Below, in pieces: positions 1 to 64,000 of a stretch of DNA of 64,000 bases (the first letter of the stretch is position 1; the number at the start of each line of letters is the position of its first letter). Under the pieces are notes generated by a model that had not been told where the DNA came from, did no database searches, and saw only the letters and a program-made list of their open reading frames with translations. Both the position numbers and the translations under genes were made by a program. The stretch covers positions 124,001 through 188,000 of the forward strand of contig NZ_ML660061.1 of NCBI RefSeq assembly GCF_007004665.1. Direction: 5' to 3'. Source of the stretch: Denitrobaculum tricleocarpae. GTDB lineage: Bacteria > Pseudomonadota > Alphaproteobacteria > Kiloniellales > Kiloniellaceae.

Positions 1-547
1 AGATTCCCAGGCCCTGCAGGCCCGGAGGCACGTCGCTGTACTTGAGCTTCTCGCGCAGGCCGGCCAGCGCGACGATGGCCAGCGCCCAGCCGACTCCCGA
101 GCCGAAGCCGTAGACCACGCTCTCACCGAAATCGTAGTTCCGCTCCACCATAAAGAGGGAGCCGCCCAGGATCGCGCAGTTCACTGTAATCAGCGGCAGA
201 AAGATGCCAAGTGCGTTGTAGAGCGCCGGAAAGAAACGATCGAGTGTCATCTCGAGGATCTGCACCATGGCGGCGATCACACCGATGTAGCTGATCAGGC
301 CGACAAAGCTCAGATCGGTCCCGGTCACACCAAGCCAGCTCAAGGCGTCCTGCTGCAGAAAGTACGTGAAAATCAGGTTGTTGGCGGGAACCGTAATCGA
401 TTGGACGACGACCACGGCGATTCCCAGGCCGAAAGCGGTTTCGATCTTCTTTGAAACCGCCAGGAAGGTGCACATCCCGAGAAAGAACGAGAGGGCCAGG
501 TTTTCGACAAAGATGACTTTGACGAAGAGGCTGAGATAGGCTTCCAT
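1..547 (-). CDS. nqrE: Na+-translocating NADH:quinone reductase subunit E (partial)
   Basis: This is an integral membrane subunit of the Na+-NQR complex, which couples NADH oxidation and ubiquinone reduction to Na+ export. NqrE pairs with NqrD around a membrane-embedded iron site. The 182 visible codons begin with [20 protein letters not shown] and show several hydrophobic helices and the family's VNCAILGG segment. The family is about 200 residues long, so the last 20 or so codons lie beyond the window edge. Its ATG shares one base with the nqrD stop (TGATG), which indicates translational coupling. nqrF, the NADH-oxidising subunit, would be expected next outside the window. Identity is near certain from sequence and gene order. 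Confidence 0.95.
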
Positions 548-1206
548 CAGGCGTGTTCCTTGACCTGCACGTCCATGATCTGGAAGGAGATCTTCTCCCG
601 CTGCTGGCTTTTAACCGTGCGCAGAACCCAGATAAAACAGCCGATGATGAAGAACGCGCTCGGCGGCAGCAGGAGCAGCCCGTTGGGCTCGTACCAGCCG
701 CCGTTCTTGACCAGAGGCAGGATTTCCAGGCCGAGCAATGTGCCGGCGCCGAAAAGCTCGCGGATCACGGCGACGCCAATCAGGATCACGCTGTAGCCAA
801 GCCCGTTCCCGATCCCGTCCAGGAAGCTCGCCATCGGCGGGTTCTGCATGGCATAGGCCTCGGCGCGGCCCATGACGATGCAGTTGGTGATGATCAGGCC
901 GACGAAAACGGAGAGGGTTTTGGAGATCTCATAGGCATAGGCCTTGAGGATCTGGTCCACCACGATCACCAGCGAGGCGATGATCACCATCTGCACGATA
1001 ATGCGGATGCTCCCTGGGACCTGGTGACGGATCAGGCTGATCGAAAGGTTCGAAAAGGCGCAGACGCTGGTGAGCGCGATGCACATGATCAGCGAGACTT
1101 CGAGCGAGGAGGTCACCGCCAGCGCTGAGCAGATACCGAGGGTTTGCAGGATGATCGGATTGTTTTCGATCAACGGGTCTGTCACCAGTTTCCGGGTTTC
1201 AGCCAT
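547..1206 (-). CDS. nqrD: Na+-translocating NADH:quinone reductase subunit D
   Basis: This 219-residue membrane subunit of Na+-NQR forms the inner pseudo-symmetric core with NqrE. About six hydrophobic helices are visible, with the conserved [20 protein letters not shown] start and the [18 protein letters not shown] loop. The Asn-Cys of that loop matches the cysteine region assigned to the intramembrane iron centre in this family. Length fits the usual 208-220. The start overlaps the nqrC end by 8 bases and the stop shares a base with the nqrE start, so the genes are tightly coupled. Nothing unusual is seen. Confidence 0.96.
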
Positions 1207-2017
1207 TGTCGCCCAACTCCTCTTGCAGATTGTTCAAAAAGGGGCCGAAGCCGTTTTCATCTGCCCAAAACCGTACGAGGTTGCTGACCCCACGGGAGGT
1301 CAGGGTCGCACCTGCCAGGCCGTCCACCTGATGAATGCCGTCCGGCCCGCTGGCCGCGGCGCCCTTGACCACCTCGATGCGCAGGGTCCCGTCGTCGTCG
1401 AACAGCTGCTTGCCCGGCCATTGACCTCGCCAGGAAGGATTATCGACCTCGCCGCCCAGTCCGGGCGTTTCCGCATGCTCGTAAAATTGCAGCCCGATGA
1501 CTTCGCGGCCATCGGGTTTGACCGCGAGATAGCCATAGAGTGTCGACCAGAGCCCATAGCCGTGGACCGGCAGGATGACCGTGTTGACGCTGCCTTCGCC
1601 ATCTTTGACCAGATAGACCTTTGCGTAATGGGCCTTCCGGCGTATCGACGCGATATCCTGATCGGAGGAAAGCGCGACGCTCATCGCGGGGTCACGCGCC
1701 GCATCCCGCTGAACGTAATCCTCGTAATCAACGGCGTCGGTGAAAGAGCCTGTGCGGAGGTCGACGATGCGCGGCTCAACCTGTTTGAAGAGCTCATCGA
1801 TATCGGCGTCCGGGCGCATCAGCCCCGAGACCTCGAGGATGTTCCGGCGAACCTCTTCGCGTTTGTTGGCTTCCTGCAGATCGCGCAGGCCCACGGCTGT
1901 CGCCGAGACGACAACGGAACAGACTAAACAAAGCACCACCGCCACGCCCACGATTTTCCATGGGTTATCGTTCGGTACGGCGAGGATTCTCTGTATCCAG
2001 GATGGCTGCTCAGCCAT
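1199..2017 (-). CDS. nqrC: Na+-translocating NADH:quinone reductase subunit C
   Basis: NqrC carries a covalently bound FMN and passes electrons within Na+-NQR. The 272-residue protein has one N-terminal membrane helix (about 20-44) and an FMN-binding domain exposed outside the cytoplasm. The flavinylation site is GLAGATLTS, giving Thr238 as the predicted acceptor of phosphoester-linked FMN. The usual SGAT is written AGAT here. Modification needs an ApbE protein, and one is encoded at 5570-6619. The start overlaps the end of nqrB by 8 bases. Length and motif order agree with the family. Confidence 0.96.
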
Positions 2018-3218
2018 GTCGCCTCCGCCTGCGTTGGATGTTGGCCTTAACCACTACATAGTCAATCAGCGGCGCAAATACATTGCCGAAAAGAATGGCC
2101 AGCATCATGCCTTCCGGGAAGGCCGGGTTGACCACACGGATCAGCACGCACATCACGCCAATCAAGGCACCGTACCACCAGCGACCGGCATTTGTCATGG
2201 CTGCGGAGACCGGTTCGGTGACCATGTAGACGAGGCCGAAAGCGTAGCCGCCAACAACGAGATGCCAGTACCAGGGCATAGCAAAGGCCGGGTTGGTATC
2301 ACTGCCGATCAGGTTGAACAGCGTGCTCATCGCCACCGTACCAAGCACGCAGCCGGCGATCAGCCGGACGTTCGCTATTCGGGTGTAGACGAGAAAGATG
2401 CCGCCGATCAAACATGCGAGAGCCGAGGTTTCTCCCAGTGAACCCTGCATAAAGCCGAAGAAAGCGTCCCACCAGTCGAGCCCGATGCTCCCCAGCGCGC
2501 CGTGACCTTGCGAGGCGACGACACTCAGCGAAGTTGCGCCGCTGAAGCCGTCAACCGGGACCCATACGGCGTCGCCGGACATTTGCGCAGGGTAGGCGAA
2601 GTACAGAAAAGCACGGCCCGTAAGTGCCGGGTTGAGAATGTTCTTGCCGGTGCCGCCGAAGATTTCCTTGCCGATTATGACGCCGAAAATGATGCCCAGG
2701 GCGACCTGCCAGAGCGGCGTGGACGCGGGCAGGATCAACACGTAGAGCATCGAGGAGACGAAGAAGCCTTCGTTGACTTCGTGACCTCGAATGACCGCGA
2801 AGGCCACTTCACAAAGACCGCCGGCGGCCAGCGTCACTACGTAGATCGGGAAAAAGTAGAGGAAGCCGTGGACGAAGCAGGCAAAGAGGTTGTCTGGTGA
2901 ATAGCCGATCCCAAGAATATCCAGTATCCAGCCGCGCCAGCCGCCGGCCGTCTCCAAGCCCAGTTGAGCGAGGGCGCTATTGGCCTGGTATCCCGTATTC
3001 CACATACCCCAGAGAATACAGGGGATGGTGGCGAGGACCACGTAGGTCATGGTCCGCTTGAGGTCGAGGCTGACGCGTGCGTGAGGGGCGGCCTGAGTGA
3101 CCGTTCTCGGGGAATAAAGAAGCGTATCGACCATCTCGTAGACGGCATAATACTTTTCGTACCTGCCGCCCTTGAGAAACTGCGGCTCGATCGAATCAAG
3201 CCATTGCCGCAGACCCAT
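2010..3218 (-). CDS. nqrB: Na+-translocating NADH:quinone reductase subunit B
   Basis: NqrB is the large membrane subunit that carries covalent FMN and riboflavin and is thought to hold the Na+ channel. The protein has 402 residues, about ten hydrophobic helices and the GGTGKNILNPALTGRAFL signature. The flavinylation motif SGAT lies at 226-229, so Thr229 is the predicted FMN acceptor. The start lies 2 bases after the nqrA stop and the end overlaps nqrC by 8. The other FMN site in this complex is in NqrC, and both should be substrates of the neighbouring ApbE. Confidence 0.97.
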   Translation of the reverse strand: MGLRQWLDSIEPQFLKGGRYEKYYAVYEMVDTLLYSPRTVTQAAPHARVSLDLKRTMTYVVLATIPCILWGMWNTGYQANSALAQLGLETAGGWRGWILDILGIGYSPDNLFACFVHGFLYFFPIYVVTLAAGGLCEVAFAVIRGHEVNEGFFVSSMLYVLILPASTPLWQVALGIIFGVIIGKEIFGGTGKNILNPALTGRAFLYFAYPAQMSGDAVWVPVDGFSGATSLSVVASQGHGALGSIGLDWWDAFFGFMQGSLGETSALACLIGGIFLVYTRIANVRLIAGCVLGTVAMSTLFNLIGSDTNPAFAMPWYWHLVVGGYAFGLVYMVTEPVSAAMTNAGRWWYGALIGVMCVLIRVVNPAFPEGMMLAILFGNVFAPLIDYVVVKANIQRRRRRHG

Positions 3219-3220
3219 AA

Positions 3221-4639
3221 CTAACCTTCCGCTTCAATCTTCTTAAGGTTTGCGCGCAACGCCATACCATACTCATATTTGCTCAGACAAACATAAGAGC
3301 AGAGTGCGAGGTCTTCCTCGTCGAGTTCAAGGCAGCCGAGCGCTTGCGCGTCCTCCGTATCCAAAATGAGCAGAGCACGCAGCAGCTGGGTCGGAAGAAT
3401 GTCGAGCGGTATCACGTCTTCATAAAGTCCGATCGGGACCATCGCCCTCGGACTACCGTTCAAGCTGGTATTGAACGGAAAGCGAATTCCGCGGCCAAAG
3501 AGGCTCGAAAAATGGACGTTTGCCGTCGAGAACTTCCGCATACTGGGAATCAGCCAGCCGAAGAGTTCCCGTTTGCGGCCTTCTTCCATCAGCGTGATTT
3601 GATGGTGAAAGCGGCCCAGATAGGCGAACGGCCCGTCCGCTGTACGGCCCGTCAGGACGTTTCCGGCAATCACCCTGACTTCAGTGTCCGCTGTCTCGCC
3701 TTCAACCAGCGTCGCGGTCGAGGCGCCGACCCGGCTGCGGATGAGCCGAGGTCGTTTGGCCGCCGGGCCGGCGAGCGATATCACACGTTCGGTCGGCAAA
3801 TGACCTGTGCGGAAAAGGGCACCGATCGCCATGACATCCTGATAGTTGGCATGCCATACGGTTTTTTCGGCGTGCACGGGCTCGAGCAGGTGGATATGGG
3901 TGCCCACGAGACCTGCCGGGTGCGGACCTTCAAAAGTCGCCCGTACGACATTCTCGCCCCCAACCGGCGGGATCTCCGCGTCTGGACGATGACAGAGATA
4001 AGTTGTTCCGTCGGTGAGTTTGGCCAGCAGGCGCACGCCGTTGCGGAAATCCCCCGGCGCCTCGCCAATGACCGTTGCGGCGTCCGGCGCGAGCGGGCTC
4101 GAATCCATCGCAGTGATGAAGATGGCCGCCGGAGCCGATTCGGGATCTGGAACTCTGGAGTAGGGCCGTGTTCGCAGGGTCGTCCAAAGACCGGAGGTCA
4201 AAAGATTGTCCTTGATCCGGTCCCGGTCGAGATTCGGGATCTCCTCCGCTTTGTAACTGGCGAAAGAGATCGGCTCGTCCTGCTCGTCGATATCGATGAC
4301 CACCGATTCCAGGACGCGCCGGGCGCCACGGTTGATCGCCCGGACCCGTCCGCCGGCAGGCGCTGTATAGACAACGCCTTCAAACCGCCTGTCTGCGAAC
4401 AACACCTGACCGCGGTGAACCGTATCGCCCTCTGCGACCATCATCTTGGGCTTGAGTTCATGGTAATCCGTGCCAACCACGGCGCAGCTGGTGATGGCCG
4501 GCCCGTCTTCTATTTTTTGCTCCGGCGATCCGTCGATCGGCAGATCGAGGCCCTTCTTGAGCTGAAAGGCAAGGATTTCCCCACCGGATTCGCCCGGGCT
4601 GATCCCCCGGGTCGGTTGTGCTGTTTGTGGCTCAAGCAT
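3221..4639 (-). CDS. nqrA: Na+-translocating NADH:quinone reductase subunit A
   Basis: NqrA is the peripheral cytoplasmic subunit implicated in ubiquinone binding. The 472-residue sequence contains the family N-terminal block [15 protein letters not shown], but at about residue 28 rather than at the very start. The open frame therefore has an N-terminal extension of about 25 residues ([20 protein letters not shown]...). I see no good in-frame internal start that would remove it, so the extension is probably real. The CBS gene lies 107 bases upstream in the same direction and may share the promoter. The nqrB start follows after 2 bases. Confidence 0.95.
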
Positions 4640-4746
4640 TTGGCCTCGTTACTCTCACTCGCGTCGCAGCCCCGCTCAATGCGGCGATATTCCATCCTTA
4701 TAATACGAGTGGCTGGGAGGCGCAAAGCCGTTCCGCAGTTCCATGC

Positions 4747-5286
4747 TCATCCAACGATGGCCTGCTTCATTTTCAGGTTCTCGTACTCTATTTCCAGCAT
4801 GCGGTGCCGGACCGCGTCGCCGATGGAGACCAGTCCGCACAACCTGCCCGCATCGACAACAGGCAGATGCCTGAAACGGCCATCGGTCATGCGTTTCATG
4901 ACGTCTTCCAAGTTATCGGCGGGTGTGCAGGTCTTGGGATCGGCTGTCATGATCTCCTGAACCTGACTGTCGAAGACTTCCAGACCCGTTGTATCAAGGG
5001 TGCGGACCACGTCGCGTTCGGAAATGATCCCGACGGGCTTGTTGTCGCCGTCCACGACGACAAGCGCCCCGACCCGCCGGCGATTGAGCTCCGCAACGAC
5101 CTCTTTGACTGTCATTTCAGGCGGCACTGTGAAAATCTCGCCGCCCTTATCGGCAAGGATAGCGGCCACGGTCAGGCTCGGCAGTCCCGCCCCCACGCTC
5201 GCTTCGGCGGTCTGCGAATGAGTTCGCTCGTGCTTTTCGTCTTCGGCCATCGGGCTTTTGTAAGAAATCGGCGCCATTGATCTCAT
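4747..5286 (-). CDS. CBS-domain pair protein
   Basis: This 179-residue soluble protein consists of a short polar N-terminus (1-35) and two CBS motifs (about 40-105 and 110-170). A typical core, VGALVVVDGDNKPVGIISERDVVR, lies in the first motif and RHLPVVDAGRLCGLVSIGDAV in the second. Stand-alone CBS pairs bind adenine nucleotides or similar ligands and act as sensors, but the ligand cannot be told from sequence. It is read in the same direction as nqrA, 107 bases ahead of it, so it may respond to cell energy state in connection with NQR; this is inference. A second ATG nine bases in (5277) is an alternative start with comparable ribosome-site spacing. Confidence 0.88.
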   Translation of the reverse strand: MRSMAPISYKSPMAEDEKHERTHSQTAEASVGAGLPSLTVAAILADKGGEIFTVPPEMTVKEVVAELNRRRVGALVVVDGDNKPVGIISERDVVRTLDTTGLEVFDSQVQEIMTADPKTCTPADNLEDVMKRMTDGRFRHLPVVDAGRLCGLVSIGDAVRHRMLEIEYENLKMKQAIVG

Positions 5287-5377
5287 CCTCTTCCGGCAGC
5301 TAGGCGCTGCCTGTTGGGCCAGCCGTCGATCTTGCGGCCAGCCGGGACACTGAATGAGAGAATACAGCCTAAAACCG

Positions 5378-5399
5378 CTTGATGGGTAGACCCATTAAG
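5378..5399. promoter_or_regulatory. Palindrome between divergent CBS/nqr and apbE genes
   Basis: A 22-base dyad with arms CTTGATGGGT and ACCCATTAAG (one G-T pair) and a 2-base centre lies about midway between the divergent CBS/nqr and apbE starts. Its position and symmetry suit an operator that could control both transcripts. No regulator is identified. The rest of 5287-5569 shows no clear feature. Confidence 0.35.
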
Positions 5400-5569
5400 G
5401 CTTTTACGGTCATTTTTCAAAGCCTGGCATCCTTCCTACCCGCCTTCGCGTTGGAGGATCACATCACTATTTCGCCAAAAACCATCAAACCAGAGGCCAC
5501 GACAAACTAGACAAGGCCGAGACGGATTGAGATAAACAACCGTGACTGTTCGATTGAGGATTCGGGACA

Positions 5570-6619
5570 ATGGCTCATAGTCTCTCCAGACGAAAATTTA
5601 TCGGCCATGCGCAAGGCATGGTTCTCGCTACGCCATTCTTAAGCCTGATGGGCTGCAGCGACGCGTCCCAGGATTTGGTCACGCTCGATGGCAAGACGAT
5701 GGGAACCACCTACAGCGTTAAACTCGCCGGCACCCCGCGGGGCATCGACGAGAGGGCACTCGCGCAAGACATCGAGGAGACTCTGGAGAGCGTCAATCTG
5801 CAGATGTCCACCTACCGGCCGGATTCAGAGCTTTCACGCTTCAACGCGGCCGACGAGGGCGCTTGGGTGTCGACCTCTGCGGATACGCGCTTCGTCATTG
5901 ACGCGGCCCTGCGGGTCAGCCGGCTGACCGCTGGAGCCTTTGACCCCACCGTCGGCCCGATTGTCGAGCTTTGGGGCTTTGGCGCAGGCCACGACGATCC
6001 GCAGTTACCGTCACCGGAAGATGCCGCAGCCGCCCGGGAGGTCGTCGGTTTCTCCAAGGTCGAGACGCGATCGGGCGATTCAGCCGTTGCCAAGCAAACC
6101 CGGGGAGTGAATCTGGACCTTTCCGGCATTGCGAAGGGCTTTGGTGTCGACAAGGTTGCCGAATACCTTGAGCGGGAGGGAGTGGAGAACTATCTCGTCG
6201 AGGTTGGCGGCGAGCTGCGCAGCAAAGGTGTCGGCCCCGGCGGAAAGCCCTGGCGCGTTGGAATCGAGCGGCCGAGCGGGGTTCCAGGTGATCTGCAGCA
6301 GGTTATCGAGCTTAAAGGAGAAGCTCTTGCGACCTCCGGCAATTACCGGATCTTCTTCGAGCAGGATGGCCGGCGCTATTCGCACATCATTGATCCGCGC
6401 ACCGGCCGTCCGGTGGAGCACAGTCTTGCTTCCGCGACGGTTGTCGCACCGACGACTATGGAAGCCGATGCGCTCTCGACCTCGCTCCTGGTGCTTGGGC
6501 CCGATGCAGGCATGAAGCTGGCGGTTGAGCAGGATATTGCAGCCTTCTTCATCACCGGCAACGGCGAGAGCCTCTCCGAGACATCCTCACCAGCGTTTGC
6601 CCGCCGCTTCAAGTCTTGA
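5570..6619 (+). CDS. apbE: FAD:protein FMN transferase (ApbE), lipoprotein
   Basis: ApbE transfers the FMN part of FAD onto a threonine of target proteins, using Mg2+. Motifs seen include GKTMGTTYSV, FDPTVGPIVELWGFG, LSGIAKGFGVDKVAEYL, IIDPRTGRPV and MEADALSTSLLVLG, in the family order. The N-terminus has twin arginines (SRRKFIG) and a lipobox (LMGCSD, Cys about residue 29), so the mature protein of roughly 320 residues is probably membrane-anchored in the periplasm. It is divergent from the nqr operon, whose NqrB Thr229 and NqrC Thr238 are the obvious substrates. Length (349) matches the family. Confidence 0.96.
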   Translation: MAHSLSRRKFIGHAQGMVLATPFLSLMGCSDASQDLVTLDGKTMGTTYSVKLAGTPRGIDERALAQDIEETLESVNLQMSTYRPDSELSRFNAADEGAWVSTSADTRFVIDAALRVSRLTAGAFDPTVGPIVELWGFGAGHDDPQLPSPEDAAAAREVVGFSKVETRSGDSAVAKQTRGVNLDLSGIAKGFGVDKVAEYLEREGVENYLVEVGGELRSKGVGPGGKPWRVGIERPSGVPGDLQQVIELKGEALATSGNYRIFFEQDGRRYSHIIDPRTGRPVEHSLASATVVAPTTMEADALSTSLLVLGPDAGMKLAVEQDIAAFFITGNGESLSETSSPAFARRFKS

Positions 6620-6699
6620 GGCCGAGGCTGAGGGCTGTGCCTTTCGCCCCGGAGCGGACGATGGGCCGCTGAGCCATTTGCTCGATGTCGAGCCCTGCG

Positions 6700-6748
6700 C
6701 TCCATGTAACCTGCGCCCGATAGATACGGGCGATGGAGGGGTCTTTTT
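6700..6748 (+). terminator. Terminator after apbE
   Basis: A compound hairpin has an outer stem CTCCAT/ATGGAG (6700-6705 with 6733-6738) and an inner stem CGCCCG/CGGGCG (6714-6719 with 6727-6732). A T5 run follows at 6744-6748. It lies about 80 bases past the apbE stop and would end that transcript before the convergent antiporter gene. Confidence 0.6.
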
Positions 6749-6798
6749 GAATCAGGTTTGATACACCGGTGTATGGCATGGGCTTATCCGGTGCGATC

Positions 6799-6937
6799 TA
6801 GAGCAGATCCGGTTTAGATGGAATCGCCTTGGGCGATCCGTCGTACCGGTGAATCTGCTCTACCTATAAGATGTAGAGCGGGTTCACATGTTTTAGCGAA
6901 AACACAGAGTGTTTCCGTTAAAACATCACGCGCTCTA
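6799..6937. repeat. Double palindromic intergenic element
   Basis: Two palindromes lie side by side. The first (6799-6862) has 10-base perfect ends TAGAGCAGAT/ATCTGCTCTA and an inner ATCGCC/GGCGAT pairing. The second (6874-6937) has ends TAGAGCG/CGCTCTA and an inner 18-base arm ATGTTTTAGCGAAAACAC that pairs at 16 of 18 positions. All four ends carry TAGAGC. The right end reads into the convergent antiporter gene and provides its stop codon. The form is that of a dispersed REP/MITE-like palindromic element; copy number elsewhere is not visible here. Confidence 0.65.
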
Positions 6938-8500
6938 GTCGCGAAGAGGCACATCCATCGCGTCGACGGCGTATGCCGCCAAACTGCGGCCAGCCTCATG
7001 CATGGTGAGGTAGGTTTGGTCCGCGCCTGCCTCCCTTATCCGTTTGACATGATCGGCGTAGAGGGCATGACTGATAATCGGCCCGGAGAAGCCCCGGGCG
7101 CGCAGTGTCCGCACTGAGATCAATTTCGCTTCAATATCGTCCATTGCCAGGATTGCAGCTTCAATGCGATGCAGCTGGACGCCGCTCCAGAAACTGCTGT
7201 CTTCGGCATCCGCGAAGATTACGTTTCGTCCCGCGTCGGCATGCGCCTTGGCTTTGTAGGGGTCAGCGTCGAGTCCCACGGGCAGTTTGCCGGCCTTGCT
7301 CAGAGATTCATAAGCCGCTGAGCCTGTCCGCCCCATGCCGAAGACGATCACATTGCTGTCGCCAAGGTCTTTTGGCTGTTCGTCGGGCCGGCGTGTCTTG
7401 AGCTCAAAACGCTGGAGCTGATTCTCAAAGCGTTCGAACAGCGGATGGGCGATCCGGTTCAAGGGAGCGGCGATGAGGAAAGACAAAGAAACGGCTATCG
7501 CCAAAGGCACGATAAATGGTTCTGCCGCCGGAATGCCGGCGGCGACGATCAGGCCGAATTCGCTGTAGGCCGTCAGGGACAGGGCGGCCAGAAAAGACGT
7601 TCTCGCACGCAGACGGAAAGCAAGCATGAGAAAGAAGAAGAGGACACCTTTCAGCGGCAGCAGGACCCCGAGAACCAGGGCGAAGACGATAGCATTCCAA
7701 TCCGGCAATCCGGACATCCCGATCGAGAGGAAAAACCCGACCAGGAATACTTCTTTCAGGGACCAAAGGGACTCTGAAAGCTCCTTGGCGCGCGTGTGAG
7801 TCGATAAAAGCAGGCCCATGACCAGAGCGCCAATCTCACCCTTGAGACCGATCAACTCGAAGCCGACACCGCCGATGACGAGGCTCAGCAAGAGTCCGGT
7901 GAGAACCAGCACCTCGTCGTGACCGACGGAATCCAGGATTTTAAAGAGCACCGGCCGCAACAGCGGCATGGCGAAGATGAGCAGTGCCCAGGGCCCTGGA
8001 AGCTTGCCTGCGAAAATTGCCAGAACGACCAGGGCAATGATATCCTGGACAATCAGGATTCCGATCGCGGTGCGTCCGTGGAAGTTGCCAAGTTCTCGCT
8101 TGGCCTCAAGCATCTTCGCCGAGAGGACCGTGGAGGAAAAACCAAGGGCAATGGCGACGAGCAGCGCAACCGTCCAGTCATCGACGAAAAACAGCCGGGT
8201 GATGGGCGTGAAGAGGACGATGGACAGCCCGAAGTGAATAAGAGCACCACCGACGACCGGTGGTTCTGCGATTTGCCCCAGCTTCAGCTTCAGGCCAATC
8301 GTGAACAGAAGCATCAGTACGCCCAGATTGGCGAGGTAGTCCAGGATCGGCCCGGTCGTCGCAGGCATCCCAAACTCTGGGCCGACAGCATTGACAAAAA
8401 AGCCGGCAGCCAGAAAACCGACAAGCGGCGGCAAACCCACTTGCCGCGCCGCGAGCCCAAAGATGAAGGCTGAACCGATCGCAAAGACTTCGAATACCAT
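6935..8500 (-). CDS. CPA2-family cation:proton antiporter (KefB-type) with TrkA-N domain
   Basis: This 521-residue membrane protein consists of a Na+/H+ exchanger-type domain of about 12 helices (1-370) and a cytosolic NAD-binding TrkA-N domain (about 385-505, Rossmann motif GMGRTGS). KefB/C-type proteins exchange K+ or Na+ for H+ and are gated by nucleotides or glutathione adducts. There is no separate KefF/G partner nearby. A physiological link to the Na+-pumping NQR is possible but unproved. The stop codon (TAG at 6935-6937) falls inside the terminal repeat of the palindromic element 6799-6937, so the original C-terminus may have been changed by its insertion. Confidence 0.92.
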   Translation of the reverse strand: MVFEVFAIGSAFIFGLAARQVGLPPLVGFLAAGFFVNAVGPEFGMPATTGPILDYLANLGVLMLLFTIGLKLKLGQIAEPPVVGGALIHFGLSIVLFTPITRLFFVDDWTVALLVAIALGFSSTVLSAKMLEAKRELGNFHGRTAIGILIVQDIIALVVLAIFAGKLPGPWALLIFAMPLLRPVLFKILDSVGHDEVLVLTGLLLSLVIGGVGFELIGLKGEIGALVMGLLLSTHTRAKELSESLWSLKEVFLVGFFLSIGMSGLPDWNAIVFALVLGVLLPLKGVLFFFLMLAFRLRARTSFLAALSLTAYSEFGLIVAAGIPAAEPFIVPLAIAVSLSFLIAAPLNRIAHPLFERFENQLQRFELKTRRPDEQPKDLGDSNVIVFGMGRTGSAAYESLSKAGKLPVGLDADPYKAKAHADAGRNVIFADAEDSSFWSGVQLHRIEAAILAMDDIEAKLISVRTLRARGFSGPIISHALYADHVKRIREAGADQTYLTMHEAGRSLAAYAVDAMDVPLRD

Positions 8501-8926
8501 GCCGATCTCTATCCGCTCGCGGGCTTTCCGGCCAAAAGCCCGGCTTCACATGAGTGCGGTGGCAACACCGCGGGAAATACCGCAGGAGTTTACCTGAGCT
8601 TCAGCGCATTGACAGCTGAACTTACGTCAAACGTGAGATGGTCCCCCGGTTTTGTTACGCCGCCGTCGTACAACGTCAGCACGTCACGGCAATCCAAATG
8701 GCCGTGGCAGTTCAATCGGCCGACAGGGACAGTGTTTGGCTCACATCGTTAGAGCAGACTCACCGAGACGCGGGGTCGTTGTGAGCGAGCCCATTTCACT
8801 TGGAGCTGCTCCAAGACACAAGTCACGCTTACATAACACGTGGCGCAAGACGTCAGGCAGGTCTTAGTCCGAGGCGGTGTTTGCTGTCACCCTCGAGATC
8901 TCGTTAGACGACAGCGATGGCCGCTA
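8501..8926. other. Intergenic region without recognised feature
   Basis: These 426 bases separate the antiporter and HU genes, both on the minus strand. I see short local dyads but no convincing promoter, terminator with a T run, RNA gene or conserved reading frame. It must hold the antiporter promoter near 8500-8600. Confidence 0.4.
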
Positions 8927-9322
8927 TCACACGGCGCCCTTCAAGGTCTGTCCTGCCTTAAAGCGGACCGACTTCGAAGCCTTGATCTTGATGGCGTCAC
9001 CTGTTCTCGGATTGATGCCTTTACGCGCCGCCCGTTTCGCGACGGAGAAGCTGCCGAACCCAACCAGTTGAACCTTCTGGTTCTTTTTCAGTGACGTCGT
9101 GATCGTTCCGATGAGATCTCCCAGGGTCTCTCTGGCCGCCGCGGCTGAACAACCGGTGCCGCCTTGAATAACTTCGATCAGATGCTGACGGTCGCTGGTG
9201 CCCTCAGGTGTTGCCTTGTAACGGCGTGCCGCTGGTTTCTTTGCGGCTTGGGCAGTCTTGGGAGCAGCTTTTTTCGGGGCAGCTTTTTTTGCTGTGGCTT
9301 TCTTCACAGGTTTCTTGGCCAT
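8927..9322 (-). CDS. HU-family DNA-binding protein with lysine/alanine-rich tail
   Basis: HU proteins bend and compact DNA as dimers. The C-terminal 90 residues are a complete HU fold, with a beta-arm region GFGSFSVAKRAARKGINPRTG and the ending KASKSVRFKAGQTLK. The N-terminal 38 residues are an extension of Lys-Ala-Pro repeats (KKATAKKAAPKKAAPK), resembling the tail of histone H1 or of mycobacterial-type HU, though there the tail is C-terminal. Ordinary HU is about 90 residues; this one is 131. Such tails usually add non-specific DNA affinity and may be acetylated. Monocistronic by position. Confidence 0.93.
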   Translation of the reverse strand: MAKKPVKKATAKKAAPKKAAPKTAQAAKKPAARRYKATPEGTSDRQHLIEVIQGGTGCSAAAARETLGDLIGTITTSLKKNQKVQLVGFGSFSVAKRAARKGINPRTGDAIKIKASKSVRFKAGQTLKGAV

Positions 9323-9785
9323 TGGAAATTTCTCCTCAGAATTCTGTAGCTTACGAACAGAAGTACGCTGCGAATCCGGAAAAGGTCAAATCCCGCGCAG
9401 TTTTGTCACGGCAGCACCTTTGGGAAGAAGCACCAGGACACATCGTGACGAAGCCGTCATTCATCTCTGCCCATGGGCGCATGGGGATCGCTGCGCGGTG
9501 ACTACGGTTCAGTTTGTGCGGCAGAATTACGCAGTGTCCGGGAGCGCCGGATTCATCCTGCATCGGTCAAGAATCAGACTTGGAACTCATAGGCTGGTTC
9601 CTCTTTGCCTCCCTTCAAATTGCGTCACATAACCAAAATCTTTCCGAAAACTCTCTGTCACATGGCTGCTCTAGAGATGGTCTTGCAAAGGAATCATTAA
9701 CCCTGTTTGCGGCGCAGCAAGCGGCGTTTGCAGTGGGGGCGTGCAATGCGTGCCCCGCGACGATTAATCTCTAAGGGGACTCACT
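9323..9785. promoter_or_regulatory. Divergent promoter region of HU and the RTX exoprotein
   Basis: These 463 non-coding bases separate divergent genes. At 9655-9672 CTGTCAC-ATGG-CTGCTCT has the 7-4-7 layout of a Pho box, but the second half matches only 4 of 7. A hairpin GGGGC/GCCCC (9736-9740 with 9752-9756) lies in the likely leader of the exoprotein gene. Its ribosome site AAGGGGA (9773-9779) is 6 bases before the ATG. The HU promoter should lie at 9330-9450. Site assignments are tentative. Confidence 0.35.
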
Positions 9786-12700
9786 ATGCCACCGGTCATC
9801 AATGAATTTGTTTTCAATCATACTGGAAGCGACACCAACGAGTTTGTCGAAGTTTTGGGCGATCCACTCGCCGACCTTTCAAGTTTCTGGATCCTGCAAA
9901 TCGAGGGTGATTCGAACGCCACAACCGGTTCGATCGTGAGTGCGACACAGCTCGGGACGACCAACGATGAAGGCTACGCCACGACGGGTTTCGTCAACGG
10001 CCTCTTCCAAAATGGATCTTCGACGCTCCTTCTGGTCGAGAATTTCACCGGCGCCGTCGGCGATGATATCGATGCCTCGGGCGACGGTGTCATCGACAAC
10101 GCACCCTGGAGCAATCTCGTCGATTCGGTCGCGGTCAACGATGGCGGCGCGGGGGACTTGAGTTATTCAGACACTGTCCTGACGGCGGGCTTTGACGGCG
10201 GACAGTTCACGCCGGGCGGGGCATCACGCATTCCCGACGGCACTGACACGGACACGACTGCAGACTGGGTGCGCAACGACTTCGATCTCGCCGGGATCGA
10301 CGGCTTTCCCGGATCGCTCGTGGAGGGCGAGGCAGTCAATACGCCGGGCGCCGAAAACACCACCGAGCTCGATCAAGGCGGCGGTGATGCCGCTTTTATG
10401 TCCATCTTCGAGATTCAGGGTGCGGGTCACCGCTCGTCGGTCGAGGGCGAATTCGTCAAGACATCCGGTGTGGTCACCGCCATCGACAGTGGTGGATTCT
10501 ACATTCAGGACCTGATCGGCGACGGCGACATCGCGACCTCTGATGCGATCTTCGTTGCCGGAAACCCTGCCGAAGTTTCGATCGGTGACGGCGTTCTGGT
10601 CACCGGTTCCGTTATCGAATTTCAAGGCAACAACCGGCCCAATGATCTGACCGTCACACAGATCGTTGCGGCTGAGGTCTCCGTCGAAGTCGATAACCTT
10701 GATCTGCCCGATGCGGTGGTGCTGGGCGAAGGTGGCCGCCTGCCGCCAACGGAAGTTGTCGAGGACGACGCCTTCGGTTCCTTTGATCCGGAAACCGACG
10801 GCATCGATTTTTATGAGAGCCTGGAAGGCATGCGGGTCACCATCCCGGACGCACAGGCAACTTCGGCGACCAACCGCTTCGGTGAAGCCTGGGCCGTGGC
10901 CAACCAGGGCGACAATGCGACCGGTATCAATGACCGGGGCGGCATTCAGCTGACCGAAGGGGACAACAATCCCGAGAAGATGCAGATCCAGCTCGACAGC
11001 GGCATTCTGCCCGACTTCTCGCCTGCTGTGAACGTGGGCGACGACCTGGGCGACGTCACCGGTGTGGTCGATTACAGCTTCGGCAACTTCGAACTGAAGC
11101 CGACCGAAGAGTTTACGGTCACGCCCGGCGGTCTGGAGCGCGAAGAGACCGGGCTGGTGGCGACCGACGACCAGCTGACCATCGCCAGCTACAACGTCCT
11201 GAACCTCGATCCCGACGCGACCGACGGCAGCGACGATGTGGGTAATGGACAGTTCGACCGCCTGGCTCAGCAGATCGTCAACAACCTGAAGAGTCCCGAC
11301 GTCATCGCGCTGCAGGAAATCCAGGACAACAACGGCACCAACACCGGTGGGGATTTCTCTGCCGACGTAACGCTCCAGCTGCTGGTCGACGCCATCGTGG
11401 CAGCGGGCGGGCCGCAGTACGAGTTCGTCGATGTCGATCCGGAGTTCGAAAACCAGCAGGGCGGTCAGCCGGGCGGCAACATCCGCAACGCCTATCTCTA
11501 CAATCCCGAGCGGACGTCGCTGGTCGAAGATTCGCTGACGGCCCTGACCCCGGCAGTCCTCACCGAAGCCGGTGTTTCCGATCCGGACGCCTTCAACGGA
11601 TCGCGCATTCCGCTGCTTGCCCAGTGGGAGTTCAACGGTCACACGGTCACGACCATCAACAACCATCTTTCGTCGAAGTTCGGCTCGACGCCTGTTTACG
11701 GCGACACGCAGCCCTTCATCGATGCAGGCCTGGAAGAGCGCAAGGCGCAGTCCCTGGCGATTAACGAGTTCGTATCAGGTGAGCTCGCTGAAGATGCCGA
11801 CGCCAAGATCGTTGTGCTGGGCGACCACAACGACTTCGAATTCGCCGAGCCGCAGGCGATCATGGAATCCGGCAACGACGACACACAGGAACTCTTTGAC
11901 CAGATCAACACGATCGATCCGCTAGACGGACGCTATACCTTCAACTTCGAGGGTAACTCCCAGGTCCTCGACCATCTCCTGGTGACCGAGAGCCTGACCG
12001 ACAAGACCGAATTCGACATCGTGCATGTAAACAGCGATTTCGGCGATACAGGCAGCAGCAACCCTGACGTTGTCAACGGCGCGGCCAGCGACCACGAGCC
12101 GATCATCGCCCGCCTGACCCTTGAGCCGGTTGTCGACATTCCACCCGCCCCACAGCCGACCAACGAAATCGTCCTGGAAAAAATCGGCGGTTTCGAGGGC
12201 GACGGCGCCGAAATCCTGGCCCATGATCCGGCCTCTCAACGCCTCTTCGTCACCAACGGCAGCGATGACTCGGTCGACGTGCTGGATATCTCCGACCCGA
12301 GCGAACCTGAGAAGATCGCAACCCTGGATCTTCCGGATGGCGTTGCCGTCGATGATATTACCTCGGTGGCCGCAAGCCAGGGTGTAATCGCCGTGGCCGC
12401 ACCTTCCGACACGCCGGAAAACGATGGTCAGGTCTTCTTCTTCACCAATGCAGGCTTCTTCCTGGGCAGTGTCGAGGTCGGCAACCTTCCGGACGCCATT
12501 ACCTTCACCCCGGACGGCAGCAAGCTCTTGGTGGCCAACGAAGGCGAGCCGCTCGACGATTCCGATCCGGACGGTTCAGTCAGCATCATCGATCTTTCCG
12601 GCGGTTTTGTCGGGCTGGACGAGAAGGTCCAGGAACTCGACTTCACGATCTTCAACGGCCGCGAGGAAGAGTTTAAAGCCAAAGGGATCCGCATCCCCGA

Positions 12701-15700
12701 CGGCGCCACCGTCGCGCAGGCTCTGGAGCCGGAAAACATCGCGGTCTCCCCAAATGGCAAGATCGCAATGGTCACCCTGCAGGAAGCCAATGCGCTGGCC
12801 CTGCTGGATCTGGAAGCGGGTGTGGTCAAGGATATCATTCCGCTCGGTTACAAGGACCACTCGAAGGGCCAGCCGGTGCTGACCAACATCGATCTGACCG
12901 ACTCCTTGCCGACCCTTGGTGTTACCGAAGCCGGGCAGGAGATCAAGTTGGGTGGTCTCTCCGGTCTCGACTACGCCGGGACGACCGACGACGGGAAGCT
13001 GGTCTTCTACACCGTGCCCGACCGGGGCCCGAACCCGGACAGCCAGGACGTCGATGGCGACGGCGGCAACGAGCGCCCCTTCGCACTGCCTGACTATCAG
13101 GCCCGCGTCCACAAGATCGAGGTCGATCCGGAGACCGGTGAAGCTGAATTCACCGACACGATCATGCTGCGTCGTTTCGACAAGTTCGGACAGGAGCAGC
13201 CGATCAGCGGCCTGCCGAACGCCGAAGGCCTGGATGAAGAGCCGGTGGACGCCAACGGCGATCCACTGCCCTACGACCCCTTCGGCGCCGATCTGGAAGG
13301 CGTGGTTGCGGACTCCGAAGGTAATTTCTGGATGGTCGACGAGTACCGTCCCGCGATCTACAAGTTCAACTCCGAGGGCATCCTGCTGAACCGCTTCATT
13401 CCGGAGGGCACGGCGGAAGCCTTCGGCGGCGTGCCGGCCGATACCTTTGGCCTGGAGACTCTGCCCGAAGAATATCTAAGCCGGCGCCCCAACCGCGGCT
13501 TCGAGGCCATGGCCCTGGATGAAGAGGGCGGTGTTCTCTACGCCTTTATCCAGACCCCGCTGGCCAACCCTGACCGGGCGACCAGCGATGCCTCCAGCAT
13601 CATCCGTATTCTGGGGATCGATGTGGCCACCGGTGAGCCGGTTGCCGAACACGTCTATGTTCTCGAAGACCCGGCTTTTGACACCGGATCCGAGAACGTC
13701 GACAAGATCGGCGATGCGGTTTACGCCGAAGACGGCAAGATCTTCGTGATCGAGCGGGACTCCTCGACTGAAGAGAACGCCAAGAAGCCGATCTTCGAGA
13801 TCGACCTGAGCAACGCCACCAATCTGCTGGCCGACGATGCGCCGGAACTTCCCGAGGGCCGGACACTCGAGAGTCTCTCGGTTGATGAACTGATCGATCT
13901 GGGCATCGATCCGGTGGACAAAATGAAGGTCCTGAACCTGCCTTCGATCGGCTACAACGCTGGGGATAAGCCCGAAGGCCTGACCCTGCTGCCCGATGGC
14001 CGTCTTGCGGTCATCAACGACAACGACTTCTCGCTGACCGGTGATCTGAACACCGAGACGGGCGAAGTCGGTATCACACCGGAGACACTGCCGGTCATAC
14101 TCGGCCTGATCGACTTCAGCGACAGCAACCGTCTGGATGCCAGTGATCGGGACGGCGGGATCAACCTGCAGAACTATCCGATCTTCGGCATGTACCAGCC
14201 TGACGGCATTGCAGCCTACGAAACCGACGGCAAAACCTACTTCGTGACTGCCAATGAAGGTGATGCCCGGGACGAGGATGTACGCCTGAAAGACCTGGTG
14301 CTCGATCCCGAGGCCTTCCCGAACGCAGCCGAACTGCAGCAGGACGAGGTTCTGGGACGTCTGGAAGTGTCCGCCATCGATGGGGATACAGACGGCGATG
14401 GCGACATCGATCAGATCTTCGTCTTCGGCGGCCGATCCTTCTCGATCTGGGATGACCGGGGCAATCTGGTCTTTGACTCCGGCGACGATTTCGAACGGAT
14501 CATCGCGGAACAGCGGCCTGATCTCTTTAACTCCCAGGGTGAAGCCGACAGCTTCGATAGTCGCTCCGACAACAAAGGGCCAGAGCCCGAAGGAATCGCC
14601 ATCGGCGAGATCGAGGGTGAGACCTTTGCCTTCATCGGCCTGGAGCGGGCCGGCGGTGTCATGGTCTACAAGGTCTCGGATCCGAAGAACCCCGAGTTCG
14701 TGCAGTACATCAACACGGCCAACGAAGACGGCACGGCAACAGATATCTCGCCAGAGGGCCTGGTCTTCATCTCCGCCGAGGACAGCCCGAACGGCAAGCC
14801 GATGCTGGCAGTAGCGCACGAAGAGAGCGGTACGACTGCCCTTTATGAAATCGACGTGCCTCCGAAAGAGCCTGCCTTCACCCTGCAGATCCTGCATGCG
14901 TCGGATCTCGAGGGCGGTGTCGACGCCATCGAGTCGGCGCCGAATTTCGCGGCGATTGCCGACTTGCTCGAGGATACGCACGAGAACAGCATCACGCTTT
15001 CCGCCGGTGATAACTATCTGCCGGGTCCGTTCCTGAACGCGGCGAGTGATCGCTCCTTCCGGGATGACGGTATCTTCAACGATGTCTACAACGAGCTCTT
15101 CGGGCTGACCGGCAACGATGTCTATGCCGGACTGCGCGAGGGCGGCGGACGGGTGGATGTTTCGATCATGAATGTGATCGGATTTGACGCTTCCGCAATC
15201 GGTAACCATGAATTCGATCTGGGGTCCGACGCCTTCGAGAACATCATCGAAGAGGACTTCCGGGGTGACGGTCTTGGGGACGACCGTTGGGTCGGTGCCC
15301 AGTTCCCGTATCTTTCCGCAAACCTCGACTTTTCCGGAGATGCTGATCTGGGCAATCTCTTCACCGATCAGATCCTGGTCAGCGACGCCTTCAAGTCGGG
15401 TCCGGAACAGTCTGCGGCCGGTAACGGCAGTATTCCGAAGATTGCTCCCGCCACCATCATCGAGGAAGGCGGCGAGAAGATCGGTGTGATCGGGGCAACG
15501 ACCCAGGTCCTGGAATCGCTTTCCTCGCCGAGCGGCACGGAAGTGATCGGTCCGAAGGAAAACAACATGCCGGCCCTGGCGGAGGTCCTTCAGCCAATCA
15601 TCGATCAGATGGTCGCGGACGGGATCAACAAGATTATCCTGGTCAGCCACCTTCAGCAGATTTCCCTGGAGCAGGAACTGGCAACGCTTCTGCGGGGGAT

Positions 15701-17570
15701 CGACGTCATCATCGCCGGTGGCTCGGACACTCTGCTGGCGGATGAAGAGGATATCGAACGCGGTCTCCAGGACGGTGACACGGCTGCGGGAGACTATCCC
15801 TTCACGACAACCAACGCAGACGGCGATCCGGTTGTCGTGGTCTCAACGGCAGGCGAGTACTCCTACGTCGGACGCCTGGTTGTCGACTTCGACGAGGACG
15901 GCGTGCTGATCCTCGACGAAGATGGTGACGCGACGGATGAGGATGTCTCCGGGGTCTTTGCCACCACCGACGAGCAGGTCGAGGCCCTCTACGGTGACCA
16001 GGATGCCTTTGCCGAGGGCAGCAAGGGTGATCTGGTCAAGGACCTGGTCGATGTGGTCTCGGGCGTCGTTGAAGAGCAGGACGGCAACATCTTCGGTAAG
16101 AGCGACGTCTTCCTGGACGGCCGTCGGACGGAGGTCAGAACCGAAGAGACGAACTTCGGCAATCTGACCGCCGATGCCAACCTTGCCGCCGCCAAGGCCT
16201 TCGACGACACGGTCGAGGTCTCGATCAAGAACGGCGGCGGTATCCGGGCACCGATCGGTGAGGTCGACTCGGAAGGCAACTTCCTGCCACCGCAGGCCAA
16301 CCCGGACGCAGGCAAGGAAGCGGGTGAGATCTCCCAGCTCGATATCGCCAACTCTCTGCGCTTCAACAACGGTCTGACGGCTCTGACCCTGACGTCCGAA
16401 CAGTTGCTCCAGGTGCTTGAACATGCCGTGGCAGCGACGGCAGAGGGGGCGACTCCGGGTCAGTTCGGTCAGTTCGGCGGTATCGCTTTCAGCTTCGATC
16501 CCAGCCAGCCCGCAGGCGGACGTATCGTCTCGGCGGCCCTGACAGACGAGGATGGAAATCCGACGGAAGCGCTGGTCGAAAACGGCGAGGTCGTGGATGC
16601 GGGCCGAAACGTCCGGGTCGTGACCCTGAGCTTCCTTGTCGATGGCGGCGACAACTATCCCTTCCAGGATTTCGTCAATGCCGATCCGACCTTCGCGAAC
16701 CGGGTCGATCTGGCCGATGCCGGTCTCGAAGAGGGCGATGCCAACTTCGCGGCGGCTGGAACCGAGCAGGATGCTCTTGCCGAGTATCTTCTGGACAATT
16801 TCTCCGAAACTGCGTTCGGCGATGAAGAAACGGCACCGGAAGAAGATACCCGGGTCCAGAATCTGGCCGTTCGCGACGACACGGTGCTTGAAGGCATCGA
16901 AGACGGAACGGACCCGGACGGCGAGACCGGAGAAGACGGCGAGCCCGGCAGTGTCATCGAGAGCGAAATCGACTCTGACTCCAATATGGAAACCGATGGC
17001 ACGAACTTGCCGGATGCCCTCTTTGGCTTGTGGGGCGACGACAATCTACGCGGCCACGGCGGTGACGATATCATCACAGGCAGCAACGGAGACGACCGTC
17101 TGAAAGGCGGTGACGGCGATGACCGGCTTTATGGCCAGAATGACGACGACCGGCTCTACGGCGGCGATGGTGACGATGAACTCGACGGTGGCAACGGTAA
17201 CGACATCCTCAAGGGCGGTGACGGTGAGGACGAACTCCTCGGCGGTGACGGCAACGATATTCTCCAGGGCGGTGAAGGCGCCGACGTTCTTGAAGGCGGG
17301 CGCGGAAACGACCTGCTGCTGGGCGGTGCCGACGAAGATCTCTTCGTCTTCAACGCCGGTGATGGCCGGGATGTGATCCGGGACTTCGAACCGGGTATCG
17401 ACAGCATCACGCTCGACGGCTTTGACGCTGCGTTGGTCGAAACGGCCGTCGAAAACGCAGTCGAGGCCGGTGACGCGCTGATCATTACGCTTGACGAAGC
17501 CTCTGGCGACGTTCTCGTTCTGGAGGACATCAAGAAGGATGACCTCTCGGAAGGCGACATTGTCATCTGA
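9786..17570 (+). CDS. Giant RTX exoprotein: nuclease, phytase/esterase-like and 5'-nucleotidase-like modules
   Basis: A secreted multi-enzyme protein of 2594 residues, probably releasing phosphate or nucleosides from extracellular DNA and organic phosphates. Visible order: lamin-tail-like N-terminus (1-190); OB-like segment of ExeM/NucH-type nucleases (about 205-330); endonuclease/exonuclease/phosphatase domain (about 458-780, with SYNVLN, LQEIQD, GDHND, SDHEP); a choice-of-anchor-I beta-propeller-like region (793-1040 and 1460-1690) interrupted by a phytase/esterase-like domain (1050-1440, GLSGLDYAG, PDRGPN); metallophosphatase domain (about 1697-2080); 5'-nucleotidase C-terminal domain (about 2115-2310); acidic linker; about 11 RTX calcium-binding nonapeptides (2415-2530, GGDGDDRLYG type); and a C-terminal secretion region. 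There is no signal peptide, as expected for type I export. The ABC exporter and adaptor follow directly. Two metal-ligand motifs in the phosphatase domain deviate (see findings). Confidence 0.9.
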   Translation: MPPVINEFVFNHTGSDTNEFVEVLGDPLADLSSFWILQIEGDSNATTGSIVSATQLGTTNDEGYATTGFVNGLFQNGSSTLLLVENFTGAVGDDIDASGDGVIDNAPWSNLVDSVAVNDGGAGDLSYSDTVLTAGFDGGQFTPGGASRIPDGTDTDTTADWVRNDFDLAGIDGFPGSLVEGEAVNTPGAENTTELDQGGGDAAFMSIFEIQGAGHRSSVEGEFVKTSGVVTAIDSGGFYIQDLIGDGDIATSDAIFVAGNPAEVSIGDGVLVTGSVIEFQGNNRPNDLTVTQIVAAEVSVEVDNLDLPDAVVLGEGGRLPPTEVVEDDAFGSFDPETDGIDFYESLEGMRVTIPDAQATSATNRFGEAWAVANQGDNATGINDRGGIQLTEGDNNPEKMQIQLDSGILPDFSPAVNVGDDLGDVTGVVDYSFGNFELKPTEEFTVTPGGLEREETGLVATDDQLTIASYNVLNLDPDATDGSDDVGNGQFDRLAQQIVNNLKSPDVIALQEIQDNNGTNTGGDFSADVTLQLLVDAIVAAGGPQYEFVDVDPEFENQQGGQPGGNIRNAYLYNPERTSLVEDSLTALTPAVLTEAGVSDPDAFNGSRIPLLAQWEFNGHTVTTINNHLSSKFGSTPVYGDTQPFIDAGLEERKAQSLAINEFVSGELAEDADAKIVVLGDHNDFEFAEPQAIMESGNDDTQELFDQINTIDPLDGRYTFNFEGNSQVLDHLLVTESLTDKTEFDIVHVNSDFGDTGSSNPDVVNGAASDHEPIIARLTLEPVVDIPPAPQPTNEIVLEKIGGFEGDGAEILAHDPASQRLFVTNGSDDSVDVLDISDPSEPEKIATLDLPDGVAVDDITSVAASQGVIAVAAPSDTPENDGQVFFFTNAGFFLGSVEVGNLPDAITFTPDGSKLLVANEGEPLDDSDPDGSVSIIDLSGGFVGLDEKVQELDFTIFNGREEEFKAKGIRIPDGATVAQALEPENIAVSPNGKIAMVTLQEANALALLDLEAGVVKDIIPLGYKDHSKGQPVLTNIDLTDSLPTLGVTEAGQEIKLGGLSGLDYAGTTDDGKLVFYTVPDRGPNPDSQDVDGDGGNERPFALPDYQARVHKIEVDPETGEAEFTDTIMLRRFDKFGQEQPISGLPNAEGLDEEPVDANGDPLPYDPFGADLEGVVADSEGNFWMVDEYRPAIYKFNSEGILLNRFIPEGTAEAFGGVPADTFGLETLPEEYLSRRPNRGFEAMALDEEGGVLYAFIQTPLANPDRATSDASSIIRILGIDVATGEPVAEHVYVLEDPAFDTGSENVDKIGDAVYAEDGKIFVIERDSSTEENAKKPIFEIDLSNATNLLADDAPELPEGRTLESLSVDELIDLGIDPVDKMKVLNLPSIGYNAGDKPEGLTLLPDGRLAVINDNDFSLTGDLNTETGEVGITPETLPVILGLIDFSDSNRLDASDRDGGINLQNYPIFGMYQPDGIAAYETDGKTYFVTANEGDARDEDVRLKDLVLDPEAFPNAAELQQDEVLGRLEVSAIDGDTDGDGDIDQIFVFGGRSFSIWDDRGNLVFDSGDDFERIIAEQRPDLFNSQGEADSFDSRSDNKGPEPEGIAIGEIEGETFAFIGLERAGGVMVYKVSDPKNPEFVQYINTANEDGTATDISPEGLVFISAEDSPNGKPMLAVAHEESGTTALYEIDVPPKEPAFTLQILHASDLEGGVDAIESAPNFAAIADLLEDTHENSITLSAGDNYLPGPFLNAASDRSFRDDGIFNDVYNELFGLTGNDVYAGLREGGGRVDVSIMNVIGFDASAIGNHEFDLGSDAFENIIEEDFRGDGLGDDRWVGAQFPYLSANLDFSGDADLGNLFTDQILVSDAFKSGPEQSAAGNGSIPKIAPATIIEEGGEKIGVIGATTQVLESLSSPSGTEVIGPKENNMPALAEVLQPIIDQMVADGINKIILVSHLQQISLEQELATLLRGIDVIIAGGSDTLLADEEDIERGLQDGDTAAGDYPFTTTNADGDPVVVVSTAGEYSYVGRLVVDFDEDGVLILDEDGDATDEDVSGVFATTDEQVEALYGDQDAFAEGSKGDLVKDLVDVVSGVVEEQDGNIFGKSDVFLDGRRTEVRTEETNFGNLTADANLAAAKAFDDTVEVSIKNGGGIRAPIGEVDSEGNFLPPQANPDAGKEAGEISQLDIANSLRFNNGLTALTLTSEQLLQVLEHAVAATAEGATPGQFGQFGGIAFSFDPSQPAGGRIVSAALTDEDGNPTEALVENGEVVDAGRNVRVVTLSFLVDGGDNYPFQDFVNADPTFANRVDLADAGLEEGDANFAAAGTEQDALAEYLLDNFSETAFGDEETAPEEDTRVQNLAVRDDTVLEGIEDGTDPDGETGEDGEPGSVIESEIDSDSNMETDGTNLPDALFGLWGDDNLRGHGGDDIITGSNGDDRLKGGDGDDRLYGQNDDDRLYGGDGDDELDGGNGNDILKGGDGEDELLGGDGNDILQGGEGADVLEGGRGNDLLLGGADEDLFVFNAGDGRDVIRDFEPGIDSITLDGFDAALVETAVENAVEAGDALIITLDEASGDVLVLEDIKKDDLSEGDIVI

Positions 17571-17594
17571 GCGTAACCAAACTGCAGTATGACT

Positions 17595-17632
17595 CGGAAG
17601 GAGGCGGAAGTGTCCGCCTCCTTCCGCCTTTT
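17595..17632 (+). terminator. Hairpin between exoprotein and exporter genes
   Basis: A perfect 14-base stem (17595-17608 with 17613-17626), a 4-base loop and then CCTTTTC. It is strong but the T run is short, so partial termination is likely. That would give more exoprotein than exporter transcript. Confidence 0.6.
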
Positions 17633-17655
17633 CAACTTCAGCAAAAAAGCAGGCA

Positions 17656-19386
17656 ATGTTGGGTTCATCCGATCGCACGGCATTAAAGGCGGCGCTTTCC
17701 GAATCGCGGTCGATTTTTGCCGCTGCGGGTTTTTTCAGTCTTTTTATCAATCTCCTGATGCTCGTCGGTCCGCTCTATATGCTGCAGATCTATGATCGGG
17801 TCCTGACCTCGGGCAGCGTCCCGACGCTGGTGTATCTGTCGGTTGCGGCGGTCGGCCTGATCCTGGTGAGTGCGATCCTTGAATTTCTGCGCAGCCGGAT
17901 TCTGGTACGTCTGAACGGCGGGCTTGAACAGCGCCTGACCGAGTCGCTTTTCAGCGGGATCTTCAAGACTCCCCTCGAAGAACAAAACAACTCGACACAG
18001 CCGCTCAGGGACATGGAGACTGTCCGCAGTTTTCTGACCGGCCCCGGCCTTATCACCTTTTTCGACGCGCCCTGGGCGCCGATCTTTCTGGTTTTGATCT
18101 TTGCTCTGCATCCCATTCTGGGGCTCATTTCTCTCACCGGTGCTGTCCTGCTGTTCGGCTTGGCGATTGCCAGCGAGGTTTTTACCCGCAACCTGCTGGT
18201 CAAGGCGTCCCAGAACAGTGGCGCGGCGATGTCTTTCGCCGATAATGCGATCCGTAACCGCGAAGTGATCGAAGCCCTCGGCATGCTCCAGGGGCTGCAG
18301 CGGCGATGGTATCAGCGCTATGCAAGTGGCCAGGCCTCCCAGGCACGGGCGAGTGACCGCTCCGGCTTACTCACCGCCTGCGCCAAGTTCATCCGGCCGC
18401 TGCTCCAGGTCGCGATGCTGGGGGCTGGCGCGGTTCTGGTGCTCAATCTCGAAATCACGGCCGGTGGCATGATCGCCAGTTCCATCATTATGGGCCGGGC
18501 GCTGGCACCGGTTCAGGGCGCGATCAACTCCTGGCGGAACTTCGTTCTCGCGCGCGCGGCACACCGCCGGCTGGCCGAATTTTTTGCCGCCACCGAGACC
18601 GCTGAAACCCAGTCCTCACTGCCGAAACCTCTCGGCGCGGTGTCGGTCGAACGCGTTGTTGCACCGGCGCCCGGCGGCACGGTTCCCGTAATCAAAGGCC
18701 TGTCCTTTTCCGTCGCTCCCGGAGAATGCGTTGGCATTATCGGGCCAAGCGCCGCGGGTAAATCGACGCTCTCGCGGCTTTTGGTCGGGGTCTGGAAACC
18801 AACCAGCGGGCAGGTGCGCCTGGACGGCGCGGATATCGCCAAGTGGAACCACCTTGAACTCGGCCCGCACCTGGGATACCTGCCGCAGGATGTGGAGCTT
18901 TTCGAGGGATCCGTGGCGGAAAACATCTCCCGTTTCGACGATGGCGAGCCTCAGGCCGTGATCGAGGCGGCTAAAAAAGCCGGTGTTCACGAACTGATCC
19001 TGCAGCTGGAAAAGGGTTACGACACCAATATCGGCCCCGGTGGCCGGGTACTTTCCGGCGGACAACGGCAACGCATTGGTCTAGCGCGTGCGCTCTATGG
19101 TGAACCCAGCCTGGTGGTTCTGGACGAGCCCAATTCAAATCTGGATGCGGAGGGCGAAGAGGCCTTGCGGCGGGCCTTGATCGGTTTGAAGGAGCGGGGG
19201 GCAACCTCCATCGTCATTGCCCACCGGCCCTCAGTGCTCTCCGTGGTCGAAAAGCTGTTGGTGCTCAAGGATGGTATGATCGAGCACTTCGGGCCAAAGG
19301 AAGAGGTGCTGCCCAAGGTCACGCGCTCGGTGGCCAACAATAGTCCGAAGCCCGGCCAGGCCGTCGCTGTAGGAGCACAGGGGTAA
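17656..19386 (+). CDS. Type I secretion ABC transporter (PrtD/HasD-type permease-ATPase)
   Basis: This inner-membrane exporter powers one-step secretion of the RTX protein encoded just upstream. The 576 residues comprise a six-helix permease domain (about 25-300) and an ATPase domain (about 330-560) with Walker A GPSAAGKST, signature LSGGQRQRIGLAR and Walker B LVVLDEPNSNLD. It lacks the N-terminal C39-like domain of HlyB, which places it with the PrtD/AprD group that exports proteases and similar RTX proteins. The HlyD-family adaptor starts 4 bases after its stop. The TolC-type outer-membrane partner is not in the window. The start at 17656 has only a weak ribosome site (GCAGG). Confidence 0.95.
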   Translation: MLGSSDRTALKAALSESRSIFAAAGFFSLFINLLMLVGPLYMLQIYDRVLTSGSVPTLVYLSVAAVGLILVSAILEFLRSRILVRLNGGLEQRLTESLFSGIFKTPLEEQNNSTQPLRDMETVRSFLTGPGLITFFDAPWAPIFLVLIFALHPILGLISLTGAVLLFGLAIASEVFTRNLLVKASQNSGAAMSFADNAIRNREVIEALGMLQGLQRRWYQRYASGQASQARASDRSGLLTACAKFIRPLLQVAMLGAGAVLVLNLEITAGGMIASSIIMGRALAPVQGAINSWRNFVLARAAHRRLAEFFAATETAETQSSLPKPLGAVSVERVVAPAPGGTVPVIKGLSFSVAPGECVGIIGPSAAGKSTLSRLLVGVWKPTSGQVRLDGADIAKWNHLELGPHLGYLPQDVELFEGSVAENISRFDDGEPQAVIEAAKKAGVHELILQLEKGYDTNIGPGGRVLSGGQRQRIGLARALYGEPSLVVLDEPNSNLDAEGEEALRRALIGLKERGATSIVIAHRPSVLSVVEKLLVLKDGMIEHFGPKEEVLPKVTRSVANNSPKPGQAVAVGAQG

Positions 19387-19389
19387 CTC

Positions 19390-20709
19390 ATGGCGCAGGG
19401 TTCAAACAACGCGGATATGACCGCCCCAACCAATCCCTGGCCGTCGATTATCGTCGGTTTCATTGTCGTTTTCGGCGCGCTGGGCGGCTTTGGCGCCTGG
19501 TCCGCCCTTGCCAACCTCTCGAGCGCCGTGGTGGCGCAGGGGACAGTCAAGGTCTATTCGAACCGCAAGAAGGTTCAGACGCTCGAAGGCGGCGTCGTCA
19601 CGGAACTCGCGGTCAAGAACGGCGACCGGGTCGAAGTCGGCGACATTCTTGTGACGCTGGACCGCACCCGCGCCGCGGCTTCGCATTCGATCATGCAGAG
19701 CAATTACGACACTTCCCTGGCCGTGGTTGCCAGATTGCGCGCGGAACGCGACGGTCTCGAGAACATCGACTATCCAGAAGGCCTGGCCGAGCGCCTGGAG
19801 GGGACGAGCGTCAGCGAGATCATTTCGGCGCAGGAAAAGCTCTTTTCGGTTCGCCGGGCGGCTTTGAACGGACAGACCGCAATCGTCCGGGAACGGATCG
19901 GGCAGCTCGAGGAAGAGATCCAGGGTCTCAATGCGCAGGTCAGTTCCAAGGACCGTCAGCTCAAGCTGATCGAGGAAGAGCTTTCGGGGCTGCGCGAGCT
20001 CTACAAAAAAGGCTTCACGACCCGGACCCGCATTCTGTCGCTGGAGCGTGAAGCGGCCAGCCTGGGCGGCGAGCGGGGCGAACATCTGGCCGCAATTGCC
20101 CAGTCCAGGCGCCTGATCGGCGAAGCGCAACTTGAGATCGTTCAGGTTCAGAAAACCTTTAACGAAGAGGTCGTCACGGAACTCCAGCAAAAAGAGAGTG
20201 AGCTTTTCGATCTGGAGGAGCGCCTGAACGCGACCAACTATTCGCTGGAGCAGACTCAGATTACCGCGACGGCAAAAGGACTGGTTGTCGGTCTGGCGGT
20301 TCATACAGTCGGCGGCGTGCTGCAGCCTGGCGAGACTCTGCTGGAAATCGTGCCGGAGAATGATCTCCTGATCGTGGAGGCAAAGGTCCTGCCGATCGAT
20401 GTCGACAACATCCAGATCGGTCTGGGAGCAGACGTTCAGTTTACGGCCTTCTCGCAAAGAACCACGCCCAAGCTCCACGGCGACGTGATCTATGTTTCGG
20501 CAGACAGCCTGACCGATCCGGATACGAAGGCGCCATACTTTGCCGCCCGCATTGCGATCCCGGAGGAGGAGGTTGCGCGCCTTGATGACAAAACCCTGCA
20601 GCCGGGCATGCCCGCGGACGTTTTGATTATCACGGGTGACCGCACACCGATGAACTATCTGATCAAGCCGATCAAAGAGAGTATGGATAAGGCCTGGCGG
20701 GAAGATTGA
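19390..20709 (+). CDS. Type I secretion membrane fusion protein (HlyD/PrtE family)
   Basis: The periplasmic adaptor links the ABC exporter to a TolC-type channel. The protein has 439 residues: a short cytosolic N-terminus, one membrane helix (about 20-42), a lipoyl-like half (QGTVKVYSNRKKVQTLEGG), a long alpha-hairpin coiled coil (about 110-300), the second lipoyl half (TQITATAKGLVVGL) and a beta-barrel C-terminus ending with PGMPADVLIITGDRT, a typical PrtE/HlyD ending. It is immediately downstream of the ABC gene and surely co-transcribed. No third component follows; the next gene is the unrelated nasT. Confidence 0.95.
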   Translation: MAQGSNNADMTAPTNPWPSIIVGFIVVFGALGGFGAWSALANLSSAVVAQGTVKVYSNRKKVQTLEGGVVTELAVKNGDRVEVGDILVTLDRTRAAASHSIMQSNYDTSLAVVARLRAERDGLENIDYPEGLAERLEGTSVSEIISAQEKLFSVRRAALNGQTAIVRERIGQLEEEIQGLNAQVSSKDRQLKLIEEELSGLRELYKKGFTTRTRILSLEREAASLGGERGEHLAAIAQSRRLIGEAQLEIVQVQKTFNEEVVTELQQKESELFDLEERLNATNYSLEQTQITATAKGLVVGLAVHTVGGVLQPGETLLEIVPENDLLIVEAKVLPIDVDNIQIGLGADVQFTAFSQRTTPKLHGDVIYVSADSLTDPDTKAPYFAARIAIPEEEVARLDDKTLQPGMPADVLIITGDRTPMNYLIKPIKESMDKAWRED

Positions 20710-20739
20710 CTGGATCATTCGCGTGGCTGGAACGAGGCC

Positions 20740-20773
20740 AGGTTGAGGACTCCTATTCCTTGATGGTCCTGAC
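20740..20773 (+). repeat. Copy of a dispersed ~34-base intergenic repeat
   Basis: AGGTTGAGGACTCCTATTCC and the following CTTGATGGTC closely match the two inverted ends of the element at 53059-53356. It lies in the gap between the secretion adaptor gene and nasT. Function unknown; it may be a relic or half-copy of the same mobile or structural element. Confidence 0.5.
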
Positions 20774-20950
20774 CGGCCCTGACCGGCTCTGCACCATCTC
20801 CCTCGATTGATTTGCCTCAGAATTTGTCTCGGTAGGATCAAGCGCACGCCCCGGACATCCGCTGCTGACTGCAGGCCCGGACCGCAGTTTCGCCGAATCG
20901 CGCATATTTTTTTGCGTTGCACAATTTTTTCGCATGCGCACAATAATTCG

Positions 20951-21547
20951 ATGTCCAACGCGCAGCTCTCAGTTCTTGTCATCGATGAAAATCGGATACG
21001 GGCTTCCATCATCGAAGCGGGTTTGCGCGATGCCGGCCACGATCAGGTGACGCTGGTAAGTGATGTGCAGGCGGTCGCGCTGCGGATTAGAGATCTTGAG
21101 CCCGATGTGATCGTGATCGACCTTGAAAATCCGAACCGGGACATGCTGGAGAACATGTTTCAGCTCTCGCGCGTGGTCAAAAGGCCGATCGCAATGTTCG
21201 TCGACCGCTCCGATCAGGCCTCCATCGAGGCTGCGGTCGAGGCGGGTGTCTCGGCCTATGTTGTCGATGGCCTGCGGCAGGAGCGGGTCAAACCGATCCT
21301 CGATATGGCGATCAGCCGCTTTAATGCCTTTTCACGGATGGAAAGCGAATTGGATGCGGCGCGCAGCGAGCTTGCGGAACGCAAGGTGATCGAGCGGGCA
21401 AAGGGAATTCTTATGCGAACGAAGTCCATTGATGAACAGGAAGCCTACGCCTTGCTGCGTAAGACCGCCATGAACCAGAATCGGCGCCTATCCGAAATTG
21501 CGCAAAGCCTGGTGACCGCCTCCAGCCTGCTCGATCCGGAGGATTAG
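20951..21547 (+). CDS. nasT: Nitrate-responsive transcription antiterminator NasT (ANTAR)
   Basis: NasT binds paired hairpins in the nas leader RNA and prevents termination when nitrate is present. The 198-residue protein has a receiver-like domain (1-120, VIDENR, VIVIDLEN) and a C-terminal ANTAR domain (about 135-195, with AERKVIERAKGILMRTKSID and QEAYALLRKTAMNQNRRLSEIA). The open frame extends upstream, but ATG 20951 starts exactly at the family N-terminus (MSNAQLSVLVIDENR). nasS begins 3 bases after its stop, as is usual for this sensor pair. A candidate target leader lies at 22966-23085. Confidence 0.94.
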   Translation: MSNAQLSVLVIDENRIRASIIEAGLRDAGHDQVTLVSDVQAVALRIRDLEPDVIVIDLENPNRDMLENMFQLSRVVKRPIAMFVDRSDQASIEAAVEAGVSAYVVDGLRQERVKPILDMAISRFNAFSRMESELDAARSELAERKVIERAKGILMRTKSIDEQEAYALLRKTAMNQNRRLSEIAQSLVTASSLLDPED

Positions 21548-21550
21548 TCT

Positions 21551-22780
21551 GTGCCCGCACCCCATTTGCACGAGATCCGCGCTGGTTTCCTGCCCCTCCT
21601 GGACTCCGCCATTCTGGTCGCGGCACGGGAAAAGGCTTTTGCCGAGGACGAGGCAATCAACCTGACGCTGATCCGCGAAAACTCCTGGGCGAACATCCGG
21701 GACCGCATGGCGGTCGGGCACTTTCAAATCGCGCATATGCTGGGCCCCATGCCGATTGCCGCGCGCTTGGGTCTGACACCCCTGCAGCTTGATGTCATCG
21801 CACCCATGGCTCTCGGTCTGGGCGGCAACGCGGTGACGATTTCCGTGGATCTCGCCGAGGCAATGGCTGGTCATGGGGGCCTTTCGGGCCTTCATGCCGC
21901 GGTAAGCGTGGAGCGTTTGGCGCAGGTTGTCAGGGACCGCAAATCGGGACATCGACCGCCGTTGAGTTTTGCCGTGGTGCACCCCTTTTCGGCACACAAC
22001 TACGATCTGCGTTACTGGCTCGCAGCGGGCGGCATCGATCCGGAGCAGGATGTGCAGATTGTCATCGTTCCGCCTCCGCTCATGGCTGACGCGCTTAAAT
22101 CCGGTCAAATCGACGGGTTTTGTGTCGGTGAGCCCTGGAACAGTCTTGCGGTATCGTTGGGTGCCGGTGTCATTGCGACGACCAAGTCGGCGATCTGGCG
22201 TTCGAGTCCCGAAAAGGTCCTCGCCGTCTCTTCAAGCCTCGAAGTTGAGGAGCCGGATCTATTGGCGGCTATCCTGCGCGCCCTCTATCGTTCCGCCGAA
22301 TGGTGCGGTCATGCGGATCATCACGAAGAACTCGCGGCTCTCCTGGCGCGCCCTGAATATGTTGGTCTGGATCAAAAGCTCCTCCTGCCGGCCTTACAGG
22401 GCAGGCTGCGACACCGGGGCGGTGATGTTGCGAAGGTTCAGGACTTTTTTGTTCCCTTCGACAAAGCCGCCACCTTTCCCTGGCAGAGCCACGCGCTTTG
22501 GTTTTACAGCCAGATGGTGCGTTGGGGGCATGCGACCTGGAACCTCGAGGACGCTCAAGGTGCGGCACAAGTCTATCGCCCGGACCTCTATCGTGCCGCG
22601 GTTTCCCCCCTGGGCGCGGCGGTTCCCGCGGCCAATTCAAAAGTCGAGGGCGCGCTGCAGACACCCACCCATGTCGGGTCGTCCGAGGGCAGCCTGATCC
22701 TGGGGCCCGACGGCTTCTTCGATGACAGGATTTTCGATCCGGAGCAGGTCGAAGCCTATGTGAAGGAGCAACAGGTGTGA
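21551..22780 (+). CDS. nasS: Nitrate sensor NasS (NrtA-like periplasmic-binding fold, cytoplasmic)
   Basis: NasS holds NasT inactive until it binds nitrate or nitrite. It is a 409-residue CmpA/NrtA-family binding protein that lacks a signal peptide, which fits a cytoplasmic sensor rather than a transporter component. It shares blocks with NrtA, such as [15 protein letters not shown] and DGFCVGEPWNS. The start is GTG 21551, three bases after nasT, and no RBS-separated alternative is better. Position next to nasT and upstream of nrtA supports the call over a transport role. Confidence 0.9.
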   Translation: MPAPHLHEIRAGFLPLLDSAILVAAREKAFAEDEAINLTLIRENSWANIRDRMAVGHFQIAHMLGPMPIAARLGLTPLQLDVIAPMALGLGGNAVTISVDLAEAMAGHGGLSGLHAAVSVERLAQVVRDRKSGHRPPLSFAVVHPFSAHNYDLRYWLAAGGIDPEQDVQIVIVPPPLMADALKSGQIDGFCVGEPWNSLAVSLGAGVIATTKSAIWRSSPEKVLAVSSSLEVEEPDLLAAILRALYRSAEWCGHADHHEELAALLARPEYVGLDQKLLLPALQGRLRHRGGDVAKVQDFFVPFDKAATFPWQSHALWFYSQMVRWGHATWNLEDAQGAAQVYRPDLYRAAVSPLGAAVPAANSKVEGALQTPTHVGSSEGSLILGPDGFFDDRIFDPEQVEAYVKEQQV

Positions 22781-22812
22781 CGCAACGTCTGCCGTGTTTA
22801 TTTTTGCCGCAG

Positions 22813-22849
22813 TGCACAAAAAATGATCAGAGCGACTTCCTCTTGTGCA
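22813..22849. promoter_or_regulatory. Candidate NtrC-type enhancer half-sites
   Basis: A perfect inverted pair TGCACAA (22813-22819) and TTGTGCA (22843-22849) lies about 115-150 bases ahead of the predicted nitrate-operon start. TGCAC resembles the NtrC half-site. The spacing is wider than in the classical dyad, so these could be two separate half-sites or unrelated. Confidence 0.3.
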
Positions 22850-22937
22850 GATGCGAAGGTGATATTTCTCCGGTCATGGTACACGCGCTTTGCTTCAAGC
22901 ATCTGAATTCAAACGAAAGATCTTAAAAGTTTCAAGT

Positions 22938-22953
22938 TGGCACGGATCCTGCT
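22938..22953 (+). promoter_or_regulatory. Sigma-54 (RpoN) promoter of the nitrate operon
   Basis: TGGCACG-GATC-CTGCT matches the -24/-12 consensus with one deviation (C for the first T of TTGC). The GG (22939-22940) and GC (22951-22952) are 10 bases apart, as required. Transcription would start near 22964, directly in front of the leader hairpins. This implies nitrogen control through NtrC and RpoN. Confidence 0.7.
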
Positions 22954-22965
22954 GAGGTAACTCCA

Positions 22966-23085
22966 GTTCCCCACGAAGGAACATAGATTTCGCGTCCAAC
23001 GACGGGCGCATCAGGCAAAGCCGCCGAACTGGTCTCGTATTCCCACTCCTCCCGGGATGCGCCGACTGGTTTGGCGGTTTTTTTT
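22966..23085 (+). ncRNA. ANTAR-type nitrate leader RNA with terminator
   Basis: Hairpin 1 (22966-22982) has the stem GTTCC/GGAAC and a 7-base loop. Hairpin 2 (22992-23009) has the stem GCGTCC/GGGCGC and the hexaloop AACGAC, with A at loop position 1 and G at position 4 as in ANTAR target RNAs. They are 9 bases apart. A terminator stem AAAGCCGCC/GGCGGTTTT (23017-23025 with 23073-23081) then leads into a T8 run (23078-23085). The 3' arm of hairpin 2 plus ATC (23005-23012) can instead pair perfectly with GATGCGCC (23056-23063), giving an alternative fold. NasT is the presumed ligand. Hairpin 1 departs from the strict hexaloop rule. Confidence 0.7.
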
Positions 23086-23139
23086 GTTTCTAACGGGATT
23101 GCTCGGCCGACCGTGAAAGTGGGCCAGACAGGAGATGAG

Positions 23140-24537
23140 ATGCTTCCAAAGACCAGAAAACTAAGAGCGCTTTTAACGGCGGGCTTGACCGCCTTTACCG
23201 CTGCGGCGACAGCCTTGCCCGCCATGGCCGAAATGCTCGACGTCGAAAAGGATGAACTCAAACTCGGCTTTATCAAGCTGACCGATATGGCGCCCCTGGC
23301 GATTGCGTATGAAAAAGGCTTCTTCGAGGACGAAGGTCTGTTTGTCACCCTGGAACCGCAGGCCAACTGGAAGGTTCTTCTGGACCGGGTGATCACCGGC
23401 GAACTCGATGGTGCGCATATGCTGGCTGGTCAGCCGCTGGCCGCGACGATCGGCTTTGGGACCAAGGCGCATATCGTGACGCCTTTCTCCATGGACTTGA
23501 ACGGCAACGGCATCACCGTCTCCAACGAAGTCTGGGCGATGATGAAGGAACACATTCCCCATGAAGACGGCAAGCCGGTGCATCCTATCAAGGCGGATGC
23601 CCTGAAACCGGTTGTCGAGCAGTTCAAATCGGAGGGTAAGTCCTTCAACATGGGCATGGTCTTTCCGGTCTCCACTCATAACTACGAGCTGCGGTACTGG
23701 CTGGCTGCCGGGGACATTCATCCCGGGTTCTATTCGACAACGGATGTGTCCGGACAGATCATGGCCGAAGCCCTTTTGTCCGTGACGCCGCCGCCGCAGA
23801 TGCCTTCCACTCTGGAAGCCGGAACGATCCACGGTTACTGCGTGGGCGAGCCCTGGAATCAGCAGGCGGTGTTCAAAGGGATCGGGGTTCCGGTCATCAC
23901 CGATTACCAGATCTGGAAAAACAATCCCGAGAAGGTTTTCGGCCTCACCAAAACCTTTACCGAAACGAATCCCAACACCACGCTTGCCTTGACCAAGGCT
24001 CTGATCCGCGCGGCGCAGTGGCTCGACGAAAACGACAATGCCAACCGCGCAGAAGCGGTCGAGATTCTGGCGCGGTCGGAGTATGTGGGCGCCGATGCGG
24101 AAGTCATCGCCAACTCCATGACCGGAACCTTCGAGTACGAAAAGGGCGACAAGCGCGCGGTACCGGACTTCAACGTGTTCTTCCGTTACTACGCGACCTA
24201 TCCCTACTACTCCGATGCCATCTGGTATCTCACGCAGATGCGCCGCTGGGGTCAGATCGCAGAACACAAGGACGATGCCTGGTATGACGAGACGGCGAAG
24301 TCCGTTTATCTGCCGGACATCTACCTGAAGGCCGCGCGCATGCTGGTCGACGAGGGTTACGTGAGCGAAACCGACTTCCCGTGGGAGAGCGATGGCTACC
24401 GCGCACCGACCCCTGCCGCCGACATCATCGACGGCATTCCCTACGACGGAACCAAGCCTAACGCCTATATCGACTCTCTTTCGATCGGCTTGAAGTCCAA
24501 GCAGGTGGTGGCCGGGAACAAGCTTGTCGGCGGCTGA
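23140..24537 (+). CDS. nrtA: Nitrate ABC transporter substrate-binding protein
   Basis: The periplasmic nitrate/nitrite-binding component, of the CmpA/NrtA family. The ATG at 23140 follows a clear ribosome site (AGGAGATGAG) and opens a 465-residue protein with a Sec signal peptide ending ALPAMA (about residues 1-29). An upstream in-frame extension to 23071 would run back into the terminator T run and is rejected. Family blocks include [19 protein letters not shown] and [13 protein letters not shown]. It is transcribed behind the leader at 22966-23085. A stable hairpin separates it from nrtB, probably keeping binding protein in excess. Confidence 0.94.
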
Positions 24538-24559
24538 CGAAAGCCCGCGAGCGAGTCAA

Positions 24560-24588
24560 CAGCAGGCCGGTTTCACGCCGGCCTGCTG
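24560..24588 (+). other. Intercistronic stabilising hairpin
   Basis: An 11-base perfect stem CAGCAGGCCGG/CCGGCCTGCTG with a 7-base loop and no T run follows the binding-protein gene. This is the usual place for a 3'-end-protecting structure that raises binding-protein mRNA over permease mRNA. Confidence 0.6.
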
Positions 24589-24622
24589 AACCAGAAAACA
24601 GAATGACGTAAGGACGACCTTC

Positions 24623-25702
24623 ATGGCCAATGCGACCGATGCCATCGACGCCCGGCAAAGCTCTGCGACCCGCGAGCGGTTCTTTTCCGCCATCAATCGG
24701 GCCAGTGTCTGGCTGGATGCGCTGGGTTTTTCCTGGCTGACGCCGATCCTGAAGATGATCGCCGGCGACAATCCGCGCGAACAGGTCGGTGAACTGACCC
24801 GTGTTCTGGTCATTCCACTCCTGGGTATCGCGCTCTTTCTGCTGGCCTGGAGTAGTCTAGCGCCGCAGGTGCAGACCTCTCTGGGCGCCATTCCGGGGCC
24901 TGCGCAGGTCTGGGAGCAAGCCGAGAACCTCTGGGAGGATCATCTGCGCGAGCGTGAAAAGGCGGCAGCCTTTTACGAGCGCCAGGATGTCCGCAATGCA
25001 AAGCTGGTAGCTGCGGGGAAGGCAGAGAAGGTCAAGCATCGAAACTACACCGGCAAGCCGACATACCTGGATCAGATTCTGACGTCCCTGTTCACAGTCG
25101 GACTGGGGTTCTTGATTGCCACGATCATTGCCGTTCCCATCGGGATCGCTTCGGGGTTATCGAAGACTTTCAACGGCGCCATCAATCCCCTGATCCAGAT
25201 TTTCAAACCGGTCTCACCGCTGGCCTGGTTGCCGATCGTGACCATGGTGGTCTCCGCGCTCTACGTGAACCCCACCGGGCTGTTGCCAAAATCCATGCTG
25301 ATTTCGGCGGTGACGGTCACGCTCTGCTCGCTCTGGCCGACACTGGTCAATACGGCATTGGGTGTTTTGTCGGTCGACAAAGACCTGATGAATGTCGGGC
25401 GTGTTCTTCAACTGCCCACGCGCAAGACCATCACGAAAGTGGTGATGCCCTCGGCGCTGCCGTTGATCTTTACCGGGCTGCGTCTTTCGCTCGGCGTGGG
25501 CTGGATGGTGTTGATCGCGGCGGAGATGCTGGCCCAAAACCCGGGCCTGGGGAAATTCATCTGGGATGAGTTCCAGAACGGCTCTTCCCAGTCGCTCGCC
25601 CGGATCATGGTCGCGGTGATCACCATCGGCCTGATCGGTTTCATGCTCGACCGGGTGATGTACGCACTGCAGCGCGCCTTTACTTTCTCGGCCAACCGGT
25701 GA
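24623..25702 (+). CDS. nrtB: Nitrate ABC transporter permease
   Basis: This inner-membrane permease of the nitrate importer belongs to the BPD_transp_1/NrtB family. It has 359 residues, longer than the usual 270-300. Residues 1-150 include an extra N-terminal helix (about 55-75) and a charged loop with the [15 protein letters not shown] stretch before the core helices. The coupling EAA-like segment lies around [17 protein letters not shown] to [16 protein letters not shown]. The ATPase gene begins 10 bases later with a good ribosome site. The extended N-terminus is typical of alphaproteobacterial NrtB forms as I know them. Confidence 0.93.
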
Positions 25703-25712
25703 GGAGGGCGCT

Positions 25713-27479
25713 ATGAGCATTCTCGAAATCTCGAGCTTGTCCAAACACTACGGTGAAGGGACCGAGCGCACAGAGGTTCTCTCCGATGTGAACCTGAAAG
25801 TGAACGAGGGCGAGTTTATTGCGATTGTCGGCTTCTCCGGTTCCGGCAAGACGACGCTCATCTCGGCGCTTGCGGGCCTGATCGAACCTGACCAGGGCGG
25901 CGTCATCTTCAAGGGCAAGGAGATTGATGGCCCCGGGCCGGAGCGGGGCGTGGTTTTTCAATCCTATTCCCTGATGCCCTGGCTGTCGGTTCAGGCCAAC
26001 GTCGCGCTGGCGGTCGATAGCGTCTTTACCTCCAGACCGAAGGCCGAACGGCGGGAGATTGCGGACAGGTATATCGAGATGGTCGGCCTGGCGCCGGCCC
26101 GCGACCGTAAGCCCGCCGAACTCTCAGGCGGAATGCGCCAACGCGTGGCGGTCGCCCGCGCGCTTGCCATGCAGCCGGAAGTGTTGCTGATGGACGAGCC
26201 GCTATCAGCGCTTGACGCCCTGACCCGGGCGAAGCTTCAGGACGAGTTCGCGGCCATTTCTCAGAAAGAAAAGAAGACCATCATCCTGGTCACCAATGAC
26301 GTGGACGAGGCTATTCTGCTGGCCGACCGGATCATACCTCTGAAGCCGGGGCCCAAGGCGACCCTGGGCAAGGAATTCAAGGTCGACTTGCCGAAGCAGC
26401 GCGACCGGGCCGCGATGAACAGCGATCCTGCCTTCATCGAGCTCCGTGCCGCCGTCACCGAATACCTGATGGAAGTCGGCTTGGAACGCAGCGCCGATGT
26501 GGAGCGCGACATCGTGCTGCCCAACATCGTTCCCATCACACAGGCTCAAGAGCAGCCGAGTGCAGACCTGCCCGTGGCGTATCAGCGGGAATCGGACTCC
26601 CCACGGCAGGAGCGCTACCTGGAATTCAGTCAACTCAAAAAAGTATATCCCACTCCCAAGGGGCCGCTGACGGTGGTTGACGGCTTCGATCTGAAAGTCG
26701 AGAAGGGCGAGTTCATCACCCTGATCGGGCACTCCGGCTGCGGCAAGTCGACGGTCTTATCCATGGTTGCCGGCCTGAACGAGATCACCCGGGGCGGCAT
26801 CATTCTGGACGGGACGCATGTGACCAAGGCCGGACCCGACCGCGCGGTTGTCTTTCAGGCACCATCGCTGATGCCCTGGTTAAGCGCCTACGACAATGTC
26901 GCGCTTGGGGTCGACCGGGTCTATCCGCGCGCCAGCCGTGCCGAACGCAAGGATGTCGCCGAATACTACCTGAGCCGTGTCGGTCTCGCGGACTCCATGC
27001 ATAAGATGGCCGCGGATCTCTCCAATGGCATGAAGCAGCGGGTCGGCATCGCACGGGCGTTCGCCTTATCGCCTAAACTCCTGCTGCTCGACGAGCCCTT
27101 CGGCATGCTGGACAGCCTGACTCGCTGGGAGCTTCAGGACGTTCTAATGGATGTCTGGAAGCGCAGCAAGGTCACGGCCATTTGCGTCACCCACGACGTC
27201 GATGAAGCGATCCTGCTGGCCGACCGCGTGGTGATGATGTCGAACGGCCCGAACGCCAGGATCGGCAATATTATGAAAGTCGATTTACCCCGGCCCCGGT
27301 CGCGCAAGGAACTGCTGGCACACCCGGACTACTACGCGTACCGGGAAGAACTCCTTGGCTTCCTCGATGCCTACGAGGGCGGGGCGCACCCGGACGAGGA
27401 GCAACTGAAATCCATTCAAGAAAAGCGAGCCAAACGGCTTGCGCGGCAGCATTCATCTGCCGTGACAAGCGCGGCTTGA
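25713..27479 (+). CDS. Nitrate ABC transporter tandem ATPase (NrtC/NrtD-like fusion)
   Basis: The energising subunit: two ABC ATPases in one 588-residue chain. Domain 1 (about 1-250) has Walker [10 protein letters not shown] (40-48), signature LSGGM (137-141), Walker B LLMDEP, and Asn195 where the H-loop histidine is expected (VTNDVDEA). Domain 2 (about 300-545) has Walker [10 protein letters not shown] (339-347), signature LSNGM (436-440), Walker B LLLDEP and normal His494 (VTHDVDEA). Cyanobacteria encode two proteins, with NrtC carrying a binding-protein-like tail; none is present here. It is translated 10 bases after nrtB and a few bases before nirB. Confidence 0.93.
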
Positions 27480-27490
27480 GGGAGGCGATG

Positions 27491-29938
27491 ATGAGACAGA
27501 AACTGGTCATTATCGGCAACGGGATGGCTCCGGGCCGGATGCTGGAACATCTCTTTGAGCGGGCGCCCGAAACCTACGATGTCACGATCTTTAATGCCGA
27601 GCCACGCGTAAACTACAATCGCTTGATGCTGTCGCCGGTGCTTTCGGGCGAGAAAAGCTATCAGGATATCGTTACGCATGATGACGACTGGTACGTCGCC
27701 CACGGTGTGACGCTGCACAAGTCGGCGAGAGTCGAGACGATCGATCGCAACCGCAAAAGGGTTACGTCGGCAACCGGTATTTCCGCGGACTATGACAAAC
27801 TGGTCATAGCCACCGGATCCAATCCCTTCATCATTCCCATTCCCGGGCACGACCTGGAGGGTGTGCTGGTTTACCGGGATCTGGACGACGTTGAGCGCAT
27901 GCTCGCGGCGGCGGATGCGGGCGGACGGGCCGTGGTGATCGGCGGCGGCCTCCTGGGTCTCGAGGCTGCGGCCGGACTTAAGGCACAGAGCATGGAGGTG
28001 ACGGTCCTGCACCTCATGTCGACACTGATGGAGCGTCAGCTTGATCCGGCCGCCGGATACCTGCTCGAGAAAGCCTTCGAAGAACGTGGGATCGAGGTGG
28101 TCACTCAGGCCAACAGCAGTGAAATTCTCGGGCGTGATGGGCAGGTTTCCGGCGTGCGCCTGGAGGACGGAACAGAGATTGACGCCGCCATCGTCGTTAT
28201 GGCGATCGGCATCCGGCCCTCGGCGAAACTGGCCGAAAACTCGGGGCTTAATGTTGGCCGGGGCGTTGTGGTTGGCGATGACATGCGGACTTCCGATCCC
28301 GATATCTTTGCGCTTGGAGAGTGCGTCGAGCATCGCGGTCAGTGTTACGGCCTCGTTGCGCCGCTTTACGAAATGGCGGGTGTGCTCGCGGATCAGCTGG
28401 TTGGCGGCGAGTCTCTCTACACCGGATCCGTCACGGCGACCAAATTAAAGGTCACCGGCATCGATCTTTATTCCGCGGGCGATTTTGCCGAAGGCGAGGA
28501 CCGGGAAGAGATCGTACTGCGCGACGCGGCCGCAGGGATCTATAAACGCCTGGTGCTCAGGGACAACCGGATTATCGGCGCTGTGCTCTACGGGGAGACC
28601 GGTGACGGTCCCTGGTTCTTCGATCTGCTCAAAAAACAACTCGATATCGCGGAGATGCGGGAGACGCTGGTTTTTGGTCAGGCCTATCAGGGAGGGCCCC
28701 CACTGGACCCTATGGCGGCCGTTGCAGCCTTGCCGGATGATGCAGAGATCTGCGGCTGTAACGGCGTATGTAAATCCAAGATCGTCGAGAGCATTACCGA
28801 CCTGGGTCTGAGTGGGCTGGACGAGGTCCGTACCCACACCAAGGCTTCAGCGTCCTGCGGAACCTGTTCCGGTCTGGTGGAGCAGCTCTTGGGCCTAACC
28901 TTGGGTGACAGCTATTCACCCGCCGCGGTTCGGCCGCTCTGCGCCTGTACGGATCTGGGGCACGACGAAGTGCGCCGCCTGATCAAGGCCAAGGCGCTCA
29001 AGTCGATTCCCGCCGTCATGCAGGAACTGGAGTGGAAGAGTTCCTGCGGCTGCGCCAAGTGCCGGCCCGCGCTCAACTACTACCTGGTATCGGACTGGCC
29101 GGACGAATATGCCGACGATTATCAGTCCCGCTTCATCAATGAGCGCGTCCACGCGAATATCCAGAAGGACGGAACCTATTCCATCGTGCCGCGCATGTGG
29201 GGCGGCATGACTTCGTCGAGGGAACTGCGGGCCATTGCCGATGTGGTCGATAAGTTTGCGATTCCCGCAGTCAAGGTCACAGGCGGCCAGCGTATCGACA
29301 TGCTGGGCATCGAGAAGGAAGATCTGCCGGCCGTCTGGGCCGACCTGGGCAAGGCAGGTTTTGTCTCCGGGCACGCCTATGCAAAGGGTGTGCGCACAGT
29401 GAAAACCTGTGTCGGGACTGACTGGTGCCGCTTCGGCACGCAGGATTCGACCGGGCTTGGCATTCGCATCGAAAAATTCGTCTGGGGTTCCTGGACGCCG
29501 GCCAAACTTAAAATGGCCGTCTCCGGCTGCCCGCGCAATTGTTCCGAGGCCACCTGCAAGGATGTCGGCGTGATCTGTGTCGAGAGCGGGTTCGAGATTC
29601 ACTTCGCCGGTGCCGCCGGCCTGGATATCAAGGGCACCGAGGTTCTGGGCCTGGTCAAAACAGAAGATGAGGTGCTCGAACATATCGTCGCGCTGGTGCA
29701 GATGTACCGCGAGCAGGGTCACTATCTCGAGCGGATTTACAAATGGGCGGCGCGGATCGGCGTGGAGGAAATCCGCCGGCAGATCCTGGAGGATACCGAC
29801 CGGCGCGAAGCCTACTTCGACCGCTTCGTATTCTCTCAGAAGTTTGCGCAGGTCGACCCCTGGTCGGAACGCGTCTCGGGCCTGGACAAGCATGAGTTTA
29901 AGCCCATGGCCACCTTGTCTCTGGAGGCAGCGGAATGA
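27491..29938 (+). CDS. nirB: NAD(P)H nitrite reductase, large subunit
   Basis: Reduces nitrite to ammonium with NAD(P)H in the cytoplasm. The 815-residue chain has FAD/NAD(P)H-binding domains (1-400, GNGMAPG near the start), a BFD-like [2Fe-2S] domain (CGCNGVCKSKI then CGTCSG), a second Cys cluster (SSCGCAKCRP), and the siroheme/[4Fe-4S] domain with CVGTDWC and GCPRNCSEATC. The frame opens upstream at a TTG overlapping the transporter stop, but GGGAGG at 27480-27485 best serves ATG 27491. The stop overlaps the nirD start (ATGA). Siroheme is presumably supplied by cysG downstream. Confidence 0.96.
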   Translation: MRQKLVIIGNGMAPGRMLEHLFERAPETYDVTIFNAEPRVNYNRLMLSPVLSGEKSYQDIVTHDDDWYVAHGVTLHKSARVETIDRNRKRVTSATGISADYDKLVIATGSNPFIIPIPGHDLEGVLVYRDLDDVERMLAAADAGGRAVVIGGGLLGLEAAAGLKAQSMEVTVLHLMSTLMERQLDPAAGYLLEKAFEERGIEVVTQANSSEILGRDGQVSGVRLEDGTEIDAAIVVMAIGIRPSAKLAENSGLNVGRGVVVGDDMRTSDPDIFALGECVEHRGQCYGLVAPLYEMAGVLADQLVGGESLYTGSVTATKLKVTGIDLYSAGDFAEGEDREEIVLRDAAAGIYKRLVLRDNRIIGAVLYGETGDGPWFFDLLKKQLDIAEMRETLVFGQAYQGGPPLDPMAAVAALPDDAEICGCNGVCKSKIVESITDLGLSGLDEVRTHTKASASCGTCSGLVEQLLGLTLGDSYSPAAVRPLCACTDLGHDEVRRLIKAKALKSIPAVMQELEWKSSCGCAKCRPALNYYLVSDWPDEYADDYQSRFINERVHANIQKDGTYSIVPRMWGGMTSSRELRAIADVVDKFAIPAVKVTGGQRIDMLGIEKEDLPAVWADLGKAGFVSGHAYAKGVRTVKTCVGTDWCRFGTQDSTGLGIRIEKFVWGSWTPAKLKMAVSGCPRNCSEATCKDVGVICVESGFEIHFAGAAGLDIKGTEVLGLVKTEDEVLEHIVALVQMYREQGHYLERIYKWAARIGVEEIRRQILEDTDRREAYFDRFVFSQKFAQVDPWSERVSGLDKHEFKPMATLSLEAAE

Positions 29939-30282
29939 GTGCGGTGTTTGATGGCTGGGTTAAAGTCGGCAAGCTCGGCGATGTGCCACGCCGTGGCGCG
30001 CGCTGTATCAAGAGCGGCGATGTGACGATCGCGATTTTCCGGACGGCCGATGACCGTGTCTTTGCCCTGGAAGACCGCTGTCCGCACAAGAATGGTCCGC
30101 TCAGTCAGGGGATCGTCCATGACGGCTGTGTGACCTGTCCTTTGCACAACTGGGTGATCTCTCTCGAAAATGGTGAAGCCCAGGGGGCAGACAGCGGACG
30201 CTCCGCAAGCTTCAAAGTGAAACTCAAGGGGGATGACATTCTTCTGGATTTGAAGGACGTGCATCGGGCAGGACGACGCTGA
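29935..30282 (+). CDS. nirD: NAD(P)H nitrite reductase, small (Rieske) subunit
   Basis: A 115-residue Rieske-like partner of NirB. Unlike many NirD proteins, which have lost the cluster ligands, this one retains both motifs: CPHKNGPLSQG and CPLHNW. It may therefore bind a [2Fe-2S] cluster. It overlaps nirB by 4 bases and its stop overlaps the nasA ATG (TGATG), so three genes are translationally linked. Confidence 0.93.
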   Translation: MSAVFDGWVKVGKLGDVPRRGARCIKSGDVTIAIFRTADDRVFALEDRCPHKNGPLSQGIVHDGCVTCPLHNWVISLENGEAQGADSGRSASFKVKLKGDDILLDLKDVHRAGRR

Positions 30283-32960
30283 TGAAGCTGGCGCCTTCCG
30301 ACTGCAGGACCGTCAAAACGACCTGTCCCTACTGCGGTGTGGGCTGCGGCATTCTTGCCCGCAGAAATGAAGAGGGTACGGTCACTATCTCAGGTGACCC
30401 CACGCATCCGGCCAATTTCGGGCGGCTTTGTTCCAAGGGCGTTGCCCTGGGTGAAACCCTTGATCTTGAAGGCCGGCTGCTCACGCCGGAGGTGAATGGC
30501 GCATCCGCGACGTGGGATGAGGCTTTGTCTCTGGTTGCTGAGCGTTTTAGTGCGGCGGTTGCCGAGCACGGACCAGAGTCCGTCGCCTTTTACGTCTCGG
30601 GCCAGTTGCTGACCGAAGACTACTATGTCGCCAACAAGCTGATGAAAGGCTTCATCGGCTCGGCGAACATAGACACCAATTCCCGGCTCTGCATGGCGTC
30701 CAGTGTTGCGGGGCACCGGCGAGCCTTCGGATCGGACACGGTGCCGGGCTGTTATGAGGATCTGGAGCTCGCTGATCTGATCGTGCTGGTCGGATCGAAC
30801 CTCGCCTGGTGCCATCCGGTTCTTTACCAGCGGATCGTCGCGGCCAAGGCGGCTCGGCCTGAGATGAAAATTGTGGTGGTGGATCCGCGCCGTACGGTGA
30901 CCGCCGATACAGCCGACTTGCATCTCGCGATCGACCCGGACGGCGACGTAGCGCTGTTCTGCGGCCTTCTCAGTCATTTGAAAAATGCCGGCGTACTTGA
31001 TGAGGCCTACATAGCCAATCATACGGAAGGCCTGGATGCGGCCCTTGCCGCGGCGGATATCGGACCGGAGCAGGTCGCATCGCAGACCGGTCTGACGCTG
31101 GACGAGATTGAGCGCTTCTACAGTCTTTTTGCGGCCACGGAAAAAACGGTCACCCTCTATAGCCAGGGCGTCAACCAGTCGGTTTGCGGGACCGACAAGG
31201 TCAACGCCATCATCAATTGCCACCTTGCGACCGGCCGGATCGGCCGTCCCGGCATGGGCCCTTTTTCGATTACCGGACAGCCCAACGCCATGGGCGGGCG
31301 CGAAGCGGGCGGCCTGGCGAATATGCTGGCGTGTCATATGGACCTTGAACGCGACGATCACCGGTCACTGGTGCGCGACTTCTGGCAATCGCCCGTCATC
31401 GCGGATCGGGCAGGCCTCAAGGCCGTCGAACTGTTCCAGGCGGTTGCCGACGGTCGCATCAAAGCCCTCTGGATCATGGCGACCAATCCGGTCGACAGTC
31501 TTCCTGATGCGGACGGAGTGCAGGCTGCCATCGCCTCCTGTCCTTTCGTGGTCGTCTCCGATCTGCTTGCCGAAACCGACACTGCCCGCCATGCCCATGT
31601 GAAGTTACCCTCCACGGGCTGGGGTGAAAAAGACGGTACCGTGACCAACTCCGAGCGACGTATTTCGCGGCAGCGAGCCTTCCTGCCTGCTCCGGGAGAG
31701 GCCAAGCCGGATTGGTGGCAAATGGGACAGGTCGCGCAGCTTATGGGGCATCATGAGGCGTTCGATTATCCCGATCCTGCATCGATTTTTCGCGAGGTTG
31801 CCGCGCTCTCGGCGCAGGACAACGCAGGGGCCCGCGACTTCGACATCGGTGACTGCGCCGACATGACGTTGCACGATTATGAGAGGCTCGAGCCCTTTCA
31901 GTGGCCGCGTCCAAAGGACACTGCGCCCGGAGATGCGCGCTTCTTTGCCAAAGGCGGGTTCTTCACGGCGAACCGCAAGGCACGTTTCGTGCCGGTCGCG
32001 CCCGCTGGACGTGAGATCTCCGAAGCTTCTCCGCAATTCAGACTCAACTCCGGTCGGGTCCGCGATCACTGGCACACCATGACCCGGACGGGAAAGAGCG
32101 CACGGCTCTCCGCGCATACCGCTGAGCCCTTCGCCGAAATTCATCCCGATGACGCATCACGCCTGGGGATCACAGAAGCCTCCATCGTCGAAGTGATAAG
32201 TGGTGACCACAAAGCCCGCCTCCGGGCTCTGATTACGCGGCGTCAAAAAGCAGGACGGCTTTTTGTGCCGATGCACTGGAACGGCCTCTTCGCGTCCGCC
32301 GCACGTATCAATGCCTTGATCCCGCCGGTCATGGACCCGCATTCGGGGCAGCCGGCCCTGAAGAGCGGGCGTGTCGCGATACGACCTTTCAAAGTGGGTC
32401 TCTTTGGCTTTGCGGTTTCCAGCAATAAGCCCGACCCCAACGGCTGCGATTACTGGGCGCTGGCACGCTGCAAGGGCGGTTGGCGGCTCGAATTCGCGTT
32501 GACGCGCACCACCGACGACATCGATGGTTTCGCAGCAAGACTGTTCAGAGAAGCTGCGGCCCAACAGCTGGAGACCCTGGCCTACAGCGACCGGGAAAAA
32601 CACGACGAGCGGCGCGCAAGTTTTGATGGAAGTCGTTTGCTCAACGCCCTCTATCTCTCGGCGGAACCCGTAGCCGTGTCCCGTCTTTGGGCGGCCGAGC
32701 AATTGGACAAGGGTTACGATCTGCGTCAGTCACGTTACCGCATCATCGCCGGCAGGCCATTGGGAGACGGTCGCGACCCGGGCGCTATCGTCTGTTCCTG
32801 TTTTGGCGTCGGCGCAAAGGATATCGGGGCTGCCGTGCGCAGCGGCAGTTCCTCCGTAGATGCGATTGGCCGGGCTCTGAAGGCCGGAACGAACTGCGGC
32901 TCCTGCCGCTCGGAAATACAGGAGATTGTCGATGCAGAGTCTGTCGTTGCTGCCGAATAA
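30282..32960 (+). CDS. nasA: Assimilatory nitrate reductase catalytic subunit
   Basis: Cytoplasmic molybdopterin (bis-MGD) enzyme reducing nitrate to nitrite. The chain of 892 residues has an N-terminal [4Fe-4S] motif with Cys15, Cys18, Cys22 and Cys50, then the molybdopterin oxidoreductase domain (about 55-500), a molydopterin dinucleotide-binding domain (about 600-710) and a C-terminal BFD-like [2Fe-2S] domain (about 830-885, CSCFGVGAKD and CGSCRSEI). The extra BFD domain is typical of NasA/NarB forms that take electrons from a flavoprotein, but no separate NasB/NasC reductase gene is in the cluster; NirB or a ferredoxin may serve. The end overlaps cysG by 29 bases. Confidence 0.95.
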   Translation: MKLAPSDCRTVKTTCPYCGVGCGILARRNEEGTVTISGDPTHPANFGRLCSKGVALGETLDLEGRLLTPEVNGASATWDEALSLVAERFSAAVAEHGPESVAFYVSGQLLTEDYYVANKLMKGFIGSANIDTNSRLCMASSVAGHRRAFGSDTVPGCYEDLELADLIVLVGSNLAWCHPVLYQRIVAAKAARPEMKIVVVDPRRTVTADTADLHLAIDPDGDVALFCGLLSHLKNAGVLDEAYIANHTEGLDAALAAADIGPEQVASQTGLTLDEIERFYSLFAATEKTVTLYSQGVNQSVCGTDKVNAIINCHLATGRIGRPGMGPFSITGQPNAMGGREAGGLANMLACHMDLERDDHRSLVRDFWQSPVIADRAGLKAVELFQAVADGRIKALWIMATNPVDSLPDADGVQAAIASCPFVVVSDLLAETDTARHAHVKLPSTGWGEKDGTVTNSERRISRQRAFLPAPGEAKPDWWQMGQVAQLMGHHEAFDYPDPASIFREVAALSAQDNAGARDFDIGDCADMTLHDYERLEPFQWPRPKDTAPGDARFFAKGGFFTANRKARFVPVAPAGREISEASPQFRLNSGRVRDHWHTMTRTGKSARLSAHTAEPFAEIHPDDASRLGITEASIVEVISGDHKARLRALITRRQKAGRLFVPMHWNGLFASAARINALIPPVMDPHSGQPALKSGRVAIRPFKVGLFGFAVSSNKPDPNGCDYWALARCKGGWRLEFALTRTTDDIDGFAARLFREAAAQQLETLAYSDREKHDERRASFDGSRLLNALYLSAEPVAVSRLWAAEQLDKGYDLRQSRYRIIAGRPLGDGRDPGAIVCSCFGVGAKDIGAAVRSGSSSVDAIGRALKAGTNCGSCRSEIQEIVDAESVVAAE

Positions 32961-34434
32961 CCGGGAGGCGGGGGCCAATCGTCCAGCGACGCAGCGCATC
33001 GCGCCACTCGCGACAGTGCCGCTATTCTTCAAGCTGGAAGGCAAGAAGGTTCTGGTGGCTGGCGGGTCTGAAGCGGCTGCCTGGAAAGTCGAACTTCTGA
33101 CAGCCGCGGGTGCGCGGGTTCATCTCTATGCCGAAAGGCTCGATTCCGGCTTTCGTCCGCTTTTGAGAGACAGCACGCAACCAGGGCACATCGTTTGGCA
33201 CCGGCAGGCATGGAAAGATGAGAGCTTCTGCGGGGCCGCTGTCGCGATTGGCGATATCGCGGGTGATGAAGAGGCGGACGCATTCTGGCGGGCGGCGAAG
33301 GCCTCGGGCGTACCGGTCAACATCATTGATAAACCGAAGTACTGTGCCTTTCAGTTCGGATCGATCGTTAACCGCTCGCCGGTGGTGATCGGCATCTCAA
33401 GCGATGGATCCTCGCCTATTCTGGCGCAAGCGATCCGAAGACGCATTGAAACCCTGATCCCCCCGTCGCTGGCGAACTGGGCCAGGATTGCCAAAGCTCT
33501 GCGCGGGGAGGTTTCCGGCCGGCTGACATCGAAACGGCCAAGGCGTTGGTTTTGGGAGCAATTCTCCAGCCTTGCCTTTGGAGTGCCACCGGGTCCAAAC
33601 ACCGAGGAAACTCTGCTGGCAGAGATCCAGCGTAAATCCCGGGCGCAGGGACCGGAATTCGGGCAGGTGACCCTGGTTGGCGCCGGACCGGGTGATGCTG
33701 AATTTCTGACGCTGAAGGCGGTTCGGGCCTTACAGTCCGCGGATGTCATCCTCCACGACAATCTGGTTTCCGACGAAGTGCTTGAACTCGCCCGACGAGA
33801 AGCAAAGCGCATGTTGGTCGGTAAGCGTGGTGGCCGGGAAAGCTGCCGTCAGGAGGGCATCAACGAGATGATGGCGAAGCTGGCAAAGGCGGGTAAAAAC
33901 GTCGTGCGGCTGAAGTCCGGCGACCCGATGGTGTTCGGCCGAGCGGGAGAGGAAATCGAATGGCTGCAAGACCAGGGCATTTGCGTCTCGACGGTTCCCG
34001 GTATCACTGCGGCCGCGGCGATGGCATCTGCGCTCGGAATTTCTCTGACCCATCGTGATCATGCCCGATCGCTGCGTTTCGTAACCGGCCACTCGCGCAA
34101 AGGCATGCTTCCTGATGACATCGACTGGCGCGCAGTAGCTGATCCCAAGACCACCACCGTTTTTTACATGGGACGGGGGACAGCCGCTCAGATCTCCGAA
34201 ACGCTGATTGACAACGACATGGACCCGGCAACGCCCGTGGTTGCCTGCGCTGGATTGTCGCGAGCGACGCAAAAGACCTGGTTCGGCAACCTCGAGAAGC
34301 TTGGCGCAGGCGTTCAGGCGCTTCTCACGGATGAACCTGTCCTCATCGGCGTTGGATCTGTCTTCGGTGTACAAGAGAGGGATTGCCGCATTCCTGGGTC
34401 AAATGCGAAGACCAGGATCAGCGCCGGCCTTTAG
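32932..34434 (+). CDS. cysG: Siroheme synthase (precorrin-2 dehydrogenase/ferrochelatase-uroporphyrinogen III methyltransferase)
   Basis: Makes siroheme, the NirB cofactor, from uroporphyrinogen III. In 500 residues the N-terminal third (about 25-220) is the NAD-binding dehydrogenase/chelatase half (FKLEGKKVLVAGGSEAA). The rest (about 240-490) is the SAM-dependent methyltransferase (VTLVGAGPGDAEFLTLKA, RLKSGDPMVFGRAGEE, VPGITAAAAMASALGISLTH). ATG 32932 is 7 bases after AGGAG; a TTG two codons earlier is the alternative. It overlaps the nasA end by 29 bases. Last gene of the nitrate operon. Confidence 0.94.
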   Translation: MQSLSLLPNNREAGANRPATQRIAPLATVPLFFKLEGKKVLVAGGSEAAAWKVELLTAAGARVHLYAERLDSGFRPLLRDSTQPGHIVWHRQAWKDESFCGAAVAIGDIAGDEEADAFWRAAKASGVPVNIIDKPKYCAFQFGSIVNRSPVVIGISSDGSSPILAQAIRRRIETLIPPSLANWARIAKALRGEVSGRLTSKRPRRWFWEQFSSLAFGVPPGPNTEETLLAEIQRKSRAQGPEFGQVTLVGAGPGDAEFLTLKAVRALQSADVILHDNLVSDEVLELARREAKRMLVGKRGGRESCRQEGINEMMAKLAKAGKNVVRLKSGDPMVFGRAGEEIEWLQDQGICVSTVPGITAAAAMASALGISLTHRDHARSLRFVTGHSRKGMLPDDIDWRAVADPKTTTVFYMGRGTAAQISETLIDNDMDPATPVVACAGLSRATQKTWFGNLEKLGAGVQALLTDEPVLIGVGSVFGVQERDCRIPGSNAKTRISAGL

Positions 34435-35087
34435 CGGTCATCCAGCTGGTGTTCATTTGAGAGCAAACGGGTCTTAAAGGTTCTGGTCCGGTTTACAGCT
34501 TCTCTGTAACCACCCGTAACGGCGGTTGCTCACTTCGACCGGAGTTCGGCCTGGTCGATTGGTTCGCCATCAAAGTATCTTCTTGCAGTTTTGGTGATAC
34601 TGCCGCGCTCGCCCATGCGCCCCCGGATCCCTTGTGCCGTGAGAGAAGTCTCAGCGCTTAGCCGGGCATTGAGCCAAATGAAGTGGGGCTTCGAGCTACA
34701 GAGTTCTCATTCCCGGCATTTAGGCCTCGAGCTTTGACAATGCCACCTGGTTGCCTGTTCCGGGCTCTACGCCTGAACGGATTTGATGGAGTGGATTGCG
34801 CCAAAAGCTCGTGATGGCCTCTAAAAACGTGAATTTGTGCGCCGCAACTCGGTTGCGGTTACGGCAGAGTCACCTGAATTCCGGCGGACGAAAGCTTTAA
34901 GGAGCCCCGGTTTACTGTCGGCGGCTGTTTCAACTCTTGGAAGAATTTTACAAAAAATATATATAGGCCTGTTATTTTTTGACAAATAAGATGTTGAAGA
35001 TAAACAAATATTTGATTTTTTGACCAATGTTTGTTTTTCTATTGGTTAACGAAGCTTAAGACTTCGAGACCCTATGGAGGAAGCAAT
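34435..35087. other. Intergenic region before acs
   Basis: The 653 bases start at normal GC and become AT-rich after about 34940. A hairpin CCGCAAC/GTTGCGG (34842-34848 with 34852-34858) is seen. A possible -35 TTGACA (34979-34984) with TAAACA 16 bases on (35001-35006) is a weak candidate acs promoter. No RNA gene, sigma-54 site or convincing reading frame is visible. No obvious terminator with T run follows cysG. Confidence 0.4.
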
Positions 35088-37064
<1,977 letters not shown>

Positions 37065-37242
37065 AGGCTGCAGCCCTTGTGCGGCCGCAGGTGATGGGCG
37101 GCTTCAAAACAGCTGTGCTTCTAAAACGCTTTGCAACCACAAGGAATCGGATCATGCTTGTTTTAAGGCGAATCTGCCGTGACGGCGCTCGCGCCGGTAC
37201 GAACCCGTAAGTGAAAACCATTAACTAAAAGGGAGTGAAACA

Positions 37243-37503
37243 ATGTCGGATAAGCCCTCGAACAATGTCTATTGGGCGACAAACATCCGGATCGTGACTG
37301 TCTGTCTCATCATCTGGGCACTGGTATCCTTCGGTTTTGGAATCGTCCTGCGTCCGCTGCTCTCCGGCATTTCGATCGGTGGCACGGATTTAGGTTTTTG
37401 GTTTGCGCAGCAAGGCTCGATCCTTGTTTTTCTGGCGCTGATTTTTTTCTACGCCTTCCGCATGAACCGCCTTGACCGTGAACACGGCGTCGACGAAGAG
37501 TAG
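37243..37503 (+). CDS. DUF4212 small subunit of sodium:substrate symporter
   Basis: An 86-residue membrane protein with two helices (about 17-38 and 55-75) and a conserved YWATNIRIV start. DUF4212 proteins are nearly always encoded just ahead of an SSS-family symporter and are regarded as its small subunit. Start has a ribosome site AGGGAG. It is 12 bases ahead of the symporter gene. Confidence 0.92.
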   Translation: MSDKPSNNVYWATNIRIVTVCLIIWALVSFGFGIVLRPLLSGISIGGTDLGFWFAQQGSILVFLALIFFYAFRMNRLDREHGVDEE

Positions 37504-37515
37504 GGGGACTCGACA

Positions 37516-39285
37516 ATGGAACAATACACACTCAACTTGCTGATCGTGGGAGCGAGCTTTGCGCTCTACATCGGCATTGCGGTCTGGGCCCGGGCGGGTT
37601 CGACCTCTGAATTCTATGCGGCCAGCCGCGGTGTCCATCCGGTCACAAACGGGATGGCGACAGCCGCGGACTGGATGTCCGCTGCGTCCTTTATCTCCAT
37701 GGCCGGGCTGATTGCCTTTACCGGCTACGACAACTCCTCTTTCCTCATGGGCTGGACCGGCGGCTACGTGCTGCTGGCGTTGCTGCTTGCGCCTTATCTG
37801 CGCAAGTTCGGCAAGTTCACCGTGCCTGAATTCATCGGGGATCGCTTCTACAGCCCCACCGCGCGTCTGGTGGCCGTGGCCTGCCTGATTATCGCTTCGA
37901 TCACTTATGTGATCGGTCAGATGACCGGTGTTGGTGTCGCCTTCTCGCGGTTCCTCGAAATTGATGTGACATGGGGTTTGCTGATTGGCGCAGCCATCGT
38001 GTTCTTCTATGCGGTCCTGGGCGGTATGAAGGGGATCACCTATACGCAGGTCGCGCAGTACTGCGTGCTGATCCTGGCTTATACGGTGCCGGCGATCTTT
38101 ATCTCGCTGCAGCTGACCGGTATGGCATTGCCGCCGCTGGGACTCTTCTCCGAGCACGTGGCGTCTGGCGTTCCTTTGCTTGAAAAGCTGGATCAGGTCA
38201 TCGCCGATCTTGGGTTCAACAGCTACACCGGACATCATACCAATACCTTCAACATGGTGCTCTTCACTCTGTCGCTGATGATCGGTACGGCGGGCCTGCC
38301 GCACGTGATCATCCGCTTCTTCACCGTGCCGAAGGTGGCCGACGCCCGCTGGTCTGCCGGTTGGGCACTGGTCTTTATTGCGCTGCTGTATCTGACCGCA
38401 CCTGCGGTTGGCGCCATGGCACGCCTGAACCTGGTGGATACCATCTATCCGAACGGACCGACCCAGGACTCGCTGGCCTACGACGAGCGTCCCGACTGGA
38501 TGAAGAACTGGGAAGCGACCGGCTTGCTGAAGTTCGAGGACAAGAACGGTGACGGACGGATCCAGTTCTACAACGACAAGTCCGAGAGCTTTGCAGCAAC
38601 CGCGGCGGCAAACGGCTGGCAGGGCTCGGAATTGAATGTGAACCGTGACATTCTGGTGCTGGCCAATCCGGAGATCGCACAGCTTCCGGGCTGGGTCATT
38701 GCTCTTGTTGCGGCCGGTGGTCTTGCCGCCGCGCTTTCAACGGCGGCCGGTTTGCTGCTCGCGATTTCCTCGGCGGTCAGTCATGATCTGATCAAGGGTG
38801 CAATCAATCCGAATATTTCGGAGAAGGGTGAGCTCTTGGCGGCCCGGGTTGCGATGGCGGTTGCAATCGTGGTCGCAACCTATCTCGGGCTCAATCCGCC
38901 CGGATTTGCGGCGCAAACCGTTGCCCTGGCCTTTGGTCTGGCAGCCGCTTCGATCTTCCCGGCCTTGATGATGGGAATCTTCTCGAAGCGGGTGAACAAC
39001 AAAGGTGCGGTCGCGGGTATGCTGGCAGGCCTGATCTTCACCCTGGTTTACATCTTCTCCTACAAGGGGTGGCTGTTCATTCCGGGTACCAACTTCCTGG
39101 CAGATACGCCAGAGAACTGGATCTTCGGTATTTCGCCTCTCTCGATCGGCGCGATCGGTGCAATGCTCAACTTCGCTGTTGCCATCGGTATCTCGCGGAT
39201 GACCGAAGAGCCGCCGCAGGAGATCCAGGACCTGGTCGAAAGCATCCGGATTCCCCGTGGTGCGGGAGCGGCCACGACGCACTAA
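37516..39285 (+). CDS. Sodium:solute symporter (SSS family, DUF4212-linked)
   Basis: Probably takes up acetate or another short carboxylate with Na+. The 589 residues hold about 13 helices, with the SSS hallmarks YAASRGVHPVTNGMATAADWMSAAS and GTAGLPHVIIRFFTVP. A hydrophilic insert (about residues 310-385) containing an EF-hand-like DKNGDGRIQF stretch lies between membrane helices, as in the VC_2705 subfamily. Pairing with DUF4212 and closeness to acs support the substrate guess, but specificity is not shown by sequence. A Na+ gradient could come from the NQR encoded in this window. Confidence 0.93.
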   Translation: MEQYTLNLLIVGASFALYIGIAVWARAGSTSEFYAASRGVHPVTNGMATAADWMSAASFISMAGLIAFTGYDNSSFLMGWTGGYVLLALLLAPYLRKFGKFTVPEFIGDRFYSPTARLVAVACLIIASITYVIGQMTGVGVAFSRFLEIDVTWGLLIGAAIVFFYAVLGGMKGITYTQVAQYCVLILAYTVPAIFISLQLTGMALPPLGLFSEHVASGVPLLEKLDQVIADLGFNSYTGHHTNTFNMVLFTLSLMIGTAGLPHVIIRFFTVPKVADARWSAGWALVFIALLYLTAPAVGAMARLNLVDTIYPNGPTQDSLAYDERPDWMKNWEATGLLKFEDKNGDGRIQFYNDKSESFAATAAANGWQGSELNVNRDILVLANPEIAQLPGWVIALVAAGGLAAALSTAAGLLLAISSAVSHDLIKGAINPNISEKGELLAARVAMAVAIVVATYLGLNPPGFAAQTVALAFGLAAASIFPALMMGIFSKRVNNKGAVAGMLAGLIFTLVYIFSYKGWLFIPGTNFLADTPENWIFGISPLSIGAIGAMLNFAVAIGISRMTEEPPQEIQDLVESIRIPRGAGAATTH

Positions 39286-39342
39286 CCCTGCGTATGCAGC
39301 CGACGGACGTCACCTGGACGTAACCGGCGTCCGTTGTAAGAT

Positions 39343-39386
39343 GATGCAGCCCCTCGTCCCATAGACGATCCAAAAGGGGCTGCATC
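39343..39386 (+). terminator. Hairpin after the symporter gene
   Basis: A perfect 12-base stem GATGCAGCCCCT/AGGGGCTGCATC (39343-39354 with 39375-39386) with a 20-base loop and no T run. It lies between the symporter and DUF294 genes; either a processing/stabilising structure or a Rho-dependent end. Confidence 0.4.
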
Positions 39387-39423
39387 CCCTCTCTCAAGAG
39401 GTCTTTCACACAACGAGTTGAGC

Positions 39424-41247
39424 ATGAACACTCAGGTCACAGTCACTGCGGAATTCCTCAGCTTGCTGCATCCTTATGACAGTTTGGCGAGTGAAGCGCG
39501 CAGCGAGCTGGCTGCTCGTCTGGTGCCGACCGAAGTCACAAAAGGCCAACAAATCTACAGTGCCGGTGACGCGCTCGATGGCATCTATCTGATCGCGTCG
39601 GGTGAAGTCGAGGTGCGCGAGCCCAACGGATCGCTGGTTTCGATTCTGGGACCCCGTAATTCTTTCGGCGAACGCGGACTGATGCGCGACGGCCTTGCGG
39701 CAACGTCGGCGCAGGCGGTGTCGGACTCGCTGCTTTATGTTTTACCTTCCGACGTTTTTCAAAAGCTTCTCCATGAAAGCGCTGACTTTGCGCGCTTTTT
39801 CAATCGGTCGCGCGGGTCCAATGTCTCCGTCGACACGCTCTACACCTTACCGGTTTCCGAGCTCATGACGTCCGATCCGATGACCTGTGGAACGGAAACG
39901 GAGTTGATTGCCGCTGCCCGGGCCATGCGTGACCGGAGCATCTCGTGTCTGGTTGTGATGGAAGGGCGCCGGCCGGTGGGGATTCTTACGACCCAGGACC
40001 TGACCGAAAAGGGACTTGCCGAGGGCTTGCCCGGCAGCACGCCGGTGGGCGAGATCATGACATCGGATCCGGTCGCGCTCAGCCACGATGCGCTCTGCGC
40101 CGATGTGTTGCATGAAATGCTGGAACGGAACATCGGGCATGTGCCGATCACCAGGGATAACGAGCTGGTTGGGATCGTGACTCAAACCGATCTGACGCGG
40201 CACCGCGTGGTTTCGTCCGGGAGTCTGATTCGCGAGATTGCCTCTGCGGGCAATCAATCCGCGCTGGCGAGGACCGTTGCACAGATTCCGGACCTTCTTG
40301 TCCAACTCGTCGCGGCGGGAACCCGGCACGACATCACGACCCGCCTGATCACCGATATTGGCGATGCGGCCACCCGGCGTTTGCTCAGCCTTGCCGAAGA
40401 GAAGCTCGGGGCACCGCCGGTTCCCTACCTATGGCTGGCATGCGGCAGTCAGGGACGGCGCGAGCAAACCGGTGTCTCCGATCAGGACAATTGCCTGATC
40501 CTGGACGATGCAGCGCGTCCGGAGGATATGGAGTACTTCCACGCGCTCGCCAAGTTCGTCTCCGACGGTCTCGACGCCTGCGGCTATTACTATTGCCCCG
40601 GTGAGATGATGGCGACCAATCCGCGCTGGTGCCAGCCTCTGTCGGTTTGGCGCGATTACTTCGCGGGCTGGATCCGGAAGCCCGATCCGATGGCTCAGAT
40701 GCTGGCGTCTGTGATGTTCGATCTGCGTCCGATCGGCGGCGAGACAAGCCTTCATGGGGAATTGATCGCCGAGACTTTGGACCGGGCGTCGGGCAACAGT
40801 ATCTTCGTTGCACACATGATTGCGAATTCCGTCAAGCACGTGCCGCCCCTGAGCCTGTTCCGGAGTTTCGCCACCATCAGGTCCGGCGAACACAAAAACA
40901 GTGTGGATCTCAAGCTGAACGGAGTGGTTCCGGTTGTCGACCTGGCGCGCATTTACGCTATTCAAGGTAAGCTGCAGGTCGTTAACACACGCGGGCGCCT
41001 GCTGGCGGCGGCGGAGACCGATGTGCTCAGTCCGTCGGGCGCGCGCGATCTCCTCGACGCTTATGACCTGATTGCCATGACGCGTTTGCGGCATCAACTC
41101 GGCTGTATTCAAGCCGGCGGAAGGCCCGACAATTTTATGATTCCCAGCACGCTCTCGGACCTGGAACGCAGTCATCTGCGCGACGCTTTTGTCGTGGTCA
41201 AGACGATGCAATCCGCTTTGGCCCAGGGCAAGGCTATGATCTTATGA
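39424..41247 (+). CDS. cNMP-binding/CBS/DUF294 nucleotidyltransferase-like regulator
   Basis: A soluble 607-residue protein with a cyclic-nucleotide-binding fold (about 8-130), a CBS pair (about 140-265), a DUF294 nucleotidyltransferase domain (about 290-430, CGSQGRREQTGVSDQD with GS and DxD metal ligands) and DUF294_C (about 450-600). The GlnD-like core suggests covalent nucleotide transfer to a partner, never shown for this type as far as I know. The phosphate-binding Arg of the cNMP cassette is missing (LAATSAQA where PRxATV is usual). ATG 39424 is chosen over TTG 39418. A conserved neighbour of acs/symporter/exonuclease genes in other proteobacteria. Confidence 0.88.
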   Translation: MNTQVTVTAEFLSLLHPYDSLASEARSELAARLVPTEVTKGQQIYSAGDALDGIYLIASGEVEVREPNGSLVSILGPRNSFGERGLMRDGLAATSAQAVSDSLLYVLPSDVFQKLLHESADFARFFNRSRGSNVSVDTLYTLPVSELMTSDPMTCGTETELIAAARAMRDRSISCLVVMEGRRPVGILTTQDLTEKGLAEGLPGSTPVGEIMTSDPVALSHDALCADVLHEMLERNIGHVPITRDNELVGIVTQTDLTRHRVVSSGSLIREIASAGNQSALARTVAQIPDLLVQLVAAGTRHDITTRLITDIGDAATRRLLSLAEEKLGAPPVPYLWLACGSQGRREQTGVSDQDNCLILDDAARPEDMEYFHALAKFVSDGLDACGYYYCPGEMMATNPRWCQPLSVWRDYFAGWIRKPDPMAQMLASVMFDLRPIGGETSLHGELIAETLDRASGNSIFVAHMIANSVKHVPPLSLFRSFATIRSGEHKNSVDLKLNGVVPVVDLARIYAIQGKLQVVNTRGRLLAAAETDVLSPSGARDLLDAYDLIAMTRLRHQLGCIQAGGRPDNFMIPSTLSDLERSHLRDAFVVVKTMQSALAQGKAMIL

Positions 41248-41260
41248 AAGACGACTTGTC

Positions 41261-41782
41261 ATGTTAATGGAATTGATCGCGACCTTTGCACTCGGTTTTT
41301 GTGCTGCCGGCGTCGTGATGCTTCTGCGCCGCTTCACCTCCGGGCGCCTGCCGCGTTGGAGCACGCCGCTAGCCGCGGGGCTTGCCATGATCAGCTTCAC
41401 ACTTTGGAGCGAGTACACGTGGTTTTCCCGGACCGAAGCGGGGTTGCCGGAGAGCTTCGAGGTCGTCACCCAACACGAACATACTTCGATTTTCCGGCCC
41501 TGGACCAAGTTGACACCCTTCGTCGACCGCTTTTCGGCGATCGATAAAAATGCCCTGCGGCGCAACGAGCAGGTACCGGGTCAGGTCATGGCGGAGGTTC
41601 TGATGGTCGCGCGCCATACCGGAAATGCCAGATTGCCTGTGCTGATTGATTGTCCGGGGACGCGTCGCGCCGATTTGAGTGACGGCATGGAATTTGATGA
41701 GGCCGGGGCGCTGGTAGATGCTGACTGGTTTCAGCTGACGTCGGACGATCCACTCCTGAAGACGGTCTGTGCGGCAAAATAG
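41261..41782 (+). CDS. Conserved small membrane protein of the acs cluster
   Basis: I do not recognise a named domain. The 173-residue protein has an N-terminal helix (about 3-22) and a second (about 35-52), then a soluble part of about 120 residues with a Cys (VLIDCPGTRRADLSD) and a C-terminal Cys. It starts 13 bases after the DUF294 gene and ends about 100 before the receiver gene, so it is probably part of the same transcript. Position suggests a role with the symporter or the membrane sensor. Confidence 0.75.
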   Translation: MLMELIATFALGFCAAGVVMLLRRFTSGRLPRWSTPLAAGLAMISFTLWSEYTWFSRTEAGLPESFEVVTQHEHTSIFRPWTKLTPFVDRFSAIDKNALRRNEQVPGQVMAEVLMVARHTGNARLPVLIDCPGTRRADLSDGMEFDEAGALVDADWFQLTSDDPLLKTVCAAK

Positions 41783-41880
41783 CATGTGTTGCGTCCAGTC
41801 GACGCAATGTGCGCTGTTGGAGGACGAGGGTCCGGTCCTTTTGGTATAGAACACTCGAGCTTCGAGGGAGGAGGCTTCAG

Positions 41881-42258
41881 ATGCCAAAATCCATTCTTCT
41901 GGTAGAGGATGAGGATAGTATTGCACTCGCCCTCGAATTCATGATGGAAGAAGAAGGTTACAGTGTCCGGCGTGTGAGCAGCGGAACCGATGCCCTGGCG
42001 GCCATTGAAAGCGAAGTACCGAATCTCGTGCTGTTGGATGTGACGCTGCCGGGCTGTTCAGGGTTCGAAGTTTGCCAGGCCATCCGTCTGGATGATCGCC
42101 TGAAGGCGGTTCGAATCCTGATGATGACGGCAAAGGGAAGCAGCATGATTCGCCGCAAGGGCCTGGCGCTCGGCGCTGACGACTTTGTCTGGAAGCCTTT
42201 CGTGATTCAGGATCTCAAAACGAAAGTCCGCGACCTCCTGGAAGAGGCTGTGAGCTAA
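41881..42258 (+). CDS. Stand-alone response regulator receiver domain
   Basis: A 125-residue single receiver domain with no output domain. The acidic pocket (LVEDEDS, residues 9-12), phosphoacceptor Asp53 (LVLLDVTLPG), Thr near 83 and Lys near 103 (VWKPF) are all present, so it should be phosphorylatable. ATG 41881 follows GAGGGAGGAGG; the frame upstream is ignored. The stop is 1 base from the next gene, the membrane sensor-exonuclease, which is its likely partner even though that protein lacks the phosphodonor His. Confidence 0.92.
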   Translation: MPKSILLVEDEDSIALALEFMMEEEGYSVRRVSSGTDALAAIESEVPNLVLLDVTLPGCSGFEVCQAIRLDDRLKAVRILMMTAKGSSMIRRKGLALGADDFVWKPFVIQDLKTKVRDLLEEAVS

Positions 42259-42259
42259 G

Positions 42260-44380
42260 ATGACCAGCGGGCTCGGCACAAAACTCAGTCTCCGCCTGCG
42301 CATCTTTTTGTTTTTCTGTCTTATGGCGCTTGGAGGCATTGCGATCTTCCTTGCGGCGGCATTCTTCGGCTTTTGGCGCTTAAAGGATCCGGAGGCAATG
42401 GGCGCCTTTATCTCGGCCGGAGCGATCGCCAGCTTTGCGTTGACCGGAATGGTCGCCTGGATTTGGTTGCTGTTCGACGAGAACGTTGCCAAACCGCTCT
42501 CGAATCTGGCGGGCGAAATTAGAGCGCGTGTTCATGCCGAAGTGCAGAGTGAAATCGATCATGAAGCCGCGCAGTATCTCGGTGATATTGCGCCGGCCGC
42601 CTCTGAGATTGCCCGGGATCTCAACAAGACCAAGACCGCGCTGGAGGAAGCGGTGAAGCGCGAGACCGACCGGATCGCGCAGGAAAAAGCGAGGCTGGCG
42701 GCGATCTTACGAGATTTTCCGGCCGGCGTGCTGCTCTGTAATGGCGATCACAAGATTATGCTCTACAACATGAAGTCGGTCACCCTCTTGGAGCGGCCTG
42801 CCGCGCTCGGCCTTGACCGCCCGCTCTTCGAACTCTTGCAGCCGGAGCCGCTGCTGGAGGCCATTGATCGGCTGGACCGGGCCGGGAGCTCTGACCAGGC
42901 GGCGGAAGTTCTCTGCACTTCGAAAAGCGGGGACCGCGTGTTCACAGGGCAGCTCCGGTTACTTGAGAGCGCCATCAGGCCCGGCTCAAAAACCGGTGGT
43001 TACGTGCTCATCCTGCATGATGTCACGGAGGATCTGAAGACCCGGGCCGAGCATGATGATCTGTTGCGTGATGTCGTGGAGTCGATCCGCCGCCCTGCTG
43101 CAAATTTGCAGACTTCGCTGGCCGTGCTCCAATCGCCGGGCAGTTTCTCGGCGTTGCAGCGGCAACAGATTCACGCTGCGCTCGACGAGGAGGCACAGGC
43201 TTTGGTGTCCGTCATCGACAGGTTCGTTGCGCGCTTTGATGCGATCGAGACCTCCTGGTGGCCGATGTCCGACATTGCGGCGGGCGACATCGTTGCCGGA
43301 TTGAAGGCACAGCTTTCCGCGCGCGGCCTGGATATCAGAACCGATTATGCCCCACTCATCCTCCACTGCGGAGGATTTATGCTCATCCTGCTATTGGTAC
43401 GCCTCGTCGAACGGCTCAATCAGGAGCAGATCGGCACAGACCTGGCGCTCTCCATAAAAGCGGACGACGATGGGGCGATGCTCGATCTTAGCTGGAAAGG
43501 AGAGGTGCTGTCGGTCGAAACGCTCGACACTTGGCTCGAGGAACCGCTTGGCGCTTCCTACGACCGCTACACGCTGCAGGATGCGGTAGAGGTCCACCGC
43601 ACTGATGTTTGGCCGGAGCGGGTGTCTGGGGAGGGGGCCGCAGGGGGGCGTGCGCTGCTGAGGCTGCCTCTTCGTGCCACATCACCGGATCAAAACGTGA
43701 CCGAGCTGGCGGTTCGGCCGGAGTTCTATGATTTCGACCTGCTTGGCCGCGCCGGGGCGCATACGGAGGATGATCGTCCACTTCGCGAGCTCACCTATGT
43801 CGTTTTTGATACCGAGACCACTGGCCTCGAACCGGACGCCGGTGACGAGATCGTCCAGATCGCCGGCGTGCGCGTTGTCAACGGCCGGATCATGTCCGGC
43901 GAGGTATACGACACCCTCGTCAATCCCGAACGGTCGATCCCTGCGTCATCGATCCGTATTCATGGCATCACTGAAGCAATGGTCGTTGATGCTCCGACGA
44001 TCGACTACATCTGCGGAGACTTTCACCGTTTCTGTTCGGATGCTGTGTTGGTCGCGCACAATACGCCCTTCGATATGGCGTTTTTGCGCCGTCATGGAGC
44101 GCGGCTTGGCATCGACTTTGATCAGCCGATCCTCGACACCGTGCTCCTGTCCGCCATCGTGTTCGGGTATGACGTCGATCACACCCTGGATGCGATTGCG
44201 GAGCGCCTTGATATCGATATCCCTGAGGAAGGCCGCCATACCGCACTGGGCGATGCCGAGGCAACGGCACAGGTGCTGAATAAACTTGTGCCCATGCTCG
44301 AAGCGCGCGGAATCGAGACGCTCGAGCAGGTGATCAGCGAGTTCGATAAATACCGGGGACTGATCAACATCACCCGCTAG
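42260..44380 (+). CDS. Membrane sensor with pseudo-histidine-kinase region fused to a DnaQ-family 3'-5' exonuclease
   Basis: A 706-residue membrane protein: two helices (about 12-37 and 46-70), a charged coiled linker, a PAS-like domain (about 145-262), a HisKA-like helix pair, a degenerate ATPase-like region (about 370-490), and a C-terminal exonuclease (about 510-685). At the H-box the sequence is ESIRRPAANLQ, with Glu274 where the phosphoacceptor His belongs. The DEDDh residues are complete: Asp517 and Glu519 (FDTETTG), Asp605 (HNTPFD), His660 and Asp665 (RHTALGD). It directly follows a receiver gene. Related genes sit beside acs/symporter genes in pseudomonads. The substrate is unknown; it is not a replicative epsilon subunit. 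Confidence 0.88.
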   Translation: MTSGLGTKLSLRLRIFLFFCLMALGGIAIFLAAAFFGFWRLKDPEAMGAFISAGAIASFALTGMVAWIWLLFDENVAKPLSNLAGEIRARVHAEVQSEIDHEAAQYLGDIAPAASEIARDLNKTKTALEEAVKRETDRIAQEKARLAAILRDFPAGVLLCNGDHKIMLYNMKSVTLLERPAALGLDRPLFELLQPEPLLEAIDRLDRAGSSDQAAEVLCTSKSGDRVFTGQLRLLESAIRPGSKTGGYVLILHDVTEDLKTRAEHDDLLRDVVESIRRPAANLQTSLAVLQSPGSFSALQRQQIHAALDEEAQALVSVIDRFVARFDAIETSWWPMSDIAAGDIVAGLKAQLSARGLDIRTDYAPLILHCGGFMLILLLVRLVERLNQEQIGTDLALSIKADDDGAMLDLSWKGEVLSVETLDTWLEEPLGASYDRYTLQDAVEVHRTDVWPERVSGEGAAGGRALLRLPLRATSPDQNVTELAVRPEFYDFDLLGRAGAHTEDDRPLRELTYVVFDTETTGLEPDAGDEIVQIAGVRVVNGRIMSGEVYDTLVNPERSIPASSIRIHGITEAMVVDAPTIDYICGDFHRFCSDAVLVAHNTPFDMAFLRRHGARLGIDFDQPILDTVLLSAIVFGYDVDHTLDAIAERLDIDIPEEGRHTALGDAEATAQVLNKLVPMLEARGIETLEQVISEFDKYRGLINITR

Positions 44381-44985
44381 ATCCAGCTGACCCTGGCAAC
44401 GCCCGATACCTATGCTCATGCAGTAAATCCTGAGCCTAATCAGCCTAGGTCACGGACGGATAGACTTGGCGGTCCTGACGATAAGCTTTGGTTTTCCGGC
44501 AAGGAGTTGGGAGTGGAGCGATGCTGAAGCAGCTAGATCCCATGCTTCCATGATGGCCGACACGACCCCGCTCCGGTAGCAGGAAGATTCTGGAAAACAT
44601 TCCAGAGCAGCGGCTCGTGGGGCCGAAGATGAAACCTGAACGGATAAAGGGCATTCTCTAAAACCCACCAAAGAGATAGAAGTGCCTTATGAAATCTATC
44701 GCTAAAAGATGATTGTTTGTGTTCACAAATATATCTTTTAGTGTGTTTCTTTAAAGAGTCTATCAACTCATTCAATATATAGAAGACTCATAAATTCTCA
44801 ATTCTGATTAATGAATTTTAACCTATTTAACCAACTAAAAACTATATTTTTATAAGTTTAATCTGTAAATTTACAAAGTATTCATTCCTATTTTTTAGAA
44901 ATGCCTATGACTTGTGCAGATGGTTCGATGAACGGTCCGGCGGGTTATGAATTGACGCTACTCCAAGTAGGAAAGGTATTAATCA
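44381..44985. promoter_or_regulatory. AT-rich leader of the pilus operon
   Basis: These 605 bases have normal GC to about 44680 and then become strongly AT-rich to 44930. A small hairpin TCTGGAA/TTCCAGA lies at 44589-44606. At 44702-44741 a longer one has outer arms CTAAAAGAT/ATCTTTTAG and inner arms TTTGTG/CACAAA. No reading frame is convincing. The AT tract probably holds the promoter and binding sites for a nucleoid silencer such as an H-NS-like or MucR/Ros protein (inference). Confidence 0.45.
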
Positions 44986-45480
44986 ATGAATAAGCTTTTT
45001 AAGTTTGCCGCGGCAAGTGCCGTTGGTGTTGCCGTTGCGGCCTCTGCGTCCTCGGCTTTTGCAACCGACGAAACGGGTAACGCTTCCGCTCAGATCCAGC
45101 AGGCGATTTCCATCGTGGAGAATACGCCAATGGATTTCGGTAACGTTGCTGTCGATGGTTCCGGCGGTACGGTTACGATCTCTACAGCAGGCGCTGTCAC
45201 CGGCCCGGCTGGCTATTCTTTCTCGGGTTCGCCCGCTGCCGGTAACTTCACAGCGTCCGGTGATGCGAGCACGGCTGTCACGATCAGCTTCACCGCCGGC
45301 ACGCTGACCGGTCCGGGAACGGCCATGACCATCAATAACTTCACCAACGACGCCGGCGGAACGCCGACGACGGATGGTGCGGGTGATCTGGCATTCAACG
45401 TCGGTGCCGATCTGGTGGTGAACGCTGCCCAGGCTTCTGGCGCTTACGCCGGAACCTACACGGTCACTGTCAACTACTAA
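44986..45480 (+). CDS. DUF4402 pilin-like secreted subunit
   Basis: A 164-residue protein with a Sec signal peptide (MNKLFKFAAASAVGVAVAAS, cleavage near ASSAFA) and a small Gly/Thr/Ser/Ala-rich beta domain ending TYTVTVNY. DUF4402 proteins are encoded with chaperone and usher genes and are regarded as surface fibre subunits. It starts behind GTAGGAAAGG and is followed by a strong terminator, so it is probably the most abundant product of the operon. No cysteine pair is present. Confidence 0.85.
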   Translation: MNKLFKFAAASAVGVAVAASASSAFATDETGNASAQIQQAISIVENTPMDFGNVAVDGSGGTVTISTAGAVTGPAGYSFSGSPAAGNFTASGDASTAVTISFTAGTLTGPGTAMTINNFTNDAGGTPTTDGAGDLAFNVGADLVVNAAQASGAYAGTYTVTVNY

Positions 45481-45509
45481 GGCGCAATTTCGCTTTAGCT
45501 GACTGACGA

Positions 45510-45560
45510 CGAGGCTGACCCCAAGGTTGACCTTGATCCAAAGGCAATGGGTCAGCCTCG
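45510..45560 (+). other. Long hairpin after the pilin-like gene
   Basis: A perfect 12-base stem CGAGGCTGACCC/GGGTCAGCCTCG (45510-45521 with 45549-45560) encloses a small nested hairpin AAGGT/ACCTT. Likely stabilises the 3' end of the subunit mRNA. Confidence 0.5.
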
Positions 45561-45589
45561 GCGACAGGCGCATGCATATTCGTGCGTTG

Positions 45590-45629
45590 GGGGTCGGTTC
45601 TGTTCATGCCAGAACCGACCCCGTTTTTT
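45590..45629 (+). terminator. Rho-independent terminator or attenuator after the pilin-like gene
   Basis: A perfect 13-base stem (45590-45602 with 45610-45622; GGGGTCGGTTCTG arm), a 7-base loop, then G and T6 (45624-45629). Only read-through would reach the chaperone and usher genes, which fits the large subunit excess needed for fibres. Confidence 0.8.
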
Positions 45630-45739
45630 AGTGGGCGCGTCATTCCGGGAGTCACTTCTCGGCCCCGGAAGCGCTTTTGAGATGATCGGACGACCAGGGC
45701 TGGTCGTCTTTGACTGCGGTCTACGATACGGGGGAAATG

Positions 45740-46591
45740 ATGCAGGTACTTGGTCTCTTTGTGCGCACTGTTGTCGAAGGTCTTCGGCACTGCACCAGAT
45801 GGTTGCCGATTGTCGGCTTGGTATTGGTTTTGCCCGGGGCGGCAATGGCTGCCGGGGGGCTTGTGATTTCTCCTCAGCTTGTCGAGCTCGACAGCCGCCA
45901 GCGCAGCAAGGTGCTCACGCTCGCCAACCGGGGCGAGGAGACGCAGACTTACCGGATTTCAGTCATCAACTACCGCATGGACCCGGATGGCAGTCTTTAT
46001 CCGGCCGATACGCCCTCTGCCGGTGAAGGCTTCGCGACCGGCCTTTTTCGGTATGCGCCAAGGCAGATTACCCTGGAGCCTGGCCGGCCCCAGACGGTTC
46101 GGATTCTCTATCGCCGCCCGGCAAACCTGGGCGAGGGCGAGTACCGCTCGCATCTTTTGTTCCAGCAGGTGCCTAAGGCGCGGCCCGCGACGGCGTCGCG
46201 GAATAACGCTGCCGGCCTTTCAATTGCGATCGAGCCGATCTTCGGCATCACCGTGCCGGTGATCGTGCGCCATGGCAAGCTTGAGGCGACCGGAGAACTG
46301 ACCGATCTGAACACGACGTCTGTAAATGGCGGTACCGGCATATCGCTACGGATTGCGCGTAGCGGCAGCAAGTCCTTGCGCGGCGATCTCGTGGCGTCAG
46401 TCGATGGTGAGAACCTGGGGCGTTTGAACAACGTCGCCGTCTACCTCTCCACGCCTTACCGGGAGATTGTGCTGCCACTGAGTCCCGAAGTCGCAAAGGC
46501 GGCTGCAGGACGCGAGGTTGTCGTCGAATACCGGCCGCGCGGCGACAATGCAGGCCCCCCGATCGCATCGGGCTCGGTGGTGCTCCAGTAG
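45740..46591 (+). CDS. Periplasmic pilus chaperone (PapD-like)
   Basis: A 283-residue protein with a signal peptide (hydrophobic stretch WLPIVGLVLVLPGAAMA) and two immunoglobulin-like domains. Recognisable parts are VISPQLVELDSRQRSKVLTLANRGEE, SLYPADT, and the LEPGRPQTVRILYRRP strand that matches the chaperone beta-strand region. It would fold and cap DUF4402 subunits. Start: GGGGGA (45730-45735) favours ATG 45740; ATG 45737 and TTG 45710 are alternatives. The usher-like gene begins 36 bases later. Confidence 0.82.
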   Translation: MQVLGLFVRTVVEGLRHCTRWLPIVGLVLVLPGAAMAAGGLVISPQLVELDSRQRSKVLTLANRGEETQTYRISVINYRMDPDGSLYPADTPSAGEGFATGLFRYAPRQITLEPGRPQTVRILYRRPANLGEGEYRSHLLFQQVPKARPATASRNNAAGLSIAIEPIFGITVPVIVRHGKLEATGELTDLNTTSVNGGTGISLRIARSGSKSLRGDLVASVDGENLGRLNNVAVYLSTPYREIVLPLSPEVAKAAAGREVVVEYRPRGDNAGPPIASGSVVLQ

Positions 46592-46627
46592 CGCGGAAGC
46601 GGGACCGGCAGTGAGAGCCCGGCCGTC

Positions 46628-49408
46628 ATGCGTGCGGCAAATATCGTTGGCTCGTGCTTCGCGGTGGCACTCTGCCTGCTACAGGGCAACATCGGTCACG
46701 CGGTGACCAGCCCGCCCTCCGGTGACAGGCCAGATTTGGATTCACCGACATCCGGGTTATTGAGATGGGTTGAACGGCCTGACGATGAAGTCTACGTTTT
46801 CGGACTTCAACTGGACCGCTTCAATCTCACTGAAGGTCTCATCGTCTTCTATGACGGGGACAGGGCCTTCGTGCCGCTGGGCGGATTTGCGGAAGCGCTT
46901 GAATTTCCGATTGCCGTCGATCCCGAGAATGGCACGGCACTGGGTTGGTTCCTGAACGATGACCGGGCTTTCGAACTTGATATGCGTGCCGGCAAGGTCA
47001 GGGTCCGTGATCGTGTCGTGCCGCTTGATCCGAGCGCCATTGAACGGCACCCCGATGATCTTTATGTCGCGATGACCGAGCTCGAGGCCTGGTTTCCGGT
47101 CTTGCTGGATCTTCGGTTCCGGCGCTTGCAGATTTCCGTGAAGGCGTTGGAGCCTCTTCCCCTTCAGGAGCGGACCGCACGCATTGAGCGGCGGTCGCGC
47201 CTGCGCCGGGTCGCTGCTGAACAAGAGATGGAGCGTGTCGACGCCGATGCCGGGTGGTTCGAGTGGCCTTTCTTGGATACTTCCTTTGAAGCTTCCGGCC
47301 GCAGCCGGGCGGAGGAGCATCTTGGCCAGGCACGCATGACGACCACGGTCGCGGGCGTTGTTGGCGGCCTGGACGGGGAGGCTACGGCGATCATGGACAG
47401 CGAACAGGATGCGCCGGACTTTCGGGTCCGTCTCAGCCGCCAGTCTCTCGATGGAGGATTGCTAGGTCCTCTTGATGCACGTGAGTTTGCTCTGGGCGAC
47501 GTGACCACCCCTGACCTGCCGCTGATTGCGGAGAATGCGGTCGGTCGCGGAATCGAGATTTCCACCTTCGACCTCGATCGGCTTGAACAGACCAACCGGG
47601 TGACCCTGCGCGGAGAGTTACCGGTTGGCTGGGAGGTGGAAGTCTATCGGAACGGTGAACTGATCGACTTCCAGAGCGAACAGGACACCGGGGATGGTCG
47701 CTATGAGTTTTCCGGCCTGCCCACCTTGGCCGGACTAAATGAATTCCGCCTGGTTTTCTTCGGACCCCAGGGTCAGACCCGCGAACAGGTCGAACGCTAT
47801 TTCGTGACACCCGAACTCTCGGAGCCGAGACGCAGCTCCTTTCGGTTTGCCTACAATCAACTGAACCGGAACCTGATTTCGACCGATCCGAAGGAACGCA
47901 GGGCGCAAGACGACGGAGAGCATCGCCTGATCCTCCAGGGCGAGCATGGTTTGAGCGAAACGCTTTCGGTCTCCGGCGGTCTAGCCTCGCTTTCGGTCGA
48001 GGGCGATCGCTTGAACTACGCGACCGCGGGCCTGCAGTCGTCATTTCACGGTGTACTCGGCCAGCTCGATATTGCGGTTGAGGACTCCGGCGGACTTGCC
48101 GTTGGCGGCCGCGCGCAGACACAACTGGGGTCCTGGTCCGTCTTTGCGGAACAAAGCTGGTTTCAGGATTTCCATTCCGAGCAGACGGACGACGGCCGGG
48201 TTCAGGGGCATCTGCGCAGCCGCAGTGTCGCGCGGATCAATGGCCACGTTCCGGACTTTGGCCTGGGGCATCAGCCTCTCTCGGCCACGCTCACACACGA
48301 AGAGTCGGAAGAGGGTAAATGGCAGACCAATCTCTTCGGTCGGCTCTCCAGTGTCGTGCGGCCCTTCAACTTTTCATTGTCGTCGAACGCCCGTGTCCGC
48401 GAAGGTGAGGAGGTTGAGAGTGATCTCCGCTTGCTGGTCGGTACGCTTTTGGGTGACTTCCGCCTGCGCGGTGAGGTCGGTTACGACATCGCGCCCGATG
48501 CGCAGTTCGATCAAGTTTCGCTGAGCGCCGATTGGCGGATCAACCAGGACTTCGGCGCGCGGATCGGGTTGCGCCACATCGCGGGGGATAGCGAACTGAC
48601 GACGGCGACGGCGGGCATCAATCGGCAGTTTGATACCTTCGCTTTGGGACTTAACCTCGAAGCCGATAGCCGCCGCGATTACAACGCGCGGCTTGGGCTC
48701 TCCTTCGCGCTGGGACATAATCCGGCGGCGGACCGGCTGGAGATGCGCGCGAAACCCTTTGCCAGGCGGGGCGCGATTTCGACCAGGGTCTTTCTCGACC
48801 GGGATAACGACGGCACCTTCACCGAAGGAGACGAAGTCATCGAAAACGCTGGCTTTACCGGCCCGCGCGTGCGGCGCAAGGTCAAGACCGAGGCGGATGG
48901 GACTGCCTTCATGGTAGGAATGGAGCCTTACCGCGAGATCGAAATCGGACTTAGTGAAGCGACGCTGGAGGATCCTTACTGGGCTTCTGCCAACGGACCC
49001 CGTCTGGTCACGACACGACCGGGTATGACCACGCACCTCGAATTTCCGGTTGTTGAAACCGGGGAGGTCGACGGGGTGATAATCTTGCGTGAAACGCTGC
49101 GTGAGGGCGATGAGAGGGTCGGCGCAGAGCCAATTATCAGTGGTGCGCCGGCAGAAACCGGCGAACCCGGTGCCGGACTGCGGGTCCTTTTGGTCGATGA
49201 AGAGGGGCAGGTGGTTGCCGAAACAATCAGTGCTTATGACGGCTTCTTTATTTTCAGCCGCGTTCCTTATGGTCTCTATCATGTGATGCTCGACAGCGAG
49301 CAGATGCAGGCGCTGGGATATGGGAACGGGCCTTCGCGTGCGTTCGAAATCCGGCACGACGAGCCTTATGCTTCGGGTTTGGATCTGGTCGCAAAAGCCA
49401 TGCTCTGA
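46628..49408 (+). CDS. Outer-membrane usher-like protein
   Basis: Exports and assembles the surface fibre. The 926-residue protein has a probable signal peptide (1-25), an N-terminal periplasmic part with a coiled Arg/Glu-rich linker (about 170-205), a long beta-barrel-like region (about 215-720) containing a plug-like strand set (GEWVEVYRNGELIDF-type segment near 335), and C-terminal beta domains (about 740-900, DNDGTFTEGDEVIENAGFTG and AYDGFFIFSRVPYGLYHVML) resembling carboxypeptidase-regulatory folds. It diverges from the classical FimD ushers and belongs to the type found with DUF4402 subunits. It ends 21 bases before the convergent hydratase gene. Confidence 0.8.
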   Translation: MRAANIVGSCFAVALCLLQGNIGHAVTSPPSGDRPDLDSPTSGLLRWVERPDDEVYVFGLQLDRFNLTEGLIVFYDGDRAFVPLGGFAEALEFPIAVDPENGTALGWFLNDDRAFELDMRAGKVRVRDRVVPLDPSAIERHPDDLYVAMTELEAWFPVLLDLRFRRLQISVKALEPLPLQERTARIERRSRLRRVAAEQEMERVDADAGWFEWPFLDTSFEASGRSRAEEHLGQARMTTTVAGVVGGLDGEATAIMDSEQDAPDFRVRLSRQSLDGGLLGPLDAREFALGDVTTPDLPLIAENAVGRGIEISTFDLDRLEQTNRVTLRGELPVGWEVEVYRNGELIDFQSEQDTGDGRYEFSGLPTLAGLNEFRLVFFGPQGQTREQVERYFVTPELSEPRRSSFRFAYNQLNRNLISTDPKERRAQDDGEHRLILQGEHGLSETLSVSGGLASLSVEGDRLNYATAGLQSSFHGVLGQLDIAVEDSGGLAVGGRAQTQLGSWSVFAEQSWFQDFHSEQTDDGRVQGHLRSRSVARINGHVPDFGLGHQPLSATLTHEESEEGKWQTNLFGRLSSVVRPFNFSLSSNARVREGEEVESDLRLLVGTLLGDFRLRGEVGYDIAPDAQFDQVSLSADWRINQDFGARIGLRHIAGDSELTTATAGINRQFDTFALGLNLEADSRRDYNARLGLSFALGHNPAADRLEMRAKPFARRGAISTRVFLDRDNDGTFTEGDEVIENAGFTGPRVRRKVKTEADGTAFMVGMEPYREIEIGLSEATLEDPYWASANGPRLVTTRPGMTTHLEFPVVETGEVDGVIILRETLREGDERVGAEPIISGAPAETGEPGAGLRVLLVDEEGQVVAETISAYDGFFIFSRVPYGLYHVMLDSEQMQALGYGNGPSRAFEIRHDEPYASGLDLVAKAML

Positions 49409-49429
49409 GACTCTCGTCGAAAGCCGTCG

Positions 49430-50242
49430 TCAGTCTTCGACCTTCAGGCTGACCTCACCCAGACCGGCTATGCGGTATAGGACCTCGTCACCGGATTTCG
49501 GAAACTGGGTTTTGAGGGCGCTTCCGGTGATAACGATGTCGCCTTCACGCAGGCGCCGGCCACGTGAATGCAGATGATTGGCGATCCAGGCCAGACCCTC
49601 AAGGGGGTGTCCCATGGCATCGCCTGCCAAACCTCGATCAATAACTTCACCGTTCCACAGCAGCTCGCCGGCCGCTGCGGCCAAATCCAGGCTTTGCCAT
49701 GCTGTTGCTCTTGTGCCGAGCACGACACCGCCGCACCAGCAGCGGTCGGTCAGGATCGAGGCGGCATCCAGATCGCCGTAATCTGCGTTGCCGTCGTCAA
49801 TCAGCTCGAAGGCCGGCATGGCGCTTGCCACAAATTCAGCAATGCTCTCACGGTCGTGAATCGTTTCAGCCGCCGGTCCCCGAGGCTCTACGTCGTGGTT
49901 TATCTCGAATGCGACTTCGAATTCCAGCCCGAGCCGCGCGTATGCTGATAGCTGGATTGTTGCAGGGGCTGAGCGGATCGTTTCAGCGAGAATAGTCCCG
50001 TAAGCCGGCTGATCCACGCCGCAAAGTTCCTGGATGGCCCTCGATGTCAGCGCAATTTTATGCCCGCCCATCGGTCCTGCATTGGCCTCGGTCTGAAACA
50101 GCCGGTCAACCTCGTCCTGGATCCGGTATGCGGAAACGAGCGATGGCGGGGTGTCCGCGCCACGTAAGGGGTGAAACCGCTGCCTCGACCGACGCGCGGT
50201 GAAGATCTTCCGGGCAATCCTTTTTTCTTCAGCCGCGTCCAC
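49430..50242 (-). CDS. 2-keto-4-pentenoate hydratase/fumarylacetoacetase-family enzyme
   Basis: A 270-residue cytoplasmic enzyme of the MhpD/DmpH/DmpE group (hydratase or 4-oxalocrotonate decarboxylase). Family parts include GGHKIALTSRA, GLEFEVAFEI (metal-binding Glu residues), AFELIDDGNADYGD and the end GDIVITGSALKTQFPKSGDEV. Start is GTG behind GAGGAGAAG. No other aromatic-degradation gene is close, so its substrate is unclear. It is divergent from malate synthase, with 377 bases between. Confidence 0.85.
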   Translation of the reverse strand: MDAAEEKRIARKIFTARRSRQRFHPLRGADTPPSLVSAYRIQDEVDRLFQTEANAGPMGGHKIALTSRAIQELCGVDQPAYGTILAETIRSAPATIQLSAYARLGLEFEVAFEINHDVEPRGPAAETIHDRESIAEFVASAMPAFELIDDGNADYGDLDAASILTDRCWCGGVVLGTRATAWQSLDLAAAAGELLWNGEVIDRGLAGDAMGHPLEGLAWIANHLHSRGRRLREGDIVITGSALKTQFPKSGDEVLYRIAGLGEVSLKVED

Positions 50243-50619
50243 GCGCTTCTCCTCAGATTGTCAGCCGACCGCATTACAATCCAGTTACTTGCATGGGTAA
50301 ACCAGAGACTTACGGCGGTGCCGAGGACACCGCAATCTGTGACCCGCAAGTGAGGCGGCACAGAGAGGCAGTTTTCTTCGTCCGCAGCCTGTTGCGGGTT
50401 TTCGTCGACCGGGAGGGGAGGACGGGAAGTGTTTCATATCATTTTGGTAATGACAGGATTCTTCGAAGGCATGGTTTAATAAATTGAAATAAATAGATAA
50501 AAAATACGCATACCGCATCGTGAAAAACATTCTCACGCAGGGTGAAATCTCCGTAAGCCTGCCCTAAGTTTCGGGTGCGCCTGCACTGCGCTCCACATTT
50601 CAGGAAACTGGGGATAGTT
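50243..50619. promoter_or_regulatory. Divergent intergenic region of hydratase and glcB
   Basis: 377 bases. A hairpin GCGGTG/CACCGC lies at 50315-50333 near the hydratase side, and an AT-rich stretch at 50450-50520 near the glcB side is the likely glcB promoter area. I cannot assign a regulator site. Confidence 0.35.
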
Positions 50620-52785
50620 ATGTCAGACTATAAGGTCATCAATGGTCTATCGATTGACCGCGCATTGGTTCAGTTCATCGAGCAGGAAACCCTGCCCGGC
50701 CTTGGTCTTGACGCCGGCTCGTTTTGGTCGGGTTTCGCCGCAATCATGCGCGATCTTGGGCCGACAAACCGCTTGCTGCTCGACAAACGCGAGCGCATTC
50801 AACGAGAGATGGATAGCTGGCACCGCGCGCATGCCGGACAGCCGATCGACCGGCAAGCCTACAGGAGCTTTTTGTCGGATATCGGATATCTGGTCCCTGA
50901 GGGCGATGCTTTTTCCGTCGGGACGGAGAATGTAGACGACGAGATTGCCCGCATTGCCGGACCGCAGCTGGTGGTTCCTGTGATGAACGCGCGCTATTCC
51001 CTGAATGCGGCGAATGCGCGCTGGGGCAGCCTTTACGACGCACTCTACGGAACGGACGTCATTCCCGCGACCGGCGAAGCGGTACAGGGCTATGATCCTG
51101 TGCGCGGTCAGGCGGTCATAGACTACGCCCGCGGATTTCTCGACGAGTCCGTCGCCCTGGCCGATGGGCGTTCACACAAGGAGGTAGTGCGCTACAGGGT
51201 CTCCGATCAGAAGATGGCCGCCGAACTGAAGGATGGGACTGTCGTTGGTCTTCAGGATCCGTCTAAGTTTGCCGGTTACCTGGGTGAGCCGGGCGCGCCG
51301 ACGTCGATCCTGTTGGTCAACAACAGTCTGCATCTGGAAATCTGTATCGATCCCACGACGACCGTGGGCAAATCAGATCCTGCCGGCGTTTCCGACGTGA
51401 AGGTCGAGGCCGCGCTGACCGCGATCATGGACTGCGAAGACTCCATTGCTGCCGTGGACGGTGAAGACAAGGTGGTGGCTTACCGAAACTGGCTGGGTCT
51501 GATGCAGGGGAACCTGACGGCAGATCTGAGCAAGGGTGGGAAATCCTTCACGCGTGCGCTCAATCCGGACCGCGAATTCATCTCCCCGACGGGAAACAAG
51601 CTGACGTTGCCGGGCCGCAGTCTGATGCTGATCCGCAACGTCGGGCATCTGATGACCACGCCTGCGGTGCTTGATGCCGAAGGTCAGGAGCTGCCCGAAG
51701 GTATTCTGGACGGGATCGTGACTTCATTAATTGCGATGTACGATTTGCGCGCCAAAGACGGGTTGCGTAACTCGCGCCAAGGCTCGGTTTACATCGTAAA
51801 GCCGAAGATGCACGGACCGGAAGAGGCGGCCTTTGCCGATCTGCTGTTCGAGCGCGTCGAAGACCTGCTCGGGCTGGAGCGCTCGACCCTGAAGATCGGC
51901 ATTATGGACGAGGAACGCCGAACCACCGTCAATCTGAAAGAGTGTATCCGCAAGGTGAAGGACCGTATTGTCTTTATCAATACGGGCTTTTTGGACCGGA
52001 CCGGAGACGAGATCCATGCCTCGATGGAAGCCGGACCGATGGCGCGCAAGGCCGATATGAAAGCGGCGACCTGGCTGGGCGCTTATGAAAACTGGAATGT
52101 GGACATCGGGCTCGCCTGCGGTCTTCAAGGCCATGCCCAGATCGGAAAAGGCATGTGGGTGATGCCCGACAAGATGGCGGACATGATGGAGCAGAAGACA
52201 GTCCATCCCATGGCCGGCGCGAACACCGCCTGGGTGCCGTCACCTACGGCCGCGACCCTGCACGCACTGCATTACCACAAGGTCGACGTGCATGCACGGC
52301 AGGAGGAATTGAAACAGCGGCCGAGAACTTCGCTGGACGATATCCTGACCATCCCTCTCGCCGAGAACCCGAACTGGAGTGCAGAAGAGATTCAGGAGGA
52401 ACTGGACAACAACATTCAGTCGATCCTGGGCTATGTCGTGCGCTGGGTCGATCAGGGTGTGGGCTGCTCCAAGGTGCCGGACATCAATGATATCGGTTTG
52501 ATGGAAGACCGGGCGACCTTACGGATTTCGAGCCAATTGCTCGCCAACTGGCTGCGTCACGGCATCTGCACGGAACAGCAGATCCAGGAGACCCTGGAGC
52601 GTATGGCAGTTGTGGTCGACGGCCAGAATGCCGGCGACAGCCATTACACTCCGATGGCGCCCGCGTGCAACGGGTACGCCTTCCAGGCCGCGCGGGACCT
52701 GATCCTGCTCGGCTGCGAAGCGCCGTCCGGCTATACGGAGCCGACCTTGCACGCCTTGCGCCTGAAGGTAAAGGCGGCGGCCTGA
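50620..52785 (+). CDS. glcB: Malate synthase G
   Basis: Condenses glyoxylate with acetyl-CoA to malate, letting cells grow on acetate or glycolate. The 721-residue length is characteristic of the G isoform. Family parts are [49 protein letters not shown] and [20 protein letters not shown] 50620 follows AACTGGGGATAG; the upstream frame from 50575 is not used. It links functionally with acs in this window. No isocitrate lyase or glycolate oxidase gene is visible nearby. Confidence 0.97.
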
Positions 52786-52795
52786 TCGGTAAATT

Positions 52796-52834
52796 CTCTA
52801 GCGGTTCTCTGTATTCGACAGAGAACCGCTAGAG
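52796..52834 (+). terminator. 17-base perfect hairpin after glcB
   Basis: CTCTAGCGGTTCTCTGT (52796-52812) pairs perfectly with 52818-52834 around a 5-base loop. It starts 10 bases past the glcB stop. No T run follows, so it may be a processed 3' end or a palindromic repeat rather than a classical terminator. Confidence 0.55.
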
Positions 52835-53058
52835 TGTTCAGCATATCGGAATGGAAGTTGCCGAAGACTACTGCTTCAGGCGTGGGAACGGCCAGGCATC
52901 TTGGTCTAACCTGAGAAGACCGCTCTCGCGGATACGGTGACCTGAAGTCTTTTGTCACCTCCAAACCCGCGACCTCGCAGAGATGAGGCGAGCCCAGTGA
53001 TGGTCTTCTGGCCCGCATTCCAGCAAAATCAAGGCAAATAAACGCTGTTTCGGGAATT

Positions 53059-53356
53059 AGGTTGAGGCTCATATTCCTTGATGGCTTTGATCGTGTTTTG
53101 CCTGGTTTTAGGCAGGAGAGGTCTCGAAAGCGGGCCTGAAGGCCCGGTGAGAGGGCTCCACGCCCCTAAAACCCGACAAAACACGACCCGCCCGCGCGAT
53201 AAGACTATGAGTTCTGGGAACCACGTTCTGGACAGCGTCGTGTCATCGGTCCAATTCTGGCTAAGCACGATGCTTCAGCATCGCTCCACTATTAACTCCT
53301 TGCCAGAAAACATAATTTTATCGTCAAGACCGTCAAGGAATATGAGTTCCCAACCT
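53059..53356. repeat. Non-coding element with ~34-base inverted ends and internal stem-loops
   Basis: The left end (53059-53090, AGGTTGAGGCTCATATTCCT...) is repeated in inverse at the right end (53321-53356, revcomp AGGTTGGGAACTCATATTCC...), with about 28 of 34 positions the same. Inside, 53091-53113 pairs with 53162-53186 (CGTGTTTTG and GGTTTTAGG arms), enclosing a perfect CGGGCC-TGAA-GGCCCG hairpin at 53131-53146. No reading frame for a transposase and no clear target duplication are seen. A further end copy is at 20740-20773. Resembles a MITE. Confidence 0.6.
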
Positions 53357-53549
53357 AGTCCAGATTGCGGTTTTCGATGTATTTCGGCCATTTGTATTGT
53401 CGAACTCGGGTGGTGAAGCCGCAACGACCTGAAAACTGCTGGAAAGAGCGGTCAAGAAAGTTAGACTAGATCACAGAAACGCCCAAATTTTAGTCAAATT
53501 ATGATCTTTGCCCGTGACGGGGCAGTTGAGTTTCGTGGATTGGATAGAG

Positions 53550-54200
53550 ATGCAGGAACAACCGCCAAATGGGTCGGAGGGCGTGCGTCGGGCGCGTGGC
53601 CGCCCCCGGTCTTTCGACCGGGATAAGGTGCTGTGCAGGGCCACCAAGGTCTTTTGGACGAGGGGCTATGACGCGGCATCGATTGAAGAGCTCACGGAAG
53701 CGCTCGGCATCAGACGTTCGAGCCTTTACCATGAATTTGGCGGCAAGGAGGCGCTTTTTCTTGCCTCGGTGGATTATTATCTCTCGGTCAAGGTTGCGCC
53801 CTGCCTGGAACGGCTGGAAAAGGGCCGGGCACTGTCTGCGGATCTTTCCGATTTTTTCGATGGTCTTTTGGCGCTGACATGCCGGCCTGAAGGGCCGAAA
53901 GGCTGCCTCGTAACCGTGGTGCTCGCCGACGCTGCAGAGAGCTCGCCACGTTTCAGGGAAAAACTGATTGAGTGCCTCGCAGGCCTTGACGAGACATTCG
54001 TGCGTCGCTTCGAACAGGCTCGGCTTTCAGGCGACTTGCCACGAGACGAAGACGTCACTGCTCTTGCGCAGCTGTTCGTGAGCTTTAGCCAGGGATTGAT
54101 GGTCAGAGCCCGCAGCGGTGTTTCTCTGCAACCTCTCAAGGATATCTCCGACGCGGCGCTGCAACGTATTTTACCGGCCTCCCGGAGGTTCGCCACCTAA
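53550..54200 (+). CDS. TetR/AcrR-family regulator
   Basis: A 216-residue repressor-type protein: N-terminal helix-turn-helix (about 20-70, TKVFWTRGYDAASIEELTEALGI and RRSSLYHEFGGKEALF) and a C-terminal ligand domain with the TetR_C_16/YcdC-like segment GCLVTVVLADAAE. ATG 53550 lies just behind the weak site GGATAGAG; TTG 53508 is possible. It precedes the TRAP operon by 362 bases in the same direction. Control of that operon is likely but not shown. Confidence 0.88.
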   Translation: MQEQPPNGSEGVRRARGRPRSFDRDKVLCRATKVFWTRGYDAASIEELTEALGIRRSSLYHEFGGKEALFLASVDYYLSVKVAPCLERLEKGRALSADLSDFFDGLLALTCRPEGPKGCLVTVVLADAAESSPRFREKLIECLAGLDETFVRRFEQARLSGDLPRDEDVTALAQLFVSFSQGLMVRARSGVSLQPLKDISDAALQRILPASRRFAT

Positions 54201-54562
54201 GCGTCCTTCTCAAGATCATTCGTATACAGGATTTTCCCACTAAGCCGCACAGGTGCCGTCTTATCTGCCGCTAGAGCTGGCGAGCACACCCCGGCTTGCT
54301 TGTAGTGTTCAAGGCGTTACCGCTTTCTCCGCCGGTGTCACAATCCTGTGAGAAATCACAAATCCGCGGTTCGCCGTCATCTCTTCTGTATCATTTCCAC
54401 GATGTGGAATGCGGCTTATTGTGCCGCGTGACAAAGTCTGCCTAAACTCGCTCAGGTTCCTAGGTTTCGAAGGCGAATGCTGTTCACGGCGGCCAAGGCG
54501 TACAAGACAAAACTTCTCCGCCGTGTTTTGATTTGAACAAAGAATCAACCAGGGAGGAAACT
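54201..54562. promoter_or_regulatory. TRAP operon promoter region with two palindromes
   Basis: TCACA-ATCC-TGTGA (54338-54351) and TTCCAC-GAT-GTGGAA (54395-54409) are two perfect dyads, 160-220 bases ahead of the dctP start. Either could be an operator, the second being the more operator-like. The regulator is unknown; the TetR gene upstream is a candidate. Confidence 0.4.
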
Positions 54563-55699
54563 ATGTCCAAAGCTAAAGATCCGAAAACGGTGAATCGTCG
54601 CCGCTTTCTCAAAGGTGGTGCCGGTGCCGCCGGTGCGGCGACAGCCGCTCTTGCAATGCCTCAGGTATCGCGCGCTGAAACAATCACGTTAAAAATGCAG
54701 GGCTCCTGGGGGCCGTCGTCGATCTTCTCCGACATGGCGAAGCAATATGCCGAGCGTGTCGGTAAAATGTCCGGCGGCCGTCTGAAAATCGACTACCTGC
54801 CATCCGGCGCGGTTGTGAAGGCCTTTCAGGTTCAGGACGCCTGCCATGACGGTATTCTGGATGCGGCCCATACGGTGACCGCCTACTGGTACGGTAAGAG
54901 CAAGGCTGCCTCTCTCTTCGGCACAGGTCCGGTCTTTGGCGCAAATGCGTCACAGATTCTCGCCTGGATCCACTACGGTGGCGGCAAGGAACTCTATCAG
55001 GAGCTCGTCCAGGAAAAATTGGGTCTGAACCTGGTTGGCTTTTTTGCCATGCCGATGCCGACACAGCCTCTCGGCTGGTTCAAAAAGGAAATCACGTCGG
55101 CTGAGGACATGCAGGGCTTGAAGTACCGCACGGTTGGCCTGGCGACGGACATCATGCAGGGCATGGGCTTGAAGGTAACCCAGCTGCCCGGTGGTGAAAT
55201 CGTTCCGGCTCTGGAGCGTGGCGTCATCGAGGCTTTCGAGTTCAATAACCCGACCGCCGATCGCCAGTTCGGCGCGCAGGATGTCTCCAAAGACTACATG
55301 ATGGGGTCATACCATCAGGCCGCGGAATTCTTTGAGATCATCTTCAACAAACAGCGCTTCGATTCGCTCGCGGATGAGCAGAAGGCGATTCTCGAATATG
55401 CCGCCGAGGCGACCAATACGGCCAACTACGGCCTCGCCATGGACAGCTACTCCAAGGACCTGCAGACCCTGATCAACGAGGATGGCGTCAACGTTCACCG
55501 CACGCCGAGCTCTGTGATGAAGGCTCAGCTGGAGTCATGGGACAAGGTTCTTGAAGGTCTCTTGAAGGATGAGTTCTTCAAGAAGGTCGTGGACAGCCAG
55601 AAGGCCTGGGCCGAGCGGGTGGCGTTCTACGATCTGATGAACGCAGCTGACTATAAGCTGGCGTACGAGCATTACTTCCCAGGTAAACTCGGCTTCTAG
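54563..55699 (+). CDS. TRAP transporter substrate-binding protein (DctP family)
   Basis: Periplasmic binding subunit, 378 residues. The Tat signal is plain (NRRRFLKGGAGAAGAA, cleavage near SRA). The body carries DctP features: KISSGGR-like KMSGGRLKIDYLPSGAV, GLKYRTVGLATDIMQGMG and PALERGVIEAFEFNNPTADR. The last block, with FGAQDVSKDYMMGSYHQ, resembles the subgroup that binds keto acids or lactate (TakP-like). ATG 54563 has AGGGAGGAAA ahead. The substrate remains open; the downstream amidase hints at an amide or its acid. Confidence 0.93.
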   Translation: MSKAKDPKTVNRRRFLKGGAGAAGAATAALAMPQVSRAETITLKMQGSWGPSSIFSDMAKQYAERVGKMSGGRLKIDYLPSGAVVKAFQVQDACHDGILDAAHTVTAYWYGKSKAASLFGTGPVFGANASQILAWIHYGGGKELYQELVQEKLGLNLVGFFAMPMPTQPLGWFKKEITSAEDMQGLKYRTVGLATDIMQGMGLKVTQLPGGEIVPALERGVIEAFEFNNPTADRQFGAQDVSKDYMMGSYHQAAEFFEIIFNKQRFDSLADEQKAILEYAAEATNTANYGLAMDSYSKDLQTLINEDGVNVHRTPSSVMKAQLESWDKVLEGLLKDEFFKKVVDSQKAWAERVAFYDLMNAADYKLAYEHYFPGKLGF

Positions 55700-55828
55700 A
55701 GCCGGGATCCATCGGGGCTGGATAGATAAGCCAGGGGCGGCGCAGTGCGCCGTCCCTGACGCTTGCTTTTCTGCCATCGACGGGATTGTCGACTGCTGAC
55801 TTGCGACGGGGCCGCATGCGGAGCTGAA

Positions 55829-56452
55829 ATGGAACGCTTTATTGAAATCGTTGACGGTATCACGGCCTGGTTCGGCAAGGCCTTTTCGTGGTGCATTCTG
55901 ATCATGACCTTTGGTGTCGGTTATGAGGTTTTTGTCCGCTATGTTCTGAACGACCCGACAGCCTGGTCGTTTGATATCAGCTACATGATGTACGGCACGC
56001 TCTTCATGATGGCGGGGGCATACACCCTTTCGAGGGACGGCCACGTGCGCGGCGATTTTCTCTATCGGCTCTGGAAGCCGCAGACTCAGGCGAAGGTCGA
56101 ACTCGTTCTGTATTTTCTGTTTTTCTATCCCGGTGTTATCGCGCTGATTCTCGCGGGCTGGAAGTATTCGTCAAGATCATGGCGCTACAGCGAAGTCAGT
56201 GTGATGAGCCCGGCGAATGTCCCGATTTTTCAGTTTAAGACCATCATCGTTGCCGCTGGCGTTCTTCTGTTCATTCAAGGCCTGGCACAGATCTGCCGCT
56301 GCCTGATCTGCATGCGGGACGGCGCCTGGCCGAAGGCCAAGGAAGACGTGGAAGAGATGGAAGACGTGCTCTTGAAACAGCATGAGCGTGAAATTTTGAA
56401 TCATGGCAGTGAGGCCGTCGATGTGATCGCGCCCAAAGGAGATCGCAAATGA
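55829..56452 (+). CDS. TRAP transporter small permease (DctQ)
   Basis: Four-helix small membrane subunit, 207 residues including a hydrophilic C-terminal tail of about 45 residues (EDVEEMEDVLLKQHEREI). Contains the DctQ-type FVRYVLNDPTAWSFDIS and DGHVRGDFLYRL blocks. ATG 55829 follows GGAG at 55820; the upstream frame is not used. It overlaps dctM by 4 bases (ATGA). Confidence 0.92.
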   Translation: MERFIEIVDGITAWFGKAFSWCILIMTFGVGYEVFVRYVLNDPTAWSFDISYMMYGTLFMMAGAYTLSRDGHVRGDFLYRLWKPQTQAKVELVLYFLFFYPGVIALILAGWKYSSRSWRYSEVSVMSPANVPIFQFKTIIVAAGVLLFIQGLAQICRCLICMRDGAWPKAKEDVEEMEDVLLKQHEREILNHGSEAVDVIAPKGDRK

Positions 56453-57801
56453 CCGACCCTCAAATTGCCGTCATGATGCTCGGCATCTTCATCATGACCA
56501 TCTTCCTCGGGTTCCCGATCTGCTTTACGCTCATGGCGATGGGGGTCGCCTTTGGCTACTACGCCTACTACGACCCCGAGCGCATGCAGACGATCTTCGA
56601 CAATCGGATCTTCGACCTCTTCGTCAACCAGACTTACTCGGTGATGGCGAACGACGTCCTGACGGCGATACCCCTTTTCCTATTTATGGGCTACATAGTT
56701 GAACGGGCGAATATCGTCGATCGCCTCTTCAACACCTTGTATCTGACCGCGCGAAATCTGCCCGGCGCCATGGCGGTTGCCGCGCTGGCAACCTGTGCGA
56801 TGTTCGCGACCGCGACAGGCATCATCGGCGCTGTCGTGACGCTGATGGGCATGCTGGCGTTTCCGGCCATGCTCAAGGCCAAGTACGACACCAGCTTTGC
56901 CAGTGGTGTGATCTGCGCCGGCGGCTGTCTGGGGATTCTGATCCCGCCGAGCATCATGCTGATCGTCTATGCGGCGGCGTCGAACGTTTCTATCGTGAAG
57001 CTCTACGCGGGTGCTCTGATTCCGGGATTCCTGCTGGCGGGCCTCTATATGGTCTATGTCATTGGACGGGCTTGGCTCAATCCTTCGCTGGCACCCAAGG
57101 CGACTGACGAGGAGGTGGGAACCTACTCGGGACTGCAGGTTGCCTGGATGCTCCTGACGTCCTTTTTTCCTCTGGCGATCCTCATTCTTTCGGTGTTGGG
57201 TGCGATCCTCTTCGGGCTCGCGACGCCCTCGGAGGCAGCCTCAATCGGCGCGCTGGGCGGGCTGGTTCTCGCCGTCGCTTACCGCTCATTGACGTGGGAG
57301 CGTTTGCGCCAGTCGGTCTATCTGACCGTGCGGACCTCGGCGATGGTCTGCTGGCTCTTCGTCGGATCCTGGACCTTCTCGTCGGTCTTCTCGTATTTGG
57401 GCGGCGAGCATCTGGTCAGTGAATTCGTGATCGGTCTGCAGCTCTCGCCGATCATGTTCCTGATTCTGGCGCAGCTCATTATCTTCCTGCTGGGGTGGCC
57501 GCTCGAATGGTCGGAGATCATCATCATCTTCGTGCCGATCTTCCTGCCGTTGCTGCCGCACTTCGGGGTCGACCCGCTGTTCTTCGGTATTCTGGTCGCA
57601 CTGAACCTGCAAACCTCGTTCCTCACGCCACCCATGGCGATGGCGGCCTATTACCTGAAAGGGGTGGCGCCGCCGCAAGTCACGCTGGTTCAGATCTTCA
57701 AGGGAGTGATGCCCTTCCTCTCGATGATCGTGCTTTCCATGGTCCTGCTCTATCTCTTCCCGGCGCTGGCTCTCGGCCTTCCTGAGTTTTTCTACGGTTG
57801 A
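56449..57801 (+). CDS. TRAP transporter large permease (DctM)
   Basis: The 450-residue transport channel subunit, about 12 helices. Family blocks include MANDVLTAIPLFLFMGYIVE, TGIIGAVVTLMGMLAFPAML, CLGILIPPSIMLIVYAA and LGWPLEWSEIIIIFVPIFLP. It moves substrate with Na+ rather than ATP. It is translationally coupled to dctQ and followed by the amidase gene after 46 bases. Confidence 0.95.
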   Translation: MTDPQIAVMMLGIFIMTIFLGFPICFTLMAMGVAFGYYAYYDPERMQTIFDNRIFDLFVNQTYSVMANDVLTAIPLFLFMGYIVERANIVDRLFNTLYLTARNLPGAMAVAALATCAMFATATGIIGAVVTLMGMLAFPAMLKAKYDTSFASGVICAGGCLGILIPPSIMLIVYAAASNVSIVKLYAGALIPGFLLAGLYMVYVIGRAWLNPSLAPKATDEEVGTYSGLQVAWMLLTSFFPLAILILSVLGAILFGLATPSEAASIGALGGLVLAVAYRSLTWERLRQSVYLTVRTSAMVCWLFVGSWTFSSVFSYLGGEHLVSEFVIGLQLSPIMFLILAQLIIFLLGWPLEWSEIIIIFVPIFLPLLPHFGVDPLFFGILVALNLQTSFLTPPMAMAAYYLKGVAPPQVTLVQIFKGVMPFLSMIVLSMVLLYLFPALALGLPEFFYG

Positions 57802-57847
57802 CCAGGGGGGACGGGTTGAGACAGCGTACGTTCGTGAAGGTGATTTG

Positions 57848-59200
57848 ATGGAGTCCCTGGCAGATCTGACGGCAAGCGCGCTGCTTCCGCGTCTTGCGAA
57901 GGGCGATGTACAGGCCACGGAACTGGTCGAGGCCTGCCTTGCCCGGATTTCCGAGAGGGAACCCGAGGTCCAGGCCTGGGCTTTCCTTCATCAGGATTTT
58001 GCGCGCGCGCAGGCCCGCAGCGCCGATGAACATCGCGCGAGTGGACGGCCGACCGGGCCGCTGCATGGCTTGCCTGTAGGCATCAAGGATATCATCGATA
58101 CCAAAGGCGTTCCGACCGAGAACGGCACTCCACTTGATGCAGGACGGCGTCCGGGCGATGATGCCGTGCTGGTCTCGAAATTGCGCGAGGCCGGGGCCAT
58201 CATCATGGGGAAGACGGTCACGACGGAACTTGCTTACTTCGCGCCGGGCAAAACCAGGAACCCGCAAGACCCTGAACGCACACCGGGGGGATCGTCATCC
58301 GGCTCGGCAGCAGCCGTAGCCGCGGGGATGGTGCCTCTTGCGGTGGGTACGCAGACCACCGGTTCTGTCATACGCCCGGCCGCCTTTTGCGGTGTTGTCG
58401 GGTTTAAGCCGACCTTTGGCCTCATACCGCGCAGCGGCGTGGTGACGCAGGCGCCGCATCTGGATACGGTCGGCGTGTTTGGCCGGTCTGTGGAAGATGC
58501 CGCGTTGCTGGCGGAGTGCCTGAGCGGATATGACCCGCGCGACCCGGCCACCAGCGCAATCCCCAGTCCGCCCCTGAAAAGGACGGCGACGTCAAGCCCG
58601 CCCCTCGCACCGAACTTTGCCTTCGTGAAGTCGCCGGTATGGGATCAGGCAGAAGACGCAACGCAGGAAGCCTTTGGCGAATTGACGGCGTTTCTTGGGG
58701 GCAATTGCGACGAGGTGTCCCTGCCGAGTCCTTTCGGCGAGGGCCATGGGATCCACCGCACCATCATGCTGGCCGAACTGGCGAAGAATTTCGGTCCTTA
58801 CTACCATCGTGGCAAGGATCAACTCAGCCCGCAAATGCGCGCTGCTGTGGAGGAGGGGCGATCAATTCTGGCCCACGATTACATGGCGGCTTGCGATTGG
58901 ATCGAGGTGCTGAATGCCGGCCTGACGGAGATTTTCGACCGCTACGATGCGATCCTGACGCCGGCGGCACCCGGCGAAGCGCCCTTGGGACTGGATGCTA
59001 CGGGAAACCCGGCTTTTTGTGCGCTTTGGACGCTCTGCGGCACACCTGCCGTTACCCTGCCGCTGCTTCAGGGAGAGCAGGGATTGCCAATGGGTGTGCA
59101 GCTGGTCGGGCCGCGCCATGACGACGGCCGGCTGTTGCGGAGTGCGAACTGGCTGATGAAGCAGGTGACGGAAGAGAGTGACGGGACAGGAACATCATGA
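57848..59200 (+). CDS. Amidase (amidase-signature family)
   Basis: Hydrolyses an amide, releasing ammonia or an amine. In 450 residues the Ser-Ser-Lys triad is complete: Lys80 (GIKDIIDTKG), Ser149 (TPGGSSSGSAAA) and Ser173 (GTQTTGSVIRPA). Length fits the family. ATG 57848 is preferred to the TTG three bases upstream. Its place directly behind TRAP genes suggests the transported substrate is an amide or that the product is taken up. Substrate cannot be read from sequence. Confidence 0.9.
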   Translation: MESLADLTASALLPRLAKGDVQATELVEACLARISEREPEVQAWAFLHQDFARAQARSADEHRASGRPTGPLHGLPVGIKDIIDTKGVPTENGTPLDAGRRPGDDAVLVSKLREAGAIIMGKTVTTELAYFAPGKTRNPQDPERTPGGSSSGSAAAVAAGMVPLAVGTQTTGSVIRPAAFCGVVGFKPTFGLIPRSGVVTQAPHLDTVGVFGRSVEDAALLAECLSGYDPRDPATSAIPSPPLKRTATSSPPLAPNFAFVKSPVWDQAEDATQEAFGELTAFLGGNCDEVSLPSPFGEGHGIHRTIMLAELAKNFGPYYHRGKDQLSPQMRAAVEEGRSILAHDYMAACDWIEVLNAGLTEIFDRYDAILTPAAPGEAPLGLDATGNPAFCALWTLCGTPAVTLPLLQGEQGLPMGVQLVGPRHDDGRLLRSANWLMKQVTEESDGTGTS

Positions 59201-59242
59201 TTAACTGCAGGAAGCTGGCACTTGCCGGGGAGGAGACGTCCG

Positions 59243-59416
59243 GTGTTCGATAAGTTCTTCGCGTGTATCTCAATGCTCTGCATGATCAGCTTTATCGCGA
59301 TCATTCTCTGGTTTGTGGATGCCTGGGACCTGCGCATTATCGCGATTATTGTTCTCTGTATGGCAAGCTACGACTTTTATCTTCTGGCCTTCAAAAACCA
59401 AAACGATAAGAGCTGA
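59243..59416 (+). CDS. Small two-helix membrane protein
   Basis: Starting with GTG 59243, seven bases after GGGGAGGAG, a 57-residue protein begins MFDKFFACISMLCMISFIAI and has two hydrophobic helices (about 5-25 and 29-48) and a polar tail NQNDKS. The very good ribosome site and codon use support a real gene. I do not recognise the family. It may be co-transcribed with the amidase, from whose stop it is 42 bases away. Confidence 0.6.
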   Translation: MFDKFFACISMLCMISFIAIILWFVDAWDLRIIAIIVLCMASYDFYLLAFKNQNDKS

Positions 59417-59517
59417 CCGGACCTGGCTCACGCCGTCATCGCAATTCTTTGATTTCCTTTCCATGGCAGTGACACAAAATACCGGGGATCGGACTCTTGG
59501 TATTGTGGAATCAGAAA

Positions 59518-60399
59518 ATGCCTGCTGCAGAAGCCTTTTCCTCGTCGATCCGTGCCGCTAAACGCGTTGCGCTTTCTATCGTTCTGATCGTCCCGCTGGC
59601 CGGATTTACGTCTATCGAAAACCTCTTCGCGCCCTCCGCAGATCTATGGCCCCGGTGGGAACGTCATGATCCGGGAAGCAACACACGTATCGACTTTTCC
59701 GCGTGGGACGGGCTTCTGAAACGCTATGTACAGGTAGGTTCTGATGGCGTGAACCGGGTTGACTATGCTGCCTTTCGCGCCAGCGGCAAGACAGAGCTGG
59801 AAAAGGCGATTAAGGATCTGACCGGGCTTCCGATCAGCAGTTACAATCGTGATGAGCAGTTCGCCTATTGGGTCAATCTCTACAATGCCGTAACGGTTCA
59901 GGTGATCCTGGACCACTATCCGGTCGAGACTATTCGCGACATTGATATCTCCCCTGGCCTTTTTGCGTCCGGCCCCTGGGATAAGGATCTGGTCTCGGTG
60001 GAGGGCGAAGATCTCAGTCTTAACGATATCGAGCACCGCATTCTGCGGCCCATATGGCAGGACCCGCGTATTCACTACGCGGTGAACTGCGCGTCCATAG
60101 GCTGCCCGAACCTGGTCGTCGATGCCTATGATGGAGTGAAGCTGGAAACCATGCTGGAGGCGGCTGCACGAGCCTACATCAACGATCCGCGCGGCGTGAC
60201 GATCGCGGGTGACACCGTAACGGTGTCCAAAATTTACGACTGGTTTCAGGAAGACTTCGGCAGCTCGACCCGATCGGTTTTAGCGCACTTGAAACGCTAT
60301 GCGGCCCCCGAACTCGCGGAACGCCTGGGCACCATCGGTGATATCCAGGGCACTGAATATGACTGGAATCTCAACGATGTAACGGGTCCGCAGAGTTGA
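59518..60399 (+). CDS. DUF547 domain-containing protein
   Basis: A 293-residue protein with an N-terminal hydrophobic stretch (about 18-32, likely signal or anchor) and a DUF547 domain (about 95-270). The conserved segments are NREQFAYW-like RDEQFAYWVNLYNAVTVQVI, LSLNDIEHRILRP and RIHYAVNCASIGCPNL. DUF547 is a papain-like fold by prediction, and the Cys-Ala-Ser-Ile-Gly-Cys region is the conserved core. Function is unknown. ATG 59518 has no strong ribosome site; TTG 59497 is possible. It converges with the glycosyltransferase gene. Confidence 0.85.
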   Translation: MPAAEAFSSSIRAAKRVALSIVLIVPLAGFTSIENLFAPSADLWPRWERHDPGSNTRIDFSAWDGLLKRYVQVGSDGVNRVDYAAFRASGKTELEKAIKDLTGLPISSYNRDEQFAYWVNLYNAVTVQVILDHYPVETIRDIDISPGLFASGPWDKDLVSVEGEDLSLNDIEHRILRPIWQDPRIHYAVNCASIGCPNLVVDAYDGVKLETMLEAAARAYINDPRGVTIAGDTVTVSKIYDWFQEDFGSSTRSVLAHLKRYAAPELAERLGTIGDIQGTEYDWNLNDVTGPQS

Positions 60400-60411
60400 T
60401 AAAAGCGCGCT

Positions 60412-61152
60412 TCAAACGTGATCACTCTGCCTGTGAACCCGCTCTGCCACCGAAGACGCAGGGCGATGTTTCCGGCGTGTGGAATCGTAGAGGCGCGCGA
60501 GAAGGCGCGGCGGCAGCTTCAGATGAAACAGGGCATGGATCAGGAGCCAACCCGCGACGATTGCGATCGGGCGGCGGCCGTCGAAGCGGCGGGATGAGGT
60601 CTCGACTGCCGGTGTATCGATGCAGACTGTCTTGCCAACCCGTTCCAGCCGGCGCGTGAAATCATAGTCTTCCATGAGATCGATCGGCCTGATCCCACCT
60701 AGCGTGTCGTAAATACAACGGCGCACGAAGATTGCGGAATCGCCGTAGTAGAGTCCGTAGCGCCGGAAACGGGCGTAGAAGCCCGTCAGCCATTCGGCGA
60801 AATCGCTGTTGCCGTTGAAGAGGACGCGAAAGTTGCCGCCGACAATTTCGGGATCTTTCAGGCATTGACGAATGGCCCGCAGTCCACCTGCGGGAAGCTG
60901 CGTGTCCGCGTGCAGAAATAAGATGACATTGCCGGTGCTCTGCGCCGCGCCGAGAGCGAGTTGCTGACCCCGGCCGCGTGGCGCGGGGTAGGTGCGGGCG
61001 CCGGCCCCTTCCGCCTGCTCAAGAGTCCCGTCCTGGCTGCCGCCGTCGACAATGATGATCTCGCACTCGCTGTCCTGAAGACGCAAATCATGAATGATGC
61101 TTCCGATGCGGGGGGCTTCGTTCAGGGTTGGAATTACGATCGAGATCTTCAT
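60412..61152 (-). CDS. Glycosyltransferase, TIGR04283 family
   Basis: A GT-A (family 2-like) enzyme of 246 residues: nucleotide-binding start IVIPTLNEAPRIGSII, IIVDGGSQDGT, the metal-binding FLHADTQLP, and LMEDYDFTRRLERVGKT. The C-terminus has a hydrophobic stretch (AIVAGWLLIHALFHL) that may touch the membrane. TIGR04283 proteins are often named arsenosugar-biosynthesis glycosyltransferases, but no arsS or arsM is seen here. The start overlaps the ferritin-like gene by 4 bases; last gene of a three-gene operon. Confidence 0.88.
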   Translation of the reverse strand: MKISIVIPTLNEAPRIGSIIHDLRLQDSECEIIIVDGGSQDGTLEQAEGAGARTYPAPRGRGQQLALGAAQSTGNVILFLHADTQLPAGGLRAIRQCLKDPEIVGGNFRVLFNGNSDFAEWLTGFYARFRRYGLYYGDSAIFVRRCIYDTLGGIRPIDLMEDYDFTRRLERVGKTVCIDTPAVETSSRRFDGRRPIAIVAGWLLIHALFHLKLPPRLLARLYDSTRRKHRPASSVAERVHRQSDHV

Positions 61153-61901
61153 GAGACGGGAAAGTCCGACGCTTCGGCGCCATCAAAGAGCCCTGCCGCC
61201 TCAAGCGCGGTGTGCCAGTGTTCCCATCTCTTTTGCATCCAGCGCCGCGGCATCGCGGTCGCGATGACATTGCCAAGCGGACCGGATGAAAGCCGGGCAG
61301 TGCCCTCAAACCAGAGGGCGCGCAGCCATCGATAGAGTTCGATACGTTCCTGCAGTGGCAGGTGCGGCAGCGACTGTGAGAGATAAAGACGCCCAAAGGC
61401 AATATGCCGTGCTTCATCTTTGGCAATCTGGCGGCTCATGGCATCGAACAGAGGGTCCGGGATCTGATTGCGGGCTGTTTCCTGAAACGCGAGGGCTTCG
61501 CCCTCGACGATGACATGAAAGGCAAGCAGCGCGGCTTCCGGCGCGCCCCTCCAGGAGAGCGAGCGTGTCACCGCGTCATCCAGGAGGTTCTGTTGTGAAG
61601 GCCGGCCATTCAGCCGCGCAAGGTAGCGCCGGTACATGTCGGCATGACGCCGTTCGTCTTCTACCTGTACCAGAAGGCAATCCCGAGCGGCCTGTAAATC
61701 CATTTGCGGCGCGACAGCTGCGCAGAGGCGGGCCGTGGCCTCCTCGCCGCCGATGAACTGATTGACTATTCCAGAGGCGATCGGCCGTTGCCAAAAAGCG
61801 AGACGCGGAGCGGGGTGGCTCCAATCCAACTCGGGGTGCTCTGAATCCGCCTTCCCGCCTTTGGCAGCGAGGCTGCGGAGTTGGTCATTCAGGCTGGTCA
61901 T
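61149..61901 (-). CDS. Ferritin-like diiron protein
   Basis: A 250-residue four-helix ferritin-like protein with candidate diiron ligands in order: GGEEATARL, VQVEDERRHADM, HVIVEGEALAF and AKDEARHIAFG, the two ExxRH motifs being typical of diiron oxidases, N-oxygenases and ribonucleotide-reductase-like proteins. The reaction is unknown. It overlaps DUF3047 upstream and the glycosyltransferase downstream by 4 bases each, which implies a joint task. Confidence 0.82.
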   Translation of the reverse strand: MTSLNDQLRSLAAKGGKADSEHPELDWSHPAPRLAFWQRPIASGIVNQFIGGEEATARLCAAVAPQMDLQAARDCLLVQVEDERRHADMYRRYLARLNGRPSQQNLLDDAVTRSLSWRGAPEAALLAFHVIVEGEALAFQETARNQIPDPLFDAMSRQIAKDEARHIAFGRLYLSQSLPHLPLQERIELYRWLRALWFEGTARLSSGPLGNVIATAMPRRWMQKRWEHWHTALEAAGLFDGAEASDFPVS

Positions 61902-62611
61902 GGCTTGAAGCCGCGGGCGGGTAAAGGCGTCTCGGGCTCCAGGAGTTTCAGATCGTCCAACTGCGCGACCGATGTACCGCCTGCGTCGTCGGTGTCTGCC
62001 GATATTGCAATATACGCCTTGCCCGGCGGCGGCGACCCGAATGCCATTTGGTAATCGGCGGTGATGTCGATTTCTTCGCTGAACCAGATACCGGTCGGCG
62101 TCGACCCGGACCGCAAAACGATGAGCTTCGAGTTCTCGAAGTGCGGGTTCGACATTTTAGCGCCGCGTTCCGCGGTTCCGCCCCAGACATAGGTCAGAAC
62201 CTGACCGATCATGGGATAACCGAAGAGGGAACCCAGACGGTTGCCAAGCGTGACATCCTCGGGTTTCGGCGGGAACCAGATGTGCAGCGCGAGCGGCCGG
62301 TCGTCCTTGCCGCTTCTGGAGAGATCGGTGGCCGGAATATTCTGGTCGACACGCCAGCGCCAGGCGAGGCGTTTAGAGGGGGCACCTTCGATCTGGGCAT
62401 AGAGGAAAGCGACGGCGTTCTCTGCCTCAATCTGAAGACTGCCGGTTTCGGATATTTTGAACTCGGCCGGGTCCTTGTCCGGAAGTTCCAGCAGCTCCCA
62501 ATCCTCGAAGGCCGGCGGCACAGTAGAGGGCGCCGCCAGTGCCGGTGCGGCCACGGCTATCGCGGCTGCCATGAGTGTAAGCGCGGATCGTCTCAGGGCT
62601 CTCGGGGTCAC
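61898..62611 (-). CDS. DUF3047 secreted protein
   Basis: A 237-residue protein with a signal peptide (LTLMAAAIAVAAPALA) and a DUF3047 domain: LAWRWRVDQNIPATDLSRS, DRPLALHIWF, LTYVWGG and SEEIDITADYQMAFG. The jelly-roll-like strand pattern recalls carbohydrate-binding folds, but no activity is known. Start appears to be GTG. First gene of the operon with the ferritin-like and glycosyltransferase genes, divergent from RidA. Confidence 0.87.
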   Translation of the reverse strand: MTPRALRRSALTLMAAAIAVAAPALAAPSTVPPAFEDWELLELPDKDPAEFKISETGSLQIEAENAVAFLYAQIEGAPSKRLAWRWRVDQNIPATDLSRSGKDDRPLALHIWFPPKPEDVTLGNRLGSLFGYPMIGQVLTYVWGGTAERGAKMSNPHFENSKLIVLRSGSTPTGIWFSEEIDITADYQMAFGSPPPGKAYIAISADTDDAGGTSVAQLDDLKLLEPETPLPARGFKP

Positions 62612-62870
62612 TGGGCTGGTCTCTTGTGTTGTAAACTGCGGTCACCCACGAATTTGGGTCTGTTATTGATTTCGGCAACTCACAAGCGATCACCAGCTGT
62701 TGAACGCCGGGAGACCTGGCGGGATGGCAGTTCGTGACGTAATCCTGCGTCTGTTTGTTGATTTTCCGCTGTAAATCTGCCCGGATGCCTGAAGCCAAGC
62801 CGATTCCAAAGGCCAATTCCCGGTTCGCAGGATGCCACTGCGGATACGGCTCGATGAGAAAGCAACGAAG

Positions 62871-63269
62871 ATGCCGGATCCTCTTTTTCACATGATCGCC
62901 CGGGCGCCGCGCCCCGTGGCTCCGTTCTCCCATGCCGTTGAGGCCGACGGCTGGGTGTTTCTGACCGGCCAGATGCCGACCGATCCGACCGATCCGGATG
63001 CACCGCTGGCCGCTGGTATCGAGGCGCAAACCCGCCGTGTGATGGATAATCTGGTGCTGGTTCTCGAAGGGCTCGGGCTCGGCCTTGAGCACGTGGTCTC
63101 GGCGCGCGCGTTCCTTACGGAGTTCGAACGGGACTATGCGGCCATGAACGACGTCTATCGGTCCTACTTTCCCGCAGGCCGCCTGCCGGCGCGCACCTGT
63201 GTTGGCGTGACCGCCCTCGCGGTTCAGGCGCTGGTGGAGATCGATTTTATTGTGAAACGGCCATCCTGA
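62871..63269 (+). CDS. RidA/YjgF-family protein
   Basis: RidA enzymes deaminate reactive enamine/imine intermediates to ketones. From ATG 62871 (MPDPLFHMIARAPRP) the 132-residue length fits the family. An in-frame ATG at 62832 adds 13 residues not usual for it. Catalytic-region residues are seen: GRLPARTCVGV with the substrate-binding Arg, and ALVEIDFIV at the end. It converges with the hemerythrin gene. Physiological substrate unknown. Confidence 0.9.
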   Translation: MPDPLFHMIARAPRPVAPFSHAVEADGWVFLTGQMPTDPTDPDAPLAAGIEAQTRRVMDNLVLVLEGLGLGLEHVVSARAFLTEFERDYAAMNDVYRSYFPAGRLPARTCVGVTALAVQALVEIDFIVKRPS

Positions 63270-63305
63270 CGGACCGGCGCCGGACCTGAGAGATTGACGC
63301 CAGGG

Positions 63306-63845
63306 TTATGTGCGCAGCATCTGGCGGAGCGAGTCGAATTTCAGCTCTCCTTCGCTGGCCGTCAGCGGGTCCTGGAAACGTGAAACCTTTTTGTCGATTT
63401 CTGCCCAGTCTTTGTCGGACAACGCCTCAAGCGCCGCAGGGAAGAAGACCTGCTCTTCCTTGACCATGTGCTGGCGCTGTTCGTCGATAAAGTCTCTGGC
63501 GATTTTTACGAAGGCGTCCCGGGAGATTTCAACCTCCATCAGAACCTCGACCACGGCCTGCGCGAACTCATGCAGCCGCCCGGAGATTTCGGCGTGTTCC
63601 TTGTCGATGTCACCAACCGGTGCCGCCATTTCGGGGTCTCTTTTGCGCAAAACCTCCAAAATCAGGTTTTCCTTCGGGTGGTGATAGAGGTCCGGATAGG
63701 TCAGGAAATAGTCTATGACATCCTTGAGAAGGTCGTAGTCGGGTCTTTGAGCGTCTTCAAAGAGAGTGACTTGCCGGTCGAGCAGGTCGAGCATCCGTGC
63801 GGTGGTTCTATGCTCGGATCGCAGTGTCTGAATCGCTTGGGTCAT
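63306..63845 (-). CDS. Hemerythrin HHE-domain protein
   Basis: A 179-residue four-helix protein expected to bind a non-heme diiron site. Candidate ligands are SEHRTT, LYHHPKENLILE, DKEHAEI and RQHMVKEEQVFFP, the normal pattern of cation-binding hemerythrin-like domains, followed by a C-terminal tail of about 35 residues. Such proteins sense or buffer O2, NO or iron, or repair Fe-S damage as YtfE does. A perfect FNR-type box lies about 60-75 bases upstream, which suits regulation by low oxygen or NO. Confidence 0.9.
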   Translation of the reverse strand: MTQAIQTLRSEHRTTARMLDLLDRQVTLFEDAQRPDYDLLKDVIDYFLTYPDLYHHPKENLILEVLRKRDPEMAAPVGDIDKEHAEISGRLHEFAQAVVEVLMEVEISRDAFVKIARDFIDEQRQHMVKEEQVFFPAALEALSDKDWAEIDKKVSRFQDPLTASEGELKFDSLRQMLRT

Positions 63846-63906
63846 GACCTGCTCCGCAATTGGGAAAGAGATGGCTGCATGCTACAGAGCAGGCCTGCGC
63901 CGATCC

Positions 63907-63920
63907 TTGATGCAGATCAA
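63907..63920. promoter_or_regulatory. FNR/FixK/DNR-type box upstream of hemerythrin gene
   Basis: TTGATGCAGATCAA is a perfect TTGAT-N4-ATCAA dyad. It is centred about 69 bases from the hemerythrin start codon at 63845, a position suiting activation at about -41.5 of a short-leader transcript. It could also serve a divergent gene past the window end. Confidence 0.7.
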
Positions 63921-64000
63921 ATTCTCTTTGAGGCACTCCCGGGTCTGGACGGCAGGCTCTTAAAGAGTTCTTCGATCCTTCTGAGCACAAAAAAACGGCC

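Follow-up and report, generated by a model that had tools for sequence, protein, structure and literature searches.

Genes and leader features of the nrtA locus

The window, by which we mean the whole 64-kb stretch of DNA that was analyzed, carries a nasT–nasS gene pair followed on the same strand by nrtA and further genes:

20951–21547, + strand: nasT, an ANTAR-domain, response-regulator-like antiterminator (PF03861, 72.8 bits; receiver PF00072, 35.5 bits)
21551–22780, + strand: nasS, binding-protein-like, NMT1_2 family (PF13379, 225.8 bits)
23140–24537, + strand: nrtA, binding protein of a nitrate ABC transporter; the presumed operon starts with this gene
3′ of nrtA, + strand: nrtB (24623), nrtCD (25713), nirB (27476), a nitrate reductase-like gene (30282) and cysG (32926)

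The profile matches place nasT and nasS directly upstream of the leader, as an initial annotation of this sequence had stated. The two genes adjoin, and the domains of both are those of a NasS–NasT system; from gene order and homology to NasS (PMC3795266), the nasS product is presumed to be the nitrate/nitrite sensor partner of NasT. A cognate ANTAR protein is thus encoded here, and nasT is the single ANTAR (PF03861) match across the genome. The nearest named loci come from uncultured Kiloniellaceae, with NasT proteins 99% and 90% identical. The gene at 30282 is of the molybdopterin nitrate-reductase-like kind, and gene order and strand suggest that nrtA to cysG form one transcript. Just 5′ of nasT, on the same strand, lies a gene pair (17656–20709) that we labeled by eye as a type I secretion-like ABC transporter and membrane-fusion protein.

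The leader occupies the gap between the nasS stop (22780) and the nrtA start (23140), and its features are as follows:

22813–22829, + strand: NtrC-like site TGCACAAAAAATGATCA, 125 bp before the −24 element, an 8/10 match to TGCAC-N7-GTGCA
22938–22953, + strand: sigma-54 −24/−12 element TGGCACGGATCCTGCT, GG at 22939–22940 and GC at 22951–22952, 10 bases between them
22966–22982, + strand: 5′ hairpin GUUCC-CCACGAA-GGAAC, located at the predicted start of the RNA; its loop is not of the ANTAR type
22992–23009, + strand: ANTAR hairpin P1, GCGUCC-AACGAC-GGGCGC, loop A1 at 22998 and G4 at 23001
23014–23025, + strand: ANTAR hairpin P2 (antiterminator), GGC-AAAGCC-GCC, loop A1 at 23017 and G4 at 23020
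23017–23085, + strand: intrinsic terminator, stem 23017–23034/23064–23081 with an inner hairpin, U8 run at 23078–23085

The ANTAR motif is described as two hairpins of at least 3 bp whose hexaloops carry A at position 1 and G at position 4 (PMC3369931), the second hairpin overlapping the proximal arm of a terminator (PMC3369936). P1 and P2 agree with this published definition in their stems (at least 3 bp), in A1 and G4 of both loops and in the overlap of P2 with the terminator: bases 23017–23025 are common to P2 and the terminator 5′ arm, where by prediction they form the foot of the stem beside the U-run. The initial annotation had reported two small hairpins after the predicted start, the second with an AACGAC loop bearing A1 and G4, and we recovered both, at 22966–22982 and 22992–23009. 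It had also taken the two to be the paired ANTAR hairpins of a NasT-type leader. The kind of leader and the second hairpin hold, but the first hairpin, with a 7-nt loop (CCACGAA) that has neither A1 nor G4, does not belong to the pair, which consists of the second hairpin and a third that had gone unlisted (P2, loop AAAGCC, 23014–23025) inside the terminator 5′ arm.

The linker between P1 and P2 is 4 nt long (AUCA, 23010–23013), inside the range of 2 to 25 nt applied for actinobacteria (PMC8164766); in eutP, a linker cut to 3 nt is reported to have harmed induction (PMC3369931). The P2 stem has just 3 base pairs. The terminator with its run of eight T (23078–23085), also listed initially, follows a long stem, and the predicted transcript folds at −55.1 kcal/mol compared with −37.3 kcal/mol for shuffles (z = −4.8; 0 of 200 as stable). 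When the transcript is ended at 23026, its minimum-energy fold consists of P1, P2 and the 5′ hairpin, and in the complete leader the terminator is favored by 13.7 kcal/mol over forced P1 and P2. P1 and P2 would therefore fold first and the terminator win later; in the interval a NasT dimer could hold P2 and so keep the terminator foot open.

Recurrence and conservation of the leader beside nasT

Apart from A1 and G4, our scan for this structure used no sequence. It asked for a P1 with 5 or more base pairs, a P2 with 3 or more, and a terminator whose stem has 9 or more base pairs, starts inside P2 and ends at TTTT. On both strands of the 64-kb window, the scan found one place, the nrtA leader. 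On the NasT strand it matched 79 of the 80 NasT loci from named records, and on the opposite strand none of them, though these loci are mostly Mesorhizobium and hence not independent; the one miss, L076, is a contig end. More diverse loci were drawn from other alphaproteobacterial genomes (59 NasT matches minus that of the own genome and a partial match in G313, leaving 57), and 22 of these 57 matched (18 of them on the strand of nasT and 4 on the opposite one) versus 0 of 570 dinucleotide-shuffled strands; the remaining 35 gave no match under the scan criteria. One match was found among 86 strands of other loci. This locus (L031, position 1852), picked by an ANTAR-domain match, comes from a member of the same taxonomic family (G004) and shows an ANTAR-type P1/P2/terminator leader of different sequence. 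Four NasT loci (L220, L224, L225 and L231) have leaders with three ANNGNN hairpins in a row.

For closer comparison, 83 entries (the 80 loci, L034, L035 and the window) yielded 78 close leaders with a P1. Left out were L076, with no usable nasS end, and L071, L100, L034 and L035, with no P1 within 900 bases of nasS; in L071 and L100 the leader is present further downstream of nasS. The P2 pattern, with loop AAAGCY or AAGGCY, occurred in 77 of the 78 leaders having a pattern-found P1. L034, from a relative in the same family, has in place of the window-type cassette a sigma-70-like, TTGACA-like element by eye, and about 130–300 bases after nasS a hairpin CGAGC-ACAGCC-GCTCG (ANNGNN) that overlaps a terminator. 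Chelatococcus sambhunathii (L044, position 7049) has the cassette twice; the second, which has a sigma-54-like element of its own, lies about 3.6 kb downstream of the first.

A search of 385 genomes gave a leader match at E up to 0.1 in 42; among 30 loci from this search, the own genome included, nine were judged by eye to be further leaders and the rest chance or doubtful. A search of the own genome for further NasT leaders yielded none that we accepted: among seven matches to model R1 at E up to 10, one was strong (52.8 bits), and the next (L150; 27.6 bits, E = 0.03), judged by reading its sequence, has TTTT 105 bases on.

Covariation in the first two stems had been put forward initially as a check, and it came out in part. 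We aligned the 48 less similar of the 76 leaders with a sigma-54 core (alignment A2). In this alignment the stem of the 5′ hairpin covaries, with 4 of 5 pairs changing on both sides, and the second stem, P1, hardly varies: one of its 6 pairs has a two-sided change and P2 has none, so that the alignment, with P1 and P2 nearly invariant, says little on their covariation. The whole structure is paired in 93.9% of cells in the 48 leaders versus 41 to 52% when slid. In distant leaders, P1 stems of differing sequence still pair (GTGCCC/GGGCAC, GGGTCC/GGACCC, GGTAATC/GATTACC), these leaders having been partly selected for pairing.

The 5′ hairpin is itself a regular feature. A stem of at least 4 bp is present in 74 of 76 close leaders, the window included, with loops of 3 to 7 nt, and in all 74 it begins 15–17 nt after the G of the −12 GC, which would put its start near +3. 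Its cells are paired in 83.3% of cases, with the outermost pair unpaired in 21 of the 48 leaders. An A1/G4 hexaloop appears in it in one of 76 close leaders by folding and in two by pattern, and the hairpin and the terminator have no base in common. It is most likely a 5′-end structure or a degenerate third hairpin, outside the ANTAR pair. We also considered a closing helix (CCAGUUC 22963–22969 with GAACUGG 23026–23032), a perfect 7 bp that would enclose P1 and P2 and displace the 5′ hairpin, and that is present in the fold of the window from 23032 on. It is not conserved: p < 0.05 was reached in 1 of 48 leaders, the window itself, for which reason we take it as chance, and at least 4 such pairs folded in 6 of 48.

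The promoter element TGGCACGGATCCTGCT is the sole exact match to TGGCACGN5TGCW in the window; its GG and GC are spaced 10 bases apart, as first described, and it is TGGCAC/TTGC-like, with CTGC in the window versus TTGC in the consensus. The transcript start is predicted at about 22963–22964. A GG-N10-GC with 10 or 11 of 12 consensus positions was found in 76 of the 78 close leaders, the window among them, and the two exceptions, L087 and L101, are without a sigma-54 match of 9/12 or better. An upstream match of 9/12 or better is present in 14 of the 22 diverse leaders and missing from 8. In L087 (position 8008) and L101 (position 8002), P1, P2 and the terminator are the same, the sigma-54 element is not good and the gene behind is by eye a NarK-like transporter; promoter and antiterminator would thus be separable.

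NtrC-like sites were scored against TGCAC-N7-GTGCA, which we take to be the NtrC consensus. Within 220 bp upstream, a site of at least 8/10 was found in 46 of 48 leaders versus about 7% of single-base shuffles, and a site of 9 or 10 of 10 in 29 of 48 versus about 0.5%; in the 13 of the 48 leaders printed, the best site lies at −124 to −127 relative to the −24 element. The genome encodes one RpoN match (424 bits) and one NtrC match above the curated cut-off (716 bits). Taken together, these sequence features suggest that the predicted promoter may be controlled by NtrC.

Resemblance to the Rfam families narK RNA and P11

A covariance-model search against Rfam, another check proposed at the outset, did not bear out an Rfam assignment, as no family reaches its gathering score in the window or in 12 further loci, and P11 was not found in the own genome. 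The window scores 16.8 bits against narK RNA (RF03032; gathering 43.2) and 14.2 bits against P11 (RF00625; gathering 70). The consensus line of narK RNA starts with GGCaCAgcucUUGCU and that of P11 contains UUGGCACAagcaCUGC, each corresponding to the −24/−12 element. Both also carry an ANNGNN hairpin and GACAAAG(A/G)CGUC, with P1 alone paired in the Rfam narK model. The two families resemble the window because their consensus has a −24/−12 element, an ANNGNN hairpin and P2-type sequence.

We counted the strong loci of each family (22 for narK RNA; 14 for P11, L272–L285), leaving weak ones uncounted; of 36 narK rows, six are without a locus. A sigma-54 core of at least 9/12 was present in 21 of 22 strong narK loci and 14 of 14 strong P11 loci, and tandem ANNGNN hairpins in 13 of 22 and 13 of 14, respectively, of which 13 and 12 overlap a terminator. 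Inspected by eye, the nine narK loci that missed show either a mismatch in one of the two stems, P1 or P2, or a G as the first loop base. Upstream of P2, nine of the 14 strong P11 loci carry two ANNGNN hairpins, which with P2 makes three; four carry one and one carries none. None of 1400 shuffles had two or more there.

The last 14 bases of 33 narK matches (L116–L119 and L243–L271; 20 distinct sequences), which the Rfam model marks as unpaired, served as a blind test of P2. A1 was present in 18 of 20 and G4 in 20 of 20 distinct sequences. Pairing was found in 59 of 60 cells, yet shuffles average 58.1 (204 of 2000 as high), the columns being too uniform. The sole informative pair is the middle one, A-U in narK versus G-C in the window-type P2.

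A NasT-like ANTAR match was found in 21 of 21 sampled genomes with a narK match versus 14 of 57 without, the latter hand-picked at steps with P11-match genomes left out and presumably members of the 398 searched; 13 of all 78 sampled genomes fall short of the quality class of at least 90% completeness and at most 5% contamination. In the 21 narK genomes, 20 of the NasT-like matches are near full length and one (G587) covers the ANTAR part only, and with coordinates read by hand, the narK match lies within 1.4 kb of the NasT-like match in 19 of 21. The narK RNA family is thereby tied to a known regulator, NasT. No paper in the literature searched names the narK RNA family; the link may nevertheless be in print elsewhere.

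The study of Marogi et al. (2024) reportedly ties P11 to nitrate sensors, and the link of P11 to nitrate sensing is therefore probably already known. P11 is described, with citation of that study, as a regulator of a nitrogen assimilation operon (PMC12080996), and inherited avoidance of pathogens in C. elegans is reportedly driven by this small RNA (PMC12080996), a claim that has been disputed (PMC11942167). Judging by the name of the family, its carriers would be Pseudomonas-like. As their consensus lines show, the Rfam models narK and P11 both list sigma-54 promoter sequence as part of an RNA, and since promoter and leader both lie inside the Rfam P11 stretch, this may bear on how a P11 deletion is read.

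A proposed double switch and its relation to known systems

We propose that the leader is, with high probability, a promoter-plus-leader double switch for nitrate assimilation whose NasT target is P1 and P2. Under nitrogen shortage, phosphorylated NtrC near 22813 would activate RpoN-polymerase at 22938–22953, and the transcript would begin near 22964. Without nitrate, its predicted fold suggests that the terminator (23017–23085) would form and transcription stop. With nitrate, NasS would let go of NasT, as reported for the Paracoccus proteins (PMC3795266), and a NasT dimer would bind the A1/G4 loops of P1 and P2 as they emerge. Holding P2 closed would keep 23017–23025 from the terminator stem, and with the foot of the terminator unavailable, RNA polymerase would continue into nrtA and the genes behind it. 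The geometry and energies were computed; NasT binding, the release of NasT by nitrate and read-through are inferred. Joint control by nitrogen shortage and nitrate, as first suggested, fits an NtrC-like site conserved in place and the presence of rpoN and ntrC in the genome, and the arrangement may act as an AND-gate that requires both signals.

NasT might instead act as an oligomer larger than a dimer that contacts all three hairpins, the 5′ hairpin loosely. L220, L224, L225 and L231, like 9 of 14 strong P11 members, have three ANNGNN hairpins in succession, which gives this reading some substance, but the loop signature is missing at the place of the 5′ hairpin, both in the window and in 74 or 75 of the 76 close leaders, and we consider the reading unlikely here. 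Binding to the 5′ hairpin (22966–22982) and the AACGAC hairpin (22992–23009), with termination blocked from there, appears very unlikely. What one would cite for it is that the 5′ hairpin covaries and keeps its position, and that 9 of 14 strong P11 members place two ANNGNN hairpins before P2; against it stand the CCACGAA loop, with A1/G4 at this place in just 1 or 2 of 76 close leaders, the lack of any base shared between this hairpin and the terminator, and the report that A1 or G4 changes in either loop of eutP weakened EutV binding (PMC3369931).

Two further readings concern the promoter and the control by NasT. That antitermination is real and a sigma-70 promoter initiates, the −24/−12 match being fortuitous, is suggested by the lack of a match of at least 9/12 in 8 of 22 diverse leaders and in L087 and L101, and by the TTGACA-like element seen by eye in L034. 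The exact match in the window, the similar element in 76 of 78 close leaders, its constant distance from the 5′ hairpin in 74 of 76 and the NtrC-like site at a fixed distance make this highly improbable. A constitutive attenuator or plain nasTS terminator without NasT control, though the terminator does fold strongly alone, is scarcely credible given that both A1/G4 loops and the terminator overlap recur beside nasT far above shuffles.

Beyond the double switch acting through P1 and P2, we tentatively suggest that NtrC site, sigma-54 element, 5′ hairpin, P1, P2 and terminator may form one conserved cassette of fixed geometry that extends beyond the class of the host and includes narK RNA and P11. 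The 5′ hairpin, fixed near +3, could then have a function as third element: in many P11 leaders it would be a genuine target of NasT, and here it would have diverged to a structural role, with three-loop and two-loop NasT switches coexisting. P11 and narK RNA have the same order as the window (sigma-54-like element, ANNGNN hairpins, P2 of the GAC-AAAG(A/G)C-GUC type and, in those passing the scan, terminator overlap), and P11 differs in having three ANNGNN hairpins in 9 of 14 strong members where the window has two.

The kind of control is already known, nitrogen-status control with nitrate antitermination being in print for Klebsiella and Azotobacter. The nas operon of Klebsiella oxytoca responds to low nitrogen via NtrA (sigma-54), NtrB and NtrC and to nitrate via an ANTAR antiterminator (PMC5424462), and in its nasF leader both the P1 and the P2 loop carry A1 and G4, while P2 shares bases with the terminator (PMC3369936). 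Likened by description, it shares the two signals and the P1/P2 design with the window and differs in its one-protein sensor, NasR, where the window has NasS–NasT. Azotobacter vinelandii nasAB, described as co-regulated by NtrBC and NasST (PMC5424462), shares by description both the pair of signals and the pair of proteins. The eut leaders of Enterococcus faecalis follow the same dual-hairpin ANTAR antiterminator logic (PMC3369931); EutV, unlike the system of the window, answers to ethanolamine and is driven by phosphorylation. NasT leaders are in print for Paracoccus and Bradyrhizobium, and Pseudomonas putida genes have been listed as putatively NasT-regulated. To this the present analysis adds the assignment of the hairpins, a geometry that stays fixed all the way from the NtrC-like site to the terminator, and the narK RNA link. 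The corrected assignment for NasT in such leaders matters in that the hairpins NasT should bind determine which mutants are worth making.

In Paracoccus denitrificans, NasT binds the nasA leader RNA (PMC3795266), and as in the window, nasT–nasS lies directly 5′ of a hairpin-bearing leader. NtrBC is involved there too, with an NtrC site identified at nasT and the nasA site called as yet unidentified in that account (PMC5424462), whereas in the window the sigma-54 element and NtrC-like site stand directly before the leader. The window has a second NtrC-like sequence, TGCACAATTTTTTCGCA (8/10; 20918–20934), which begins 33 bp before the nasT start and recalls the NtrC site reported before Paracoccus nasT (PMC5424462).
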